Origin: Mucilaginibacter galii
GTDB taxonomy: Bacteria > Bacteroidota > Bacteroidia > Sphingobacteriales > Sphingobacteriaceae
Direction of reading: 5' to 3'
Assembly (NCBI RefSeq): GCF_014635825.1
Contig: NZ_BMDO01000002.1
Span: forward strand, 1 to 64,000
DNA length: 64,000 bases
Shown here: positions 1 through 64,000 of the stretch, piece by piece
Layout of the letters: every line of letters starts with the position of its first letter
Numbering within the stretch: position 1 is the first letter of the stretch
The notes under the pieces: model-generated
The model's input: only the letters and a program-made list of their open reading frames with translations
Told to the model about the DNA's origin: nothing
Database searches by the model: none
Position numbers and translations under genes: made by a program

Positions 1-76
1 TCAATAACCACTTTTAATAACTAACTTTGAAAACGCTTTTACAGCTCTCGCTGCTATCGTTCGCCAGCTAATCGCC

Positions 77-124
77 TGGTCACTTTGCCACGGAATTAGG
101 TGGTCAACATCCCCGGAATATCAA
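77..124. mobile_element. Probable end of an IS21-family insertion sequence (two 24-bp terminal repeats)
   Basis: Two adjacent 24-base units share the pattern TGGTCA, about 9 variable bases, CGGAAT: one at 77-100 and one at 101-124. Multiple tandem TGGTCA...CGGAAT repeats are typical of the ends of IS21-family (istA/istB) elements in Bacteroidota. The body of the element would lie to the left, outside the window; bases 1-76 hold no recognisable coding sequence and would be its subterminal part. The opposite end is not in the window. The family assignment rests on recollection of the repeat pattern, not on a transposase sequence. Confidence 0.6.
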
Positions 125-126
125 CT

Positions 127-160
127 AAAGCGCTTAAATCAATGATTTAGGCGCTTTTTC
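127..160. terminator. Palindromic terminator
   Basis: AAAGCGC-T-TAAATCA at 127-141 pairs with TGATTTA-G-GCGCTTT at 143-157 and is followed by more T residues. The near-perfect palindrome could stop transcription in both directions. It lies directly next to the insertion-sequence end and probably belongs to the gene that the element displaced. Confidence 0.6.
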
Positions 161-683
161 TTTTTCCAAAGAAACGGTTAGTATCTGGTTAGCATCTGAG
201 ACCACAAAATATGCTCACCAAAAACCTTATAATAATCTGTATTAAAAGTGTTTAAATCATTAAACATCTTGACCGAAAATGACGGAACTAACACTTTTGT
301 TTCACTTTTTAAATCATGTGTCATTAGAACCAACATGAATTTGCTTTTCTACCTGAAAAAATGATCAGGTTACAAAAACGATAGGCCTGGACTTTTTTTA
401 TTTCCTAAAGCATATGGAAAAAATTCAAGTTGAAGTTAGCAACGATTACGCTAATACTAATTACGGTAAATTGTCACACTTATTGGGCCCAACAACATTT
501 GACAGATCCGAGCATAATGAATGTATAAAGGCTAGCAATATGAAAAGCAGAATAGAAACATCTAACTACTATTCGGCTGGCTTGAGTTCGTGGCGCTCAA
601 ATTCACTTATAAAGTAAGTAACATCGCTCCTGTTTGATTAGCAAGGGTAAGTGAAAGACGAATGCTTTATAAATGATTCAAGT
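158..683. other. Gene-poor spacer, no convincing gene
   Basis: Between the terminator and the stop of the PAS protein I see no gene with good support. A 67-codon open frame at 414-617 (+) has no promoter, no recognisable domain and an unremarkable composition; it is probably chance. A small tandem repeat of 11 bases (GGTTAGTATCT then GGTTAGCATCT) sits at about 177-198. Confidence 0.5.
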
Positions 684-1301
684 TTACTTCGTCTGCTGCG
701 ATACGTCCCTAATCAAAAACTGTTCAAATTCGTTATCCAGATCTATGCAACTTTGAACAAGCTTTTCAGCGATTGTTCTTACTTGCTCATTTTCTTCTCC
801 TAATATGGTCAATACTTCCGCTAATCCCATAATGTTCGCCAAAGGACGCCGGATATCATGGGATTGTTGTTGAGCGATGTTGCTTAACGTTTTAGTTAAA
901 AAGCGGATATGTTCTGCACGGGACTCGAAAGCTGTAATATCGTAACCGACGCCGATCACGCCATCTATGTTGCCGTGAGCATCAAAATGTGCTTTGTATT
1001 CCCAGTAGGTAATAATATATCCGCCTTTACCGTCCAACTTTCTGAGTGTAGCATTAAAAGTTTGATCGGGTTGTCCTACACATTTATTGTAAGTGATATA
1101 ACTTAACTCATAATCATCTGGGTGCAGGGCAAGTGCAGCCGACCGGATCTCGGAATGGTTATAGAATGAACTGTGCCGACTGATAAAATGATCATTCATG
1201 TAGACATAGTTGGCGCTACTATCAACTTTGACAAGGTAAAAATTTTTGGAGTCAGCTAATAACTGAACTGCCTTTTCATAAGATAAATTTTTAAAATCCA
1301 T
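684..1301 (-). CDS. PAS-domain protein ending in a histidine-kinase dimerisation helix, no ATPase domain
   Basis: 205 aa, predicted cytoplasmic, no signal peptide or membrane segment. Residues about 15-125 form a PAS fold (ending GVIGVGYDITAFESRAEH). Residues 140-195 resemble the DHp helices of HisKA kinases, with an H-box SHDIRRPLANIMG and phospho-acceptor candidate His148. The protein stops there: no N, G1 or G2 box of a HATPase_c domain follows, and none is seen in the other frames downstream. Short PAS-DHp proteins occur in Sphingobacteriaceae, so it may be a natural form and not a truncation. It could be phosphorylated in trans by a neighbouring kinase or act as a dimerisation partner; that is inference. 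It is last in a row of three same-strand sensory genes, 128 bp after the previous one. Confidence 0.8.
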   Translation of the reverse strand: MDFKNLSYEKAVQLLADSKNFYLVKVDSSANYVYMNDHFISRHSSFYNHSEIRSAALALHPDDYELSYITYNKCVGQPDQTFNATLRKLDGKGGYIITYWEYKAHFDAHGNIDGVIGVGYDITAFESRAEHIRFLTKTLSNIAQQQSHDIRRPLANIMGLAEVLTILGEENEQVRTIAEKLVQSCIDLDNEFEQFLIRDVSQQTK

Positions 1302-1429
1302 GTAGTATAAGCAATAGAGATTGCTCTTCGAGCATTCAAAACAGACAATAATACAATTTTATCGCTAATCAATTTGATAAGAAAGACGTCATTGTATTAT
1401 TAAAGGCTAATAGCGCTGAATACTATAGA

Positions 1430-2749
1430 TTATATGTTATGCAACATTACCTTCTGTGGGATCATCGAGCATAAGGGCATGAGCAGGTAAAATGTACTTC
1501 CCTCGTTCTCTTTACTGGTAAACCCAATCTGACCACCTTGAATCTCCGTGAATTCTTTGCAAAGTACCAGCCCTAAACCTGCACCTTTTTCTTTCCCTGT
1601 CCCGAAGGTGGACTTTGCCGATAAAGAGAACAATCCCGGTTGCTTGAATAGTGGTATACCAGCCCCGGTATCTGTTATTGATAACAGGCAGTTGTCCTCC
1701 TTGATTTGTACATCGAAAGAGATTTTCCCACCGGGGTAAGTAAATTTAATCGCGTTGATCGCTAGATTACGGATGACGAGCTGGAGCATGTCCCTGTCGC
1801 CTAAAATGCAGATGTGATCACTAAGCTTATAGATGAACTCTATTCCTTTTTCCTCTGCTATGCCCTTCACTAGTTTAAGTGTTTGGTCAAGGGTGTCATA
1901 CAATCGTAAGTTGGACAATTTGACTTTGACAACTTCCATTTGTCCTTTTGTCCAGGCCAACACATTGGTCAGCAGATAAGCAGTATCCTTCGTGCGGTTC
2001 AGCAGTTGCTTCTGGATGCTTAGGCGCTCAGATTCTTCCAGGTTATAATCAGCGAGCAGTTCTAAAAAGCCCTGGATGGATGTTAATGGTTCTTTGAGGT
2101 CATGTGCCAGTATCGATAGCAATCGATCCTTAGTTTGATTGCTCTGTTCCAGTGCGGTCTCCTTACGCGAAGATTCGTCTTTCTCGCGGTAAAAAGCATT
2201 GCGGATATAGCTAGTGATCAACATTATCATCGCAGCAATGACGATATAAGTGTAACCAAAATCAATCAGTCGGCTTGTAGGCTCAGCATAGGTATTGATT
2301 ATCTGGTTGGGATAAGTATCCTCATAATACAACAAACCAAAAATTGTTATCACATTCAGCGGTAGCCAGATCCAGTACTGCCAAGCGGGAACAGTAGCCA
2401 AAGAAATTAAAAACGATAAAATGAAGATAGCATAGGTAGGACCTGAAATACCAGAATTGTAATAGTAGTTGATAACCAGCAGGGCAATATTGAGCAGTTG
2501 AAAAATGACCAAACAGATGTCGTATTTGCCTTTAAACCTGGATAAATAATAAAGTATGCAGACTAGGATAAAGACAAAGAACATCAGTATAGCCAATGCC
2601 GGCATATCCATTACATAGTTATATAGCGTATTAGACCCAAGTCCAAGTAACACGACTATGCAAACAGCATGAAAGATCCGGGATTCCAGTGTAGATGCTT
2701 CTGGATTACCAACCAAGTGAATCCAGTATTCTTTTAATCGGTGTATCAT
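1430..2749 (-). CDS. Membrane-bound sensor histidine kinase
   Basis: 439 aa. Residues about 25-185 contain roughly six hydrophobic segments with no large periplasmic loop, so the sensor is the membrane domain itself. A linker precedes a HisKA domain with H-box LLSILAHDLKEPLTSIQGF (His216). The HATPase_c domain shows N-box NLAINAIKF (Asn332), G1 box DTGAGIP (from Asp360) and G2 box GAGLGLVL (389-396), so the kinase core looks complete. It starts 54 bp downstream of the ethylene-receptor-like kinase and is probably co-transcribed with it. No response regulator lies nearby, so its partner is unknown. The signal cannot be read from the sequence. Confidence 0.88.
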   Translation of the reverse strand: MIHRLKEYWIHLVGNPEASTLESRIFHAVCIVVLLGLGSNTLYNYVMDMPALAILMFFVFILVCILYYLSRFKGKYDICLVIFQLLNIALLVINYYYNSGISGPTYAIFILSFLISLATVPAWQYWIWLPLNVITIFGLLYYEDTYPNQIINTYAEPTSRLIDFGYTYIVIAAMIMLITSYIRNAFYREKDESSRKETALEQSNQTKDRLLSILAHDLKEPLTSIQGFLELLADYNLEESERLSIQKQLLNRTKDTAYLLTNVLAWTKGQMEVVKVKLSNLRLYDTLDQTLKLVKGIAEEKGIEFIYKLSDHICILGDRDMLQLVIRNLAINAIKFTYPGGKISFDVQIKEDNCLLSITDTGAGIPLFKQPGLFSLSAKSTFGTGKEKGAGLGLVLCKEFTEIQGGQIGFTSKENEGSTFYLLMPLCSMIPQKVMLHNI

Positions 2750-2803
2750 ACTGTTTACCAGATCTGATGAAAAATGATAATGAGCTATTCATTTCACGTT
2801 TAT

Positions 2804-4516
2804 TTAAGATTGAATCGTTTGATATAATTTTGATTGTAGTATTGCGCGACCATTTGTTTCAAACTGAGTTTCCTCTTTTTGAAACTTGATGCTGAAAGTG
2901 CTTCCAACCTCAGGTATACTATCTGCTTCAATTTGAGCACCCAGAGATTCAAGCTGTGTTTTAACCAGATACAACCCAACCCCTCTTGCGCCGGGATAGT
3001 TGTGAAAAGTGGTGTACAAATTAAATAGTTTGGAGCCATATTTTTCCAGGTCTATGCCTCGGCCGTTGTCCTTAAGTTCCAGTACCGTTCGTCCATCGTC
3101 GTTTATGTAAGAGTTGATCGTAAGCTGTAGCTGTTTATGGGTATTGCGGTATCGGATTGCGTTGGACACTAATTGTTCTATAATACTTTGCAGGTATACC
3201 TTAGAAAAATACACCTGCGGTATGCCTAAGTTACAGGATATTTGGATGTTAATACCATCAAATTGGGTACTTATCGCCCGTAACGATTCGCTGATCTCAT
3301 AATAAAGGTTTAATATTTCCTGCTCCATAACTTGATCACGGGCTTGGATGACATCTGCCAGATCATCTAAGGTAGTAGTTAAAGCTTTAGTTACTTGTCT
3401 CGTCATAAAGAGAAGATCAAGGTTTCCTTTATCGAGGTTTTCCGTACTCACCATATCGGTTAAAGCAGATAAGTTACTGGTATGATTGCGTATGTTATGT
3501 GACAGTACGTAACTGAAGTTTTTAAGCTGCTGCTTTTTTTCTTTCGTTACTGTTAATGCTGAAGTTAAGGCAAGTTCATGACTCTTGTAACGGTCAATGT
3601 CCATAAGTATCCCTCTGAGTTTAATTACTTCACCGGTTTCATTCTTAACAGGTTCACCGGTATGCCTGACCCAAACCATTTTTCCGCCTTGTGTCAAGGT
3701 TTGTACTTCGAGGTCCCATTTTTCACCAGCTGTGATTGCTCTATTCATAGCCTGCTCCAAACTTTCTGTATAAGGGTCTGGATAATACGAAGCGATGTCA
3801 TCCTCATATATATTACGGTCATAGGGAAGTTCCAGGATATCATAAACGGTTTTTGACCAGGTGCGTTTCCCGGAAACCAAATCTAGTTCCCATCCACCTA
3901 CACAAGCAATTCTACCGGCCTCGGACAAAAGAAACTCATTAGCCGCTAACCGTTCTTCAGTAACCTTCCGTTTATCAATCTCTGCTTCCAGGTCGGTTAA
4001 GGAGCGCAGCCGTAAGATAGAAGGGAATACCCGGTATATCTGATATACCGTGGCTAAGGATATTACCGCGGTTGCTAAACGCAGGAGTGCACTGAAGCGG
4101 TATGCTGGCCACCAAAAAATAAGTGCATCGGCAAAGTGTGTTAAGCCGCAAAGCATAATAAAACCTATAAAGAATAAAAATATGCGATGAAAGGGAATAT
4201 CCGGCCTCTTTCTAAGTAAGCGGTAAAGGAGAAAAGGAATGGCAAAGTAAGCCGCCCAAATAGCGATATCAGAGACAATATAAAGCCAGCCATGAAAGTC
4301 TGTCCAGTTCCCGCAATGCCACCGGGCAGGGAAATCAGCAGTACTAAATATCTTATTAAAGAAATCAAGTATTTGATTACTTATAGCAATATGGGGCGGG
4401 GCAGCAACAGCAGGTATTGGCTGTCCACACATTGGGCCACAGGAAGATGGGAAGTTTAGAGATGACGCGGTATTTGCCTGTATCGTAGCGTCACCGGCGA
4501 TAGGAGTTGTTAACAT
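2804..4516 (-). CDS. Hybrid of ethylene-receptor-like membrane domain, PAS domain and histidine kinase
   Basis: 570 aa. After a Cys-containing N-terminal stretch (Cys26, Cys30, Cys68), residues about 78-170 form three membrane helices that match the ethylene-binding domain of ETR1 and cyanobacterial Etr1. Asp83, Tyr90, Ile93-Pro94, Cys123 and His127 reproduce ETR1 Asp25, Tyr32, Ile35-Pro36, Cys65 and His69 with identical spacing; Cys65 and His69 bind the Cu(I) that holds ethylene. The motif CGLTH corresponds to plant CGATH. A PAS domain follows (about 190-310), then a DHp helix with FSYVLSHNIRNHTSNLS (His340), and a HATPase_c domain with N-box LVSNAIRY (Asn452), DNGRGI (Asp483) and GVGLYLV (from Gly512). 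First gene of the three-gene sensory row, divergent from the helicase gene. The fold assignment is strong; ethylene or copper binding is inference, and another small ligand is possible. Confidence 0.87.
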   Translation of the reverse strand: MLTTPIAGDATIQANTASSLNFPSSCGPMCGQPIPAVAAPPHIAISNQILDFFNKIFSTADFPARWHCGNWTDFHGWLYIVSDIAIWAAYFAIPFLLYRLLRKRPDIPFHRIFLFFIGFIMLCGLTHFADALIFWWPAYRFSALLRLATAVISLATVYQIYRVFPSILRLRSLTDLEAEIDKRKVTEERLAANEFLLSEAGRIACVGGWELDLVSGKRTWSKTVYDILELPYDRNIYEDDIASYYPDPYTESLEQAMNRAITAGEKWDLEVQTLTQGGKMVWVRHTGEPVKNETGEVIKLRGILMDIDRYKSHELALTSALTVTKEKKQQLKNFSYVLSHNIRNHTSNLSALTDMVSTENLDKGNLDLLFMTRQVTKALTTTLDDLADVIQARDQVMEQEILNLYYEISESLRAISTQFDGINIQISCNLGIPQVYFSKVYLQSIIEQLVSNAIRYRNTHKQLQLTINSYINDDGRTVLELKDNGRGIDLEKYGSKLFNLYTTFHNYPGARGVGLYLVKTQLESLGAQIEADSIPEVGSTFSIKFQKEETQFETNGRAILQSKLYQTIQS

Positions 4517-4870
4517 ATGTTGTGATGAAGGGAGTGCTTGAATACCCCCTTCGTGTAATTAGGGGTAGATACGTGTTTAAACTTCTTTAAGTTACGTTAT
4601 GTGAAAATAAACAAACAGGTTGTATTCTTACTTGATAAATTCAAGCTTAGAATTGATAATATTAGCCTTAACAATGAAATAATATTTTCCGGATTTTTTT
4701 TATTTGTAAATTATTCGGGAAGGTTGCGAGGCATTAAGTTTTCTAATCAACGGCTGTATGTGAAGCTGTTTGTTTTCCATACTTGGGATAAATGATACAT
4801 CAAATTCAAATAGCTGAATTTAAGTTCGTGTAGTATTTTTTAATAAATTAGAGCTCTTATAAACCCTGTA
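4517..4870. other. Divergent intergenic region between kinase row and helicase gene
   Basis: 354 bp, AT-rich. It must hold the promoters for the minus-strand sensory genes and for the plus-strand helicase gene, but I find no good TAnnTTTG box in either direction. An open frame at 4601-4795 (+) has no features of a real gene. Confidence 0.4.
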
Positions 4871-7800
4871 ATGCAAGAAACTATACTTCCTAAATTAGAA
4901 GCCTCAAGAAAAGAACTTTTAGATCTTGGGATGCGCAACACTTTACTTAATTATAAGAGTCCAAAAGCAAGAGGCCTTCATATTGTACAAGAGCAGTCTA
5001 GTAGCATATTTAATATTCTTGTACGGCAAAATAAAGCCATGACATTTCTTGGTCGTCCGGGAAAAGAAGAGGATGAAACATTGTTTGAACTTCCTGCACT
5101 TAGCGAACCGGAATTGCAGGATGCTTATAATGATACCCGGCTTCAGACCAATGATACAGAACAAAAGCTGCAAACCAAAATACTCAATACCTACTATTTC
5201 GCAAAAACTAGTATTGAAGAGCAGGGATTGAACATATTGTACCTTTCGATGGGAATGCTCAATTGGTTTGAAAAGGGGAATACGGAAGAATGCAGGTTAG
5301 CACCTCTGATTTTAGTACCAGTAACTTTGGAGCGTTCAAGTGCAAACGAGCGCTTTCGCTTACGCTACTCAGGAGCGGAGATAGGAGCCAATTTGTCCTT
5401 ACAGGCTAAAATGATGGTCGATTTTAACATTACCATTCCGGATCTTCCCGAGCAGGAAGAACTGGACCTTAGCAGCTACATAAATGATATAGCGCACCGC
5501 ATAGGGCATCAGGAGAATTGGAAAGTAGATACAGATGCAATAGAGCTAGGCTTTTTTTCATTTGGTAAGTTCATGATTTATCACGATCTGGACAGCACTA
5601 AATGGCCCGATGCAAAAAAGCCATATAATAATACTATCCTTCAATCGCTATTCGGTGGCGGGTTTATGGAACCGCAGCCTTCAGTTGGAGAAGACCACTA
5701 TCTGGATACTGAGACTAATGCTAATGAACTATTACATGTAGTTGATGCAGACAGCTCACAGGTAATTGCAATGCTTGCTGTACATGAGGGGCGAAATATG
5801 GTTATCCAGGGACCTCCCGGTACCGGCAAATCTCAGACCATAACTAACCTTATTGCTAATGCTGTGGGAAATGGTAAAAAAGTATTGTTTGTAGCTGAGA
5901 AAATGGCGGCGTTAGAAGTGGTGAAACGAAGGCTTGACAATATTAATCTTGGCGAAGCATGCTTAGAATTGCATAGCCATAAAGCAAATAAGCGAGAACT
6001 TCATGATGGGCTTAAGAAAGTCCTTGAACTGGGAAAACCCACATTAGCGCATCTTGAAGAAGAAGTAAAAATTTTAGGTTCCCTGATCAATGAATTGAAT
6101 ACATATTGCAGTGAAGTTAACTCCCAAATAGCACAGAGTGGACATTCAGCGCAGGAGGTAATTGGAGAACTGCTCAAAATATCAGGATCCTATAAAAATT
6201 ATAAATTCCCACGATTGCTAATTGAGGATCTTTCTGCCTGGACTGTTTCTAAGATGAAAACAGCGGAGTTATTGTCCGAGCAAATACAGACGAGGCTTAC
6301 AAAGATAGGCCAGCCGGAAAAGCTTTTATTTCATGGTACTTCTTTAACTATTTTTTTACCAAGGGACGAAGAAATTACAAAAGAATATTTAACTGCGGCT
6401 ATTAATAGCACAACGGATTTGCTCAAATCAGGAGAGGATATAGCAGCCTCTCTGTTACTTCCTCTTCCTATAGATATAGCATCTATTGTAAAAGTAGCTG
6501 AAATAGCAACATTAGCTTCAAAAAATCCGGGTACTGCCTCAATGGCTATTAATGACAGTGCCTGGCTTAATCATCAGGCAGATATTAAAGACCTATTTGA
6601 AGCAGGTATCCGCCTATCTGAATTACGCCAAAAATACGACCCGCTGTTTATCCCCGAAGCATGGGAACAGAATGTGCTCGAAATACGGCAAAATTTAGTA
6701 GCCCATGGAGGAAAGTGGTATAAGTTTTTAATAGGCGATTATAAAAAGAGCGTTAAACAACTGGCTGGTTTGCTAAATACATCTATGCCAGATGACCTGG
6801 ATAATAAACTGGTGTATGTTACAGCTTTAATGGACGGAAAGCGCTTAGCTGCTTCAATACAATCTTTAGAGCCTCTTGCACAAAGGCTTTTTGGAAACCA
6901 ATGGCAAAAGTTACGCAGTAACTGGCAGGTACTTAAAGATGCATCGGTCTATCTGCAATCGGTACATCAGGCAATCCAACAGGAAAAAATACCAACGGCT
7001 TTTCTTTCTTATCTTGATAAAAATGATTCTACGGAAATAGCTGGTAAAAATGCAGTCTTATTAAAAGAAAATCTAACTAAGCAACACGAAATTATAGCAA
7101 CACTTTTAAATAAGATGGGCTATAATGATCCGCTTTTTACAAATAACTCATTATTGGAACAACTCACTGTACTACAAAAATGGTTTACCGACTTACCTGA
7201 GATTCATGAGGCTGTATCATGGAATGTACTCAAAGAAAATATTGTGAAACAAGGTGCCAATTACCTTTTAACGGCGATAGAGGGTTGGCCGGACGCATCT
7301 CTTCATTTACAAACAGCGCTCAAAAAAACATGGTATGACTATCTTATAGAACAGGCTATGGTCAATAACCCTGCCTTAAGAAAATTTGAGCGTTCCAGCC
7401 ATGAAGAAGTGATAGAGAAATTTAAAAAGCTGGATATCCTAAACCAATATTACAACAGGGCAAAAGTTGCACTCAAGCATTGGGAGGGCGTCCCTAAGCA
7501 AGAAGGTGGCGGCCAGATCAATATCCTCAGGAGTGAATTTAACCGTAAAGCCAGGCACATGCCTATACGAAGGTTAATGCAGGAAGCAGGATTGGCCATA
7601 CAGGCGATTAAGCCGGTTATCATGATGAGCCCGATGTCTATCGCTAACTTTCTCCCTCCAGATAGTATTGAGTTTGACCTTGTGATATTCGATGAAGCGA
7701 GCCAGGTACGCCCGGTTGATGCATTAGGAGCAATATTAAGAGGCAAACAAATTGTTGTTGTAGGCGATACAAAACAAATGCCGCCAACCAGTTTCTTTGA

Positions 7801-9514
7801 TAAGATGAACACCGAGACTGATGATGAGGAAAATGTAACGGCAGACATGCAAAGCATTTTAGGAATGTGTGATGCGCAAGGAACTCCTCAGCGCATGTTG
7901 CGCTGGCATTACCGCAGCAGGCACGAATCTTTAATCAGCTTGTCTAACCAGGAATTCTATGAGAACAAACTGGTAATTTTTCCAAGCCCGGGCTCCAAAT
8001 ACAGAATGGGGCTTATCTTTCACCATCTCCCGGATACATATTATGATAAAGGTAAAACACGGACTAACCCTAAAGAAGCAGAAAAAGTAGCTGATGCCGT
8101 TATTGAACATGCACTGCAGTATCCAAAGCTTAGCTTGGGCGTGGTTGCCTTTAGCACTGCCCAAATGCAGGCCATACAAAATGCTCTTGAAATAAGGAGA
8201 AGGATGAACCCTGATGTTGAAAATTTCTTCAGGAGCCATACTGATGAACCATTTTTTGTAAAAAATCTTGAGAACGTGCAGGGTGATGAAAGGGATGTAA
8301 TCTTTATAAGTATAGGCTATGGAAGGTTAGAAGATGGGAAAGTCCCGATGAGTTTTGGCCCTTTAAATAATGAGGGCGGTGAACGCAGGTTAAACGTACT
8401 CATAACGAGGGCAAAAAGCCGTTGCGAGGTGTTTACCAATATAACAGCTAGCGACATTACACCGGGACCTAATGCTAAATTTGGTATTCGCTCCCTTAAA
8501 AGCTTCCTATACTTTGCAGAGCATGGCAAGTTTGAAAGCGACAAAGAAGTTATTGAGGTAAAACATCAACCCTTTGAACAGGTTGTTGCAGATAGCCTTC
8601 GAAATGAAGGATATACTGTAAGGGAAAAAATAGGATCTGCAGGTTTTTATATTGATTTAACAATTGTAGATAATAATAACCCAGGAAGGTATTTGTTAGG
8701 GATAAGCTGCGATGGTAAATCGTATGCTTCGGCGAAATCAGCGCGTGACCGTGATCGCCTTAGAAATGCAGTACTGGAGGGTATGGGCTGGAAATTGTAC
8801 AATGTTTGGAGTACCGATTGGTTCCGAAACCCTTCAAAAGAGTTACGCTTATTAATAGCTACTATTGAAAAAGCCAAAGTAGAGGTAGAGCACAATGATG
8901 CTATTGAAGAGGAAATGCAGGAAGAGCTAAAAAGCCTTATACGCGAAGCTCCACAAGAAATAACGATATTATTGCCTACTTATCAGTCTGCAATACTATC
9001 AAAAGAAATAGCCGGAGGTGAATTGCATTTGTTTCCTTTAGGAAAATTAAGCAAGTGGATTGAAGACGTAGTAAAGGTGGAAAGCCCTGTGCATTTTGAA
9101 GAAATGGCACGAAGGATAGCTGATTCAAATGGCATATCAAAAATAGGCAGCCGGGTACGCGCCACACTTGTAGAAGCCTGTGACTATGCTGCCAAAATGG
9201 GCATTATTGTAAAGAAAGGAGATTTCTTATGGTATCCAGAAATGCAGGTTCCTTATATAAGAGAAAGAAGCTCCCTGCCGTCCAGTGCTCGTAAAATTAG
9301 CCTTATATCTCCTGAAGAAATTAATTTAGCCATTAAAAAAGTGGTAGAAAATTCAATAGCCATACAAGCAGACAATGCAGTGCCTCTCATTGCTAAACTA
9401 TTCGGATTTGGCAGGGTGACTGAAGACATGCGCAAATATCTTATTGAATCAATCGACAATGCGTTAATTAACAAGATTATAGTCAAAGAAAATGATTTTT
9501 TGAAATGTGTTTAG
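4871..9514 (+). CDS. DUF4011 / superfamily I helicase / Vsr-like nuclease / DUF3320 protein (hhe-type)
   Basis: 1547 aa, cytoplasmic. Residues about 8-250 match DUF4011 (LLDLGMRNTLLNYKSPKARG). An SF1 (UPF1-like) helicase core follows: Walker A GPPGTGKS at 314-321, Walker B DEASQ at 941-945, then GDTKQMPP, a C-terminal motif VQGDERDVIFIS and NVLITRAKSR. The Walker A and B blocks are separated by about 600 residues of helical insert. Residues about 1230-1330 are a Vsr/MTES_1575-type PD-(D/E)xK nuclease: Glu1236, Asp1262 and GISCDGKSY with Asp1281, then ARDRDRLR and STDWFRNP. The end (about 1400-1547) resembles DUF3320. This architecture is, as I recall, that of the single-gene anti-phage factor hhe reported among predicted bacterial defence genes. 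All catalytic motifs look intact, so an active protein is expected. It stands alone; neighbours on both sides are unrelated. Confidence 0.9.
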   Translation: MQETILPKLEASRKELLDLGMRNTLLNYKSPKARGLHIVQEQSSSIFNILVRQNKAMTFLGRPGKEEDETLFELPALSEPELQDAYNDTRLQTNDTEQKLQTKILNTYYFAKTSIEEQGLNILYLSMGMLNWFEKGNTEECRLAPLILVPVTLERSSANERFRLRYSGAEIGANLSLQAKMMVDFNITIPDLPEQEELDLSSYINDIAHRIGHQENWKVDTDAIELGFFSFGKFMIYHDLDSTKWPDAKKPYNNTILQSLFGGGFMEPQPSVGEDHYLDTETNANELLHVVDADSSQVIAMLAVHEGRNMVIQGPPGTGKSQTITNLIANAVGNGKKVLFVAEKMAALEVVKRRLDNINLGEACLELHSHKANKRELHDGLKKVLELGKPTLAHLEEEVKILGSLINELNTYCSEVNSQIAQSGHSAQEVIGELLKISGSYKNYKFPRLLIEDLSAWTVSKMKTAELLSEQIQTRLTKIGQPEKLLFHGTSLTIFLPRDEEITKEYLTAAINSTTDLLKSGEDIAASLLLPLPIDIASIVKVAEIATLASKNPGTASMAINDSAWLNHQADIKDLFEAGIRLSELRQKYDPLFIPEAWEQNVLEIRQNLVAHGGKWYKFLIGDYKKSVKQLAGLLNTSMPDDLDNKLVYVTALMDGKRLAASIQSLEPLAQRLFGNQWQKLRSNWQVLKDASVYLQSVHQAIQQEKIPTAFLSYLDKNDSTEIAGKNAVLLKENLTKQHEIIATLLNKMGYNDPLFTNNSLLEQLTVLQKWFTDLPEIHEAVSWNVLKENIVKQGANYLLTAIEGWPDASLHLQTALKKTWYDYLIEQAMVNNPALRKFERSSHEEVIEKFKKLDILNQYYNRAKVALKHWEGVPKQEGGGQINILRSEFNRKARHMPIRRLMQEAGLAIQAIKPVIMMSPMSIANFLPPDSIEFDLVIFDEASQVRPVDALGAILRGKQIVVVGDTKQMPPTSFFDKMNTETDDEENVTADMQSILGMCDAQGTPQRMLRWHYRSRHESLISLSNQEFYENKLVIFPSPGSKYRMGLIFHHLPDTYYDKGKTRTNPKEAEKVADAVIEHALQYPKLSLGVVAFSTAQMQAIQNALEIRRRMNPDVENFFRSHTDEPFFVKNLENVQGDERDVIFISIGYGRLEDGKVPMSFGPLNNEGGERRLNVLITRAKSRCEVFTNITASDITPGPNAKFGIRSLKSFLYFAEHGKFESDKEVIEVKHQPFEQVVADSLRNEGYTVREKIGSAGFYIDLTIVDNNNPGRYLLGISCDGKSYASAKSARDRDRLRNAVLEGMGWKLYNVWSTDWFRNPSKELRLLIATIEKAKVEVEHNDAIEEEMQEELKSLIREAPQEITILLPTYQSAILSKEIAGGELHLFPLGKLSKWIEDVVKVESPVHFEEMARRIADSNGISKIGSRVRATLVEACDYAAKMGIIVKKGDFLWYPEMQVPYIRERSSLPSSARKISLISPEEINLAIKKVVENSIAIQADNAVPLIAKLFGFGRVTEDMRKYLIESIDNALINKIIVKENDFLKCV

Positions 9515-10221
9515 CGTATCTGATTAAAGAAATTCAGCAACAACAGTCACAGTTAATCAACGGCTTAAAATCTATACTATGCAGTTGTTGATCTGGGCGT
9601 TGGAACTATTGTAAACTTAATGCGAGTAATTTGGAAATCACTTTTTTCTCAAAAATTAAAATATTGAAAATAAAGGTTTTAAATGGATGGTTTGCTGTTT
9701 CGTCCGCTCCGCTAAAAGGGTGTCAAAACCTACCCAGCGCATTTAAATCATAAATTTAGGTTCTTTTTTTATACCATAAGCGCCCGTTTCATACCAAGAA
9801 AAATGATAGGGAAAATTCTAAAGGTTTTAGGTCATCTTCTGGACAAACAAAGCAAAAGCAGACAGCAATAGCTTCGTTTCCCTGTACGCAAAGGGTTACT
9901 GTAGAAGGTAAAAGAGGCGAAATACCTCTTAAAAAGAATTTGAATCTCGAAAATGGAACGCACGTACCGGTTTTATGAAAGGCAGCGGTGGCAAAGTGCG
10001 GGTTACTACATTTATATTAACGAGGTGGGCAACGAATTATGATCCGTTGGTAAGTAAAGTGCACATCACAGGAACAAGCATTTGGACTGTGATGAAAATA
10101 ATAATTGCCATGTTAGCAAATGACGAAGCCCTAAAGCTTGCCATTACCAATTTTACTGAAAATAACCCCTGTGAACAGGAAAAAACTGGTAAAACTACGT
10201 GCATTTTAACCATCGAAAATA
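9515..10221. other. Gene-poor region with possible coding remnants
   Basis: No convincing gene in about 700 bp. Short open pieces in shifted frames (one ending at 9977; one from 9953 starting MERTYRFYERQRW; an 87-codon frame at 9975-10238) look like debris of one or more decayed genes, but none is recognised. The last has a stretch (GTSIWTVMKIIIAMLAND) with a faint resemblance to DUF433 antitoxin-like proteins; I do not rely on it. A weak hairpin followed by a T-run lies at 9727-9770 (AACCTA pairing with TAGGTT) and may end the helicase transcript. Confidence 0.45.
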
Positions 10222-10252
10222 TTGCTAAAACCATTTAGTAGGTCTATATTTG
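10222..10252 (+). promoter_or_regulatory. Promoter of the ROK kinase with embedded LacI-type operator
   Basis: A -33 element TTG at 10222-10224 is followed by CTAAAACCATTTAG (10225-10238), six bases, and a -7 element TATATTTG (10245-10252). The spacer is exactly 20 nt, as in the Bacteroidota consensus. The 14-bp sequence is an imperfect palindrome and differs by one base from the one in the SusC promoter, where it has the same position. The promoter fixes the start of the downstream gene at 10276 and not at the earlier in-frame ATG at 10222. Confidence 0.72.
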
Positions 10253-10275
10253 TTAGACGTTATAAAACCTTCCAG

Positions 10276-11172
10276 ATGTTTTTCATAAATTCTAACAGAT
10301 ATATATTAGGAGCCGACATTGGCGGATCGCACATTACTGCTGCCATAATAGATGGCAAGGAGCATAAAATTGTTGATGACACAATAGTTAGAATGCCTGT
10401 TGATCCTTCTGCTGTTTCAAGCGTTATTTTAGATACGTGGGCGGAAGCCATAACACAAGTTTTACACAAAGCGGCTGATGCCAAACCTGGGTTTTTAGCG
10501 TTCGCCATGCCCGGTCCATTCAATTATAGAGACGGCATTTCATTGATTAAGGGTTTACATAAATATGATCTTTTGTATGGCATAAATGTAAAAGACTATT
10601 TGAGTGAACACTTGAATTTACCGCCTCATTGTATTGGGTTGGTTAATGATGCACAAGCTTTTTTAGAAGGTGAGATCAGAGTAAATGGCTATGATAAATT
10701 AAAAAAAACTTTAGGTGTTACACTTGGTACTGGTTTGGGTACAGCCATTAGTTATAACGGCAACACTAACGATATGAATTTTGCAATGTTGCCATTTTTA
10801 AATGGATTTGCCGAAGAATATCTATCTACCAGGTGGTTTGTGAGTAAATATAACCAGCTATCAGGTCAAACAGTGAGTAATGTTAAAGATATGCTGATGC
10901 AGGAACAGTACACTGTTATAGATGCTGTATTTGAAGAATTTACTCACAATTTCTCACAATTTCTTGTTTCTGTGATTAACCAGGAAAGTATAGAGGTTGT
11001 AATTATTGGCGGCAACATTGCTAAAGCTGAAGATAGATTTTTGACCACCTTAAAAAATGATCTGAACAAAAATGGTGTACTTACCAAACCGTGTAACATA
11101 CTTATAGCTAATGTAGGCGAGTTATCGGCCATGATAGGTGCTGCCTTACAACTTAACGAGAATATTATTTAA
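10276..11172 (+). CDS. ROK-family sugar kinase
   Basis: 298 aa, cytoplasmic. The ATP-binding phosphate-1 motif GADIGGSHITAA is at 12-23, the catalytic-base Asp is probably Asp125 in LVNDAQAF, and the phosphate-2 motif TLGTGLGT is at 149-156. A third glycine-rich segment (VIIGGNIAKAED) lies near the C-terminus. The zinc-binding CxCGxxGC signature of many ROK kinases is absent. Expected role: ATP-dependent phosphorylation of a monosaccharide after uptake. The symporter gene starts 5 bp downstream, so the two form an operon. With a GH130 enzyme in the same locus, mannose or a related hexose is the best guess. Start chosen at 10276 because an upstream in-frame ATG lies inside the promoter. Confidence 0.85.
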   Translation: MFFINSNRYILGADIGGSHITAAIIDGKEHKIVDDTIVRMPVDPSAVSSVILDTWAEAITQVLHKAADAKPGFLAFAMPGPFNYRDGISLIKGLHKYDLLYGINVKDYLSEHLNLPPHCIGLVNDAQAFLEGEIRVNGYDKLKKTLGVTLGTGLGTAISYNGNTNDMNFAMLPFLNGFAEEYLSTRWFVSKYNQLSGQTVSNVKDMLMQEQYTVIDAVFEEFTHNFSQFLVSVINQESIEVVIIGGNIAKAEDRFLTTLKNDLNKNGVLTKPCNILIANVGELSAMIGAALQLNENII

Positions 11173-11177
11173 ACAAA

Positions 11178-12425
11178 ATGATTAGTCAAAAACCTGCTTT
11201 CACCGAGAAGAAGTTTGTTATCCTTATAACCTTTGCTACCGCATTGTTCTTGCTTTGGGGCCTTCTGCATGCAATGAGTGATGTATTAAACAAACATTTT
11301 CAAAACGTGCTAAATTTATCTAAATCCAAATCGGGCCTTATACAGTTATCTGTGTTTGGCGCATACTTTCTAATGAGCGTACCAGCTGGTATGTTCATGA
11401 AGCGCTTTGGTTACAAGTATGGTATCCTGTTTGGGTTGGCGCTGTTTGCATGCGGTACATTCTTATTTGTTCCGGCGGCTAATGCCCAATCGTTTACTTA
11501 TTTCCGAATCGCTTTATTTATATTGGGCTGTGGTATGGCCACGCTCGAAACGGTTGCACATCCTTTTGTTGCTTCATTGGGCGACCAGCGCACCAGCGAT
11601 CAGCGTCTTAACTTTGCCCAATCATTTAACGCCGTTGGCACTATTATAGGTCCGTTTTTAGGGTCATACTTTCTACTTAAATCGGCAAGCACCGTAACAA
11701 GCAGCACTAGCCTCGATTCGGTCAAAACATTGTACATCTGCATTGGGTGCTGCATACTTTTTATTGCGGTATGCTTTGCATTCATTAAAGTGCCCGACTT
11801 AACCGACCCGCACGCCGTAACCCCAGCCGATAGCCAGGAAGCGTTGAATATAGATACCGAAAAAGAGCAGGGATTAATTCAACACCGTCATTTTATAGCA
11901 GCCGTAGTGGCCCAGTTTTTCAATGTTGCCGCACAGGCAGGTACCTGGGCTTACTTCATTAATTACGGTGTAGATGTAATGCATTATAATGATGAAAAAG
12001 CGGCAAACTTTATGGTACTTTTTATGGCATTTATGGCATTTGGACGTTTTGTAGGAACTTACTTAATGAAGTTTATTGCCCCCAATGTGTTACTGGCCAT
12101 ATTTTCTGTTGGAAGTATTTTGGCTTGCCTTGTTGTTGCTCAAAGTTGGGGTTGGGTATCTTATGGTGCGCTTTTCATGGTTAACTTCTTTTTTAGCATC
12201 ATGTTTCCAACCATATTTAGCCTGGGATTAAAGAACCTTGGCAAACACACGCAGCAGGCGTCCTCATTTATCTCTATGGGTGTTGTTGGTGGCGCTGTAT
12301 TTCCATTAATTATGGGGTTAGTAGCTAACAAAAATGTAGCGCATGCCTATTACCTACCCATCATCTGTTACAGCGTTATATTATTATTTGCCATCCGCTT
12401 TTACAAAGTGAGGCATCAGGCATAA
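11178..12425 (+). CDS. FucP-type sugar:proton symporter (MFS)
   Basis: 415 aa with about 12 hydrophobic segments, no signal peptide; inner membrane. The N-terminal part (FATALFLLWGLLHAMSDVLN) and the pattern of charged loops match the FHS/FucP group of the major facilitator superfamily, which imports fucose, GlcNAc, glucose/galactose or mannose with protons. It follows the ROK kinase by 5 bp, giving an import-then-phosphorylate pair. A typical MFS loop signature follows helix 2 (KRFGYKYGILFGL). The sugar cannot be read from sequence; the GH130 gene across the terminator suggests mannose. Confidence 0.87.
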   Translation: MISQKPAFTEKKFVILITFATALFLLWGLLHAMSDVLNKHFQNVLNLSKSKSGLIQLSVFGAYFLMSVPAGMFMKRFGYKYGILFGLALFACGTFLFVPAANAQSFTYFRIALFILGCGMATLETVAHPFVASLGDQRTSDQRLNFAQSFNAVGTIIGPFLGSYFLLKSASTVTSSTSLDSVKTLYICIGCCILFIAVCFAFIKVPDLTDPHAVTPADSQEALNIDTEKEQGLIQHRHFIAAVVAQFFNVAAQAGTWAYFINYGVDVMHYNDEKAANFMVLFMAFMAFGRFVGTYLMKFIAPNVLLAIFSVGSILACLVVAQSWGWVSYGALFMVNFFFSIMFPTIFSLGLKNLGKHTQQASSFISMGVVGGAVFPLIMGLVANKNVAHAYYLPIICYSVILLFAIRFYKVRHQA

Positions 12426-12487
12426 GCACATAATTAACGTGCAATTCCGTAGGATTACAAGATCTGTAGAGTTGTTAACATAAGTAA

Positions 12488-12525
12488 CCAAAAAGGGCCG
12501 AACTAATTAGTTCGGCCCTTTTTGG
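12488..12525. terminator. Perfect 38-bp bidirectional terminator
   Basis: CCAAAAAGGGCCGAACTAA (12488-12506) is followed at once by its exact reverse complement (12507-12525). The stem has a GC-rich core and A/T tracts at both ends, as required for termination in both directions. It separates the convergent symporter and GH130 genes. Confidence 0.93.
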
Positions 12526-12542
12526 TATGGTAATTTGTGAAG

Positions 12543-13691
12543 TTAATTGATAGGATCGGGCGCCGAAGGGTGAGCCGGATCATATACCGCAACACCTACA
12601 CGTGAGTCGGCACAGCCATAGTATAAGAACCATTTTTTCTTGAAATACACCATACCTTCAATAAATACGGTTCCGGCCGGATACTGTCCGCTTTTTTCAA
12701 AACTTTCCATAGGCCTCAAAAATGGTACATCTAACCGTGTAATAAACTTTGACGGGTCGGCTTTGTTAAACAAGGCTTGGCCGGCGCAATATGTATTTGA
12801 ATTAAATCGCTTATCGCCATCGTCGCCAGCTTTATTTTTGCCGTTATAAAATAAAACAATGCCTTTCGAGGTGAGTAAGGCAGGTGGACCGCATTCTGTT
12901 AATTCACTATCGAAGTATCCTTTCCGTGGCGAAAAGAGTTCTTTGAGAGAACCGTCGTTGTTCACCACCGGCAACCAGTCTACCAGGTTCGTAGAGGTAG
13001 CCGCGTATACATGCAGTTCGCCCCAATACATCCAGTACTTGCCATTAATTTTGGTAACCACTTGTTTGCCGTTTACTACCTTAGTTAATATCGATGCCGA
13101 TTTATGTGGTACGTTTACAAATTTACCTTGATAAGCATCTTCAAAAATAGGCCCATGCTTAGTCCACTTTTTTAAATCTTTAGATGTAGCAACACCTAAA
13201 CGGGGCACATCACGGTTCCATTGTGTGTAAAACACCACGTAAGTACCATTGACTGTTACAGCAAGGCGCGGGTCTTCGCAGCCACCAGGCCATTCGTATT
13301 TCTTCTGATTATCATTAGCCGGATAAAAAACAGGTTTGGTGCTACGGTTAAAATGATAACCGTCTGCGCTGGAAGCATAACCTAAACGTGAGGTACGAAA
13401 ACCTATGCCGATACCATAACGGTCTTCTGCACGGTATAACACCACTACTTTGTTCTTGTATAGAGCTGCCCCGGGGTTAAACGTATCATTAGCTTCCCAG
13501 GCCACCTGCTTTTGCTGAATAGGGTCGTAAAAGGTAGCTGTGGTATCGGGCTTGATGATGGGGTTAAGCCCGACGGGACGCTTAAAGCCACCCATAGCCC
13601 ATTTAGGCAGTTTATTTTCCTGTGCATAAACCCCTGCCGGAATTAGCAAAGCAAGAACTGCTATTTTAACGAATATTATGATTTTTTTCAT
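12543..13691 (-). CDS. Secreted GH130-family glycoside hydrolase or phosphorylase
   Basis: 382 aa. A signal peptide (MKKIIIFVKIAVLALLIPAG, cut after VYAQ) predicts export to the periplasm or beyond. The body is a five-bladed propeller of the GH130 type: FNPGA at 71-75, LYRAED at 85-90, GGCEDPRL at 136-143, HKSAS and a final FLYYGCADSRVGVAVYDP. GH130 members cleave or phosphorolyse beta-mannosides; exported members in Bacteroidota loci are usually hydrolases acting on beta-1,2- or beta-1,4-linked mannose. Which applies here cannot be decided by eye. Start set at 13691 because it gives a complete signal peptide; a start 18 bp upstream is possible. A terminator-like hairpin lies just upstream, so expression depends on read-through from the SusCD operon. 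Confidence 0.82.
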   Translation of the reverse strand: MKKIIIFVKIAVLALLIPAGVYAQENKLPKWAMGGFKRPVGLNPIIKPDTTATFYDPIQQKQVAWEANDTFNPGAALYKNKVVVLYRAEDRYGIGIGFRTSRLGYASSADGYHFNRSTKPVFYPANDNQKKYEWPGGCEDPRLAVTVNGTYVVFYTQWNRDVPRLGVATSKDLKKWTKHGPIFEDAYQGKFVNVPHKSASILTKVVNGKQVVTKINGKYWMYWGELHVYAATSTNLVDWLPVVNNDGSLKELFSPRKGYFDSELTECGPPALLTSKGIVLFYNGKNKAGDDGDKRFNSNTYCAGQALFNKADPSKFITRLDVPFLRPMESFEKSGQYPAGTVFIEGMVYFKKKWFLYYGCADSRVGVAVYDPAHPSAPDPIN

Positions 13692-13724
13692 AGCGTTTAA
13701 TGCATACAAGCATGCCTGCTTTTA

Positions 13725-13782
13725 AATAAAAAGCCCATACCAGTAGGCCTAAACAAAAACGTTCACAGGCTACCGGTATGGG
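13725..13782 (-). terminator. Hairpin followed by T-run between LamG and GH130 genes
   Basis: Read on the minus strand, CCCATACCGGTAG pairs with CTACTGGTATGGG across a loop of about 23 bases, followed by CTTTTTATTT. This has the form of an intrinsic terminator inside the operon. It would lower expression of the GH130 gene relative to SusC, SusD and the LamG protein. Confidence 0.7.
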
Positions 13783-13808
13783 GTTAATAGTTTTAATATA
13801 GCCAGCGA

Positions 13809-14819
13809 TTATGGTTGCTCAGTGGTGTAAATAGACAACACTTCTGCATCGGTTAAAGCACGGCTGTAATAACGGATATCATCCATCGCACCTCTGAAGT
13901 ACGACTGCCCTTTTAAACTTTTTGGTAAATTTTGACCAATCACCAAATTAACAGGCGTAGGCAATGTTACAGGCGTGCCGGTTACAGCAGCCGTTTTTAC
14001 CAATTTATCGTTTACATAAAACTTCATCGTTCCGTTTATATAAGATACGCCAATGTATGTCCAAACATCTTGAGGAACAACACCAGGATTGCTATCTACA
14101 TCACGATAACCGTCGTCAACGTGAAGGGTTAAAAACATGAAGTTGCTGCCCTGTAACTGGAACTTGAATCCGTTGTAAGAGTTTAAAGCGATCATATAGT
14201 TGTCCGGGTTAGTTTCACGGCGTTTCACCCACATGGTAATAGTAAACTCTTTCGGGTTAAGATCAGTAGTATAAGGTATTTCAATGTTAGAACCGTTTGC
14301 AAAATCGAACGCGCTGTTGGCCGCGTTGTAACGGTCGGCAACCAATTTAGGCAAAGTATTACCATCGGTGGTTGAGTTGATATAACCCGTCATTAGTATA
14401 CCATTATGGCCATGACCGGATACGTCGTTTGCGTTACCTGTAAAGTCCCATTTAGCAATCAGGTTATCCGAAGATACATCCTGAATCTGTCTTGATTTAA
14501 AAACACCTAAAGCCCGGTTCAAATTGGCGGTTGCGTTATCAACTTCACGCTGACTGTATTGCGTAGCGTTTTTTGTTGCTGTAGCTAAATCAATTGCTTT
14601 CTTAAGGTCCGCACGCGAACCTACCGAATATAATCCAGCTCTTTTACCTTCAGTTGAGTTAGTGTACAAAGCAGTTGCTGCATCAATGGCTGTGCTGATC
14701 GTAGCCTTATCCGAGGCGGCCGGTTGCTGCGTATTAGCATCTTTTTTGCAGGAACTAATACAGCTAAGCAATACAATTAATATTGCCCATGTGCAAGAAT
14801 ATTTGATGTATGTTTTCAT
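13809..14819 (-). CDS. LamG-domain surface lipoprotein of the polysaccharide utilisation locus
   Basis: 336 aa. Signal peptide with lipobox LSCISSC, so a lipoprotein, probably on the cell surface. Residues about 35-115 form a helical segment resembling the FIVAR/DUF4972-like repeats of Bacteroidota glycan-associated proteins (DKATISTAIDAATALY ... NLNRALGVFKSRQ). Residues about 120-336 are a concanavalin/LamG-like jelly roll (LIAKWDFTGNANDVSGHGHNG ... GAMDDIRYYSRALTDAEV). No catalytic residues are recognised. Its place directly after SusD is that of a surface glycan-binding protein (SusE/F-like); this is inference from position and fold. The gap to SusD is 20 bp. Confidence 0.8.
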   Translation of the reverse strand: MKTYIKYSCTWAILIVLLSCISSCKKDANTQQPAASDKATISTAIDAATALYTNSTEGKRAGLYSVGSRADLKKAIDLATATKNATQYSQREVDNATANLNRALGVFKSRQIQDVSSDNLIAKWDFTGNANDVSGHGHNGILMTGYINSTTDGNTLPKLVADRYNAANSAFDFANGSNIEIPYTTDLNPKEFTITMWVKRRETNPDNYMIALNSYNGFKFQLQGSNFMFLTLHVDDGYRDVDSNPGVVPQDVWTYIGVSYINGTMKFYVNDKLVKTAAVTGTPVTLPTPVNLVIGQNLPKSLKGQSYFRGAMDDIRYYSRALTDAEVLSIYTTEQP

Positions 14820-14839
14820 TACTTAAACTTTAATATGGG

Positions 14840-16342
14840 TTATAAACCTTTGTTTGTAGAGCGTTCGCTTGCAGGAATAGGGAAAAACCTGTTATTGTTA
14901 TAATTGAAATTAGGCTTATCGCGCAGTGCGTTGCTGGCATAAGTACTACCATACCGTATAATGTCAAAATAACGCTGAAACTCCAGTGCAAGCTCTGAGC
15001 GCCTTTCACGACGTATAATATCACGCAGCTGTGTTTGGCTGGTTGTAGTTACATCCGGTAACAAGCCTGCCGGAACCGTGCCTGCGCCAGTTAGTGTATT
15101 ATCATACAAATAGCTTTCCCTTGCTCTTTTTCTTACTTTGTTTAACGGAATTAATGCAGCCGTGCTATTTCCACTCTCATTAAGCGCTTCTGCTTCAATC
15201 AGCAAAACATCGGCAAAGCGTATGGCCTCTACATTAAGGTTACCATCTCCGCGGGTTGCGGCAGGAATTTCTGTAAGCGGCTGTATTTGCTTCTTGGTCA
15301 CATAACCTGTTGATGTCCAGCTGGGATCGAATGGAGTGCCAAAAAATGATTGACCTGCTCTGCCCACGGTATAATCAAGCCTTGGATCAACTACGCCTGA
15401 GGCTGTTTTCTCAAAATTATCAACCAGACTTTGAGTGGGTAAAAAGAACCCGTAACCATTTAATGCACCACGTGGTGCAAAAGACTGGTTCAAGCCATTG
15501 CCTTGCTTTGGGTTTAACCCTGCAGTGTGCAGTATAGAAAATATAGCTTCCGTGTTATTTTTAGTGGTGGCACTAAAATTATCTGTAAATTTTGGAGTAA
15601 GCGAATAAATACCAAGCGCTTCTACCTGTTGTGCAGTGGCTGCGGCTTGTGCGTACTTTTGTTCAAAAAGATAGCTTTTAGCCAGTAATGCAAGAGCTGC
15701 ACCTTTAGTAACCCGGCCTAAATCGGCACCCGACCAAGTACTGGGCAGTGCTGCTGAGGCCTCCGTACAGTCTTTCTCAATTTGTGCAAAAATCTGAGTC
15801 TGAGGTACTATTGGTGATTGTGTATTATCGGCTGTGGCAACGTTTAACCTCAGGGGTATATTACCGTAGCAATTAGTAAGTATAAAATAATAATACGCCC
15901 GTAAAAACTTAGCCTGAGCGGTAATAAGTGTTCTGCTGGCTTCGGGGATAGCGGTGTTGGCATTAGCAAGTCCGTTGAGCACAAAGTTGGCCTTTAATAC
16001 GCCATCGTAATATCTGGCCCACACACCTTCAACAGCCGAATTGTTGTTTAATATGTTAAACACATCAATTTGATCATAATCGGCCTGGTCGCCCGGTAAG
16101 CCACCTTTAACGGCATCGTCCGAAGATACGTCACCCAACACCCATATCGGATTTCCAGTGCCGCTTACAAAAGTAAGGGGTACATAGGCTGCGTTAACTG
16201 CTGCATTGGCATTGGCAACCGAAGTAAAGTATTTGTCTTGAGGATAATCGCCAAGAACCGGTTGATCGAGTATTTTTTTACAACTCGCTGCAGAAAGCAG
16301 TATTCCTGCTGATAAAGCGATGTATATATATTTTTTTAGCAT
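14840..16342 (-). CDS. SusD/RagB-family nutrient-binding outer-membrane lipoprotein
   Basis: 500 aa. Lipoprotein signal MLKKYIYIALSAGILLSAASC with the acylated Cys in AASCKK. The N-terminal SusD-like part (ILDQPVLGDYPQDKYFTS...) and the C-terminal RagB part (IIRRERRSELALEFQRYFDIIRYG, ending NNNRFFPIPASE) are both present at full family length. It forms the lid of the SusC pore and binds glycan at the cell surface. Start placed at 16342, 22 bp after SusC ends; the upstream in-frame codons would spoil the signal peptide. Confidence 0.95.
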   Translation of the reverse strand: MLKKYIYIALSAGILLSAASCKKILDQPVLGDYPQDKYFTSVANANAAVNAAYVPLTFVSGTGNPIWVLGDVSSDDAVKGGLPGDQADYDQIDVFNILNNNSAVEGVWARYYDGVLKANFVLNGLANANTAIPEASRTLITAQAKFLRAYYYFILTNCYGNIPLRLNVATADNTQSPIVPQTQIFAQIEKDCTEASAALPSTWSGADLGRVTKGAALALLAKSYLFEQKYAQAAATAQQVEALGIYSLTPKFTDNFSATTKNNTEAIFSILHTAGLNPKQGNGLNQSFAPRGALNGYGFFLPTQSLVDNFEKTASGVVDPRLDYTVGRAGQSFFGTPFDPSWTSTGYVTKKQIQPLTEIPAATRGDGNLNVEAIRFADVLLIEAEALNESGNSTAALIPLNKVRKRARESYLYDNTLTGAGTVPAGLLPDVTTTSQTQLRDIIRRERRSELALEFQRYFDIIRYGSTYASNALRDKPNFNYNNNRFFPIPASERSTNKGL

Positions 16343-16363
16343 AATTGTTAAATTTAGAGGCAA

Positions 16364-19300
16364 TTAAAAATTAGCGTTTATACCAAAGGTGATGGTGCGC
16401 GCCGATGGATAGGTACCAAAGTCTATACCTACAGCTCTTACACCATCGCCCAATGAATTGTTGTTAACGGCAATTTCTGGGTCTATACCGGTGTACTTGG
16501 TTACAGTAAACACGTTTTGTACGCTGGCAAACACCCGCATGTTAGATATTTTAAAACGGTTAATGAGCTTAGAGTTAAAGGTATAACCTGCCTGCACATT
16601 TTTAAGTCTCAAATAAGATCCGCTTTCTAAAAAGCGGGTAGAGGGCTGCTTATTGTTAACCGCACCGTTCCATGACAAACGCGGAAATTCGTTAGTGCTG
16701 CCTTCGCCGGTCCAGCTTTGTGTGGCTATACGCTCGGTAATGTTAAACGCACGGTAGAAGCCTTCAATATCTGTATTAATCTGGTTGTAAATTTTATTGC
16801 CGTTCACACCCTGAAAAAACAAGCTTACATCAAACCCACTATATGAAAAATTAGTAGTTAATCCGTAAGTGAATTTAGGAATAGGGCTGCCTACATAGCT
16901 GCGATCATTAAAATCTATAATTCCGTCAGGTACACCGTTCGGGCCGCTAATGTCTTTAAACATAACATCGCCGGGCTGTATGCCAGGGCCTTGGTAAGCA
17001 TGAGTAAACACCTGTTGGGCATTTTGGAAGATCCCCTCTTGCTGTAAAAGGAAAAAAGAGCCTATAGGCTGGCCTACTCCAGTTTGTGTGGCATAATAAT
17101 TATTATCGATACGGCCACCAACCAGCGGACTGCCGCCTGCTAATGAAGTTACCCGGTTTTTAATTGTTGCAAAGTTGCCAAGTACCTCATACTTAAATTT
17201 ATTCATGCTGCCCCTATAACTAAGCTCAAATTCAAACCCCTCATTGCGCACACCGCCCGAATTAACATTGGCACTGCTTACGCCGCCTGCACTGGTAGGT
17301 AGCTGCGGTGGCAACAATAGGCCCTTGGTGTTTTTGCGGTAATAGTCTGCCGAAAACGATAACTTATTATTAAATAAACCTAAATCTAAGCCAATATCTG
17401 CTTGTGTCTGGGTTTCCCATTTTACCATAGGGTTGCCTAACAATACTATAGAGTTTCCCTGATTGCTTGCACCGTTAAAGGGATAAAAATTAACCTGGCG
17501 TACTAACGTAGCATAATCATAGTCGCCAATTGACTGATTACCCAGAGAGCCAAGGCCTGCACGCAATTTTAACAGCGATATTGGTTTTACATTTTTCAAG
17601 AACTCTTCCCGATCAATGCGCCAGCCTACTGAACCACCATAAAAATTACCGTAGCGGTCAGATGGGTCTAAGCGTGAGGAGCCGTCGCGTCTTACATTAA
17701 AGGCAGCTAAGTATTTATCTGAAAAGGTATAGTTAACCCTTGCAAAAAGTGAACTTAATGCCCAGTGGGTTTGACCACCACCGTTTTGTTGTATTCCTAA
17801 TCCGTTACCTAAGTATTGAAACTCGCTGCTTTGATTCGGATAGTTAGTACGCGAGCCGCCTAACGAGGTAGAGTTGCTTTTTATAATTTCGGTACCTGCT
17901 AAAAATGTAAACACATGTTTTTTAGCCAGGGTTAAATTATAAGTAGCTGTGTTTGTCCAGTTATAATCAAAGTAGTTATTATTTGATTGCGCCAGGCTGT
18001 TTGGCGAGTTTAAAAAGCGATCAATACCCCAGGTAGCAAAAAATTGCTTGTAATCAACTATGCGGAAATTGGTTCCGAAATCGGTACGTATCTTTAAGTT
18101 TTTAATCGGATTAATTTCCAGGTAAACGTTTCCTAATAAGGAGTAGGTGTTAAAATTGCGGTCATAATTGTCTGCAAAGCCTACCGGGTTAAGTCCGTCT
18201 CCAAAAAATTCAGGGTTTGTAGGGATGTCTACAAATTGCCCGTTGGCATTGTAAACGGGTGTAGCCGGTGTTCTGAACAAGGCATAACGCAGAACGCTTG
18301 CACCAGGGTTACCATCGCCAAAACCATCGCCCGATGTACCTACCTGCCTGTTTTTCGAATAGCCTAAATTCATATTCACGCCTACCGTAAATATCTTAGA
18401 TATGTTACTGTTTATAGCCGTGCGTAAGTTAAGACGATCGAAAGAAGAGTTTTTGATCAATCCATTTTGTTTAAAATAGTTGGCCGATACAATATAAGTA
18501 GTGTTTTCGCCGCCGCCACTTAACGAAACCTGCGCATTGGTAATAGGAGCAGGCTTTAACACCTCGCGCTGCCAGTCAACATCGGGCAACGCACCAATTA
18601 TGTTGGCCGGAATAGCTGCACGACCATCGTTAGCTGCGGCAGTATTGTATGCGACTACGTATTGTTGTGTATTAGCCATCTTAACAAGGTGTTGCGAAGT
18701 TTGCACACCAGTGTACGCATTTACATTGATTTTTGGCGTACCAGTCTTGCCTTTTTTAGTGGTTACAAGAACCACCCCGCTAGCCGCACGGGCACCATAT
18801 ATAGCAGCCGAGGCGGCATCCTTGAGTACGCTAATGCTTTCAATGTCGTTTGGCGAAATTTGATTGATACCATTTGGTGTAGGCACCCCATCAATTACAT
18901 ATAAGGGATTGTTGTCACCAATGGTTCCAATTCCCCTTATGCGTACACTGATAGCATCGCCGGGTGCACCGGTTTGTTGGGTAACCGCCACGCCTGCAGC
19001 TTTACCTTGCAAAATCTGATCGGCCCCGCCAACAGGCAGGTTGGCAATATCGCTGCTTTTTACAACGGCCACTGCGCCGGTAAGGTCAACCTTGCGTTGC
19101 GTTCCATAACCTACTACCACTACATCGTTAAGCGATGTAGTAGATGCAACAAGATTGATGGTCATTTCCTTACTAAAATCGGCGGGAATACTCACCGGAT
19201 CGTAACCAACGTACTTAATATCAAGTATTGCACCGTCCGGGGCGTTAATACGGAAAATACCGTTAACATCGGTAGTGGCACCACCGGTGCCGCCTTTTAC

Positions 19301-19459
19301 CTGTACCGTAGCACCAATAATGTTTTCTTTGGTTTGGCTGTCTATTATCCGGCCGGTAACCGGTTTAGTTTGTGCCTGGCTGCGTAGCGCCAAACAGCAC
19401 ATGAAAAGAAAACAGCCTATGGCTATCCTCCATTCCTTTTTAAGTGTAAAAATCATCAT
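16364..19459 (-). CDS. SusC/RagA-family TonB-linked outer-membrane transporter
   Basis: About 1031 aa. Signal peptide ending ALRSQAQ, then a carboxypeptidase-regulatory-like domain (VTGRIIDSQTKENIIGATVQVKGG), a TonB-box region, a plug domain (VVVVGYGTQRKVDLTGAVAVV ... IRGIGTIGDNNPLYVIDGVP ... KDAASAAIYGARAASGVVLV) and a 22-strand barrel ending in an aromatic residue (GINANF). It imports oligosaccharides with TonB energy, paired with the SusD protein. No N-terminal STN domain is seen, so it is not coupled to an anti-sigma factor. Two ATG codons (19459 and 19456) are possible starts. Transcription from the operator-bearing promoter at 19612-19643 would give a leader of about 140 nt. Confidence 0.95.
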   Translation of the reverse strand: MMIFTLKKEWRIAIGCFLFMCCLALRSQAQTKPVTGRIIDSQTKENIIGATVQVKGGTGGATTDVNGIFRINAPDGAILDIKYVGYDPVSIPADFSKEMTINLVASTTSLNDVVVVGYGTQRKVDLTGAVAVVKSSDIANLPVGGADQILQGKAAGVAVTQQTGAPGDAISVRIRGIGTIGDNNPLYVIDGVPTPNGINQISPNDIESISVLKDAASAAIYGARAASGVVLVTTKKGKTGTPKINVNAYTGVQTSQHLVKMANTQQYVVAYNTAAANDGRAAIPANIIGALPDVDWQREVLKPAPITNAQVSLSGGGENTTYIVSANYFKQNGLIKNSSFDRLNLRTAINSNISKIFTVGVNMNLGYSKNRQVGTSGDGFGDGNPGASVLRYALFRTPATPVYNANGQFVDIPTNPEFFGDGLNPVGFADNYDRNFNTYSLLGNVYLEINPIKNLKIRTDFGTNFRIVDYKQFFATWGIDRFLNSPNSLAQSNNNYFDYNWTNTATYNLTLAKKHVFTFLAGTEIIKSNSTSLGGSRTNYPNQSSEFQYLGNGLGIQQNGGGQTHWALSSLFARVNYTFSDKYLAAFNVRRDGSSRLDPSDRYGNFYGGSVGWRIDREEFLKNVKPISLLKLRAGLGSLGNQSIGDYDYATLVRQVNFYPFNGASNQGNSIVLLGNPMVKWETQTQADIGLDLGLFNNKLSFSADYYRKNTKGLLLPPQLPTSAGGVSSANVNSGGVRNEGFEFELSYRGSMNKFKYEVLGNFATIKNRVTSLAGGSPLVGGRIDNNYYATQTGVGQPIGSFFLLQQEGIFQNAQQVFTHAYQGPGIQPGDVMFKDISGPNGVPDGIIDFNDRSYVGSPIPKFTYGLTTNFSYSGFDVSLFFQGVNGNKIYNQINTDIEGFYRAFNITERIATQSWTGEGSTNEFPRLSWNGAVNNKQPSTRFLESGSYLRLKNVQAGYTFNSKLINRFKISNMRVFASVQNVFTVTKYTGIDPEIAVNNNSLGDGVRAVGIDFGTYPSARTITFGINANF

Positions 19460-19611
19460 AAGCAAATTTTAATGAAGTAAAGTGAATTATAGGGTTATTC
19501 AGATTAATAGTGATAAAGTTTATCCTGAATTGGTAAAAGGCGTTATTAAGTAACCCGCAGGTTGTCCTGATGAATTATAATAGGTAATCATATGTTGTAT
19601 AATTGGTAAGT

Positions 19612-19643
19612 CAAACCTATGAAAACTAAACGGTTTTAGCAAA
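19612..19643 (-). promoter_or_regulatory. Promoter of the SusC operon with embedded LacI-type operator
   Basis: On the minus strand: -33 TTTG (19643-19640), the 14-bp sequence CTAAAACCGTTTAG (19639-19626), six bases, then -7 TAGGTTTG (19619-19612). Spacer is 20 nt. Layout and operator match the ROK kinase promoter, with a single base difference in the 14-mer. A repressor bound here would cover the core promoter. The LacI-family gene begins right beside it. Confidence 0.75.
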
Positions 19644-19659
19644 ATGTAAAAAAAAAACT

Positions 19660-20685
19660 CTAAAGTTTTTTTGACGACGATTGCCTGATGATTAATTCGG
19701 GCTTCAAAATGATTTCAACAGGTGTAATTTGCTGATCGCCTTTGGCGTTAAGGTTCTTAAAAAGTGTTTCAATCAAGTGTTCCGAAAGTTCTTTCATGGG
19801 TTGCGCAACGGCACTGATAGGTGGATTAAAGACTTTAAAGAAAGCATGATCGTCAAAAGCAACTACACCTATTTGTTCTCCAATTACAAGCTGTTTTTGT
19901 TGAAGTGCTTCAAAGCCTCTTAATGCTAAATAATTGGTGGCAAAAAGTATAGCATCAATATTCTTGTTTTGTGTTAAGTAATCTATAATTTGTTGCACCA
20001 GTTTTTGGGGCTTTGCGCTAAACTCTACCTCAAGCAAATGCGGTATAAGTCCAGCGTCATCAATTGCTGCCTGGTAGCCTCTTAGCCGGTCGGCCATTTG
20101 TGTTTGCCCAGAATCCAGCGTTACAAAGGCAATATGCTTGTACTGTTGCTTTGCCAGGTGTTCTATGGCAGTTTTTGCACCATTATAGTTATCAATACCC
20201 ACATAATTTGTTTTCAATTGCGGGAAATAACGGTCAAATAACACTGTAGGCAGGCCCTCGCTTAACAAGGAACTCACTTCATGTTCAATATCTTTAGGTG
20301 GAGTAACAATATAGCCATCTACATTACGCCCCCTCAGCATTCTTATAAGCTCTATCGTTTTTTTGGTATTGTTCTCTGTGCTGCAATAAATTATTTTATA
20401 ACCTTTTTTATATGCTTTTTCTTCTATAAGGCGTGCTACACTCGCAAAAAAAACGTCTGCAATATCTTCTACCACCAAGCCTATAATTCTTGACTTACCT
20501 GTACGCAAACTTTGCCCAACGGTGTTAGGGTTATAATTCTTTTCTTTTACATAATCCAACACCCGCTGTGATAGCTTATCGCTAATACGCATCTCTTTTG
20601 CCTTACCGTTTAAAATGAATGATATTGTAGTAATTGAAATATTCAATTCCCGGGCAATATCATTCATAGAGATTTTTTTACTCAT
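19660..20685 (-). CDS. LacI-family transcriptional regulator of the sugar locus
   Basis: 341 aa. Residues 5-50 form the LacI helix-turn-helix and hinge (MNDIARELNISITTISFILN ... VLDYVKEKNYNPN), followed by a periplasmic-binding-protein-like sensor domain (about 60-335; GLVVEDIADVFFASVARLIEE, YVGIDNYNGAKTAIEHL, VAFDDHAFFKVFNPPISAVAQP). It probably represses the SusC and ROK promoters, both of which carry the same palindrome, until a sugar from the locus binds. A -7 element TATATTTG lies upstream on the minus strand (20725-20718); no matching operator is seen there, so autoregulation is not evident. Confidence 0.9.
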   Translation of the reverse strand: MSKKISMNDIARELNISITTISFILNGKAKEMRISDKLSQRVLDYVKEKNYNPNTVGQSLRTGKSRIIGLVVEDIADVFFASVARLIEEKAYKKGYKIIYCSTENNTKKTIELIRMLRGRNVDGYIVTPPKDIEHEVSSLLSEGLPTVLFDRYFPQLKTNYVGIDNYNGAKTAIEHLAKQQYKHIAFVTLDSGQTQMADRLRGYQAAIDDAGLIPHLLEVEFSAKPQKLVQQIIDYLTQNKNIDAILFATNYLALRGFEALQQKQLVIGEQIGVVAFDDHAFFKVFNPPISAVAQPMKELSEHLIETLFKNLNAKGDQQITPVEIILKPELIIRQSSSKKL

Positions 20686-21059
20686 ATTGGCTTATTAAGT
20701 AGATTTGTTATAGGCCTCAAATATACTTTGTTTAATGTTGTTTTTATGACAGTATGAATACGGTGTGTTTTATGTTTTAAACAACAAAAAGCCTGTCAGT
20801 ATCTAATATGACTCTCTTAATTGGTAAACCTGATATGACTCGGAATCAGGAGATAGCCCTTTTATAAAATTCAATGTTTTGAGTGTAGACAGGCAAAGTG
20901 GAAAAACATAAATAGCACCTTCCTTTTAAAAAGCAGGCTGGTTAATTTGGTACAATAATTCATCCCTGCGAAATTATGGGATATACAGTAGCTTTCAGGA
21001 GCCGAGCGCTGTCCTCTACGTATAAAGCGGTAGAGTTGTATTGAGCATTGAGTAGCAAA
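20686..21059. other. Intergenic region upstream of lacI gene
   Basis: 374 bp. It holds the -7 box TATATTTG (minus strand, 20725-20718) of the LacI gene. A small hairpin (CCTGAT...ATCAGG, about 20829-20850) is also present. No gene is supported here. Confidence 0.45.
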
Positions 21060-21470
21060 TCATTCAAACTCCCCCTCTCCCTCCCGAGGGAGGGAGAAAA
21101 CTTGCTTTTCTCTATCTTTAATATCTGACAGACCATAACCCATGCCAACGCCTGCTGCGTAGGCCAGCAAATCGCTCCATAGAAAGCCCTGCCCTAAAAT
21201 GAGCCTGCCGGGTAGTGTGCGGCGAAAACTGTTGATCCACGGTGCCTGGTATAGCTGGCTAAACTCAATAGCAAAGCAAAACAGCAGGCTTATAAGTGCT
21301 ACTTGTTTTAATGGAGACGTAATCAATATGGCTCTTACAAGCAGGTAAACCATCAGTGCCCACAGCACATCACCTACCCATTGAGGAATAGCCGGTATCT
21401 GGCGCGACAGTAACCCTAAGGCAATTACTACAAATACGGCAATAAGGTATGGCAGGCGGGCTTTGAACAT
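21060..21470 (-). CDS. DUF2809 small membrane protein
   Basis: 136 aa with four hydrophobic segments; inner membrane. The sequence IAVFVVIALGLLSRQIP, FAIEFSQLYQAPWIN and GFLWSDLLAYAAGV matches DUF2809, a family of unknown function. The last residues (SLPREGEGEFE) are not family sequence: they are encoded by an intergenic CCCTCC/GGAGGG repeat that reaches into the reading frame, so the native C-terminus probably ended near LSDIKD. It stands alone, divergent from aspS. Confidence 0.82.
   Translation of the reverse strand: MFKARLPYLIAVFVVIALGLLSRQIPAIPQWVGDVLWALMVYLLVRAILITSPLKQVALISLLFCFAIEFSQLYQAPWINSFRRTLPGRLILGQGFLWSDLLAYAAGVGMGYGLSDIKDREKQVFSLPREGEGEFE
21066..21095. repeat. CCCTCC/GGAGGG repeat inside the 3' end of the DUF2809 gene
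   Basis: CTCCCTCCCGAGGGAGGGAG and flanks form a short inverted repeat of the family also found at 31960, 34630, 38250, 46750, 46850 and 50615. Here it is translated as the last residues of the DUF2809 protein. Confidence 0.75.
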
Positions 21471-21654
21471 GCTTATAGTTGTTGGGTTAATTAGTTGCTA
21501 CTTGTCTTTAAGTACAGAAACCTGCACCAAGATAGAAATTCTGTCAATTCTTTAATCCTGTCAATTCCGGTTCATGACTTTATGCATTAGGCTTACTACC
21601 TGCCCCTAAAACTAATCTAAACGCAAAAAAATACCAAATCCGAATTCAAAAAAC

Positions 21655-21662
21655 TACTTTTG
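21655..21662 (+). promoter_or_regulatory. -7 promoter element of aspS
   Basis: TACTTTTG fits TAnnTTTG and lies 22 bp before the aspS start. No clear -33 element is seen at the expected distance. Confidence 0.5.
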
Positions 21663-21684
21663 CAAACTTTATATACTTGGTATT

Positions 21685-23430
21685 ATGCTTAGAACTCATA
21701 CTTGTGGCGAATTAAATATCAGCCATTTAGGCCAAACCGTAACGTTATGCGGCTGGGTACAAAAATCGCGCGATTTGGGCGGAACCACGTTTATTGACGT
21801 GCGCGACCGCTATGGTTTAACACAATTGGTACTTAATACCGATACCGACGCCACGCTGCGCGAAGCCGGCCGCAACCTGGGCCGCGAGTTTGTAATTAAG
21901 GTAACGGGCAAGGTGTTAGAGCGTTCTAACAAGAACACTAAAATTCCTACCGGCGAGGTAGAAATAGCCGTCGAGGCTTTAACTATATTGAACGAAGCTA
22001 AAATACCTCCTTTCCTGATTGAGGATGAAACCGATGGCGGCGAGGAACTGCGTGCCAAATACCGTTACCTCGATCTGCGTCGTAATCCTATCCGCAACAA
22101 CCTCATTATGCGTTCTAAAATAGCGCAGGAGATCCGTAAATATTTAGATGCCCAGAATTTTATTGAGGTAGAAACCCCGGTGCTTATAAAATCGACCCCA
22201 GAGGGTGCACGCGATTTTGTGGTGCCAAGCCGCATGAACCCGGGCGAATTTTACGCGCTGCCACAATCGCCACAAACTTTTAAGCAACTGCTGATGGTGA
22301 GCGGTTTCGACCGTTATTTCCAGATCGTTAAATGTTTCCGTGATGAAGATTTGCGTGCCGACCGCCAGCCGGAGTTTACGCAAATAGACTGCGAAATGTC
22401 GTTCATTGAGCAGGAAGATATCCTGAACATTTTCGAGGGCATGGCCCGCCACTTATTCAACACCGTAAAAGGTATTGAACTGGGCGATTTCCCACGTATG
22501 GATTATGCCGATGCCATGCGCCTGTACGGTTCTGATAAACCAGATATCCGTTTCGGGATGGAGTTTGTTGAACTGAACGACCTGGTTAAAGGCAAGAACT
22601 TTGGTGTGTTTGATAACGCTGAGCTGGTTATTGGCATTAACGCCAAAGGCAGCGCCGGCTATACCCGCAAACAGTTAGATGAACTGACCGAGTGGTTAAA
22701 ACGTCCGCAAATTGGCGCTACCGGTTTAATTTATATGCGCCATAATGATGATGGCACCTTAAAATCATCGGTTGATAAGTTTTACAACGAAGAAGAGCTT
22801 CAAAAGTGGTCGGCTGCATTTGATACCAAGCCAGGCGATTTAATATTGATCCTGGCCGGACAAACCGACAAGGTGCGCAAGCAAATGAACGAGTTGCGCC
22901 TGGAAATGGGCACCCGCCTGGGCCTGCGCAGTAAAGATAAGTTTGCTCCGCTTTGGGTGGTAGATTTTCCACTCTTGGAGTTTGATGAAGAAAGCAACCG
23001 CTGGCATGCCATGCACCACCCTTTTACTTCGCCAAAACCCGAGGATATTGCCAAACTGGATACCGAGCCGGGCAGCGTACGCGCCAATGCTTACGATATG
23101 GTCATTAACGGTATCGAAGTAGGCGGTGGTTCTATCCGTATCCACGACCGTGAGGTGCAATCGTTGATGTTCAAACATTTGGGCTTTAGTCCGGAGGAAG
23201 CGCAAAAACAATTTGGCTTCTTATTAGATGCCTTTGAATTTGGTGCACCACCACATGGCGGTATTGCCTTAGGCTTCGACAGGTTGTGCTCTATTTTTGC
23301 CGGACTGGATTCAATCCGCGACGTGATCGCCTTCCCTAAAAATAACTCAGGTCGCGATGTCATGATCGATTCGCCATCTACCATCGCCGATGCACAGATG
23401 AAGGAATTAAATATAAAAACAACCGTATAA
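21685..23430 (+). CDS. aspS: Aspartate-tRNA ligase
   Basis: 581 aa, the bacterial-type length. Order of domains: OB-fold anticodon-binding domain (1-105, [19 protein letters not shown]), class II catalytic core with motif 2 [18 protein letters not shown] and motif 3 GIALGFDRL, and the bacterial GAD insertion (about 290-420) between them. It charges tRNA-Asp with aspartate in the cytoplasm. Whether it also charges tRNA-Asn cannot be settled by eye. Its stop lies 11 bp before the FKBP gene, so the two are probably co-transcribed. Confidence 0.97.
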
Positions 23431-23441
23431 TTCGTATAAAT

Positions 23442-23903
23442 ATGAAGAAATTACTAATGATATGCGGTTTTTTAGTGCTGGTAGCGTCGGCCTGTAAGAA
23501 AGATTCGTCGGACGATTACCCTGCACAGCAAGCCATTGTAGATGACACCCAAATACAGGCTTACATTGCCGCCAATAAAATAGTGGCTACTAAAGACCCA
23601 TCGGGCGTATACTATTCTGTGCTTACACCCGGAACCGGGGCTTACCCAACCGTAAACTCTACGCTAACGGTTAATTACAGGGGAGAGTTTATCAACGGCA
23701 ACGTGTTCGATAGCGGCAACCTCAGCAATTTTAACCTGAATGGCGTTATCAAAGGCTGGTATTACGGTGTTCCGCACATTAACACTGGCGGTCGTATACT
23801 GCTTATGATACCTTCTGGATTAGCCTACGGCCAACAGGGTCAGGGTACCATACCAGCCAATACTGTACTTGTATTTACCATCGATCTGCTTAGCTTTAAG
23901 TAG
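23442..23903 (+). CDS. FKBP-type peptidyl-prolyl isomerase lipoprotein
   Basis: 153 aa. Lipoprotein signal with lipobox VASAC (Cys18), then a linker and an FKBP domain (about 60-153). Typical features are TVNYRGEFINGNVFDS, the GWYYG segment and LMIPSGLAYGQQGQGTIPANTVLVFTIDLLSF. It should assist folding of exported proteins in the periplasm. It follows aspS closely and is ended by a strong terminator. Confidence 0.92.
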   Translation: MKKLLMICGFLVLVASACKKDSSDDYPAQQAIVDDTQIQAYIAANKIVATKDPSGVYYSVLTPGTGAYPTVNSTLTVNYRGEFINGNVFDSGNLSNFNLNGVIKGWYYGVPHINTGGRILLMIPSGLAYGQQGQGTIPANTVLVFTIDLLSFK

Positions 23904-23932
23904 TAACAACATCTTTATAAAGTATCAAATGG

Positions 23933-23982
23933 CACCCGCCCTAAACAGAGCTTACTGGCTTTGTTTAGGGGCGGGTGTTTTT
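23933..23982 (+). terminator. Terminator after the FKBP gene
   Basis: CACCCGCC-CTAAACA pairs with TGTTTAG-GGGCGGGTG across a 15-base loop and is followed by TTTTT. This ends the aspS-FKBP transcript. Confidence 0.88.
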
Positions 23983-24058
23983 ATGACAGGGTGATTTTAA
24001 TTCCACTTGTTTATCAACTGGTTATGTTAAATTCGCATACATCATCAATTAAAAAGAA

Positions 24059-24556
24059 ATGGTACAACTGCGTAATATAAATACGGTTAGTCCTGTGGAG
24101 ATTCAGCAATTGGCTAACAATTATGCTGTTAAAAAGAACTTGCGCGATTTCTTTCCTTTTCCGTATGCTGTTGAAGATGCCGTAAGCTTTGTTGAATCAG
24201 CAGTAACGGGCTCCATGGGTCATGTATTTGCGCTCTACCTCGAAGAGACTTTTATTGGCATTGGTAGTTTGATTCCGAAGATGTATGAACACCGTATCAA
24301 TGCCGAAATTGGCTACTGGATAGGAGAACCGTACTGGGGAAAAGGATATGCCACAGCAGCGGTTAAACAACTGACCCGGTTTGCATTTGAGGAACTTGGT
24401 CTTCTCCGCATATATGCAGGCGTATATGACTACAATAACGCCTCTATGCGGGTATTGGAAAAAGCCGGCTTTCAAAAGGAAGCAATAATGCACTCTTCCG
24501 TTATCAAGGAAGGTAAACTTCATGATGAACATGTATACAGCATCAGGAAAGTATAA
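24059..24556 (+). CDS. GNAT-family N-acetyltransferase (RimJ/RimL-like)
   Basis: 165 aa, cytoplasmic. The GNAT core shows AEIGYWIGEPYWGKGYATAAV, which is the acetyl-CoA-binding motif A, and a C-terminal ASMRVLEKAGFQKEAIM typical of the RimJ/RimL/SpeG branch. The acetyl acceptor is not predictable. It is a single gene between two terminated units. Confidence 0.88.
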   Translation: MVQLRNINTVSPVEIQQLANNYAVKKNLRDFFPFPYAVEDAVSFVESAVTGSMGHVFALYLEETFIGIGSLIPKMYEHRINAEIGYWIGEPYWGKGYATAAVKQLTRFAFEELGLLRIYAGVYDYNNASMRVLEKAGFQKEAIMHSSVIKEGKLHDEHVYSIRKV

Positions 24557-24625
24557 AAAGCAACACAGGCAATAATGTAATTTCAAGCTTTGGCATTACC
24601 GCTTAATTATTCCCCCAAAAATCCG

Positions 24626-24633
24626 TATTTTTG
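24626..24633 (+). promoter_or_regulatory. -7 promoter element of ileS
   Basis: TATTTTTG fits TAnnTTTG and lies 28 bp before the ileS ATG at 24662. It also overlaps the spot where a farther in-frame TTG (24647) would need its ribosome-binding region, supporting the 24662 start. Confidence 0.5.
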
Positions 24634-24661
24634 CACCTCTTAATTTTTGTGGAAAACACTG

Positions 24662-27600
24662 ATGTACAAGGAATATAAACAGCTCAATTTATCGCAGATA
24701 GGCAAAGACGTACTGGAGTTTTGGAAAGAAAACAGCATTTTCGAAAAAAGCATCAGCAGTCGCCCGGCCAGTAACCCTTATACTTTTTACGAAGGACCGC
24801 CATCGGCCAATGGTATGCCCGGCATTCACCACGTAATGGCGCGTTCGGTTAAAGATATTTTTTGCCGTTATAAAACGCTAAAGGGTTACCAGGTTAAGCG
24901 TAAAGGCGGCTGGGATACCCACGGCTTGCCAATTGAACTGGCGGTCGAAAAATCTTTAGGCATCACTAAAGACGATATTGGCAAAAAGATTTCCATTGAA
25001 GACTACAACGCTGCCTGCCGTAAGGAGGTTATGCGCTATACCGACATCTGGAACGACCTTACCCTGAAAATGGGCTACTGGGTTGATTTAGAGAACCCGT
25101 ACGTAACTTACGAAAACGAGTATATTGAGACCCTATGGTGGATCCTGAAACAACTGCACGATAAAGACCTGCTGTACAAAGGCTATACGGTGCAGCCTTA
25201 TTCACCAAAATCGGGCACGGGCTTAAGCTCGCACGAATTGAACCAGCCGGGTACCTATAAAATGGTGAAAGATACCACCATTACCGCCCAGTTTAAGGTA
25301 AAGCGCGATCAGGATTCTGAATTTTTGTTCAACGGTATAAATACCGATGTATTTATCCTGGCCTGGACCACAACCCCTTGGACTTTACCATCAAACTGCG
25401 CCCTGGCAGTAGGTGAAAACATTAATTACGCACAAATTAACACCTTTAACCCTTACACCTACAAACCTGTAAGCGTAGTATTAGCCAAAGATTTAATAGG
25501 CAAATACTTTAAAGCCGATGGTGAAAATGCATCGTTCGATGATTATAAAGACGGTGATAAAATAATACCCTGGAAAATACAGGCCGAAGTTAAAGGCGCA
25601 CAGCTTTTAGGCCTGCACTACTACCAGCTGATGCCTTATGTAACCAATGAGGACCTTGAGAAAAACGCTTTCCGCGTTATCCCGGCCGATTTTGTGACCA
25701 CCGATGATGGTACCGGCATTGTACACACCGCCTCAGTTTTTGGTGCGGATGACTTTAGAGCCTGTAAGGAAAACAACGTTCCCTCAGTAATGGTGTTGGA
25801 TGAAACAGGCAAGGAAGTGCCACTGGTAAACAAGCAAGGCCGCTTTGTAGATGAAGTGACCGATTTTGCCGGCCGCTACGTTAAAGAAGAATACTACAGC
25901 GATGCCGAACGTGCCGCCCCTGATTTCCGCGCTACCGATGTGCAGATAGCCATCATGCTGAAAGAAGAGAACAAGGCGTTCGACGTTAAAAAATACGAGC
26001 ACAGCTACCCGCACTCCTGGCGCTCTGATGAACCTATTTTATACTACCCCTTAGATAGCTGGTTTATCCGTACCACGGCGGTTAAAGAAAAGCTGATAGC
26101 CCTCAATAAAACCATTAACTGGAAACCCGAAAGTACTGGTACCGGCCGTTTTGGTAATTGGCTGGAAAACTTGGTAGACTGGAACTTGTCGCGCTCACGC
26201 TACTGGGGTACGCCGTTGCCTATCTGGCGCGAAGAGAACGGTGCCGAAGAAATTTGCATTGGCTCTATTGCCCAACTGGAGCAAGAGATAGATAGATCTA
26301 TTAAAGCCGGCTTTATGCCCGAGGGCTTTAAGCTAAACGATCTGCATCGCCCATATGTGGATGATGTAATCCTGGTATCTTCTACCGGCAACAAAATGCT
26401 GCGTGAGCCTGATCTGATCGATGTTTGGTTCGATTCGGGTGCTATGCCTTATGCACAATGGCATTTTCCGTTTGAGAATAAAGAAGAATTTGGCAAAGCC
26501 TATCCGGCCGATTTTATTGCCGAAGGTGTTGATCAAACCCGTGGCTGGTTCTTTACCCTGCATGCTATAGCGGTAATGCTGAGCGAAGCCAGCGACGAGA
26601 TCAAAGCCGTAAACGCTTCCATTGGCAACCAAGGTATCGCCTTTAAAAACGTAATATCTAATGGACTGGTGCTGGATAAGAACGGCAACAAGATGTCTAA
26701 ACGTTTAGGCAACGGCGTTGATCCTTTTGCTACTATTGAGCAATACGGTGCCGATGCCGCCCGTTGGTATATGATCAGCAATGCATCCCCTTGGGATAAC
26801 CTTAAATTTAACCTGGAAGGATTAGACGAAGTACGCCGTAAGTTTTTCGGTACGCTGTATAACACCTATTCGTTTTTTGCCCTGTATGCCAATATTGATG
26901 GTTTCAATTACAGCGAGCCGGAAGTTGAGTTAAGTCAGCGCCCCGAAATTGACCGTTGGATATTGTCGTTATTGAACACCTTAACGCAGGAGGTTGACGG
27001 CTACTTTGCCGAGTTTGAACCTACCAAGGCTGCCCGTGCCATTCAGGATTATGTGGATGCGCATTTGAGCAACTGGTATGTACGTTTAAGCCGTCGCCGT
27101 TTCTGGAAATCAGATAATTCGGCCGACAAAATTTCAGCTTACCAAACGTTATATACTTGTTTGGTGACGATCTCTAAATTGATGTCGCCTATTGCACCGT
27201 TCTTTGCCGAGCGTTTGTTTAACGATTTAAATACTGCTACCGGTAAAGAAGAATTTGCATCTGTTCACTTGGCCGATTTCCCTGTTTACCATGCCGAACT
27301 GGTAGATAAGCAACTGGAAGAACGGATGCAATTAGCGCAAGATATTTCGTCGTTAACGTTATCGCTCCGTAAAAAAGTGGGCATCAATGTGCGCCAGCCG
27401 TTGAGCAAGATCTTATTACCTATCCTCAATAAAGATTTTGAGCAGCATGTAGAGCAGGTCAAAGAGTTGATCCTTTCTGAAACCAACATCAAGGCTATTG
27501 AGTACATTACCGATACTGCCGGCTTCATCAAACGCAAGATCAAACCTAACTTTAAAGCCCTGGGCCAAAAAGTGGGTAAGGATATGAAAGCGGTGGCCGA

Positions 27601-28045
27601 AGTAATCAACAACTTCAGCCAGGAAGATATAGCCAAGCTGGAAGCAGATGGTCAGATCTCGATACTTGATACTAAATACTCGATACTACCATCTGAAGTA
27701 GAAATTATTGCCGAAGATGTTCCGGGTTGGCAGGTTGCAAACCTGGGCAAACTAACCGTGGCTTTAGATGTTACCCTTACCAAAGAATTGGAGCAGGAAG
27801 GTACATCGCGCGAGTTGATTAACCGGATCCAAAATTTGCGTAAGGAGAATGGCTTTGAGGTTACCGATAAGATCAATGTAAGCATCAGCGATCAGCCGGT
27901 TATCCGCCAAGCGGTTGAAAGCAATTTATCCTATATTTGCGCCGAAATTTTAGCGGTTGATATTCAGTTGGATAGCACACCATTTGACGGTACAACTGTA
28001 GTGATCAACGGAATTGAAATACAAATATCTATCAATAAAATATAA
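24662..28045 (+). CDS. ileS: Isoleucine-tRNA ligase
   Basis: 1127 aa, class I synthetase of the long Bacteroidota type. The HIGH signature is PGIHH in GPPSANGMPGIHHVMARSVK; the KMSKS signature is KMSKRLGN. An editing (CP1) domain lies between (GLSSHE, TTDDGTGIVHTAS), and a C-terminal anticodon-binding domain begins near DRWILSLLNTL. The KMSKRLGN form is characteristic of the eukaryote-like IleRS group, whose members are often less sensitive to mupirocin; that consequence is inference. Start at ATG 24662, not the upstream TTG. Its stop codon overlaps the next ATG by one base (TAATG). Confidence 0.96.
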   Translation: MYKEYKQLNLSQIGKDVLEFWKENSIFEKSISSRPASNPYTFYEGPPSANGMPGIHHVMARSVKDIFCRYKTLKGYQVKRKGGWDTHGLPIELAVEKSLGITKDDIGKKISIEDYNAACRKEVMRYTDIWNDLTLKMGYWVDLENPYVTYENEYIETLWWILKQLHDKDLLYKGYTVQPYSPKSGTGLSSHELNQPGTYKMVKDTTITAQFKVKRDQDSEFLFNGINTDVFILAWTTTPWTLPSNCALAVGENINYAQINTFNPYTYKPVSVVLAKDLIGKYFKADGENASFDDYKDGDKIIPWKIQAEVKGAQLLGLHYYQLMPYVTNEDLEKNAFRVIPADFVTTDDGTGIVHTASVFGADDFRACKENNVPSVMVLDETGKEVPLVNKQGRFVDEVTDFAGRYVKEEYYSDAERAAPDFRATDVQIAIMLKEENKAFDVKKYEHSYPHSWRSDEPILYYPLDSWFIRTTAVKEKLIALNKTINWKPESTGTGRFGNWLENLVDWNLSRSRYWGTPLPIWREENGAEEICIGSIAQLEQEIDRSIKAGFMPEGFKLNDLHRPYVDDVILVSSTGNKMLREPDLIDVWFDSGAMPYAQWHFPFENKEEFGKAYPADFIAEGVDQTRGWFFTLHAIAVMLSEASDEIKAVNASIGNQGIAFKNVISNGLVLDKNGNKMSKRLGNGVDPFATIEQYGADAARWYMISNASPWDNLKFNLEGLDEVRRKFFGTLYNTYSFFALYANIDGFNYSEPEVELSQRPEIDRWILSLLNTLTQEVDGYFAEFEPTKAARAIQDYVDAHLSNWYVRLSRRRFWKSDNSADKISAYQTLYTCLVTISKLMSPIAPFFAERLFNDLNTATGKEEFASVHLADFPVYHAELVDKQLEERMQLAQDISSLTLSLRKKVGINVRQPLSKILLPILNKDFEQHVEQVKELILSETNIKAIEYITDTAGFIKRKIKPNFKALGQKVGKDMKAVAEVINNFSQEDIAKLEADGQISILDTKYSILPSEVEIIAEDVPGWQVANLGKLTVALDVTLTKELEQEGTSRELINRIQNLRKENGFEVTDKINVSISDQPVIRQAVESNLSYICAEILAVDIQLDSTPFDGTTVVINGIEIQISINKI

Positions 28046-28431
28046 TGAGCACACCACAAACAGAAAGAACAAGATATTCAGACAGCGAGCTCCAAGAGTT
28101 TAAAGATCTGATACTGGACAAGATCCGCGTAGCTCGCGAAGAGTTGAATGCCTTAGCCTCATCGTTAAGCAACCCTAACCTCAACGGCACCGATGATACC
28201 GCAGGTACTTACAAAACGCTGGAAGATGGTTCGGCCACGTTAGAAAAAGAATCAATCAATCAACTGGCTGCCCGCCAAAAGAAATTTATTGAGCAGTTAG
28301 AAGCCGCTTTGGTACGTATTGAAACCAAAAGCTACGGTGTTTGCCGCGTAACGGGTAAGCTTATTCCTAAAGAGCGCCTGCGTGCGGTACCGCATACCAC
28401 CATGAGCATGGAAGCTAAACTGAAGCAGTAA
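28045..28431 (+). CDS. DksA/TraR-like coiled-coil protein without zinc-binding cysteines
   Basis: 128 aa. A long helical segment (about 12-95) is followed by a C-terminal part YGVCRVTGKLIPKERLRAVP that aligns with the DksA/TraR zinc-finger domain. Only one of the four zinc cysteines is present (Cys100); the positions of the others hold Thr or Met. DksA proteins bind the secondary channel of RNA polymerase and modulate rRNA and amino-acid promoters with ppGpp. A Cys-poor form is usual in Bacteroidota. It is translationally coupled to ileS (TAATG) and sits 3 bp before lspA. Confidence 0.85.
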   Translation: MSTPQTERTRYSDSELQEFKDLILDKIRVAREELNALASSLSNPNLNGTDDTAGTYKTLEDGSATLEKESINQLAARQKKFIEQLEAALVRIETKSYGVCRVTGKLIPKERLRAVPHTTMSMEAKLKQ

Positions 28432-28434
28432 TAC

Positions 28435-29040
28435 ATGAAGGCATCTTACGTTAAACCTTTCCTTTTAGCCGCACTGGTGGTCCTGGCCGATCAGCTTATC
28501 AAAATTTGGGTGCGCAACAATATGTACATGGGTCAGGAAATACATTTCCTGGGCGAGCGTGGTATGTTGCTCTACACCGAAAATAACGGTATGGCCTTTG
28601 GCCTCGAACTTGGAGGCGTTGCCGGTAAGCTGGCGTTAACGCTGTTCCGTATTGTGGCGGTAGCCGGTATTGGCTACGGTTTGGTTTACTTAATAAAACA
28701 TAAATATAACCGCGGCCTCATTTTGAATGTTGCTTTGATATTTGCTGGTGCGCTGGGCAATATTATCGATTCTACCTTTTACGGTATCATCTATAATTAT
28801 GCCCCTATATTTCAGGGCCGCGTGGTTGATATGTTTTATTTCCCGTTGATAACAGGACATTTTCCAACATGGATGCCCATTTGGGCAGGTGAGGAGTTCA
28901 AGTTTTTCCGACCTATCTTTAACCTGGCCGATTCGGCCATTTCATTAGGCGTTATCCTTATCCTCATCTATCAAAACCATTACTTCAAAAAGCAGGAAGA
29001 AGAAGCAAGCAGCCCGCACAGTGAGGTTGTTGAAGAATAA
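28435..29040 (+). CDS. lspA: Lipoprotein signal peptidase (signal peptidase II)
   Basis: 201 aa, four membrane helices, inner membrane. It removes signal peptides from lipidated prolipoproteins. Family motifs: VLADQLIKIWV in helix 1, ENNGMAFGL, GALGNIIDSTFYG, and the catalytic aspartates Asp132 (GRVVDMFYF) and Asp166 (FNLADSAIS). A Glu-rich tail (QEEEASSPHSEVVEE) follows the last helix, longer than in E. coli. Third gene of ileS-dksA-like-lspA. Confidence 0.95.
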   Translation: MKASYVKPFLLAALVVLADQLIKIWVRNNMYMGQEIHFLGERGMLLYTENNGMAFGLELGGVAGKLALTLFRIVAVAGIGYGLVYLIKHKYNRGLILNVALIFAGALGNIIDSTFYGIIYNYAPIFQGRVVDMFYFPLITGHFPTWMPIWAGEEFKFFRPIFNLADSAISLGVILILIYQNHYFKKQEEEASSPHSEVVEE

Positions 29041-29091
29041 TTTTTTTTGATGTGCAAATGCGTTGATACGCAGATGTGCAAATGATATAAA

Positions 29092-29128
29092 AATAAGAAA
29101 GCCGCTTCGTAAAAGCGGCTTTCTTATT
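29092..29128. terminator. Bidirectional-looking terminator after lspA
   Basis: AATAAGAAAGCCGCTT (29092-29107) pairs with AAGCGGCTTTCTTATT (29113-29128) over a five-base loop, followed by T residues. It ends the ileS-lspA transcript. Confidence 0.92.
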
Positions 29129-29218
29129 TTCATGCAACAACATTAATGGTTCACAGGATTTTATCTTGTGCCTTGTCTCTTGCTTCTTCTCTCTGTTTTC
29201 TTCCTTATCTTTATCCCT

Positions 29219-29563
29219 ATGAAACCCTCGGAAATAAATGCGAAATGGAACCAGTTGCAGAAACGTATTGCCGAAGACTTTGATACCGACCTGCCCGATA
29301 TGAAGGTAATGCTCTTCCTCATTGGTGTGCAGGAACTGGGGCAGGGGCCTAAAAAGTTTACCAAGCGCCAAAAAGAAGAACTGATGCACATAGCCACCTG
29401 CAAATTATTTAGCCAAATGGGCTTTTATGAACTGGAAGGTGCCGACCAGGACGGTTGGCCACATTGGAAACTGGTGAAACCTATTCCTGGCTATACCTTA
29501 TTGGAACAAGAGATGATGATGAAGTCGCTCGTGATCACTTACTTTGAAGATATGGAAGGCTAA
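29219..29563 (+). CDS. Conserved hypothetical protein, cytoplasmic
   Basis: 114 aa. Not recognised beyond a general likeness to small proteins found in Sphingobacteriales. Acidic, no membrane segment: MKPSEINAKWNQLQKRIAED ... LFLIGVQELGQGPKKFTKRQKEELMHIATC ... DGWPHWKLVKPIPGYTLLEQE. The start at 29219 is preferred; a start 51 bp upstream would add a hydrophobic lead that probably is untranslated. The gene ends 2 bp before the cyclophilin ATG, so both are co-transcribed. Confidence 0.7.
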   Translation: MKPSEINAKWNQLQKRIAEDFDTDLPDMKVMLFLIGVQELGQGPKKFTKRQKEELMHIATCKLFSQMGFYELEGADQDGWPHWKLVKPIPGYTLLEQEMMMKSLVITYFEDMEG

Positions 29564-29565
29564 AC

Positions 29566-30255
29566 ATGAAAAAACTCTTAACCTTTTGTTTTTTACTTGC
29601 CGCAACCACCCTGCTGGCCAAACCGCCCAAAAATCAGTACGTACGCATTAAAACTGCTTACGGGCAGGTTATTATTCGCTTATACAATCAAACGCCTAAG
29701 CACCGCGATAACTTCATAAAACTCACCAAGCAGGGCTTTTACAACGGTACGCTGTTTCACCGGGTAATTCAAAACTTCATGATCCAGGGCGGCGACCCAG
29801 ATTCGCGCGGGGCTAAGCCCGGGCAGGAACTGGGCGACGGCGGCCCCAAGTATACCGTACCCGCCGAGTTTAGAGACAGCCTGTTTCATAAACGTGGCGT
29901 GCTGGCCGCCGCCCGCGATGATAACCCGGCCAAGGCATCCAGCAGCAGCCAGTTCTACATTGTAGAAGGCAAACGTATTACCGATGGCCGGTTGGATACA
30001 CTGGAGCAAACTCGCCTGAAAGGCTTTAAAGTACCTGCATGGCAACGCACGGTTTATAAAACTGTAGGCGGTACACCACAATTAGATCATGGCTATACAG
30101 TTTATGGCGAAGTAGTAAGCGGCATTGATATGGTAGACCTGATTGCCGCCGTGGAAAAAGACAAGAAGGACCGCCCGCTTAAAGATGTGCCCATGACGGT
30201 AGAATTGCTGAAGAAGAAAGAATGCAAGCAGCTGGATAAGTTGTTGAACTTATAG
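29566..30255 (+). CDS. Exported cyclophilin-type peptidyl-prolyl isomerase
   Basis: 229 aa. Signal peptide MKKLLTFCFLLAATTLLAKP, then a cyclophilin domain: TPKHRDNFIKLTKQGFYNGT, FHRVIQNFMIQGGDP (catalytic Arg and Phe of the FHRVI motif), SSSSQFYIV. The usual short cyclophilin core is lengthened by an insert around KVPAWQRTVYKTVGGTPQLD, common in Bacteroidota homologues. It should act on proline bonds of periplasmic proteins. Confidence 0.93.
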   Translation: MKKLLTFCFLLAATTLLAKPPKNQYVRIKTAYGQVIIRLYNQTPKHRDNFIKLTKQGFYNGTLFHRVIQNFMIQGGDPDSRGAKPGQELGDGGPKYTVPAEFRDSLFHKRGVLAAARDDNPAKASSSSQFYIVEGKRITDGRLDTLEQTRLKGFKVPAWQRTVYKTVGGTPQLDHGYTVYGEVVSGIDMVDLIAAVEKDKKDRPLKDVPMTVELLKKKECKQLDKLLNL

Positions 30256-30264
30256 ATACAAATT

Positions 30265-30344
30265 ATGTCATTGCGAGTGATAGCGTGGCAATCGCAAGGC
30301 GACCAGTCTAAATGGGATTGCCACGCTATCACTCGCAATGACAT
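30265..30344. repeat. 29-bp perfect inverted repeat (TCATTGCGAG family)
   Basis: The 29 bases at 30265-30293 (starting ATGTCATTGCGAGTGATAGC) return as exact reverse complement at 30316-30344, with a 22-base loop. It lies between the cyclophilin and exonuclease genes and can form a long hairpin. Related but diverged copies lie at 38295-38389 and near 38465-38515. Confidence 0.9.
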
Positions 30345-30360
30345 TATGAAAATTTAACCA

Positions 30361-31134
30361 ATGAAGATCATTACCTATAACGTGAACGGCATACGTTCGG
30401 CCATGACCAAGGGCTGGCTTAGCTGGCTGCAGGCTACCGATGCCGATGTAATATGTTTACAAGAAATTAAAGCTACCCCCGATGTACTGACCGACCTGTT
30501 TTTAGTGGAGCAAATGGGTTACCAGCATTATTGGTACCCTGCCGAAAAAAAGGGGTATAGTGGTACTGCCATCTTTACTAAGCACACACCCAAACATGTA
30601 GAATACGGCTGCGGCATTGAAGATTTTGACCGCGAAGGCCGCAATATCAGGGTAGATTTTGAAGATATATCGGTCATGAGCGTATACTTCCCTTCGGGTT
30701 CCAGCGGAGATGAACGGCAGGTATTTAAGTACCGCTTTTTAGATGAGTTTGGTGAGTATTTAAACCAGCTTAAATGGGCTTACCCTAAACTGGTAGTATG
30801 TGGCGATTACAATATTTGCCACAAGCCTATTGATATCCACAACCCAAAATCTAACGCTAACTCATCGGGTTTTTTGCCAGAGGAGCGTGCCTGGATGGAT
30901 ATGTTTTGCGAGTCGGGCTTTATAGATTCATTCCGTCATATGAACAAGGAGCCGCACAATTACAGCTGGTGGAGCTTCCGGGCCAATTCGCGAGCCAAGA
31001 ACCTGGGCTGGCGTATTGATTACAACATGGTAACCAAAGAACTGGAACAGGCCATTAAACGCGCTGCTATTTTACCTGAGGCCCGCCATTCTGACCATTG
31101 TCCTGTGTTATTAGAATTGGATGTTGCAATTTAG
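30361..31134 (+). CDS. xth: Exodeoxyribonuclease III (AP endonuclease)
   Basis: 257 aa, cytoplasmic. Endonuclease/exonuclease/phosphatase fold with YNVNGIRSAMTKG, CLQEIKATPD (metal-binding Glu), VCGDYNICHKPIDIHNPKSN (catalytic Asp and Asn), SRAKNLGWRIDYNMVT and the final ARHSDHCPV (catalytic His). It incises abasic sites and degrades 3' ends in base-excision repair. Single gene with a repeat hairpin upstream. Confidence 0.95.
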   Translation: MKIITYNVNGIRSAMTKGWLSWLQATDADVICLQEIKATPDVLTDLFLVEQMGYQHYWYPAEKKGYSGTAIFTKHTPKHVEYGCGIEDFDREGRNIRVDFEDISVMSVYFPSGSSGDERQVFKYRFLDEFGEYLNQLKWAYPKLVVCGDYNICHKPIDIHNPKSNANSSGFLPEERAWMDMFCESGFIDSFRHMNKEPHNYSWWSFRANSRAKNLGWRIDYNMVTKELEQAIKRAAILPEARHSDHCPVLLELDVAI

Positions 31135-31263
31135 CAGTTGGACGACTATGTGCATTGCCTACTAAACCTTTTCGAGGTGTGCTTGTCCATAGTTGTATAA
31201 AAACCGGCACGTGTTGCATTAGAGCACCCGGCCTCGTACTAATAACAAATGATACACACAACC

Positions 31264-31959
31264 ATGAAAAAATTATTGCTTTTAGCTGCCCTACTTACCG
31301 TTACCATTACCGGCTTTGCCCAAAATGTAGACCTGCGCCGTAAAATTGAAGTTACCGGCAGCGCCGAACAAGAAGTTACCCCCGATATTATTTATGTAGC
31401 CATATCGCTTAAAGAATACATGAACGGCAAGAACAAGGTGGATATTAGTACGCTTGAACGCCAGCTTCAAAAAGCCGTTACCGAGGCCGGGATTAGTAAA
31501 GAGGATTTTATGATCAACAACATATCATCTTACAACTACGTTATCGACAAGAAAAAGAACCCGGACTTTTTGGCCAGCAAACAATACCGCATTAAAGTGC
31601 GCGATTTGAACGCCATTAACACCATCTTAAGTAAAGTAGATGATAAAGGCATACAGTCGACCGGGGTTGATAGTTATGATTACTCTAAATTGGCCGAACT
31701 TCGTCAAACCCTTAAAATAAAAGCACTGCAAGCCGCCCGTGAAAAAGCCACATACTTATTAAACAGCATTGGCGAAAAATTAGGCGGCGCTATAGATATT
31801 CAGGATATTGAGAATGAGCCCCTGAACCAACCTGTATACAATGTGCGCATGTTTAAAACAGCCATGGCGGCAGATATGGTCGAAAACGTAGAGCCTATTG
31901 ATTTCAAGAAGATCAAATTGAATTACCAGGTGAGGGCAGTTTTCGAAATAGTGAAGTAA
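31264..31959 (+). CDS. SIMPL-domain (DUF541) exported protein
   Basis: 231 aa. Signal peptide MKKLLLLAALLTVTITGFAQ, then the SIMPL/DUF541 fold (about 25-230): KIEVTGSAEQEVTPDIIYVA, KVDISTLERQLQKAV, STGVDSYDYSKLAELRQTLKIKALQAAREKATYLL. Members are periplasmic or outer-membrane proteins of poorly known role, some linked to oxidative stress. Start at 31264 because it gives a clean signal peptide. The stop codon touches an intergenic repeat. Confidence 0.87.
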   Translation: MKKLLLLAALLTVTITGFAQNVDLRRKIEVTGSAEQEVTPDIIYVAISLKEYMNGKNKVDISTLERQLQKAVTEAGISKEDFMINNISSYNYVIDKKKNPDFLASKQYRIKVRDLNAINTILSKVDDKGIQSTGVDSYDYSKLAELRQTLKIKALQAAREKATYLLNSIGEKLGGAIDIQDIENEPLNQPVYNVRMFKTAMAADMVENVEPIDFKKIKLNYQVRAVFEIVK

Positions 31960-32050
31960 AGCCCCTCCTAATCCTCCCCGGGAGGGAGGACTTTTTGATA
32001 TGAGCCCTTTCTTAGCCCCCTCCCTTCCGGGGAGGGCTGGGGAGGGGCTT
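31958..32050. repeat. CCCTCC/GGAGGG compound repeat spanning two stop codons
   Basis: AAGCCCCTCC at the left end is mirrored by GGAGGGGCTT at the right end, with two inner hairpins (CTCCCCGGGAGG and CCTTCCGGGGAGG types). It fills the gap between the convergent SIMPL and amidase genes and overlaps both stop codons. It can serve as a bidirectional terminator. Confidence 0.85.
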
Positions 32051-32882
32051 AATATTTTTTATACACGTTGTACAACACGTTCAAATCAAGCTGCGTTAAC
32101 TGCGGACTTACATCTTTTTGGATGAAATGAAGTTTGAATGCAGTAACGGCCGCCTGTAAATTCCTGGTATCGTAACCAATAACCCGTAAAGCAGCTATGT
32201 AATCAAAGTTTTCGGGGGCAAGTTCCAGCACGTCATCGCTCCAATAGCCAAAGCCATTTTTAGCCAGCGTTTGCCACGGGAAATAAGCGCTTGGATCGGT
32301 TTTACGACCGGGAGCAATATCCGAGTGACCAATAAAATTAGCAGTGGGGATATTGTAGGCTTTTTTCAGCTTTGCCAGTAACAGGATGAGGCTTTTTATT
32401 TGCGCGTCCTGAAAAGGTTCCAAGCCGTTGTTATCAATTTCAATACCAATAGAGCAACTGTTCATATCGGTAACGCTACCCCATTTGCTTACACCGGCAT
32501 GCCATGAGCGCAGGTAATCGTTCAGCATGTGGTATACCTTACCGTCGCGGCTTACCACGTAATGGGCACTTACCTGGGTACGCACCAGCGTAAAGGTGTT
32601 CAACGTTTGCTTAACCGAATCTTGCGCCGTATGGTGTATGATAACGTAATTAGGTTTACGCAGATTAAAATTCACCGTACTCACAAACTCCGAAGGAATA
32701 CGTTTCCCCGCACTATCGGTCAAGGCTACCGTATCCTGTATTTTGGCAATATCCAGCAGGCTATCTATCTGGCTTTTGTAAACCTTGGTACTGTTATTAA
32801 CAACAGTAACGGGCTTACGGGTTTTGCAGGAAGAAATTGCGATAACAGCAAAAACGACTAAAAAATAAGGCCTGAAATTCAT
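32049..32882 (-). CDS. N-acetylmuramoyl-L-alanine amidase, lipoprotein (Amidase_2)
   Basis: 277 aa. Lipoprotein signal MNFRPYFLVVFAVIAISSC. Amidase_2/PGRP-like domain (about 85-230) with zinc-ligand motifs NYVIIHHTAQ, WHAGVSKWG and GHSDIAPGRKTDPS; the Tyr-to-SAHYVV strand is also typical. It cleaves the bond between MurNAc and the peptide, as AmiD does on anhydro-muropeptides at the outer membrane. A C-terminal segment (about 230-277, DVLELAPENFDYIAALRVIG) resembles the small peptidoglycan-binding helix bundle found after this domain. Start at 32882 because it gives a lipobox signal; the 16 codons upstream do not. Confidence 0.9.
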   Translation of the reverse strand: MNFRPYFLVVFAVIAISSCKTRKPVTVVNNSTKVYKSQIDSLLDIAKIQDTVALTDSAGKRIPSEFVSTVNFNLRKPNYVIIHHTAQDSVKQTLNTFTLVRTQVSAHYVVSRDGKVYHMLNDYLRSWHAGVSKWGSVTDMNSCSIGIEIDNNGLEPFQDAQIKSLILLLAKLKKAYNIPTANFIGHSDIAPGRKTDPSAYFPWQTLAKNGFGYWSDDVLELAPENFDYIAALRVIGYDTRNLQAAVTAFKLHFIQKDVSPQLTQLDLNVLYNVYKKY

Positions 32883-32954
32883 AAAATAACTTGATTGCTT
32901 AAATAGCAATTGAAGGCCTAAGGTAAGCAATCATACAATTCTTTCAGTCGCATA

Positions 32955-33803
32955 TTAATTCAAATCAGGGCTGTTAAACGTATCTCCCTGCTTTACATCA
33001 CCGGTTTCGAAACCTTTTTTAAACCAGTAAACGCGTTGGGCGCTGGTGCCGTGTGTAAATGAGTCGGGCGATACCTGTCCCTTGGTTAACCTATCGTCGC
33101 CAATGGCGTTGGCTGCGTTCAGGGCTTCGCCTATATCGCCGGCCTCTAATAAGCCTCGTTTATTTTCATAGTAAGCCCAAACACCGGCATAGAAATCGGC
33201 TTGTAACTCCAACTTAACCGATAGCTTGTTATATTCCTCTTCGCTTAATTGCTGGCGCGCCTGATCCATTTTGTCGGATACACCTAAAAGCTTTTGCACA
33301 TGGTGACCTACCTCGTGCGCTATTACGTAAGCACGGGCAAAATCGCCGGCGGCACCAAAGCGTTGCTCCAATTCGGTAAAAAATGAAAGATCTAAAAATA
33401 CTTTTTGGTCGCCCGGGCAATAGAAAGGGCCTGTAGCCGAACCTGCAAAGCCGCAGCCGCTGGTTTCTACACCTTCTTCAAAAAAGTGAATGGTGGGTTC
33501 TTTATAGGTACGGCCCATATCTTTAAAAAGCTGGTTCCAGGTATCTTCGGTATCGGCCAGCACCACACGGGCAAACTTTTGCTCATCGCTTTTAGATTGG
33601 GTAAGCTTGGTATTTTGCTGCGTGCCCTGGCTTTGTCCACTGTTACCACCCTGCAACATTTCGGTAGGGTTTACGCCGGTGAACATATAGATCACAAAGC
33701 CAATAATTCCTAAAACACCGCCGCCTAAGGCCATACGGCCTCCGCCACCACTGCTGCTGCCTTCTTCGGCGTTACTGCTTTCGCGTCTGCCCATCCATTG
33801 CAT
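32955..33803 (-). CDS. YpfJ-family neutral zinc metallopeptidase
   Basis: 282 aa. MQWMGRRESSN at the start, a Gly/Ser-rich stretch, one membrane segment (about 26-43, GGGVLGIIGFVIYMFTG), then the peptidase domain with HEVGHHVQ (His163, Glu164, His167). The Cys pair CGFAGSATGPFYC and KVFLDLSFFTELEQRFG are family marks, as is the end QRVYWFKKGFETGDV. Substrates are unknown for the family. It is anchored in the inner membrane with the domain probably outside. Confidence 0.93.
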   Translation of the reverse strand: MQWMGRRESSNAEEGSSSGGGGRMALGGGVLGIIGFVIYMFTGVNPTEMLQGGNSGQSQGTQQNTKLTQSKSDEQKFARVVLADTEDTWNQLFKDMGRTYKEPTIHFFEEGVETSGCGFAGSATGPFYCPGDQKVFLDLSFFTELEQRFGAAGDFARAYVIAHEVGHHVQKLLGVSDKMDQARQQLSEEEYNKLSVKLELQADFYAGVWAYYENKRGLLEAGDIGEALNAANAIGDDRLTKGQVSPDSFTHGTSAQRVYWFKKGFETGDVKQGDTFNSPDLN

Positions 33804-33919
33804 AGTATCTGTAATTTAAAGTGTTCACAAGTAACAGCAAAGCACAGCTATTGTTTAAGGATAGTAAGATTGACAGAGCTGCTGCGTAAGCATCATTTTA
33901 TAGTTAAATTTTAAACAAA

Positions 33920-33951
33920 CAACCGCATAACGCTTACAAGTTATGCGGTTG
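33920..33951 (-). terminator. Hairpin after the YfiT-like gene
   Basis: CAACCGCATAAC (33920-33931) pairs with GTTATGCGGTTG (33940-33951) over an eight-base loop. On the minus strand it is followed by a T-rich tract (TTTGTTTAAAATTT), so it fits a terminator for the gene at 33980-34522. Confidence 0.75.
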
Positions 33952-33979
33952 CTACAATATTCAATAAAATCTTATTATA

Positions 33980-34522
33980 CTATAAACTCCACTGCTTCAT
34001 AGTTTGGGTAATATGAGCCAGGTGGTGGTTGCTATGCCAGGCGTACATGGCCGCAGTTCTTTGTAAATCGGGGGTTCCCGGCCTTTCAGGGTGCACGTAG
34101 GTGCGCTGCCACTCGGTTTCGGTAAAACTCTCCAACAAAGCTACCATGTGCAGGTGCAGGCCTTCCAGCGTTTTTAACGAACACTCAATGGGCAGGCGAT
34201 AATCAACCTGTAGGGCCCAACCAGCCTCATCATAAGGTTTAATGGTAGGGTTTTCCTCAGTTAAGGCCAGCTTAAAACGCATCAGGGCATTCATGTGGCT
34301 ATCGGCCAGGTGGTGAACCACCTGCTTTAACGTCCACCCACCGGGGCGATAAGTGGTGTTCATTTGAGCGTCCGTTAGTTGGATAACGGCCTGGCGCAAA
34401 CGGCCGGGCAAGGTTTTAATGGTTTCTATATAGCCACGCAAATCTTCATCGGTAAACGTAGCCGGAGGTTGAAATTTACCTGTAGGGTAGCGCAGTTGTT
34501 CGTCGGTTATGGTAGTATCCAT
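33980..34522 (-). CDS. YfiT/DinB-family putative metal-dependent hydrolase
   Basis: 180 aa. DinB-like four-helix bundle with metal-binding His candidates in LKQVVHHLADSHMNA and AWHSNHHLAHI. The start YPTGKFQPPATFTDEDL and the RPGGWTLKQVVHHLADSH motif are those of the YfiT group, some of which transfer bacillithiol (BstA-like) to electrophiles. A thiol-transferase role is inference; the family is also annotated as hydrolase. Single gene with a hairpin behind it and an REP-type repeat in front. Confidence 0.85.
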   Translation of the reverse strand: MDTTITDEQLRYPTGKFQPPATFTDEDLRGYIETIKTLPGRLRQAVIQLTDAQMNTTYRPGGWTLKQVVHHLADSHMNALMRFKLALTEENPTIKPYDEAGWALQVDYRLPIECSLKTLEGLHLHMVALLESFTETEWQRTYVHPERPGTPDLQRTAAMYAWHSNHHLAHITQTMKQWSL

Positions 34523-34550
34523 GATTTTATATATTGTTAGATAGGTGATT

Positions 34551-34614
34551 TGTCGGTCTGAGCTTGTCGAAGACTTAGCAAGGCGGCTAATGCTTCGACA
34601 AGCTCAGCATGACA
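34551..34614. repeat. REP-like hairpin (TGAGCTTGTCGAAG family)
   Basis: TGTCGGTCTGAGCTTGTCGA at 34551 is mirrored by TCGACAAGCTCAGCATGACA ending at 34614. Related copies are at 62646-62710, 62766-62830 and a half copy at 63236-63259. All four lie between genes. Confidence 0.88.
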
Positions 34615-34627
34615 ATAGTATTATTAT

Positions 34628-34661
34628 AAAGCCCTCCCTTCCCAGAGGAGGGGTTGCCTTA
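34628..34661. repeat. CCCTCC/GGAGGG repeat at the amidase stop codon
   Basis: AAAGCCCTCCCTTCC with the mirrored GAGGAGGGG, ending a few bases before the TTA that is the amidase stop on the minus strand. Confidence 0.65.
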
Positions 34662-36359
34662 ATTCAGATTAGGATGCTTTTTATGAAAATCGGTAGCATC
34701 CTGGTAAACCTTAGCCGCTTGCAGCATTTTGCCCTCGCCAAACAACTGGCCCATAAAGGTAATACTCATGGGGCGGCCACGCTGGTTAAAGCCATTAGGT
34801 AAAACCACACAAGGGTTACCGGTAAGGTTGGTCATGCTCAGGTTAGTGCTTGATGAAGGGGTAATATACAAGTCTAAACCTTTCAGCTTCTCGTACCAGG
34901 CTTGAATCAGCAACGTACGGGCACGGTTAGCCTGAATATATTCAGCGGCCGAAATAAACTGCGAGGCACGGAAAATATTAGGCCAGGCATTTTTATGCTG
35001 CTGCACCAGCAGATCGTCTTTATGGTTCAATACAAGTTCCTGGAAAGCAGCTCCAGCTTCGGCATCCAGTATAAAGGTCATGGCGCCAATTGGCATTTGC
35101 GGGTAATCAATCGGTACCAATTCGGCACCTAAATCTTTCAACTTGGCCAGGGTGGCCGAGTCTGTTGCATGGTTAGGGATAGCGCGTTTATTTGCACCAG
35201 TTCCGTAATAAGCACGGTCAAAATCTGCTTTTACATATCCTATTTTATACCCTTTTAAACTTTTAACCGAGCCATCGTAGTTAAACGGTGCGGCAATGGT
35301 GCTTAAATCTTTATCGTCGGGGCCTTGTATGGTGTTAAACACAATAGCCGCATCTTCTACGCTGCGAGCAATAGGGCCCAGCTTATCCATACTCCAGCTT
35401 AAAGCCATAGCACCGTATTTACTTACCCGGCCAAATGAGGGGCGCAGGCCGGTATCACCACACTCTGTAGAGGGCGACACGATAGAGCCCAGCGTTTCGG
35501 ACCCGATGGCATAAGGCAAACAACCGGCACTCACTGCCGAAGCCGAGCCTGCCGATGAACCGCTGGAACCGCGGGTAATATCCCAGGGGTTCTTGGTTTT
35601 GCCGCCAAACCAAACATCGCCCATGGCTAATTCGCCCAGGGTGGTTTTTACAATCAGGATGCCCCCGGCGGCTTCCAGCTTGCTTACCACGGTAGCATCT
35701 ACATTTAATTGCTGGTCTTTATAGGCGTTAGAACCAAAGGTGGTTTTATAGTCTTTTTGTGCCAGCAAGTCTTTCACCCCAAAAGGGATGCCGTGTAATA
35801 CGCCCTTATAGCGGCCTGCCTTAATTTCGGCATCGGCCTCAGCTGCTTTTTTCAGCGCGCGCTCTTCGGTTATGGTAATGGCAAACTGTAGTTTAGGGTT
35901 ATACTTTTTAAGCCGGTCTATAAAAAACTGCGTTAGCTCTACACTGCTGATCTGTTTGGTTTTGATGAGATCGGCCAACTGCCGGATGGTGTAAAAAGCC
36001 ATCTCGCTTTTATCGGCAGGTAGTTTAGTGTCAGCCGTTTTATCCTGCTTAAAGCCGCTTTTAGCATCGGGGTTAGCAAAGCCAACCGGCACCGGGTTAA
36101 AGGTAAGTGCCGGTACTATGCTATTAGGCATATTGAGCTTGTGCAGCGCATCATAAGAATTATTGAAGCCCTCAAGCATATTCAGCATTGAGTCGGCCTG
36201 AGCGGGGGTGAAGCTTTGGCCGATAATTTTTTCGGCTTCCTGAACAATGCCTACCGTTAAGGGCACACTTTCAAATCTCCTGATCATAAAAGCGCCCGAC
36301 GCAAAGCTTAAAACACCAACGGTAGCCAACGTGAGGTATTTTGTTACACTATTATTCAT
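34659..36359 (-). CDS. Amidase-signature family hydrolase, membrane-anchored or exported
   Basis: 566 aa. An N-terminal hydrophobic segment (8-26, YLTLATVGVLSFASGAFMI) suggests export or anchoring. The amidase-signature core carries the Lys-cisSer-Ser triad: Lys196 (GIPFGVKD), Ser268 (GSSGSSAGSASAVSAG) and Ser292 (GSETLGSIVSPS); the 24-residue spacing of the two serines equals that in FAAH. This excludes the tRNA amidotransferase role because it is extra-cytoplasmic. It hydrolyses an unknown amide. Related Bacteroidota proteins are annotated as amidases of unknown substrate. It is divergent from the FAD oxidoreductase gene, 53 bp apart. Confidence 0.9.
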   Translation of the reverse strand: MNNSVTKYLTLATVGVLSFASGAFMIRRFESVPLTVGIVQEAEKIIGQSFTPAQADSMLNMLEGFNNSYDALHKLNMPNSIVPALTFNPVPVGFANPDAKSGFKQDKTADTKLPADKSEMAFYTIRQLADLIKTKQISSVELTQFFIDRLKKYNPKLQFAITITEERALKKAAEADAEIKAGRYKGVLHGIPFGVKDLLAQKDYKTTFGSNAYKDQQLNVDATVVSKLEAAGGILIVKTTLGELAMGDVWFGGKTKNPWDITRGSSGSSAGSASAVSAGCLPYAIGSETLGSIVSPSTECGDTGLRPSFGRVSKYGAMALSWSMDKLGPIARSVEDAAIVFNTIQGPDDKDLSTIAAPFNYDGSVKSLKGYKIGYVKADFDRAYYGTGANKRAIPNHATDSATLAKLKDLGAELVPIDYPQMPIGAMTFILDAEAGAAFQELVLNHKDDLLVQQHKNAWPNIFRASQFISAAEYIQANRARTLLIQAWYEKLKGLDLYITPSSSTNLSMTNLTGNPCVVLPNGFNQRGRPMSITFMGQLFGEGKMLQAAKVYQDATDFHKKHPNLN

Positions 36360-36412
36360 TTATAGTAAAAGGTTTGCCCTAATTTAGCGTTTATAACCTA
36401 TTTATACATTCC

Positions 36413-38236
36413 ATGTTAAAAAAGTTACTTGTTGGCCTGCTTTGCCTGGGCTTTACCCATACCTATGCCGATACTATTAAAACCGACGTACTCGTCATAG
36501 GCGGCAGCGCCAGCGGTACGGCCGCGGCTTTGCAATGCGCACGCAGTAAAGTAAAGACCATATTGGTAGAACCAGGACCATGGCTGGGTGGCGAAATGAC
36601 CTCGGGCGGTATGTGTGTACTGGATGGTAACCGCAACCTGCCGTCGGGTATTTGGGGTGAGTTTCGTAAGCATGTGCGCGATTTTTATTTAAAGTCGCCC
36701 GGGTTTGATACCACGCAAAATGCCGTACTACGGTTTGAGCCTTATACCGGGGCGGCCATCCTCCGTAAAATGACCGACACGGTGAAAAACCTTACCCTCA
36801 AAATGAACACCCCTTATACCACCGTTAAAAAGAACGGCACGGGTTGGGAGGTAACCATTACCGAAAAAGGAAAAATTAATATTATTAAAGCGCAGGTACT
36901 CATAGATGCCACCGGTACCGGCGATGTAGCCGCTATGGCAGGTGTACCGTTCAGCACCGGTTTTGACAGCCGTAAAGATACCGGCGAACAACTGGCTCCC
37001 GAAAATGCCATTCCTGTTATACAAGATATTACCTGGTGTGCCGTGTTAAAAGATTATGGTAAGGGTACCGATAAAACTATTGCACAACCTGCCGGCTACA
37101 ACGCTGCTGCTTACGAAAGTTTAAAGGGTAAAGACCTGTTGAAAATGGTGTTGGGCGGTAAGCTTCCCAACAATAAATACATGATTAAATGGAGCGATGG
37201 TAACTCTTACAAAGCGTCTGTAGAGCAGCTCGACCCCAAGAATCGTGCACAATATTATAAGGAGACCCGCCTTAAAGTATTAGGACTGATCTACTTTTTA
37301 CAAACCGTTGGCGGCTTAAAAAACTTTAGTGTAACCGATGAGTTTGGAACCCCTGATGGTTTGCCGCCCATCCCCTACATGCGTGAGTACCGCCGGGCTA
37401 AAGGACAAATTCGTATGGTGCTGGACGATATTATGACGCCTTACAACCGCAGTTCTAAATTGTACCGTACGTCTATTGCCGTGGGCGATGCCTCGCCAGG
37501 GCAGCATTTTGTAGATAAACGCGGCCCGCAAACGGCTTACCCGCCATTTCCAGGCTATAGCGTGCCTATGGGGGCCTTAGTGGTAAAAGATTTTGATAAT
37601 TTACTGGTGACCGAAAAGGCCATGAGCACCACCCACCTGGTAAATGCCAGCACATTTTACCCGTCGGTGCAAATGGTAGTAGGGCAAGGCGCAGGTACGG
37701 TAGCCGCCTTTTGTGCGTTTTACAAAACCACTACCAGCAAGCTCAATGTTCGTTCGGTTCAGGGTGAATTACTTGATTTTAAAGGTTACCTGCTGCCATT
37801 TACAGATGTGCCTCTGACAGATCCAAACTTTCGTGCTATACAGCAAGTGGGCGCTACAGGTTTGCTACAAGGAATTGCCAAAGTTAATGGTAAAAATGCG
37901 GCTATCCTGTTTAAGCCGGATACCACTGTAAGTACCGCCGAAGTAGAGCCGGTAATTAAAGAAATTTACACCCGTGCCTTTTTATGGTTTAACAAAACTA
38001 AGCCCGGCACCCAATTCACGGTAGGCAACCTGCTCTCTTTCATCAGCGAAATTACGCTGAGCGATCCGGAAACATTGCAAAAAACGTTAGAAAAGCAATG
38101 GCAAGCCAATTATAAGTTTACACAGGCTTATGATTTGAACCGCCCCATTACCCGCAGGGAGTTTGCGGTATTGACCAATAAATATTTAAACCCCTTTGCA
38201 CGCACTGTAGATTTGACGGGGAAGCTGGTGAATTAA
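36413..38236 (+). CDS. Exported FAD-dependent oxidoreductase
   Basis: 607 aa. Signal peptide MLKKLLVGLLCLGFTHTYAD, then an FAD-binding domain (VLVIGGSASGTAAALQCARS, with Ser in place of the third Gly of the usual GxGxxG). LVEPGPWLGGEMTSGGMCVLDGN and VLIDATGTGDVAAMAGVPFSTG are typical of the PF12831 family of FAD oxidoreductases. The C-terminal 100 residues (PVIKEIYTRAFLWFNKTKPG onward, ending LTNKYLNPFARTVD) resemble an S-layer-homology-like helical tail. The substrate is unknown; family members of Bacteroidota often act on glycan breakdown products. The gene is divergent from the amidase. Confidence 0.86.
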   Translation: MLKKLLVGLLCLGFTHTYADTIKTDVLVIGGSASGTAAALQCARSKVKTILVEPGPWLGGEMTSGGMCVLDGNRNLPSGIWGEFRKHVRDFYLKSPGFDTTQNAVLRFEPYTGAAILRKMTDTVKNLTLKMNTPYTTVKKNGTGWEVTITEKGKINIIKAQVLIDATGTGDVAAMAGVPFSTGFDSRKDTGEQLAPENAIPVIQDITWCAVLKDYGKGTDKTIAQPAGYNAAAYESLKGKDLLKMVLGGKLPNNKYMIKWSDGNSYKASVEQLDPKNRAQYYKETRLKVLGLIYFLQTVGGLKNFSVTDEFGTPDGLPPIPYMREYRRAKGQIRMVLDDIMTPYNRSSKLYRTSIAVGDASPGQHFVDKRGPQTAYPPFPGYSVPMGALVVKDFDNLLVTEKAMSTTHLVNASTFYPSVQMVVGQGAGTVAAFCAFYKTTTSKLNVRSVQGELLDFKGYLLPFTDVPLTDPNFRAIQQVGATGLLQGIAKVNGKNAAILFKPDTTVSTAEVEPVIKEIYTRAFLWFNKTKPGTQFTVGNLLSFISEITLSDPETLQKTLEKQWQANYKFTQAYDLNRPITRREFAVLTNKYLNPFARTVDLTGKLVN

Positions 38237-38294
38237 AGGAGACCCTGCCAAACCCTCCCCGGGAGGGAGGGCTTTAAATTTTAGATAAAAAACT

Positions 38295-38389
38295 TGTCAT
38301 TTCGAGCGATAGCGAGAAATCCTGTTTATCCATGGTTGTTGCAAACCTTGCATTTTGAACAAGAGCTCTCGTTATCGTTCGGGATGACA
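38295..38389. repeat. Degenerate TCATTNCGAG-type hairpin
   Basis: TGTCATTTCGAGCGATAGCG at the left is mirrored imperfectly by GCTCTCGTTATCGTTCGGGA and TGACA at the right. It belongs with the perfect copy at 30265-30344. Confidence 0.65.
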
Positions 38390-38578
38390 CAGCGTTTATT
38401 GTAGACACTTGCAATTATCGAGGTTGTCTTTCGCGCAAAACGAAGCAAATCGTGCATTGAAATATGGCAGTTTGCCTGTCGTGCAGAGATTGCTTTGCTA
38501 CCGCTCGCAATGACGATATCTTAAATTAATACCTTTCTCGTGAGATGTTGAAACAAGTCTTACATGACGGTAGTTCCT

Positions 38579-38620
38579 ACTACAGACTACAGACTACAGA
38601 CTACAGACTACAGACTACAG
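38579..38620. repeat. Six tandem copies of ACTACAG
   Basis: Exactly six 7-base units ACTACAG, 42 bp, directly before the PIG-L stop codon. A microsatellite-like tract outside coding sequence; copy number may vary between strains. Confidence 0.95.
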
Positions 38621-38625
38621 ACCAC

Positions 38626-41082
38626 TTACTTCGGCTTACTCAATAAATTCACAAATAGCCTATATGCACCCGGCACACCTGCAGGCAACTGGCGAAAAAA
38701 TGCCAGCGAGGTGTACACAAAACGTCCCTTACCGTAATTGGCAGTAATTAACGAACCTTTGTTAGGGGCTTCGCCGGCGTCGTTCATTTCCAATACGGTT
38801 TGATATTCGGGGGCAATGCTGCTTACAAAATAAAGGCCGCGTTCCTGTATCCAGCCGTCAAAGTCGGTTTGGGTAATTTTGTTGGGATAGTTTAACAGCG
38901 GACTTTGCGGGCTGGTTACCGTCACTTTGGCAAACTCGTCGGTCACGCGCTCGTTAACTACACGGAAAGGATATGGGCCAATTTGCTGCACCACCAAACC
39001 TGCAAAGTTATTATACTGAACCACTAGATTACCTCCATTTTTTACATAATCCATCAGCTTAGGCTGTTCAAATACCAGGCGCTGGTCTACATTGTAGGCA
39101 CGCACGCCGGTTACAATGGCATCATAAACCGAGAGGTCGCTGCTCATGATCTCGGCCTCGGTGAGTAGGTGCACCTCATAGCCCACCTGGCGCAGAGCCT
39201 CCGCTACGAAATCTCCGGCACCGGGCAGGTAGCCTATCTTTTTGCCGGTGGTCTTCAGATCAAGGTTAACCAATTTGGCCTGGGCGGGCGGAAACAAGGT
39301 AATGTTTGGAATATGCTCATAGCGGATGCGCTGTAAACCCATAGTATATGTTTTACCGTTGACCTTAACAGCAGCTTCGGCCAATGCATTTTTAGCATTG
39401 GCGGTTGGCGTAACGGTGAAGTCGGCCGTCCACTCGTCGCCTTTGCGTTTGTTGGTAAAGCTGGTAGCAGCCGGGCTAATTTGCCAGCCCGCTATCGGTT
39501 TAAGGCTAACGCTGCCACTGCCGTTCATAAAACTTTTGAGTTTTACCTGAAGGTTTTGCGGTTGCGTACCGTTATATATGTATACTTTATTCTCTATAGT
39601 AGCCGTAACCGGTGGTGCTACCTCAATAGGCTGGTACACTTCCCCGCGCACAGGGTCTACATATTTGTAAACCAGGCGGCGGGTATAATGAAGCAGTTTT
39701 CCTTCTATGGCGAAATCATAGGTAACGGTGAGCAGATCAGGGTTTTCGGGGTTACCTGCAAGCTTGTCATCAGGCAGGTTATAGGCTCCTATATTGTGCG
39801 GCGATTCGAGCCAGTAAGGTTGGGTAATTTTATCGGCCAGGGCTTTAATAGTGTATTGCTGCACCTGGTTGGCTGGTATTACCAAACCGGGACTGCCAAA
39901 ATCTTGTGTTTTGTTTTGAATACTAATGCTGTGCAGTTTTACCTTGTTGCTGTAACGGTTCAACACCTGCGAGCGGATGGCAATACTATCGCCCAGGGCA
40001 TAGGTAGGCTCGGTAGCATAGCTTTCAAACCATAGGCCCGCGCAGGTAGCGATCAGGTTATCCATTTCTTTCAGCTTTTGCGTGCGCCAGTAAGCATCGG
40101 TTACTTTTTCAATTTTGGTGCGCAACTGTATCAACGCAGGTACCGAAGCTTCGGGGCGGTCGGCATCAAAGGCTTTGCTAATGATGGAAAGATTGGTGGC
40201 AATATCCTCGCCGCCTTTTATACGTTTCCAGTTGGTTGTGGTACCATCAAGCAGGTCGGTTGCCGGAGCATCGCCCAACAAAGTCTTAAAATATTCTAAT
40301 GATTCGCCACGTTGCCTGGCCGTACCAAAGCCCTGCGATTTATGGTTAGAGCGGCTTTCGGCAGCAATTTCGCCGTAGCCTTTGCCCAAAACAGGGTTAT
40401 AAACGCCTACATCTATCTTGAACTGATCGTTAGCGGTGGTGTTGGTGCTGCCAAAGTTAAAGGTGTTCCACAGTAAGCGTTTGGCTTGCCATGGTTGTAC
40501 ATATTTTAATTGCTCGGGGTAGCGCTTAGGGTCGGCAGCGGCGGTAAAGGCTTCCTGCGCTAATATGGCCGATGAGGTGTGGTGGCCGTGACCGCCCTCG
40601 CCCGTGGTAGGAAAACGGCAGATCATTACATCGGGTTTAAACTGGCGTATTACCCAAACCATATCACCCAAAATTTTATCACGATCCCATATTTTTAAAG
40701 TTTCATCCGGTCCTTTTGAAAATCCAAAATCGTTGGCACGGGTAAAAAACTGTTCGGCACCATCGGCGCGGCGGGCGGCCAGCAGTTCCTGCGTACGAAT
40801 AAGACCCAGCAGTTCGGCCTGTTCGTTACCTATAAGGTTTTGTCCGCCATCGCCGCGGGTTAATGCCAGGTAGCCGGTGCGGTAACCTTTTTCCTGCGCC
40901 AGGTAAGCCAGCAGGCGGGTGTTCTCATCGTCGGGATGGGCGGCAACATAAAGTACACTGCCCAGCACGCCCAATTTCTTAAACTGCTGCCTTATAGTGC
41001 TTGCATCTGCCGGAGGCGATGTTTGCGCCCAGGTACAGTTAATCAGGAGTTGAAGGATGATAAAAAGTCTGAAGAATTTCAT
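38626..41082 (-). CDS. Large exported PIG-L (LmbE-like) deacetylase with ThuA-like C-terminal domain
   Basis: 818 aa. Signal peptide ending INCTWAQ. A PIG-L/LmbE domain (about 40-260) shows the zinc motif AAHPDDE (His49, Asp51, Asp52) and FPTTGEGGHGHHTSSAI with the third His. A central beta-rich segment follows, and a C-terminal GATase/ThuA-like domain (about 600-818: GYEVHLLTEAEIM, YDAIVTGVRAYN, YVKNGGNLVVQYNN). PIG-L enzymes remove N-acetyl groups from glucosamine units; in Bacteroidota such long forms lie near glycan-degradation genes. Its target is not known. It faces the TetR gene with a shared upstream region. Confidence 0.88.
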   Translation of the reverse strand: MKFFRLFIILQLLINCTWAQTSPPADASTIRQQFKKLGVLGSVLYVAAHPDDENTRLLAYLAQEKGYRTGYLALTRGDGGQNLIGNEQAELLGLIRTQELLAARRADGAEQFFTRANDFGFSKGPDETLKIWDRDKILGDMVWVIRQFKPDVMICRFPTTGEGGHGHHTSSAILAQEAFTAAADPKRYPEQLKYVQPWQAKRLLWNTFNFGSTNTTANDQFKIDVGVYNPVLGKGYGEIAAESRSNHKSQGFGTARQRGESLEYFKTLLGDAPATDLLDGTTTNWKRIKGGEDIATNLSIISKAFDADRPEASVPALIQLRTKIEKVTDAYWRTQKLKEMDNLIATCAGLWFESYATEPTYALGDSIAIRSQVLNRYSNKVKLHSISIQNKTQDFGSPGLVIPANQVQQYTIKALADKITQPYWLESPHNIGAYNLPDDKLAGNPENPDLLTVTYDFAIEGKLLHYTRRLVYKYVDPVRGEVYQPIEVAPPVTATIENKVYIYNGTQPQNLQVKLKSFMNGSGSVSLKPIAGWQISPAATSFTNKRKGDEWTADFTVTPTANAKNALAEAAVKVNGKTYTMGLQRIRYEHIPNITLFPPAQAKLVNLDLKTTGKKIGYLPGAGDFVAEALRQVGYEVHLLTEAEIMSSDLSVYDAIVTGVRAYNVDQRLVFEQPKLMDYVKNGGNLVVQYNNFAGLVVQQIGPYPFRVVNERVTDEFAKVTVTSPQSPLLNYPNKITQTDFDGWIQERGLYFVSSIAPEYQTVLEMNDAGEAPNKGSLITANYGKGRFVYTSLAFFRQLPAGVPGAYRLFVNLLSKPK

Positions 41083-41235
41083 GGAATGGCAAACCGTGTT
41101 TGATCAGGTTAATGTACAAATATTAAAAACAATTCAACAAAGCCTTGCATTTAATTAAATCAGTCTTCACATATATTAATAATTCCGCATCCCATATTAA
41201 AATATCTTTCAATACTATGACACAAACATTTTAAG

Positions 41236-41260
41236 TTAATCAATCGTTTGATTAATTTTG
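41236..41260 (+). promoter_or_regulatory. TetR operator overlapping the -7 box
   Basis: TTAATCAA (41236-41243), TCGT, and TTGATTAA (41248-41255) make a perfect palindrome of 8-bp arms. The -7 box TAATTTTG (41253-41260) overlaps its right arm. The gene starts 12 bp later. This is a plausible self-operator of the adjacent TetR protein, which would then control the whole regulator-efflux operon. Confidence 0.8.
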
Positions 41261-41272
41261 CAGAACGAAAGA

Positions 41273-41920
41273 ATGGAAAAGGAAAAGATTGATAAAAAAG
41301 ACCATATACTGGATGTAGCCGAAAGGGTATTTGCAGAGCATGGTTTTGACGGCGCTTCTACCCGTTTAATTTCGGGCGAAGCCGGCGTGAACATGGCGAT
41401 GCTTAATTACTACTTCGGGTCGAAGGAGGGTTTACTGCTATCCATATTTGAGCGCAGAACGGCCACCTTTCGTGATTTGATCCACGTTATTGGCAAAAAC
41501 GAAAGTATTAGCTCCTGGCAAAAAGTAGTAGAATATATTGAAGCCTATATAGGCAGGGTTTTTAATAATAACTGCTTCCAGAAAATGATACACCAAGAAA
41601 TGAGTGTACGCCGTACCGGAGAACTTGCCGATAAGATCACCAACATGATTATGCTGAATGTGAACGAGTTTCGCAAGATATTGCACGAAGGGATTGAGAA
41701 GGGTGAGTTTAAGCGCGACATTGATACCGACATGGTAGTAGCTACCGTATTTGGTGTAAAAAGCCAGTTGCTTAATGCACCGCAAATTTGCTCGCTCATG
41801 TTAGGCTACGATACCCAGGATCCTCAAAATATGGAAGAAAAGTTGAAACCCCGCGTTATTGACTATCTCAAAAAACTACTTAAGTCTTATTTACTCATTG
41901 AAAATGACAACGCTAAATAA
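41273..41920 (+). CDS. TetR-family regulator of the efflux operon
   Basis: 215 aa. N-terminal helix-turn-helix (about 8-55): DHILDVAERVFAEHGFDGAS, LISGEAGVNMAMLNYYFGSKEGLLLSIF. The rest is the helical ligand domain. It probably represses its own promoter through the palindrome at 41236-41255 and is relieved by a toxic compound. ATG 41273 chosen; a TTG at 41258 overlaps the -7 box, so it cannot be the start. The TolC gene begins 13 bp after its stop, so transcription continues into it. Confidence 0.92.
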   Translation: MEKEKIDKKDHILDVAERVFAEHGFDGASTRLISGEAGVNMAMLNYYFGSKEGLLLSIFERRTATFRDLIHVIGKNESISSWQKVVEYIEAYIGRVFNNNCFQKMIHQEMSVRRTGELADKITNMIMLNVNEFRKILHEGIEKGEFKRDIDTDMVVATVFGVKSQLLNAPQICSLMLGYDTQDPQNMEEKLKPRVIDYLKKLLKSYLLIENDNAK

Positions 41921-41933
41921 TAAAATCACACCT

Positions 41934-43274
41934 ATGTTAAAAAGGCTGTTGCCCGGGCAATTAAGCTTTGGTATTACCGTAGCGCTTGCAGGCCTGCTGT
42001 TGGGTAGCACCGCTTATGCGCAGGAAAGGCCCATTACCTTACAAGAAGCCATTAAGCTGGGCTTAGATAACAGCAAAACCCTTAAACTATCGCAAAGCCG
42101 GATAGATGAGGCGGTATCGCGCTACAACCAGGCTAAAGATCGTGCTCTACCTACGGGTAATGCGAGTTTTGCCTACAGCCGTGCGCAAATACCGGCCAAC
42201 ACGCTTAATTTGGGCGAAGAGTCTATTACTTTACCTAAAAGTGCCAATGCCAACTTAGGCATCGTTTCGGTAGAGGAAGTAATTTACGGCGGTGGCCGTT
42301 ACCGTTACGCCAAAGAGTCTACCGATTTATTGGTTCAGGTAGCCAAACTCGATGTAGATGTAAACCGCGAGCAAATTGCTTACAATATTGTAAACTCTTA
42401 CTATAACCTTTACCGGGTGCTGCAAAGCAAAACCATTGTAGAGCAAAACCTCAAGGCTATTGATCAGCAAATACACCAGTCACAACGTTTTTTTGAACAA
42501 GGCCTGGTAACCAAAAATGATGTTTTGCGTTTCCAACTGCAACGCGCTAACGTGGAGCTTAACGGTATAGACCTGGAGAACAATCGCAAGATCATTAACT
42601 ACAACCTGCTTATTTTATTAGGTTTGCCCGAAAGTACGCAACTTACCATTGCACAAGTGAACGAAGGCGAACGCGCTATTGCACCTTTAAACAGCTATAT
42701 TGACAGTGCCCTTGCCCAGCGCCAGGAAGTAAGACAACAGGAACTGCGCACCAAGGTTGCCGAAACTAACATTAAAGATATACGCGCCCAAAAGCTGCCT
42801 ACCCTGGCTGCTACCGCAGGTTTATATTATGTAGACGTATCGGCCAACCCGCTGCCTACCAGCGGTCATTACATAACCCCGCTTACAGCTGGCCTTTCGC
42901 TGTCATGGAACTTTGGCTCGCTTTGGAACAACAAGAACCGTGTAACCGAAGCCCGTATACAGCGCGATGAAACCGTTATTAACAAAGGTATTATTACCGA
43001 TAATGTTAAGAACGAGGTAAACGAAAGTTATCAGAACTACCTAAAATCTATACAGCGTATTAAACTGCTCGAAACCTCTATTGCACAGGCCACTGAGAAT
43101 AACCGTATTCAAAGTTCAAAATATGCCAATGCAACCGCTTCGGCTACAGACCGCGCCGATGCCGAAACATTATTGTACCAGGCGCAAATTAACCTTGAAC
43201 TGGCCCGTGCCGATGCAGGGCTGGCTTACTACAACCTGTTAAAAGCAACCGGAAAACTCACTAAATTAAACTAA
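41934..43274 (+). CDS. TolC-family outer-membrane efflux protein
   Basis: 446 aa. Signal peptide MLKRLLPGQLSFGITVALAG ending AYAQ. Two OEP repeats of long helices (about 30-230 and 235-446): ITLQEAIKLGLDNSKTLKLS, NIVNSYYNLYRVLQSKTIVEQ, VNESYQNYLKSIQRIKLLE. It forms the trimeric exit duct for the EmrA/EmrB-like pair downstream. An ATG at 41904 is also possible and would overlap the regulator gene by 17 bp; 41934 gives the better signal peptide. Confidence 0.92.
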   Translation: MLKRLLPGQLSFGITVALAGLLLGSTAYAQERPITLQEAIKLGLDNSKTLKLSQSRIDEAVSRYNQAKDRALPTGNASFAYSRAQIPANTLNLGEESITLPKSANANLGIVSVEEVIYGGGRYRYAKESTDLLVQVAKLDVDVNREQIAYNIVNSYYNLYRVLQSKTIVEQNLKAIDQQIHQSQRFFEQGLVTKNDVLRFQLQRANVELNGIDLENNRKIINYNLLILLGLPESTQLTIAQVNEGERAIAPLNSYIDSALAQRQEVRQQELRTKVAETNIKDIRAQKLPTLAATAGLYYVDVSANPLPTSGHYITPLTAGLSLSWNFGSLWNNKNRVTEARIQRDETVINKGIITDNVKNEVNESYQNYLKSIQRIKLLETSIAQATENNRIQSSKYANATASATDRADAETLLYQAQINLELARADAGLAYYNLLKATGKLTKLN

Positions 43275-43297
43275 ACATCTCCCACAGCAATACTACA

Positions 43298-44359
43298 ATG
43301 GCACAAGAACAAGAAGTACAACAAGAAGAAAAGAAGAAACCAAACCGCGTTATCCCTATCATATTAGCTATAGTGGTTATTGGCGGCTTAATTTTCGGTG
43401 TGAAAGAATACATTTATTCTACCAAGCACGAAGATACCGACGATGCGCAGATTGATGCCGACATTAGCCCCGTGGTTGCCCGCGTAGGTGGTTATGTTGA
43501 CAGTATATTTTTTGAAGATAACCAGCACGTTGAAAAAAACCAGGAACTGGTGAAGATTGACGACCGCGACTATAACGTAAAGTTAGAGCAGGCACAAGCA
43601 GCTCAGCAAGGTGCAGGTGCTAACGTTGGCGTAGGCGAATCGCAAATTTATACTAACCAGGCCAACTCTGCCAGTGCCCGTGCAGAAGTAACTTCGGCAC
43701 GCGCCAGGCTCGAAAAAATGCAAAAAGATTATGCGCGTTACGCTAACCTGATCAAAGACGGCTCAATTACGCAGCAGCAATTTGACCAGGCTAAATCTGA
43801 CCTGGATGTAGCACGAGCCAATTACCAGGCATCACAGGATAAATATGCTGCAGCGCAGCGCCAGGTAGGTACTACCCGCAGCCAGTTAAAGGTAACTAAT
43901 ACAGGTGTTGACCAAAGGCAGGCTGATGTTGATTTTGCCAAGTTGCAGTTAACCTACACTACCATTAAAGCACCAGCCAGTGGTATTACCTCTAAAAAGA
44001 GCGTACAGTTAGGCCAATTGGTACAAGCCGGACAAACCTTGTTTTCTGTAGTGAACGATAACAGTTTATACATTACAGCAAACTTTAAAGAAACGCAGTT
44101 AGAGCACTTACGCAACGGACAAAAAGTGAAAGTTGAAGTGGATGCTTTCCCTGACCTTGACCTAGAAGGAACCGTTTATAATTTCTCTCCGGCCACTGGT
44201 GCGCGTTTCTCTTTATTACCGCCCGATAATGCTACCGGCAACTTTGTTAAAGTAGTACAACGTGTGCCTGTAAAGATCAAATTAAATGCTAAAAAAGAAG
44301 TTTTAGACAAGCTGCGCGCAGGTATGAGCGTAAACGTGTCTGTTTCTATAAAAGATTAA
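43298..44359 (+). CDS. EmrA-type membrane-fusion protein (HlyD family)
   Basis: 353 aa. One N-terminal membrane helix (about 17-36, RVIPIILAIVVIGGLIFGV) anchors it; then a biotinyl-lipoyl half (DDAQIDADISPVVARVGGYV), a coiled-coil hairpin (about 105-210) and the second half (TTIKAPASGITSKKSVQLGQ). It bridges the inner-membrane pump and TolC across the periplasm. The gene starts 23 bp after the TolC gene and ends 5 bp before the pump. Confidence 0.94.
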   Translation: MAQEQEVQQEEKKKPNRVIPIILAIVVIGGLIFGVKEYIYSTKHEDTDDAQIDADISPVVARVGGYVDSIFFEDNQHVEKNQELVKIDDRDYNVKLEQAQAAQQGAGANVGVGESQIYTNQANSASARAEVTSARARLEKMQKDYARYANLIKDGSITQQQFDQAKSDLDVARANYQASQDKYAAAQRQVGTTRSQLKVTNTGVDQRQADVDFAKLQLTYTTIKAPASGITSKKSVQLGQLVQAGQTLFSVVNDNSLYITANFKETQLEHLRNGQKVKVEVDAFPDLDLEGTVYNFSPATGARFSLLPPDNATGNFVKVVQRVPVKIKLNAKKEVLDKLRAGMSVNVSVSIKD

Positions 44360-44364
44360 ATTAA

Positions 44365-45912
44365 ATGGCCGAAGTAGGATTTAAAAAGTGGATCATTACC
44401 ATTACGGTAATTACAGCTTCGTTACTGGAGCTTATTGATACCACCATTGTTAACGTATCCTTGCCAACCATACAAGGTAACCTGGGTGCCACGTTAGAAG
44501 ACGTGGCCTGGATTACCACCGGCTACGCTGTAGCCAACGTAATTATCTTACCTATGTCGGGTTGGCTGGGTAGCTTTTTTGGGCGAAAAAATTACTTTTT
44601 AGCCTCCATTGTTATATTCACTATCGCTTCTTTTTTATGCGGTAATGCCACCTCCTTAACAGAGCTTATTCTGTTCCGTATTTTACAGGGTATGGCCGGC
44701 GGTGGTTTAATATCTACCTCTCAGGCTATATTGTTAGAAACCTGGCCGCGCGAGCAGGTAGGTACGGCAACGGCTTTGTTTGGTTTAGGTGCCGTGGTAG
44801 GCCCTACTGTAGGCCCAACCATTGGCGGTTACATTACCGACCATTTTTCGTGGCCATGGATATTTTATGTGAACATACCCGTAGGTATACTGGCGGCTAT
44901 ATTCACGGTGATGTACATAAGGCCCACGGAGAAAACGGGGCGAAACAATCCAATTGACTGGTGGGGCATTGCCTTGCTGGCCGTAGCAGTAGGCAGTTTG
45001 CAAACTATATTAGAAAAGGGCGAATCGGAAGATTGGTTTGCCACGCCTTACATTACCTTTTTAACAGCAACCTCTGTAATTGGCGTATTGCTGTTTGTTT
45101 GGCGCGAGTTAAGCACCGACCATCCTATTGTGAATTTTAGCATTATGCGGCACCGGAGCTTCTCCATAGGGATGTTTACTTCTTTTATATTAGGCTTTGG
45201 TTTGTATGGGTCGGTATTCGTGTTCCCTGTATTTTGCCAGGCCCTGTTAGGCTTCTCGGCGCAGCAAACGGGCGAGCTCTTGTTTCCAGGTGGGTTGTTT
45301 ACCATAGCGATGATGCCTTTTGTAGGTAAAATGCTTAATAAGGGCGTCCCGGCGCAGTTTATGGCTACCATTGGCATGTTCCTGTTCTTTGTATTTACCC
45401 ACATGCTGGCAGGCTCTACCCTGCAAACCGGCCGTAACGACTTTTTCTGGCCGCTGGCTATCCGCGGTATAGGTATGGCCTTATTGTTTGTTCCTCTAAC
45501 CACGCTGGCTATATCCGACTTGAAAGGGGCCGAAATTGGCCAGGGTGCAGGTTTGAATAACATGATGCGCCAACTGGGCGGATCGTTCGGTATTGCGGCT
45601 TTAACCACGTTGATACACATCCGTCAGCAAGGGCACCGTAACAACCTGCTGGTAAATGTTAACCAGTACAACCCCGCGTTTAATGACAGGCTGCAAGGCA
45701 TGATCCATAACTTTATGGCACATGGCAAAAGCATGATAGATGCTACCAAGATGGCTTATGCTTCTATGGATGGTATTATTACCCGGCAGGCTATGCTGTT
45801 AACTTACGATGATGCTTACTGGCTTACCGGTTTGGTGATGCTGTTTTCGATACCGTTATTGTATCTGCAGCCTTTCAAAAAGAACCTGAAGGCAGCAGCC
45901 GATGTACACTAA
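44365..45912 (+). CDS. EmrB/QacA-type drug:proton antiporter (DHA2 MFS)
   Basis: 515 aa with about 14 membrane helices. Motif A-like SGWLGSFFGRKNYFLASI and motif C ALFGLGAVVGPTVGPTIGGY identify the DHA2 drug-export branch; ELIDTTIVNVSLPTIQG in helix 1 is the motif D1. It exports hydrophobic toxic compounds with protons, working with the two preceding proteins. The operon ends at the terminator right after its stop. Confidence 0.95.
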   Translation: MAEVGFKKWIITITVITASLLELIDTTIVNVSLPTIQGNLGATLEDVAWITTGYAVANVIILPMSGWLGSFFGRKNYFLASIVIFTIASFLCGNATSLTELILFRILQGMAGGGLISTSQAILLETWPREQVGTATALFGLGAVVGPTVGPTIGGYITDHFSWPWIFYVNIPVGILAAIFTVMYIRPTEKTGRNNPIDWWGIALLAVAVGSLQTILEKGESEDWFATPYITFLTATSVIGVLLFVWRELSTDHPIVNFSIMRHRSFSIGMFTSFILGFGLYGSVFVFPVFCQALLGFSAQQTGELLFPGGLFTIAMMPFVGKMLNKGVPAQFMATIGMFLFFVFTHMLAGSTLQTGRNDFFWPLAIRGIGMALLFVPLTTLAISDLKGAEIGQGAGLNNMMRQLGGSFGIAALTTLIHIRQQGHRNNLLVNVNQYNPAFNDRLQGMIHNFMAHGKSMIDATKMAYASMDGIITRQAMLLTYDDAYWLTGLVMLFSIPLLYLQPFKKNLKAAADVH

Positions 45913-45918
45913 AAAACA

Positions 45919-45949
45919 AAAGCCGTTCTGGAGTCAACAGAACGGCTTT
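45919..45949 (+). terminator. Terminator of the efflux operon
   Basis: AAAGCCGTTCTG (45919-45930) pairs with CAGAACGGCTTT (45938-45949) over a seven-base loop. Confidence 0.9.
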
Positions 45950-46097
45950 AAAGTAAAATCAAATTGTTTTTTATTTACCCGGCAAGCTTGTATTTTGTGG
46001 ATTTAAGACAAATATACCGTAGCCCGAAAGGCGTTTAATCTTGCTCTAATCTACTCCGCTTTTTAATTAAAAGCAAATTATTAAAATAAAAATTCAT

Positions 46098-46133
46098 AAA
46101 AAAGGAGCGTGAAATTGTTCACGCTCCTTTTTT
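46098..46133. terminator. Bidirectional terminator before the AhpD-like gene
   Basis: AAAAAAGGAGCGTGAA (46098-46113) pairs with TTCACGCTCCTTTTTT (46118-46133) around ATTG. It closes the minus-strand AhpD-like gene; A- and T-tracts allow action in both directions. Confidence 0.92.
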
Positions 46134-46153
46134 ATAGCTAAAATGTGGAAAAC

Positions 46154-46738
46154 TTAAAAGATGATTTTTCCGGTAGCGGTAACCAATGAGGCTATTCTTA
46201 CCGCGTCAAAAATACGTTCTTCAGTAGTTCCCAATTTAATCAATGAATCTTCGTGGGCATTAACACACATTTCGCAACCGTTAACGGCCGAAATGGCTAA
46301 ACTCATTAATTCAAAAAACTCTTTACCGGTTACGGGTTTCATCATTAACTGCATGCGTATACGGGCAGGTATTTGTGTATACTTTTCCTTTTGTGTAAAG
46401 TGACGGAAACGGTAAAATATATTGTTTGAAGCCAGTAAAGATGCACAACCTGCCGCCTCACCAATTTCGGCGGCGGTAGCGCCCTGCTCTTCGGCGTATT
46501 TGGTAAAGTAAATGGTTAACGGCTTGTTGTTATTGTTTATAGCCGTGCTTAAACCTAATAAGGCACATTCCTTAGTGCTTAAATGCTCTGAGGTAAGTGT
46601 ACTGGTCAGGTTCAGCTTTAAATCGCGCAGGTAGCGCGATTCACCTTTTTCCAGCAGGGTTAAACTTTCGGTACGGTAATCTTTGTCAACAGCAACGCTT
46701 TGCAGCAGTTCCTGTACTATTTCGGTGCTTTCGCTCAT
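46154..46738 (-). CDS. AhpD-like alkylhydroperoxidase (carboxymuconolactone decarboxylase family)
   Basis: 194 aa, helical, cytoplasmic. The redox motif CEMCVNAHE gives Cys155, Cys158 and His162, the proton-relay set of AhpD. A second part (EGQGATAAEIGEAAGCASLLA-like segment around residues 84-103) repeats the fold. It probably reduces or supports the peroxiredoxin whose gene lies upstream on the same strand; this pairing is common. The two genes are separated by a repeat-rich 146 bp, so they may be transcribed apart. Confidence 0.88.
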   Translation of the reverse strand: MSESTEIVQELLQSVAVDKDYRTESLTLLEKGESRYLRDLKLNLTSTLTSEHLSTKECALLGLSTAINNNNKPLTIYFTKYAEEQGATAAEIGEAAGCASLLASNNIFYRFRHFTQKEKYTQIPARIRMQLMMKPVTGKEFFELMSLAISAVNGCEMCVNAHEDSLIKLGTTEERIFDAVRIASLVTATGKIIF

Positions 46739-46749
46739 GGTAGTGAATT

Positions 46750-46887
46750 AATCCCTCCCAACCCTCCCCAAAGGGGAGGGCTTTGAAGAGAATATTTTAG
46801 ATTTCCCTCTATTGTAAAATTTTGAGAGATATGTTTCGAAGAGATTATATAACTCCCTCTCCTTTGTAGAGGGTTGGGGAGAGGTTA
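46750..46887. repeat. Two CCCTCC/GGAGGG elements flanking the AhpD-like/peroxiredoxin gap
   Basis: One unit at about 46753-46783 (CCCTCCCAACCCTCCCC and GGGGAGGGCTTT) and another at about 46852-46887 (CTCCCTCTCC and GGTTGGGGAGAGG). The second ends on the peroxiredoxin stop codon. Confidence 0.75.
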
Positions 46888-47430
46888 TACGTTGATAGTT
46901 TCTTCACCTTTTTCCCAGTTACATGGGCAAAGCTCGTCGGTTTGTAAACCATCTAACACACGTAAAACTTCTTTAACGTTACGGCCAACGTTCAGGTCAT
47001 TTACACACACCCAACGTACAACACCTGTAGGATCGATGATGAAAGTAGCACGGTAAGCAATTTTTTCGGTAGGCTCTAAAATACCCAGGTCTTCAGCCAA
47101 TGATTTTGAAGTATCAGCCAGCATCGGGAATTTCAGATCGCGCAGGTCATCATGGTTTTTTCTCCAGGCAGCGTGAACGAATTCAGAATCTGTAGAAGCG
47201 CCAATTAAACGAGAATCGCGGTCACGGAACTCACCATAGTTTTTGTTGAACTCAGCAATTTCGGTAGGGCACACAAAAGTGAAATCTTTTGGCCACCAAA
47301 ACATTACGGTCCAAACGTTATCATCATTTACTAAAAAGTCAGAAGTTATATCTTCAAACTCTTTACCTTTTTCAATGCTAACTACAGCTTTTTTATTAAA
47401 CGACGGAAATTTTTCACCAACTGTTATCAT
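46885..47430 (-). CDS. 2-Cys peroxiredoxin (AhpC/TSA family)
   Basis: 181 aa, cytoplasmic. Thioredoxin fold with the peroxidatic cysteine Cys54 in DFTFVCPTEIAEF and resolving cysteine candidates Cys168/Cys170 near the end (DELCPCNWEKGEETINV). It reduces hydrogen and organic peroxides, in turn reduced by a thiol partner such as the AhpD-like protein next to it. A -7 element TATATTTG lies upstream on the minus strand (47463-47456). An OxyR-like half-site lies at 47506-47520. Confidence 0.95.
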   Translation of the reverse strand: MITVGEKFPSFNKKAVVSIEKGKEFEDITSDFLVNDDNVWTVMFWWPKDFTFVCPTEIAEFNKNYGEFRDRDSRLIGASTDSEFVHAAWRKNHDDLRDLKFPMLADTSKSLAEDLGILEPTEKIAYRATFIIDPTGVVRWVCVNDLNVGRNVKEVLRVLDGLQTDELCPCNWEKGEETINV

Positions 47431-47455
47431 AATGTATGTTTTGTTATAATTTTTA

Positions 47456-47463
47456 CAAATATA
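47456..47463 (-). promoter_or_regulatory. -7 promoter element of the peroxiredoxin gene
   Basis: TATATTTG on the minus strand, 26 bp before the ATG, fits TAnnTTTG. A -33 element is not clear. Confidence 0.5.
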
Positions 47464-47505
47464 AACAACGAGATGTTTTTACCACATTCTATTAATTGAT
47501 GTGCT

Positions 47506-47520
47506 ATAGTTTTTATCTAT
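47506..47520. promoter_or_regulatory. OxyR-like half-site
   Basis: ATAGTTTTTATCTAT fits the OxyR half-site ATAGntnnnanCTAT exactly. It lies upstream of the peroxiredoxin gene, about 45 bp beyond its -7 box. The second half-site expected after seven bases is missing, and the region is AT-rich, so chance is possible. Confidence 0.35.
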
Positions 47521-47607
47521 ATAGATAATTTATAATATAGACATTAAAAGCACGCGCAATTACTTTTAATATTTGTAATACAACCATATTCTCTATCTTG
47601 CATTACT

Positions 47608-49464
47608 ATGAAAACCAAGCCGATAATCATTGGGGTAATAACCGGTATTGTTATTTTAGGATTAGCCTTTTTTGTAAAGGCCAAATACTTTGATAAACCG
47701 CCCGTTGCCAAATACGACCAATTTATGCAGGATTTTAACAGGCATGTGGTTAATAAAAATACCGACTCGCTGGCTACTTATTTTGATTTGGTTTGGCAAC
47801 TTGATATGGTTTGGCAACCCGAAATGTTGAATCATTTCTTAAAGGTATTAACCAACCAATCGAGCGTAAACATGGGCAATGCGGCCGTGCTAAAACTGAC
47901 CTTGAATATTAAGGGCTGTACTTATACCTATCTTGAAAATGGCGACGCCAAAATTAAGGTACCGGTTAAGCTAATGGACCGTACACTGCCCGCTCAATGG
48001 ACCGCTATTACCTTTACTGTGCATAAGAAAGCTAATAAATATGTAATTACCAATGTGGATAACCTTCGTTTTATTGAAGATTACCTGGCCTACGAAAACA
48101 AGGTGAATACTAAGTCATTGACTGACAAAGACATTTATAGCCCCATTACCTTACAAGCCTTCAAATCAGCCGAAAAATTAAAAACGAAGTATGATAGCGT
48201 GCTTTGGTTTTCGCACATTAATAAGCAAACTTATTTTTATGTAGTAAAAGGTAAATGGGATTATTACGATGTAGATTCGGCCAAGACCTATAAAATGGGG
48301 TTGGTTAATCCGCAGCTACAGGAAATTATACCTGCCGAGTACGATCTTATCTATAATATTAACGGCAGTATAAATGGGCTGGTAGAAGTAGAGAAAGATC
48401 GTAAGCGAGGCTTTTACGACTTAAACGGAAAGATCGTAGTTCCGGTTGAATACGACCAGATCTTCCCGCTGGTTAACAGCGAACATCTGGGAGCGTTGCG
48501 AAAGGGTAATAGCTATTACTGGCTTGAAAAGAATTATAGTGTAAGTGAAGAAACCACTGTTAACATCAAGGAGCTGATGGCCCAGCTGCCACGGGTTAAC
48601 TGGACTAACCTGAGCCATTTAAGCAAGACAGATGTTATGGAAATGAACTCGCGCGATAACCACAGCAGCGTGCTCATTAGTCCCTCCTATTTAACCGATT
48701 TAAACTTAGTTTCCGCCATTAAATATTTAAAAAACCCGTTGCGCCGCAATGTGGAGTTTTTTGATGCCAGCAGTGCTTACAAAGTAACCGAAGCCGAAGA
48801 CTTGGCAAGGGCAGATACAGGCCGTTTCCAGGCGTTAGTATATTCCATCCGCGATTATTTTATAGGTGGCCGAAGCGAGTTTTACGACGTTAAAAATGTA
48901 GTGTTAGTTGACAAGAAAGAGAACAGGACTTTCAGCAGCGACATCCTGGCAGATTATTCAAACTCTGATGGTGGCGAAGCCCCGGCTAAATGCGATGGCT
49001 ACAGTTTCAAAGCGCTTAATGACACCTTGTTTGAGCTAAGAGCTGGTGCAACGGTAGACCTTTCGCTGCCTGATGAGCACTTTGTTAAAGAAATGCTGGT
49101 TTACCAATATTTATACCTGCATAACAATAAATTAGTTCAGAAACCTACCAACCGCCTGTTTGCCTTCACCAAGTTTGTAAAGATGGATGAATCATATATT
49201 AGGGGTTGTTACCTGTATAATGGAAAAACGGTTTCAGAATTGCCTCCTGTTGTACTTCGTTATATGAAAAACGAGATCTATGCCGATTATAATTACATTT
49301 TTAAAGATAAACAGTGGAAGTCTGTATTTGAAGGTAGTATATTAGATTATAAAGCCGAAAACGCAAACGTTGACGACCGCTTAACAGACATAGACCGCTA
49401 TAACCTTAACTGGATCAACCAGCGGTTAAATGGACAAGCGGCCACTAAGCTGGCTGCGCGGTAA
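47608..49464 (+). CDS. Membrane-anchored protein with WG-like repeats
   Basis: 618 aa. One N-terminal membrane helix (6-24, IIIGVITGIVILGLAFFV). Residues about 215-300 contain two or more WG/KWG-like repeats: GLVNPQLQEIIPAEYDLIYN and GFYDLNGKIVVPVEYDQIFP. Residues about 30-180 resemble a nuclear-transport-factor-2-like or DUF4878-type fold only vaguely. Function unknown; WG repeats are often surface or protein-binding modules. The next gene starts 5 bp after its stop, so they are linked in one transcript. Confidence 0.72.
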   Translation: MKTKPIIIGVITGIVILGLAFFVKAKYFDKPPVAKYDQFMQDFNRHVVNKNTDSLATYFDLVWQLDMVWQPEMLNHFLKVLTNQSSVNMGNAAVLKLTLNIKGCTYTYLENGDAKIKVPVKLMDRTLPAQWTAITFTVHKKANKYVITNVDNLRFIEDYLAYENKVNTKSLTDKDIYSPITLQAFKSAEKLKTKYDSVLWFSHINKQTYFYVVKGKWDYYDVDSAKTYKMGLVNPQLQEIIPAEYDLIYNINGSINGLVEVEKDRKRGFYDLNGKIVVPVEYDQIFPLVNSEHLGALRKGNSYYWLEKNYSVSEETTVNIKELMAQLPRVNWTNLSHLSKTDVMEMNSRDNHSSVLISPSYLTDLNLVSAIKYLKNPLRRNVEFFDASSAYKVTEAEDLARADTGRFQALVYSIRDYFIGGRSEFYDVKNVVLVDKKENRTFSSDILADYSNSDGGEAPAKCDGYSFKALNDTLFELRAGATVDLSLPDEHFVKEMLVYQYLYLHNNKLVQKPTNRLFAFTKFVKMDESYIRGCYLYNGKTVSELPPVVLRYMKNEIYADYNYIFKDKQWKSVFEGSILDYKAENANVDDRLTDIDRYNLNWINQRLNGQAATKLAAR

Positions 49465-49468
49465 CCTT

Positions 49469-50107
49469 ATGTGGATACGTTTATTGCGGATAATTGCTCT
49501 GTTTTGGATACTTATTTTGAGCCTGAGTACCCTCGAGTATTTGAGCTTTAAAAACGATACCGATTTTTTAAGGTTCAAAGCCGAGGCTGTAAAAAGCGGG
49601 TGGTACCTGCCCGCCTTTTACAGCCATATTTTTGGCAGCAGCGTTATACTATTGTTGGGCTTCTTCCAGTTTATAAAACGCTGGCATCACTATAAAACGC
49701 TGCACCGCATCTTAGGCAAAGTGTATATACTGGGCATCTTGTTTTTTGCCGCGCCCGGCGCTTACCTCATGACTTTTTTTATTAACCGTGGTGCAGGTGT
49801 GTTTGCTTCATTTATTATCCAGAATACGCTGTGGATAACATTTACCATTATGGCGTGGGCCTATATCCGCAAGGGCGATGTGAACAACCATATTTTCATG
49901 ATGCGCCGGAGCTATGCGCTGGCATTTGCCGCAGTTACCTTGCGGTTTTATATCTGGCTGTTCTCGGTTTTAGGAAATGGGGTAGCATTTGAAAACAATT
50001 ATCTCATCATTGCCTTTTTAAGCTGGGTACCCAACTTATTACTGGTAGAATGGATGAATTACCGCGATAAGCAAAGGGTGCCCGCCATGCAAGCACCCGC
50101 ACCATGA
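49469..50107 (+). CDS. DUF2306 inner-membrane protein
   Basis: 212 aa with about six to seven hydrophobic segments. The signature HIFGSSVILLLGFFQFI, KTLHRILGKVYILGIL and HIFMMRRSYALAFAAVTLRF fits DUF2306, a family of small polytopic proteins with conserved His residues, possibly haem- or metal-related. Start at 49469 is preferred; 49430 would overlap the previous gene. It overlaps the following gene by four bases (ATGA). Confidence 0.85.
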   Translation: MWIRLLRIIALFWILILSLSTLEYLSFKNDTDFLRFKAEAVKSGWYLPAFYSHIFGSSVILLLGFFQFIKRWHHYKTLHRILGKVYILGILFFAAPGAYLMTFFINRGAGVFASFIIQNTLWITFTIMAWAYIRKGDVNNHIFMMRRSYALAFAAVTLRFYIWLFSVLGNGVAFENNYLIIAFLSWVPNLLLVEWMNYRDKQRVPAMQAPAP

Positions 50108-50613
50108 ATGAAGAAGAATTTTTAGCGCTCCGCCTCCAGCATAAACCCGAAAAAGTACAGGCCCTATTTATTGCCGATGGCCTGCCCGTAAATAACCGCT
50201 ACTTTTATCTCAAAAATTCCAGCATGTTCAGAGCAGTTAAAGATGCCTACACCCAGGTGTTTGGTGACTTTAAGGATAACGACGAATTTTTGAAGTTTTT
50301 TAAAGAAATGGGAGGCTACTTTGAAAGTTTAACTATACTACCCATCAAATACCTACCTCCCAAAGAACAGGCAAAAGCCCGTGAAGAAGGTATAGAACCA
50401 TTAGCCAAAAAACTTGCCGAAATGCAGCCCCGCCTGATCGTGATCTCGCTCAAAACCATTGAAAAGTATGCGCGCGAAGCTATTCAGTTATCGGGCATTA
50501 CTTCGGTCGAACACATCGCCGTAACACCCTTCCCGGTGAAGAGTATGGTAAATGTAAATAACTGCATTAATGGTATCGTTACAGCGTTAAAAGCTGTGGA
50601 GTGGGAAGAGTAA
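50104..50613 (+). CDS. Unrecognised cytoplasmic protein, Bacteroidota type
   Basis: 169 aa. No recognised domain. An alternating alpha/beta pattern is visible (VQALFIADGLPVNNRYFYL, SLTILPIKYLPPKEQ, RLIVISLKTIEKYAREAI, SVEHIAVTPFPVKS), which is loosely like the uracil-DNA-glycosylase fold (a family with a short active-site loop after the first strand and a hydrophobic mid strand). I would not call it that without a profile search. It is coupled to the DUF2306 gene by ATGA. The stop codon lies directly before a CCCTCC repeat. Confidence 0.6.
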   Translation: MNEEEFLALRLQHKPEKVQALFIADGLPVNNRYFYLKNSSMFRAVKDAYTQVFGDFKDNDEFLKFFKEMGGYFESLTILPIKYLPPKEQAKAREEGIEPLAKKLAEMQPRLIVISLKTIEKYAREAIQLSGITSVEHIAVTPFPVKSMVNVNNCINGIVTALKAVEWEE

Positions 50614-50722
50614 ACCCCTCCCAAACCTCCCCGGAAGGGAGGGCTTTTGAAAAATATGGCTGTTATTCCATTAAAATCTTATTTAAAGTCTCCCCTCCCG
50701 GGGGAGATTTAGAGGGGGCCTA
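50612..50722. repeat. CCCTCC/GGAGGG compound repeat between convergent genes
   Basis: The left part (CCCCTCCCAAACCTCCCC) starts within one base of the stop codon of the upstream gene. The right part (TCCCCTCCCGGGGGAGATTT then GAGGGGGCCTA) ends on the S9 peptidase stop. It may terminate both transcripts. Confidence 0.8.
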
Positions 50723-53170
50723 CTTCTTATTCAACGTTTCTTCAAATAGCTTGTAAATGCGTTTATATTCGTCGGTCCAGCTGCTGGGTTGTAAAAAACC
50801 GTGGTCTTCCACCGGGTATGAGGCAAGTTCCCAGTTCTCTTTATGCAGTTCTATGAGTTTTTGCGACAGACGGATAATATCCTGGTAGTTCACATTCACA
50901 TCAACCATACCATGCGCCATCAGCAGGCGGCCTTTTAAACCTTTGGCAAAATTGATGGGCGAACTTTGCTGGTAAGCCATCTCATCATTGTAGGGCTCGT
51001 TTAAAATATTAGCAGTATAGCCGTGGTTATAATGCGCCCAATCGGTTACCGAACGCAAGCCTGCACCGGCGGCAAATACATCAGGTTGGGTAAACAGGCC
51101 CATCAGCGTCATAAATCCACCGTAAGAGCCCCCGTACATGCCCACATTTTTAGGATTAACACCGTATTTTTCTACCAGGAACTTTACACCATCAACCTGG
51201 TCGTCCAAATCTTTACCACCCATATGGCGGTAAATGCCCGTGCGCCAGTTACGGCCATACCCCGAGCTGCCGGTATAGTCAATATCAATAACGGTATAGC
51301 CATTATCGGCTAACATATTGTTGAACATAAACTCGCGGAAGTATGAACTCCACCAGTAATGCACATTTTGTAAATAACCTGCGCCATGCACAAACACTAC
51401 GGCAGGCTTGTTTGGGCTGGCTACTTTTGGCGTGTATACACGCGCATAAACATCGCTGCCGTAGCGGTTTTTAAAGGTCACCATTTCGGGGTCGCGCCAG
51501 GCGTAAGACTTAAACTCAGCCGTAACAGAGTTGGTTACCTGTACGGCTTTAGCACCTGGTTTATTGGGTTGCAGGTAAAGCTCCCATGGTTTGTTAGAAT
51601 AAGAGTAGCGAATAGCCAGCCACCTTTCATCGGGCGAGAGGTCTACTTCGTTACCACCTTTCATGCTGGTTAGCCTAACGGGAGTACCACCGCTTACCTG
51701 CAGGCGGTAATAATGGTTAATGCCCGGATGCTCCATATTGCCGATGAAGTAAAACGACTTTTTATCGTTAGATAGTTTGAGATCAGATACCTCCCATTTG
51801 CCACTGGTCAGCTGCTTTTTAGTGCCTGTGGTTACATCAACCACATAAATGTGCGAGTAACCGCTGGCCTCGCTTTGGAAGTAGAAATGCGTATTATCCA
51901 GCCAGCCGGTATTGCCCGATACAAAGCCGCCGCCACTGATGCCGGGGCCGCCAATCCAGGCCTCGTCGCGCTGGCGGTCTAAAAGGTTTAACTGACCGGT
52001 AGCCGGGTCAAGCTTCATTACCCAGCGGTCTTTATTGTCTTGTGCCGTTACAATGGCTATGGCGTTTTGGCCATCGGGGCTCCAAATGGGGCCTTGTATT
52101 ACTACCTTGCGGTCTTCGTTGCGCTTGGTGCGCTCTTCTAATTGCTTAGGGTAATCTTTTACATAATCGGGCAAATCTTTAATGCCGGGTATTTCTTTGG
52201 TGGAAATGGCATACACCGTATCGCGCTTAGTATCATACACGAAAGATTGCGAGGTAGATTGTGCCGCGCCCACCTTGGTACGGTTAGGAATATCCTCGGT
52301 AAAGCCCGTAGCGGTCACGTAGCTGGGTACAATGGTTGTTTTGGCTCCCTCGGCTTGTTTAATTAAACGGTAGGTGATATAGCGGCCACCCGGGCTTAGT
52401 TGTAAAAAGCTGAGCGACTGATCTCCAATGGAAATATCTTTCAAACGTTTGGCGGGTTGCAGGGCTTTACGCTCCGCAGCATCCAGCTTTTCGTCTTTAG
52501 CTTTCTCGCGTATTACCTCAAAAAGTTCGGTTTGCTCATTACGCAGCCAGCGTTCCTGCAGGTTTGCGGTTTCGGCACTGCCTTGGCGTGTAGGTATACC
52601 GGCTAAACGCCCACCTGCACCGCCGCCGCGCTGCCCGGCACCTGTAGCAACCGGGTTTGCAACTGCGGCTGCACGGGTAAAATTGGTTAACTGCATAAGT
52701 TCGCCGCCTTTGAGGTTTAGAGCAAACAGGTTATCGTTACGGGTAAAAAGCACCTGCGTTTCGCTGCTGTTAAAAGCGGGGTTGCTTTCGCGGTCGGTAG
52801 TTAGCGCTATGGGTGTAATTGCACCGGTTTTTAAGTTTGATAGAAAAATATCGCCATTGCTTTCAAACAGTTTTATGGTGTGGGCTTTATTCCAGGTGCC
52901 GCCGTTGGTGAGTGTTTTACGCTCATCGATACCTGTTTTTTGCGGCTTGGTATTGCCGGTGGTAATGCTGTAAAGGCTGGGCCTGTCGGCGTTTTCGGGG
53001 TTCCAGGTAAAATAAACTTTTTTGCTATCGTCGCTCCACCTTATACCATCGGGCGAGGTCCCCATCCACTTTGGGTCGCTCATGATTTTTTCGATGGTTA
53101 GTTTTTCAATTTTTTGAGCGTAAACGCCCGTTGCAGATGCAATTAGGAACAGGGTAAAAAGTTTTTTCAT
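50720..53170 (-). CDS. S9-family prolyl oligopeptidase, exported
   Basis: 816 aa. Signal peptide MKKLFTLFLIASATGVYAQK. An N-terminal seven-bladed propeller (about 25-560) is followed by an alpha/beta-hydrolase domain with nucleophile Ser682 (GMYGGSYGGFM), Asp757 (HGMVDVNV) and His790 (VEDHGF). It cuts small peptides after proline or related residues in the periplasm. The Gly-rich insert GAGQRGGGAGGRLAG near residue 180 is a low-complexity extra. Single gene. Confidence 0.92.
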   Translation of the reverse strand: MKKLFTLFLIASATGVYAQKIEKLTIEKIMSDPKWMGTSPDGIRWSDDSKKVYFTWNPENADRPSLYSITTGNTKPQKTGIDERKTLTNGGTWNKAHTIKLFESNGDIFLSNLKTGAITPIALTTDRESNPAFNSSETQVLFTRNDNLFALNLKGGELMQLTNFTRAAAVANPVATGAGQRGGGAGGRLAGIPTRQGSAETANLQERWLRNEQTELFEVIREKAKDEKLDAAERKALQPAKRLKDISIGDQSLSFLQLSPGGRYITYRLIKQAEGAKTTIVPSYVTATGFTEDIPNRTKVGAAQSTSQSFVYDTKRDTVYAISTKEIPGIKDLPDYVKDYPKQLEERTKRNEDRKVVIQGPIWSPDGQNAIAIVTAQDNKDRWVMKLDPATGQLNLLDRQRDEAWIGGPGISGGGFVSGNTGWLDNTHFYFQSEASGYSHIYVVDVTTGTKKQLTSGKWEVSDLKLSNDKKSFYFIGNMEHPGINHYYRLQVSGGTPVRLTSMKGGNEVDLSPDERWLAIRYSYSNKPWELYLQPNKPGAKAVQVTNSVTAEFKSYAWRDPEMVTFKNRYGSDVYARVYTPKVASPNKPAVVFVHGAGYLQNVHYWWSSYFREFMFNNMLADNGYTVIDIDYTGSSGYGRNWRTGIYRHMGGKDLDDQVDGVKFLVEKYGVNPKNVGMYGGSYGGFMTLMGLFTQPDVFAAGAGLRSVTDWAHYNHGYTANILNEPYNDEMAYQQSSPINFAKGLKGRLLMAHGMVDVNVNYQDIIRLSQKLIELHKENWELASYPVEDHGFLQPSSWTDEYKRIYKLFEETLNKK

Positions 53171-53316
53171 GTATTAAGCCTTGCTGTGCCTAAATATAGC
53201 ATCAATAAGCACAAGTAGCATAAACTTAACCTAAATGCAAGATGTTTTTTACATTGCAGCCTACGGCGGGCATTAAAAATAAAACGGCTCTGGCATTAAA
53301 ACATAACCCAACAAAA

Positions 53317-53345
53317 AACCCGCTTTAACTTAGTTAAAGCGGGTT
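53317..53345 (-). terminator. Terminator after the small membrane protein gene
   Basis: AACCCGCTTTAAC (53317-53329) pairs with GTTAAAGCGGGTT (53333-53345) around TTA. On the minus strand T-rich sequence follows. It ends the 53367-53549 gene. Confidence 0.9.
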
Positions 53346-53366
53346 CATATTTGCTACTGTTTAATG

Positions 53367-53549
53367 TTAGAATAAATCCGGATTAGAAATAGGTCCGTGT
53401 TGCTCATTACCCATAAAGCCCATCACTATGAAAATGGCCGCAAAAGCCAGTAATGAGTGAATAAGGTCGGTGGCATTATACATAAATACACTTACGGCCC
53501 AGCCTGCTAAACAAAGCAATGCAGTCAAAAAAAATAATGTTCTCATCAT
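53367..53549 (-). CDS. Small two-helix membrane protein (lmo0937-like)
   Basis: 60 aa, two hydrophobic segments (about 3-24 and 30-47: LFFLTALLCLAGWAVSVFM, IHSLLAFAAIFIVMGFM). The form resembles the lmo0937/DUF5670 family of tiny membrane proteins, often stress-induced. A strong purine-rich ribosome-binding site AGGGGG (53560-53555) lies 5 bp before the first ATG and 8 bp before the second, unusual for Bacteroidota, and supports a real gene. Function unknown. Confidence 0.72.
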   Translation of the reverse strand: MMRTLFFLTALLCLAGWAVSVFMYNATDLIHSLLAFAAIFIVMGFMGNEQHGPISNPDLF

Positions 53550-53566
53550 AATAACCCCCTTCTGTT

Positions 53567-53608
53567 TTTAAAGATCGTATGCTGGTTTTTACGTAACTGA
53601 TCTTTAAA
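53567..53608. repeat. 10-bp inverted repeat upstream of the small membrane gene
   Basis: TTTAAAGATC (53567-53576) and GATCTTTAAA (53599-53608) are exact mirror copies, 22 bases apart. It may be a protein-binding site or a hairpin after the M61 gene; no T-run follows. Confidence 0.6.
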
Positions 53609-53627
53609 TGGTTATTATTATTTTGAA

Positions 53628-55424
53628 TTAAATTTTAAGCCACTTTTTTCTAACGGTCATTTGGCTGGCGGTAGGCTCGGTTACGCTTTCAATGTGATAC
53701 TTTTTAAGCGTCACTTTTAGCAGCGTTACGGGCAGGGTTAATTGGCGGCCATCGCGCATAACTACCACTTGTATTTTATCGCCCACCTGCTTACCGTCTA
53801 TCAGTGTTTTAGGGTCGGTAGCTGGTACACCATCTACAGATACCAGTTCATCGTTCACGTTAATACCGTCAACCCAGGCGCTGGTGCCGCGCAATACGGC
53901 AGCAACTTTAAGCTTACCCGCAACGGTAGTGGTGCGTAGGCCCAAATCGGGGGCGTTCAAACCTTCATACTCATCCACTACTTTATATCCGGCGTAGCCT
54001 AAATATTTGTTGTAGTCAATATCGTCTACCCCATTAATATATTTAGCATAAAAATCATCCAGGTTTTTACCGGCAAATTTTTCAACACCGGCTTTAAACT
54101 CGGCATCGGTATAGCCACGTTTTTTAACCTTGTAGTATTCGTTATACATGTAACGCATTACATCGTCTAACGATTTTGCTCCTTTCGTATCATTGATGAT
54201 TTCCAGATCCATCAGCATGCCCACTACGGAACCCTTGTTGTAATAGGAAATGCTGGTATTAATGGTGTTTTCGTCGGGGCGGTAGCTCTTGATCCAGGCA
54301 TCAAAGCTGGCTTGCGATAATGGCTGAACCTTGGTGCCCGGCGTGTTATCTACAATATTAAAATCGGCCGCTAAGGCTTTCAGGTAATTTTCTACCGGGA
54401 ACAAGTTGGTACGGCGTACCGACAGGTTATCGTAGTAAGCCGTAAAACCTTCGGCTATCCATAAGTTGGTCGTGTAATTCTCGTTCTCATAATCAAACGG
54501 ACCTAAAGCAATTGGGCGCAAACGCTTTACGTTCCACAGGTGAAAATGCTCATGTGCTACCAAGCCCAAAAAGCCTTCGTAACCAGCTTCGGTGGCATAA
54601 CCATCGCGTGCGGCACCTAATACAGTAGAGCTCAAGTGCTCTAAACCGCCGCCGCCTTTCAGGTAATTATGAACAATGAATACATAACGTTTATTAGGAT
54701 TCTCGCCGTAAATGGCAGTTTCTACCTCAATAATTTTGGCCATGTCTTTCTTCAGGCGTTCTTTATCATAGTTGCCGCCACCATACATGGCCACTTCGTA
54801 ATCAACACCTGCGGCTTTGAAACCAAAAATATCCTGGTTACCTACTTCAATAGGCGAGTCGTATAAAATGTCGTAGTTAGGTGCCGTAACGGTAAAGTCG
54901 TTAGTACCCACTTTGGCCAAACTGGTAGATACCTTGTCCCAGCCTTTGTAAGGAATAATTTTGATGGTAGATGGCAGATTCAAACCACCTTCGGGATAAA
55001 AGAACATACCTGAGGTAGACAGGAACGCATGGGTAACATCAATAAACGCCGTACGCACCGATATTTCGAACGCGTAAAAACGATATTTCACTTTTACTGA
55101 CGATAGACCCTGGGTATTAACCTCCCAGGTGTTTTTGCGGGTTTTTACCACGCTAACCGCTTTACCGCCGCTTTGCGCCGTAAACGACTCCACGTTTTTA
55201 GAAAACTCGCGCACGAGGTAAGAGCCGGGAGTCCAAACGGGGAGCTTTAGGTCCAGCTTATTTTGAGCCAAGCCCTTGATATCCATTTCAATATCGGCGT
55301 AATGGGCCTGCGCTTCGGGAAAACTAACGGTATAAGATATTTGCAACGCACCCGCCGCCTGACTCATAGAACTCATTATTAACAGATTAAATAAAACTAT
55401 AATGCTTAAATGCCACTTTTTCAT
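53628..55424 (-). CDS. M61-family aminopeptidase with PDZ domain, exported
   Basis: 598 aa. Signal peptide ending MSSMSQAAG. An N-terminal beta domain of the M61 type (to about 200), then the gluzincin core with VAHEHFHLWNVKRLRP (His291, Glu292, His295) and the third ligand Glu325 in WIAEGFTAYYD, and a C-terminal PDZ domain (about 480-570; GLRTTTVAGKLKVAAVLRG, NVNDELVSVDGVP). Family members release glycine or alanine from peptides. All metal ligands are present. Single gene, followed by a spaced inverted repeat. Confidence 0.93.
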   Translation of the reverse strand: MKKWHLSIIVLFNLLIMSSMSQAAGALQISYTVSFPEAQAHYADIEMDIKGLAQNKLDLKLPVWTPGSYLVREFSKNVESFTAQSGGKAVSVVKTRKNTWEVNTQGLSSVKVKYRFYAFEISVRTAFIDVTHAFLSTSGMFFYPEGGLNLPSTIKIIPYKGWDKVSTSLAKVGTNDFTVTAPNYDILYDSPIEVGNQDIFGFKAAGVDYEVAMYGGGNYDKERLKKDMAKIIEVETAIYGENPNKRYVFIVHNYLKGGGGLEHLSSTVLGAARDGYATEAGYEGFLGLVAHEHFHLWNVKRLRPIALGPFDYENENYTTNLWIAEGFTAYYDNLSVRRTNLFPVENYLKALAADFNIVDNTPGTKVQPLSQASFDAWIKSYRPDENTINTSISYYNKGSVVGMLMDLEIINDTKGAKSLDDVMRYMYNEYYKVKKRGYTDAEFKAGVEKFAGKNLDDFYAKYINGVDDIDYNKYLGYAGYKVVDEYEGLNAPDLGLRTTTVAGKLKVAAVLRGTSAWVDGINVNDELVSVDGVPATDPKTLIDGKQVGDKIQVVVMRDGRQLTLPVTLLKVTLKKYHIESVTEPTASQMTVRKKWLKI

Positions 55425-55728
55425 CCGGCTAATTTAATTTTTTTTACCGGGTAACTTAAACTTCGGCAGGGTTGTTAAGGTTGTAAAATGGTTGATACAT
55501 ACAAAACTGCTCAGTAATAACCTCTTATTTTGCCTGTTAGTTAATGGTCGGCCAAATTTAAACCCAAAACATGCTGCAGCTAAAGCATTCAGCACTTCAT
55601 ATTTAAACGCCTGAAATTGGTATGTTTACCGTTGAAGCTACGTATGGATTAAATGGATGCGGCAGCGATGACAAACTAATGCACCCAGGCAGAAGCCATT
55701 GACGTAAAAAGCAACTTTTAACACGCAA
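55425..55728. other. Divergent intergenic region before the RND operon
   Basis: 304 bp between the M61 gene and the adaptor gene. It must contain the promoters of both; I could not assign a -7 or -33 element to either with confidence. No gene or repeat seen. Confidence 0.4.
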
Positions 55729-56808
55729 ATGAAGATACGATACATTGTTTATATAGTTATAGCACTGCTCATAGCTTTCCTGGTTTACAATAAGCTACAC
55801 GGCGACAGCAAAAAAGAAGGCATGGGCCAGGGCGGCGGCGGTGGCAAGGGCGGCAAAAAGGGCGGCCCCGTACCGGTAATGGTGCAAATTGTAAAAGATA
55901 CGGTTATGAATAACACCATTGATATTACCGGCACCGTTGACCCTAACGAGCGTGTAAACTTGATTAGTCAAACAGCAGGTAACATTACCGACATCTACTT
56001 TAGTGAGGGAACTCATGTAAACAAAGGCCAGGTATTGGTTAAGGTGTATGACCAAGATTTACAGGCTACCTTAAAGCAAACCCAGTATCAAATTGCGCTG
56101 GCTAAAGAAAACGAGTACCGCAACCGTGTTTTATTGCAAAAAGAAGCGGTAAGCCGCCAGGAGTATGATACTTCTTTATCCTCATATAATACGTTAAAGG
56201 CGCAGGCCGATGTAATAAGAGCGCAAATTTCGCGCACTGTGGTTAGGGCTCCGTTTAGCGGGGTAATTGGTTTGCGTAACGTGAGTCCTGGTGGTTATTT
56301 ATCGCCCTCTACAGCTATAGCTACACTGGTAAGCACCAACCCCATGAAGGTTACTTTCAATATTCCGGAGCGCTACCGCTCGTTGGTAAAGGACGGCAGC
56401 AAGATCACGTTCAACATTGCCAGTTCGCGTAAAAACTTCACGGCTACGGTTTATGCCATTGACCCTGCGGTAGACCCGGCCTCGCGTACAGTTACGGTTA
56501 GAGCGAGGGCAGCCAATCCTGATAATGAAATCAACGCAGGGGGCTTTGCCAAAATCAATTTGATCTTAGAGCAAACGCCGCGTACCATTATGGTACCTAC
56601 GCAATGCGTGGTACCAGATCTGAAATCAAGCAAGGTATTCATTGCCCGCAACGATACCGCTTATGCAAGGCCTGTAAAAACCGACAACCGCACCGCTACC
56701 CAAATTGAGGTAATTGAAGGATTAAAGCCGGGCGACAGCCTCATTGTATCGGGCATTATTCAAATGCGCCCTAAAGTGCCGTTAAAGATTGTTAAAGTTC
56801 TTCACTAA
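55729..56808 (+). CDS. RND efflux periplasmic adaptor (HlyD/AcrA family)
   Basis: 359 aa. An N-terminal membrane anchor (about 5-21, YIVYIVIALLIAFLVYNK) and a very Gly/Lys-rich linker (GQGGGGGKGGKKGG), then barrel and lipoyl domains (VDPNERVNLISQTAGNITDI, RAPFSGVIGLRNVSPGGYLS) and a membrane-proximal part (TIMVPTQCVVPDLKSSKVFI). It links the pump with TolC. It is first in a three-gene operon, 8 bp before the pump. Confidence 0.94.
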   Translation: MKIRYIVYIVIALLIAFLVYNKLHGDSKKEGMGQGGGGGKGGKKGGPVPVMVQIVKDTVMNNTIDITGTVDPNERVNLISQTAGNITDIYFSEGTHVNKGQVLVKVYDQDLQATLKQTQYQIALAKENEYRNRVLLQKEAVSRQEYDTSLSSYNTLKAQADVIRAQISRTVVRAPFSGVIGLRNVSPGGYLSPSTAIATLVSTNPMKVTFNIPERYRSLVKDGSKITFNIASSRKNFTATVYAIDPAVDPASRTVTVRARAANPDNEINAGGFAKINLILEQTPRTIMVPTQCVVPDLKSSKVFIARNDTAYARPVKTDNRTATQIEVIEGLKPGDSLIVSGIIQMRPKVPLKIVKVLH

Positions 56809-56816
56809 AATATTCA

Positions 56817-59800
56817 ATGAGTTTATCCTCAATAAGTATAAAAAGGCCGGTGCTGGCTACGGTAATGTCGGTCATTATTGTGGTGTTTGGCGTTATTGGC
56901 TATAAGTTTTTAGGTATCCGCGATTTCCCTTCGGTCGATCCGCCTATTATCAGCGTAAGCACCAGTTACTCGGGTGCCAATGCCGATGTAATTGAGTCGC
57001 AGATTACCGAGCCGCTCGAAAAAGCTATTAACGGGGTACAGGGTATTCGTAATATCTCGTCTACCAGTTCTGTAGGGTCGAGCAATATTACGGTAGAGTT
57101 TGATTTGGATGCCGACCTGGAAACGGCTGCTAACGATGTACGCGACAAGGTATCGCAAGCACAGCGCCAGTTACCACAAGATATTAACGCCCCGCCGGTA
57201 GTGAGCAAGGCTGATGCCAACGCCGATAATATTATTACCCTCACCGTAAGCAGTAACACCCGAAACATTACCCAGATTAACGATTACGCCGAAAACGTAT
57301 TGCAGGAAGCCTTGCAAACCATACCCGGCGTAAGCCAGATCAACTTACAGGGTCAGCGCCAGTACGCCATGCGTTTATGGATTGACCCCAACAAGCTATC
57401 GGCATTAGGGGTAACCGCTACCGACATCAGCGCGGCATTGGCCCAAGAGAACGTGGAGTTACCGGCCGGTAAAATATCGGGTAACAATACCGAGGTTACC
57501 GTGCGTGCCCTGGGTAAACTGGTTACCGAAAAAGATTTTAACAACCTCATTATCCGTGCCGATAGCAACCGCGTTATCCGTTTGAGCGATGTGGGTTATG
57601 CCATATTAGGTTCGGCAAATGAGGAAACTGCCTTTAAAGAATCGGGCGTACCGCAGGTTGGTTTGGCCGTGGTGCCGCAACCGGGTGCTAATTACGTACA
57701 GATAGCCAAAGATTTTTATGTAAGGCTGGCACAGGTAAAAAAAGACCTTCCTCCCGATATTAAACTGGAAGTAGCGTTAGACAATACCCGCTTTATTAAC
57801 CAGTCTATTGAAGAGGTGGAAGAAACGCTGGCTATATCCTTTGTGCTGGTAGTTATTATCATCTACTTGTTCTTCCGCGATTGGCTCATTGCTTTCCGCC
57901 CGCTGATAGATATCCCGGTATCGTTGATCGGGGCTTTCTTTATCATGTATGTGTTCGGGTTCTCTATTAACATTTTGACCTTGTTAGGTATTGTACTGGC
58001 CACCGGTTTGGTGGTGGATGATGGTATTGTGGTCACGGAGAATATTTATAAAAAGATAGAGGGCGGTATGCCGGTAAGGCAGGCCGCCTTCGAGGGTTCG
58101 GCAGAAATTTTCTTTGCGGTTATTTCTACGTCGGTAACGCTGGCGGCTGTGTTTTTACCTATCGTATTTTTGCAGGGATTTACGGGGCGCTTGTTCCGGG
58201 AGTTTGCGGTGGTAGTAGCCGGGGCAGTATTAATATCAGCATTTGTGTCGTTATCATTAACGCCTATGCTTAATGTTATTATGGCACGCAAAAGCAATAA
58301 GAAATCGGCCTTTTACGAAAAAACAGAGCCTTTCTTTGAGCGCATGACTAACGGGTATACCGAAACGTTGATCTCATTTATGAAATTTAAATGGGTATCG
58401 GTAGGTATCCTCATTGTGTCTATCGTATTGGTGGGCATCTTAATTAAGATCATCCCATCGGAATTAGCTCCCTTAGATGACCGCAGCTTGCTTCGCTACA
58501 CCGCAACCGGGTCTGAAGGTGCCACCTACGAGTTCATGAACAAGTATATGGATAGGGTGGCTCAACTGGTAGAAGATTCTATCCCCGAGGCCAACATTAA
58601 TATCGAGATCGTATCGCCCGGCTTTGGTTCGGCTTCCACCAACTCGGGGTTTGGCCGTATTGGTTTGGTAGCGCCCGATAAGCGTACCCGAACGCAGGCC
58701 CAAATAGCCGATTGGCTAAACGCCAAACTCAAACGTTTTCCGGATGCCCGTGCGCTGGTAGTGCAGGAGCAAACCATAAGCGGCGGCGGTAGCGGTGCCC
58801 GTACCTCGCTGCCCGTACAGTTCGTAATTCAGAACCAGGATTTTGAGAAGATCCGTAAGGTATTGCCCGACTTTTTTACCGAGGTAAGCAAAAGCCCTAT
58901 CTTTTCCAGTTCGGATGTGAACCTTAAATTTACCAAGCCCGAGTTACGTATAACCACCGACCGCGACCGCGCGCGCGATCTGGGTGTGTCGGTGGCTTCC
59001 ATTTCGCAAACGTTACAGTTATATTATAGTGCCGGCCGCTTAGACTACTTTTTAATGAGTGGCAAGCAGTACCAGGTTATAGCCCAGGTAGATCGTGCCA
59101 ACCGCGACGAACCCCTGGACCTTAAATCGGTTTATGTACGGAGCGATAAAGGCCAGCTGATACAGTTAGACAATGTGGTTAAAGTAGAAGAAAGCGCTGC
59201 CCCACCAGCCATTTATCACTTTAACCGTTATAAATCGGCCACGGTACAAGCCGGTTTGGCCGAGGGTTATACTATTGGCCAGGGTATTGAAGAAATGCAG
59301 CGCATTGCCAATAAAATGCTCGACCCAAGCTTTAGTACTGCCCTAAGCGGTCCATCGCGAGATTTTGCCGAAGGATCATCCAACATCTTATTTGCCTTCG
59401 GTTTTGCCTTGCTTTTGATCTACTTGGTATTGGCCGCCCAGTTTGAAAGCTTTATGGACCCGGTAATTGTAATGCTTACTGTGCCGTTGGCTATCTCGGG
59501 GGCATTCATTTCCTTATGGCTGTTCAACCAAACGTTAAACATCTTTAGTGAAATTGGAATGATTACCCTGGTAGGTTTGGTAACCAAGAATGGTATCCTG
59601 ATAGTAGAGTTTGCCAACCAGCGTATGGAGCATGGCCTTAAAAAATATGATGCCGTGGTTGAAGCCGCCACCGCCCGTTTACGCCCTATTTTAATGACCA
59701 GTTTTGCGGTAGTGTTAGGTGCCGTGCCTATTGCCTTTGCCTTGGGTGCAGGTGCTAAAAGCCGGGTATCATTAGGTATTGTTATTATGGGCGGTATGAT

Positions 59801-59936
59801 GTTCTCGCTCATTTTAACGCTATATGTGATCCCGATGATGTATGTGTTGCTGGCCGCCAAAACCCGCCGCGACCCTGATACCGAACCACCGGTAGATACT
59901 ACGCCAAAAGAACCCTTATTAATTGAAAACCTGTAA
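56817..59936 (+). CDS. RND multidrug efflux pump (AcrB/HAE1 family)
   Basis: 1039 aa, 12 membrane helices, two large periplasmic domains. Family marks: RPVLATVMSVIIVVFGVIGY at the start, GVQGIRNISSTSS, the helix-4 motif ATGLVVDDGIVVTENIYKKI with the paired aspartates that carry protons, and its partner LVTKNGILIVEFANQRMEHG. The conserved DD pair indicates a proton-driven pump of the hydrophobic-compound group and not the metal (CusA) group. Overlaps or abuts the TolC gene. Confidence 0.96.
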   Translation: MSLSSISIKRPVLATVMSVIIVVFGVIGYKFLGIRDFPSVDPPIISVSTSYSGANADVIESQITEPLEKAINGVQGIRNISSTSSVGSSNITVEFDLDADLETAANDVRDKVSQAQRQLPQDINAPPVVSKADANADNIITLTVSSNTRNITQINDYAENVLQEALQTIPGVSQINLQGQRQYAMRLWIDPNKLSALGVTATDISAALAQENVELPAGKISGNNTEVTVRALGKLVTEKDFNNLIIRADSNRVIRLSDVGYAILGSANEETAFKESGVPQVGLAVVPQPGANYVQIAKDFYVRLAQVKKDLPPDIKLEVALDNTRFINQSIEEVEETLAISFVLVVIIIYLFFRDWLIAFRPLIDIPVSLIGAFFIMYVFGFSINILTLLGIVLATGLVVDDGIVVTENIYKKIEGGMPVRQAAFEGSAEIFFAVISTSVTLAAVFLPIVFLQGFTGRLFREFAVVVAGAVLISAFVSLSLTPMLNVIMARKSNKKSAFYEKTEPFFERMTNGYTETLISFMKFKWVSVGILIVSIVLVGILIKIIPSELAPLDDRSLLRYTATGSEGATYEFMNKYMDRVAQLVEDSIPEANINIEIVSPGFGSASTNSGFGRIGLVAPDKRTRTQAQIADWLNAKLKRFPDARALVVQEQTISGGGSGARTSLPVQFVIQNQDFEKIRKVLPDFFTEVSKSPIFSSSDVNLKFTKPELRITTDRDRARDLGVSVASISQTLQLYYSAGRLDYFLMSGKQYQVIAQVDRANRDEPLDLKSVYVRSDKGQLIQLDNVVKVEESAAPPAIYHFNRYKSATVQAGLAEGYTIGQGIEEMQRIANKMLDPSFSTALSGPSRDFAEGSSNILFAFGFALLLIYLVLAAQFESFMDPVIVMLTVPLAISGAFISLWLFNQTLNIFSEIGMITLVGLVTKNGILIVEFANQRMEHGLKKYDAVVEAATARLRPILMTSFAVVLGAVPIAFALGAGAKSRVSLGIVIMGGMMFSLILTLYVIPMMYVLLAAKTRRDPDTEPPVDTTPKEPLLIENL

Positions 59937-59943
59937 GCTGTTT

Positions 59944-61278
59944 ATGAGATCAAGTAAATTTATCTGTCTTGTTTTGAGCTTAATTATAGGGGCAACTACT
60001 GTAAGGGCGCAAAACAACAAGGTGCCTAACGCCCCCATACTTACCCTTAAAGATGCTATTGAGATATCGCTGCAAAATAATTACGATATCCGCCTGTCAA
60101 GAAACACATCGGTTATTGCGCAAAACAACGTAACCCTGGGTAACGCCCGCTTTTTGCCTACGGTAACGGGCAGCTATACCATTGCCAACAGTATTCAAAG
60201 TACCACGCAAACCCGGTCAGACAGTACCGTGAACCGTATTAATGGTGCCAACAATACCGGCAGTAATTATGGGGTAGACCTAAACTGGACCATATTTGAC
60301 GGCTTTAACATGTTTGCCACGTATGATGCCTTGAAGCAGCGCAGGCAATTAGGCCAGGTGCGTTTGCAGGATACTGTTCAGCGTACGGTTGCAGCGGTAA
60401 TAACCACGTATTTTGACCTTATTAACCAGCAAAAGCAAATTGAGGCTTTGCAAAGTGTTATTGCCATTTCGCGTACGCAGCTACGCTATGCTAACGACCG
60501 TTTCCAGGTAGGCCGCGTGGCGCGGTTAGATGTGTATAATGCACAGGTGGCGTTGAATACCGATACGGCCACACTCATTGGCCAGCAGCAAACCTTTAAA
60601 GCCAGCAAAATTGAACTGAACCGTATCCTCTCGCGCGATCCGCAAACAGAGTTTAACGTGGCCGATACCATTGTGGTAGATCAAGGCCTTATTTTAGCCA
60701 ACATCATTAACCAGGCGCAAACACAAAACCCGACTATTTTGTCGGCGCAAATTAGCCAGCGGCTATCCGAAATCAATCTGAAACAGATCAGGGCTACGCG
60801 TTACCCGCAGGTATCGGTTACTACGGGTTATACCTGGAGTAACAGTAGTAATCCGGCTGGTTTTGCACGGGTGCAAAATTCGAGAGGCTTAAACTACGGT
60901 TTGGCGGCTACTGTAAATATTTTCGACGGTTTTAACCAGTGGCGAAGAGAGCGTAATGCCAAACTGCAAATAGACAACTCAAAATTAAATTCGGCACAAA
61001 CCCGTATAGAGGTCGAAGCGCAGATCAGCAACTTATTCAGCAGCTACCTTTCGGGTTTAGAATTGATTAAGCTGGGGCAGTCAAATGTAGAACTGGCCCG
61101 TAAGAGTTTAGATATTTCGTTAGAGAAATACCGCCTGGGTACCATTACTCCACTGGAAATCAGGGAGGCACAGCGTAATTTTTTGAATGCCCAGTCAATT
61201 TTCTACAATTCGCAATACCAATCTAAAGTTGCCGAAACTACCTTAAAGCAAATAACAGGAGCAATTAGCCTTCAGTAA
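59944..61278 (+). CDS. TolC-family outer-membrane protein of the RND operon
   Basis: 444 aa. Signal peptide ending TTVRAQ. Two OEP repeats: LTLKDAIEISLQNNYDIRLS, VAAVITTYFDLINQQKQIEA and VEAQISNLFSSYLSGLELIK, GTITPLEIREAQRNFLNAQ. It is the exit duct for the preceding pump. An in-frame start at 59923 would overlap the pump gene; 59944 gives a normal signal peptide. The operon ends here; a new promoter begins before the regulator gene. Confidence 0.92.
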   Translation: MRSSKFICLVLSLIIGATTVRAQNNKVPNAPILTLKDAIEISLQNNYDIRLSRNTSVIAQNNVTLGNARFLPTVTGSYTIANSIQSTTQTRSDSTVNRINGANNTGSNYGVDLNWTIFDGFNMFATYDALKQRRQLGQVRLQDTVQRTVAAVITTYFDLINQQKQIEALQSVIAISRTQLRYANDRFQVGRVARLDVYNAQVALNTDTATLIGQQQTFKASKIELNRILSRDPQTEFNVADTIVVDQGLILANIINQAQTQNPTILSAQISQRLSEINLKQIRATRYPQVSVTTGYTWSNSSNPAGFARVQNSRGLNYGLAATVNIFDGFNQWRRERNAKLQIDNSKLNSAQTRIEVEAQISNLFSSYLSGLELIKLGQSNVELARKSLDISLEKYRLGTITPLEIREAQRNFLNAQSIFYNSQYQSKVAETTLKQITGAISLQ

Positions 61279-61314
61279 AAAGTAACTGTTATTTTTTTAT
61301 TTGAGTTAAAAGCA

Positions 61315-61322
61315 TAAATTTG
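61315..61322 (+). promoter_or_regulatory. -7 promoter element of the response-regulator gene
   Basis: TAAATTTG fits TAnnTTTG and ends 6 bp before the ATG at 61329. Transcription would begin at or near the start codon, giving a nearly leaderless mRNA. A TTG at 61320 lies inside the box and cannot be the start. Confidence 0.55.
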
Positions 61323-61328
61323 GTCACA

Positions 61329-61712
61329 ATGTTCAATGGCTATAAAACCTGTTTACTGATAGACGATAATTACATCGATAATTTTGTGACGCGCAGAATA
61401 TTGGAAAGCAGTAATTTTGCCGAAAAAATTATTGTGCAACAATCTGCCGCGGCAGCCATTGACGCCATTAGAGACGGTTCTATTAGGCCAGATGTTATTT
61501 TTTTAGACCTGCGTATGCCTCTCATGAACGGCTTTGAGTTTTTGCAGGAATACGACAAACTGAAAGAACAGGACAAGAGCGCTACTAAAATATTCATGCT
61601 TTCTTCATCGTTAGACCCGGTTGATGTAAAGCGCTCGGGCCAAAATAAATACATTACCCAATTCATCCATAAACCGCTTACCCAAAAAATACTGGAAGAA
61701 CTAAGCGCATGA
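61329..61712 (+). CDS. Single-domain response regulator
   Basis: 127 aa. A receiver domain only: acidic pocket IDDN (12-13), phospho-acceptor Asp60 in VIFLDLRMPLMNG, then MLSSS with switch Ser and HKP with the conserved Lys. There is no output domain. It could serve as a phosphate carrier for the orphan kinases at the other end of the window or for kinases elsewhere; this is speculation. Its last codon overlaps the next gene by four bases (ATGA). Confidence 0.93.
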   Translation: MFNGYKTCLLIDDNYIDNFVTRRILESSNFAEKIIVQQSAAAAIDAIRDGSIRPDVIFLDLRMPLMNGFEFLQEYDKLKEQDKSATKIFMLSSSLDPVDVKRSGQNKYITQFIHKPLTQKILEELSA

Positions 61713-62575
61713 TATTAGTAGCCGATAGCGGATCTTCAAAAACCGACTGGGTGCTGGCATCAGATAAGCAAACGCCGGTAAAATTTAGCACAGGCGGCTT
61801 AAACCCCTACTTTTTAACCGAAAAGGAAATTATTAAGATCATACAGGAGCAGGCTCCCGTTATGGTAAACCATTTTCCGCTAATTGAAGAAATTTACTTT
61901 TTTGGCGCAGGCTGTTCCAGCCCTGATAAGCGCGAGGTGGTTTCTAATGCCCTCAGCCAGCTTTTTCCGCGTGCCTTTATTAGTGTAGACAGCGACTTGC
62001 TGGGTTCGGCGTATGCCACCTGCGGTCATCGCAAAGGTTTAGTATGCGTATTAGGTACAGGCTCAAATATTTCTTACTTTAACGGTGAAGAGGTAGACGC
62101 CGGCAAGCATGGCTTGGGTTATATTTTGGGCGATGAAGGCTCGGGTACGTGGTTTGGCAAAACTTTAATTACCCAATACCTTTATGATACCATGCCTGCC
62201 GAGGTAAGCACCTTGTTTAAAGCCGCCTTTCCCATCAGCAAGAATGATGTGATAGAGAACGTGTATTTGAAAGGAGCAGGCAACTCTTACCTGGCCTCGT
62301 TTGCACGCTTTTTAACCGATATACAACACACGGCCTACGGCAAGGCCCTGCTGCGCGAGGGACTGCTCGAATTTATTAATGTTAACATTAAATCGTACAC
62401 ACAATACCCCGAATACACCTGCCACTTTGTAGGTTCTATAGCCTACTTTTTCCGCGAAGAATTGAAAGCTCTCTGCGAAGAAAGTGGCGTAAACGCCGGC
62501 AAAATTATACGTCAACCCATTGATGAACTCGTCAGCTTCATCGTCTCCCGTAACCAAATACAAGCGGGCGAGTAG
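61709..62575 (+). CDS. BadF/BadG-family ATPase, N-acetylglucosamine-kinase-like
   Basis: 288 aa. ASKHA fold: phosphate-1 loop LVADSGSSKTDWVLA (3-17), mid motif GLVCVLGTGSNISYF with TGSN, and IGLGYILGDEGSGTWFG-like loop (HGLGYILGDEGSG). This is the pattern of eukaryotic NAGK-type kinases and of BadF ATPases; sequence length and HGLGYILGDEGSG favour the sugar kinase branch, perhaps for cell-wall recycling. The protein is coupled to the response regulator (ATGA overlap), a rather odd pair. Confidence 0.85.
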   Translation: MILVADSGSSKTDWVLASDKQTPVKFSTGGLNPYFLTEKEIIKIIQEQAPVMVNHFPLIEEIYFFGAGCSSPDKREVVSNALSQLFPRAFISVDSDLLGSAYATCGHRKGLVCVLGTGSNISYFNGEEVDAGKHGLGYILGDEGSGTWFGKTLITQYLYDTMPAEVSTLFKAAFPISKNDVIENVYLKGAGNSYLASFARFLTDIQHTAYGKALLREGLLEFINVNIKSYTQYPEYTCHFVGSIAYFFREELKALCEESGVNAGKIIRQPIDELVSFIVSRNQIQAGE

Positions 62576-62645
62576 CCGCGGGTGTAGTTTCCCACACACG
62601 TTAGCCGTACTATAAGGCGCCAATCCTGCACAGCAACAAAGCACC

Positions 62646-62710
62646 TGTTACTTTGAGCCTGTCGAAGACTTAGCAAAGCGACGAATGCTTCGACAAGCAT
62701 AGCATGACAG
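62646..62710. repeat. REP-like hairpin, copy 2
   Basis: ACTTTGAGCCTGTCGAAG at the left and CTTCGACAAGCATAGCATGACA (split 10/12) at the right form the same hairpin as the copy at 34551-34614, with a few changes. Confidence 0.85.
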
Positions 62711-62765
62711 ATTTGATAAACCCACCGTAAGTTCAAGCGTCCACTCTGCACGACAATATAAGACC

Positions 62766-62830
62766 TGTCAGTCTGAGCCTGTCGAAGACTTAACCAAGCG
62801 GCGAGTGCTTCGACAAGCTCAGCATGACAG
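62766..62830. repeat. REP-like hairpin, copy 3
   Basis: TGTCAGTCTGAGCCTGTCGA and TCGACAAGCTCAGCATGACA mirror each other. About 60 bp after copy 2, in the same orientation. Confidence 0.85.
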
Positions 62831-62854
62831 ATCAGTCAACCATCGCACATTAAA

Positions 62855-62912
62855 CGTAAGCGTGGACGCTTACACCAAGATACGCACAGGCATGGACGCC
62901 TGTACGGGCGGT
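62855..62912. repeat. Two short palindromes with the GTGGACGC/ATGGACGC core
   Basis: GTAAGCGTGGACGCTTAC and ACAGGCATGGACGCCTGT are two related palindromic units about 13 bp apart. They look like a dispersed intergenic element. Confidence 0.6.
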
Positions 62913-63093
62913 AGTAAATATTTAATGAGCTAAAAGCACTGCCCAATTCTTTTCCTCCCGCGGCATCAGTGTTTTGCGGGTAGCACCAGCCTATTTAAAG
63001 CACTAACTTTCATAGCAAATAAACGTAGCCGCAAGTTTTTTCACAGTTATTTGTTGTTGGTGTTCATGAGATCGCTTCGCTATGTTTTCTTTG

Positions 63094-63125
63094 GTTACTT
63101 TCTTTTTGTACAAAAAGAAAGTAAC
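63094..63125. repeat. Perfect 32-bp palindrome
   Basis: GTTACTTTCTTTTTGT is followed directly by its reverse complement ACAAAAAGAAAGTAAC. It has no spacer and therefore may extrude or pair as a strong hairpin. Confidence 0.93.
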
Positions 63126-63235
63126 ATCCACTGCCGTGAGGCAAAGCACATCCTAATCTTAACAAGGCACAGTTCAAAGTAGCAGCATCAACCCAATACC
63201 TTGCAACCAAGTAGGCGGAGGGTCGAGCGGCGAAT

Positions 63236-63259
63236 TCTTCGACAAGCTCAGCATGACAG
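63236..63259. repeat. Half copy of the REP-like hairpin
   Basis: TCTTCGACAAGCTCAGCATG followed by ACAG equals the right arm of the full copies; its left arm is decayed (GGTCGAGCGG). Confidence 0.75.
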
Positions 63260-63270
63260 GTTAATTATTC

Positions 63271-64000
63271 TTACATATTCATTCCACTCATATCCATACC
63301 CGCTTTATGCTGATGCCCACCCATCATCTTCATTAACGATGGACTGATGCGGATATAAACCTCAAACCCTACCGGCATACGGCCATAAAACGGCTGAAGC
63401 ATTTGGGGCGAAAAGTTGAGCGTAGCTTGTGCACCTACACGCAGGTCGGTATTTTTAACGGTGGTCAGGATACGGTTAGCACCGACGGTTGCCGCCTGGA
63501 TGTTAAAGTTTGGATCTGACGGGAAAATATGGAAGTCGAGTTCGTGGGCATCTTTGCGTACATAAGTATAGCTGCCATACAGCGCCGTTTTGTGCAGTTG
63601 CAGATTACTCTCGAACACCAGCCCGGGCAGGGTTTTACCGTTATTGCTGTAATGGTTTTGCCCGTAAACCAGCGTTGCATTGAAGTGGCTATCCTCAGCT
63701 AACCTCTTGGCATACATAGCCGATGCGGTAAATAGTTTTACGTTTGCCTGCGGTTCCAGCGCTTCGGGGCTTTTGATCCACCCGTGCGATACTTGCAATG
63801 CCCAATTTTTTGACGGATTGTAAGATAAACGCATGGCGTACGAATCAAATTTTGGTGCATCAAAACCATAACGCTCTTCATCAGGCTCCCGGCCTTTGAA
63901 GGTAGATCCTTCTATTTTTAGGTCCTTGTAACGGAAACCTAAAGTGGCTACACCGAAGGTAATATGCGTAGCATCGGCATAGTGGTGCTGCAAGGGTGCA
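63271..64000 (-). CDS. Outer-membrane beta-barrel-like protein with Met/His-rich tail, 5' end outside window
   Basis: About 243 residues visible; the frame is open to the window edge, so the N-terminus is missing. The visible part consists of alternating strands with aromatic girdles (ITFGVATLGFRYKDLKIEG, SYAMRLSYNPSKNWALQVSH, ATLVYGQNHYSN), as in outer-membrane porin-like barrels. The C-terminus HQHKAGMDMSGMNM is rich in Met and His, typical of copper- or silver-handling proteins. In Bacteroidota, similar proteins often stand beside heavy-metal resistance genes. A metal role is inference from the tail only. Confidence 0.7.
   Translation of the reverse strand, partial: APLQHHYADATHITFGVATLGFRYKDLKIEGSTFKGREPDEERYGFDAPKFDSYAMRLSYNPSKNWALQVSHGWIKSPEALEPQANVKLFTASAMYAKRLAEDSHFNATLVYGQNHYSNNGKTLPGLVFESNLQLHKTALYGSYTYVRKDAHELDFHIFPSDPNFNIQAATVGANRILTTVKNTDLRVGAQATLNFSPQMLQPFYGRMPVGFEVYIRISPSLMKMMGGHQHKAGMDMSGMNM

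Follow-up and report, generated by a model that had tools for sequence, protein, structure and literature searches.

The kinase gene and its ethylene-binding domain

A histidine kinase gene (P0001; 570 aa) was located at 2804..4516 on the minus strand of the window, the whole stretch of 64,000 nucleotides that was analysed in this study. The host is Mucilaginibacter, a soil bacterium of the Bacteroidota, which is the phylum that the initial annotation of the sequence had given. In the Pfam search, the ETR1_N/ethylene-binding domain (EBD) profile PF25487 matched residues 75-170 (4007..4294, minus strand) with a score of 108.9 bits (cut-off 27; E 1.5e-31), and positions 2-97 of the 97 in the profile were covered. 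A likeness of residues 78-170 to the EBD of ETR1 had been proposed beforehand, with this profile search as its check, and the significant match bears the proposal out. A PAS domain (PAS_3, residues 219-303; 3608..3862, minus strand) follows the membrane domain and precedes HATPase_c (residues 441-548; 2873..3196, minus strand), both by Pfam profile.

The catalytic motifs of the kinase are intact. They comprise the phospho-acceptor His340 in LSHNIR (3497..3499, minus strand), which is unchanged in 30 aligned full-length relatives, N452, DNGRG (483-487) and the GxGL of the G2 box (512-515). Pfam HisKA was not called on the window protein and was called on 15 of the 30 relatives. The PAS domain and complete histidine kinase (HK) described earlier were thus recovered, and the Pfam search gave no match in the window protein for GAF, the domain that marks plant ETR1/ERS1. 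The presence of PAS instead of GAF stands as an observation but is not new, because AzoEtr1 also has the layout EBD-PAS-HK (PMC11819568), and the window protein agrees with this AzoEtr1-type two-component arrangement. The protein genuinely belongs to the ETR1-type domain family, with the domain carried by a bacterial histidine kinase of the PAS kind.

All seven residues required by ETR1 for ethylene binding (D25, Y32, I35, P36, I62, C65 and H69) were found in the window domain. Six of them had been listed in the initial annotation with spacing identical to that of ETR1, and a gap-free alignment confirmed them (D83=D25, Y90=Y32, I93=I35, P94=P36, C123=C65 and H127=H69); the seventh, I62, corresponds to I120. 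The numbering of the ETR1 row in this alignment fits that of the published residues. The translated window (36,205 residues) contained the six-residue spacing once, and none of 200,000 shuffles of the window domain contained it. Among 126 EBD loci, counted without preselection for the seven residues, C65 was kept in 125, H69 in 123 and Asp25 in 122. Such conservation in nearly all loci indicates that the metal site is under selection, and the seven residues are near-invariant in the two groups of domains described below, type A and type B, alike.

AlphaFold predicted three membrane helices in ETR1-type order for the window domain, all encoded on the minus strand. Helix 1 (residues 73-103; 4208..4300) carries D83, W87, Y90, I93 and P94, helix 2 (residues 110-132; 4121..4189) carries I120, C123, H127 and D130, and helix 3 (residues 139-169; 4010..4102) has R146 at the position of ETR1 Lys91. 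The model of the isolated domain reached a pLDDT of 94.4 and a pTM of 0.81, with an additional short helix (45-54) ahead of the three long ones; the full-length model had a mean pLDDT of 80, with low confidence for residues 1-38. A solved EBD structure was found neither by sequence nor by fold in the PDB copy searched, and the fold search with the full-length model returned kinases only. This result agrees with the published statement that the ETR1 membrane domain has no experimental structure at high resolution (PMC13012798).

Distribution, gene neighbourhood and response regulators

A scan of GTDB genomes yielded at least 545 confirmed relatives among at least 583 matching stretches. In the genomes sampled, an EBD above the cut-off was present in 18/61 from the genus, 12/151 from the family and 21/395 from the phylum, and the named carriers among the matches listed included Dyadobacter, Niastella, Flavisolibacter, Fulvivirga, Zavarzinella and Cerasicoccus. 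The EBD kinase gene is therefore accessory and patchy, yet of a common kind. The initial annotation overstated the singularity of the window gene, given the number of relatives in GTDB and a second copy in the same genome; bacterial EBDs are known from many phyla. Plant-associated life, which had been offered as the reason for such a receptor, gains no support from a distribution that is not only plant-linked and includes Fulvivirga, Cerasicoccus, planctomycetes and others. Two weak PF25487 matches (L020 and L150) appear to be unrelated proteins. Short EBD kinases of Mucilaginibacter and Pedobacter (L006, L009, L011, L014, L021 and others) form a separate clade with a different kinase core and without an adjacent regulator.

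The genome holds 2 EBD copies. The second (G000:C6:300436-301888; L001, L128; 415 aa) resembles the window kinase in its type-A EBD, a two-Cys motif (CGTNC) and the kinase type, but it has no PAS domain and is overlapped by a gene for a 133-aa response regulator. A homologous single-domain response regulator is the next gene in 51 of 116 EBD loci, including this second copy; the total of 116 contains 7 repeat views of a single gene as well as some truncated loci. In most close relatives the regulator gene and the EBD kinase overlap by 1-14 bases, and most PAS-type relatives in Mucilaginibacter adjoin a CheY-like regulator gene.

Beside the window gene, no adjacent single-domain response regulator was present in the first 12 kb of the window, and none adjoins either of its sisters, from M. 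lacusdianchii (L064) and genome G002 (L019). The three proteins belong to three distinct species and form a 100/100 clade (stem 0.62, tip 0.68) that nests inside a regulator-coupled group in the tree, which indicates that the clade lost or moved its regulator. Both sisters share the PAS domain with the window kinase and differ from it in sequence (52-56% identity), in gene neighbours and in a Val at the I62 position. This Val, the long branch of the clade and the regulator not found in the neighbourhood would agree with a window copy that is decaying or uncoupled, with its regulator lost and ethylene-specific signalling gone. Such decay is nevertheless highly improbable, since the frame is open, the seven EBD residues and the kinase motifs are intact, and a regulator-less form kept by three species in a fully supported clade is unexpected for a dying gene.

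Two genes downstream are candidate links to the EBD kinase. A second histidine kinase (1430..2749, minus strand) lies 54 bp downstream, at the place of the usual regulator, and a 205-aa protein with a PAS domain and a phospho-acceptor but no ATPase domain is encoded at 684..1301 (minus strand). Eight other Mucilaginibacter genomes encode homologues of the latter (193-228 aa, with similar open frames; one has an internal stop), and a paralogue is present in the same genome (G000:C1:1101022); the protein looks like a member of a stable kinase-less family, not a broken gene. A single-domain response regulator at 61320-61712 (plus strand), flanked by a TolC-like outer-membrane gene and a gene of 288 aa, has 31% identity to the EBD-coupled regulator and is a candidate partner of the EBD kinase.

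A search for neighbours shared across the regulator-less clade found none; the neighbours in the window are not kept in the sisters, which makes a pathway claim impossible. None of the annotated genes nearest to the window gene was a copper gene. All matches to the ACC deaminase profile were sub-threshold and the Cu-ATPase match was below the cut-off, so they provide no argument for a copper or ethylene pathway. Divergent from the EBD kinase gene, 4871-9514 (plus strand) encodes a 1547-aa DUF4011/helicase/MTES_1575 nuclease protein with a full-length match (2032 bits) to the PADLOC candidate defence protein PDC-S37. Further along, a sugar-use cluster at 12543-20685 (minus strand) contains GH130 phosphorylase, SusD and TonB-dependent (SusC-like) genes and a LacI regulator; an MFS transporter and a gene resembling sugar kinases adjoin it.

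Two groups of sensor domains and the outer cysteines

Bacterial EBDs fall into two groups by tree and by residues, with branch supports of 94/94 and 96/90* for the split. Type B is marked by PHGxCYxW and occurs in cyanobacteria, Azospirillum and some Bacteroidota. Type A is marked by the WPxRWxCGxW and HGW motifs, includes the window domain, and was found in Sphingobacteriaceae, Chitinophagaceae, most of the Cytophagales recovered, planctomycetes and Verrucomicrobiota; the GTDB scan was seeded from type A and does not show how the two groups compare in number. AzoEtr1 is type B, and the window domain does not stand in the subgroup of this proven ethylene binder. AtETR1, whose residues served also for numbering, entered the tree as one row, and its placement is unsure because of its long branch, which bars a claim on the origin of the plant domain; this branch and the shortness of the domain also make the deeper order unsure. 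Among the open-access papers searched, none on type-A proteins was found.

At least four positions distinguish type A. Trp occupies ETR1 position 29 (Ala29 in ETR1, Trp87 in the window) in 95/108 type-A loci and 83/93 distinct domains, and Gly or Phe in 11/108 loci. Among the 93 distinct domains, Asp or Glu was found at position 72 (Asp130 in the window) in all 93, Arg or Lys at position 82 in 92, and Arg at position 91 (Arg146 in the window) in 82; these residues are rare or absent in type B. In the published model of ETR1, position 29 points into the core of the helix bundle, and a Trp placed there significantly reduced the helix content of ETR1 (PMC6586836). The type-A Trp thus suggests that the helix core is packed differently and that the pocket may be altered. 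Asp130 sits about one turn from His127 on helix 2, and its conservation there could shift metal or ligand preference.

Type A might accordingly bind a different small ligand, such as another alkene, CO or oxygen, with Trp87 and Asp130 reshaping its Cu(I) site. The well-supported separation from the AzoEtr1 group and the near-fixed residues at 29 and 72, of which Trp at 29 disturbs ETR1, agree with such a change. We consider it rather unlikely, since the seven binding residues are identical to those of ethylene receptors and the Trp is not absolute, as the loci with Gly or Phe demonstrate.

Conserved cysteines lie ahead of the first membrane helix, in an N-terminal CGPMC motif (Cys26 and Cys30; 4427..4441, minus strand) and in Cys68-Gly-Asn-Trp71 (Cys-x-x-Trp; 4304..4315, minus strand). 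The Cys of Cys-x-x-Trp was kept in 122/126 and the Trp in 123/126 EBD loci, and the motif is unchanged in 60 aligned type-A domains and present in AzoEtr1. The pattern C-x2-3-C was found in 21/22 genus loci and 8/9 named Mucilaginibacter loci (overlapping sets), the exceptions being L004 and L052 with C-x4-C. Its near-constant distance of 37-42 residues before Cys68, within an otherwise hardly conserved stretch, and its conservation indicate that the N-terminus is translated and support a function of the N-terminal cysteines. The pair is missing in 7/8 Dyadobacter proteins, and the N-terminal extension is mostly missing in the Chitinophagaceae found. The initial annotation had suggested that Cys26, Cys30 and Cys68 might replace the disulphide cysteines of ETR1. 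The set exists and is conserved, but the Cys68 motif is general to bacterial EBDs, and the idea was already published for the lone N-terminal Cys of cyanobacterial receptors (PMC6682694). The outer cysteines could form a disulphide, take up copper or serve in redox gating.

These roles lead to a reading in which the kinase answers copper supply, or copper plus redox state, and not ethylene. Cu(I) would be bound at Cys123/His127, and Cys26/Cys30, lying outside the membrane, would gather Cu(I) or act as an oxidation sensor. The two-Cys motif conserved in Mucilaginibacter, the conserved Cys68, the additional Asp130 near the metal ligands and the broad spread, including taxa without an obvious ethylene source, are consistent with a copper sensor. 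It is unlikely, however, because the ethylene residues that do not bind copper (Asp, Tyr, Ile, Pro and Ile) are kept as well, most other genera lack the two-Cys motif despite a kept copper site, and the nearest annotated neighbours include no copper gene. A wider proposal, which we regard as speculative, is that type A as a whole has a repacked metal pocket and senses a non-ethylene ligand or is redox/copper-gated, with an outer two-Cys motif in Mucilaginibacter and the window gene a regulator-less offshoot. The large branch to which it would apply spans Bacteroidota, Planctomycetota and Verrucomicrobiota and carries Trp29, Asp72, Arg82 and mostly Arg91.

A putative copper-dependent receptor compared with known systems

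The window kinase is probably a receptor that depends on Cu(I), binds ethylene or a small ligand resembling it, and signals to an unlinked regulator. The PF25487 match, the conservation of the metal site, the three-helix model, the kept kinase motifs, the precedent of AzoEtr1 with the same layout and the regulator adjoining many EBD loci argue for this reading; Trp at position 29, Asp130, and the lack of both an adjacent regulator and a known ethylene-linked gene argue against it. We infer the copper, the ligand, the direction of the signal and the partner from these features as follows. The three membrane helices would hold Cu(I) via Cys123 and His127, and Asp83, Tyr90, Ile93, Pro94 and Ile120 would complete the site. 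Binding of ethylene or another Cu(I)-binding small pi-ligand would alter the copper coordination, and helix 3 would relay the signal through a coiled coil and the PAS domain. Autophosphorylation of His340 would then change, with the ligand lowering kinase activity by analogy with ETR1 and SynEtr1. The phosphoryl group would pass to a response regulator presumably encoded at another locus, since the window gene lacks the CheY-like neighbour that its close relatives usually have.

The first interpretation of the gene was reasonable, and sequence cannot settle it; the window kinase may sense ethylene and is a member of a large bacterial branch. The two-group split, the genus-wide two-Cys motif and the regulator-less three-member clade are new here. 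Among bacteria, ethylene sensing has so far been proven in cyanobacteria and Azospirillum. If type A binds ethylene, sensing reaches hundreds of Bacteroidota and planctomycetes from soil, plant-associated and aquatic habitats; if it does not, the group is a natural experiment on which residues beyond the seven determine the ligand that a Cu(I) site accepts. The short bacterial EBD could also serve as a target for structure work.

Among known systems, AzoEtr1 of Azospirillum brasilense, an EBD-PAS-HK protein, binds ethylene in yeast and depends for its function on the Asp and Cys (PMC11819568). Its sequence was recovered at L044:2962-4539 (525 aa), and it shares with the window kinase the seven EBD residues followed by PAS and histidine kinase, and Cys-x-x-Trp ahead of helix 1. 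It differs in its type-B EBD with Gly at 29, Ser at 72, Lys at 91 and the PHGxC motif, in an overlapping response-regulator gene, and in sequence (~35% domain identity to the window EBD). Plant ETR1/ERS1 have in common with the window kinase the three-helix EBD, the seven residues, outer cysteines before helix 1 and a histidine kinase core, whereas the window kinase has PAS for GAF, no receiver, Trp87 for Ala29 and Arg146 for Lys91. In the plant receptors the cysteines belong to a disulphide-linked dimer; their possible counterparts in the window protein are Cys26, Cys30 and Cys68, conserved in the genus. SynEtr1 (Slr1212) and the Geitlerinema receptors, likened here by description, have extra GAF or light-sensing domains and resemble the window protein as bacterial EBD kinases, some with PAS, that are reported to carry one conserved outer Cys (PMC6682694).
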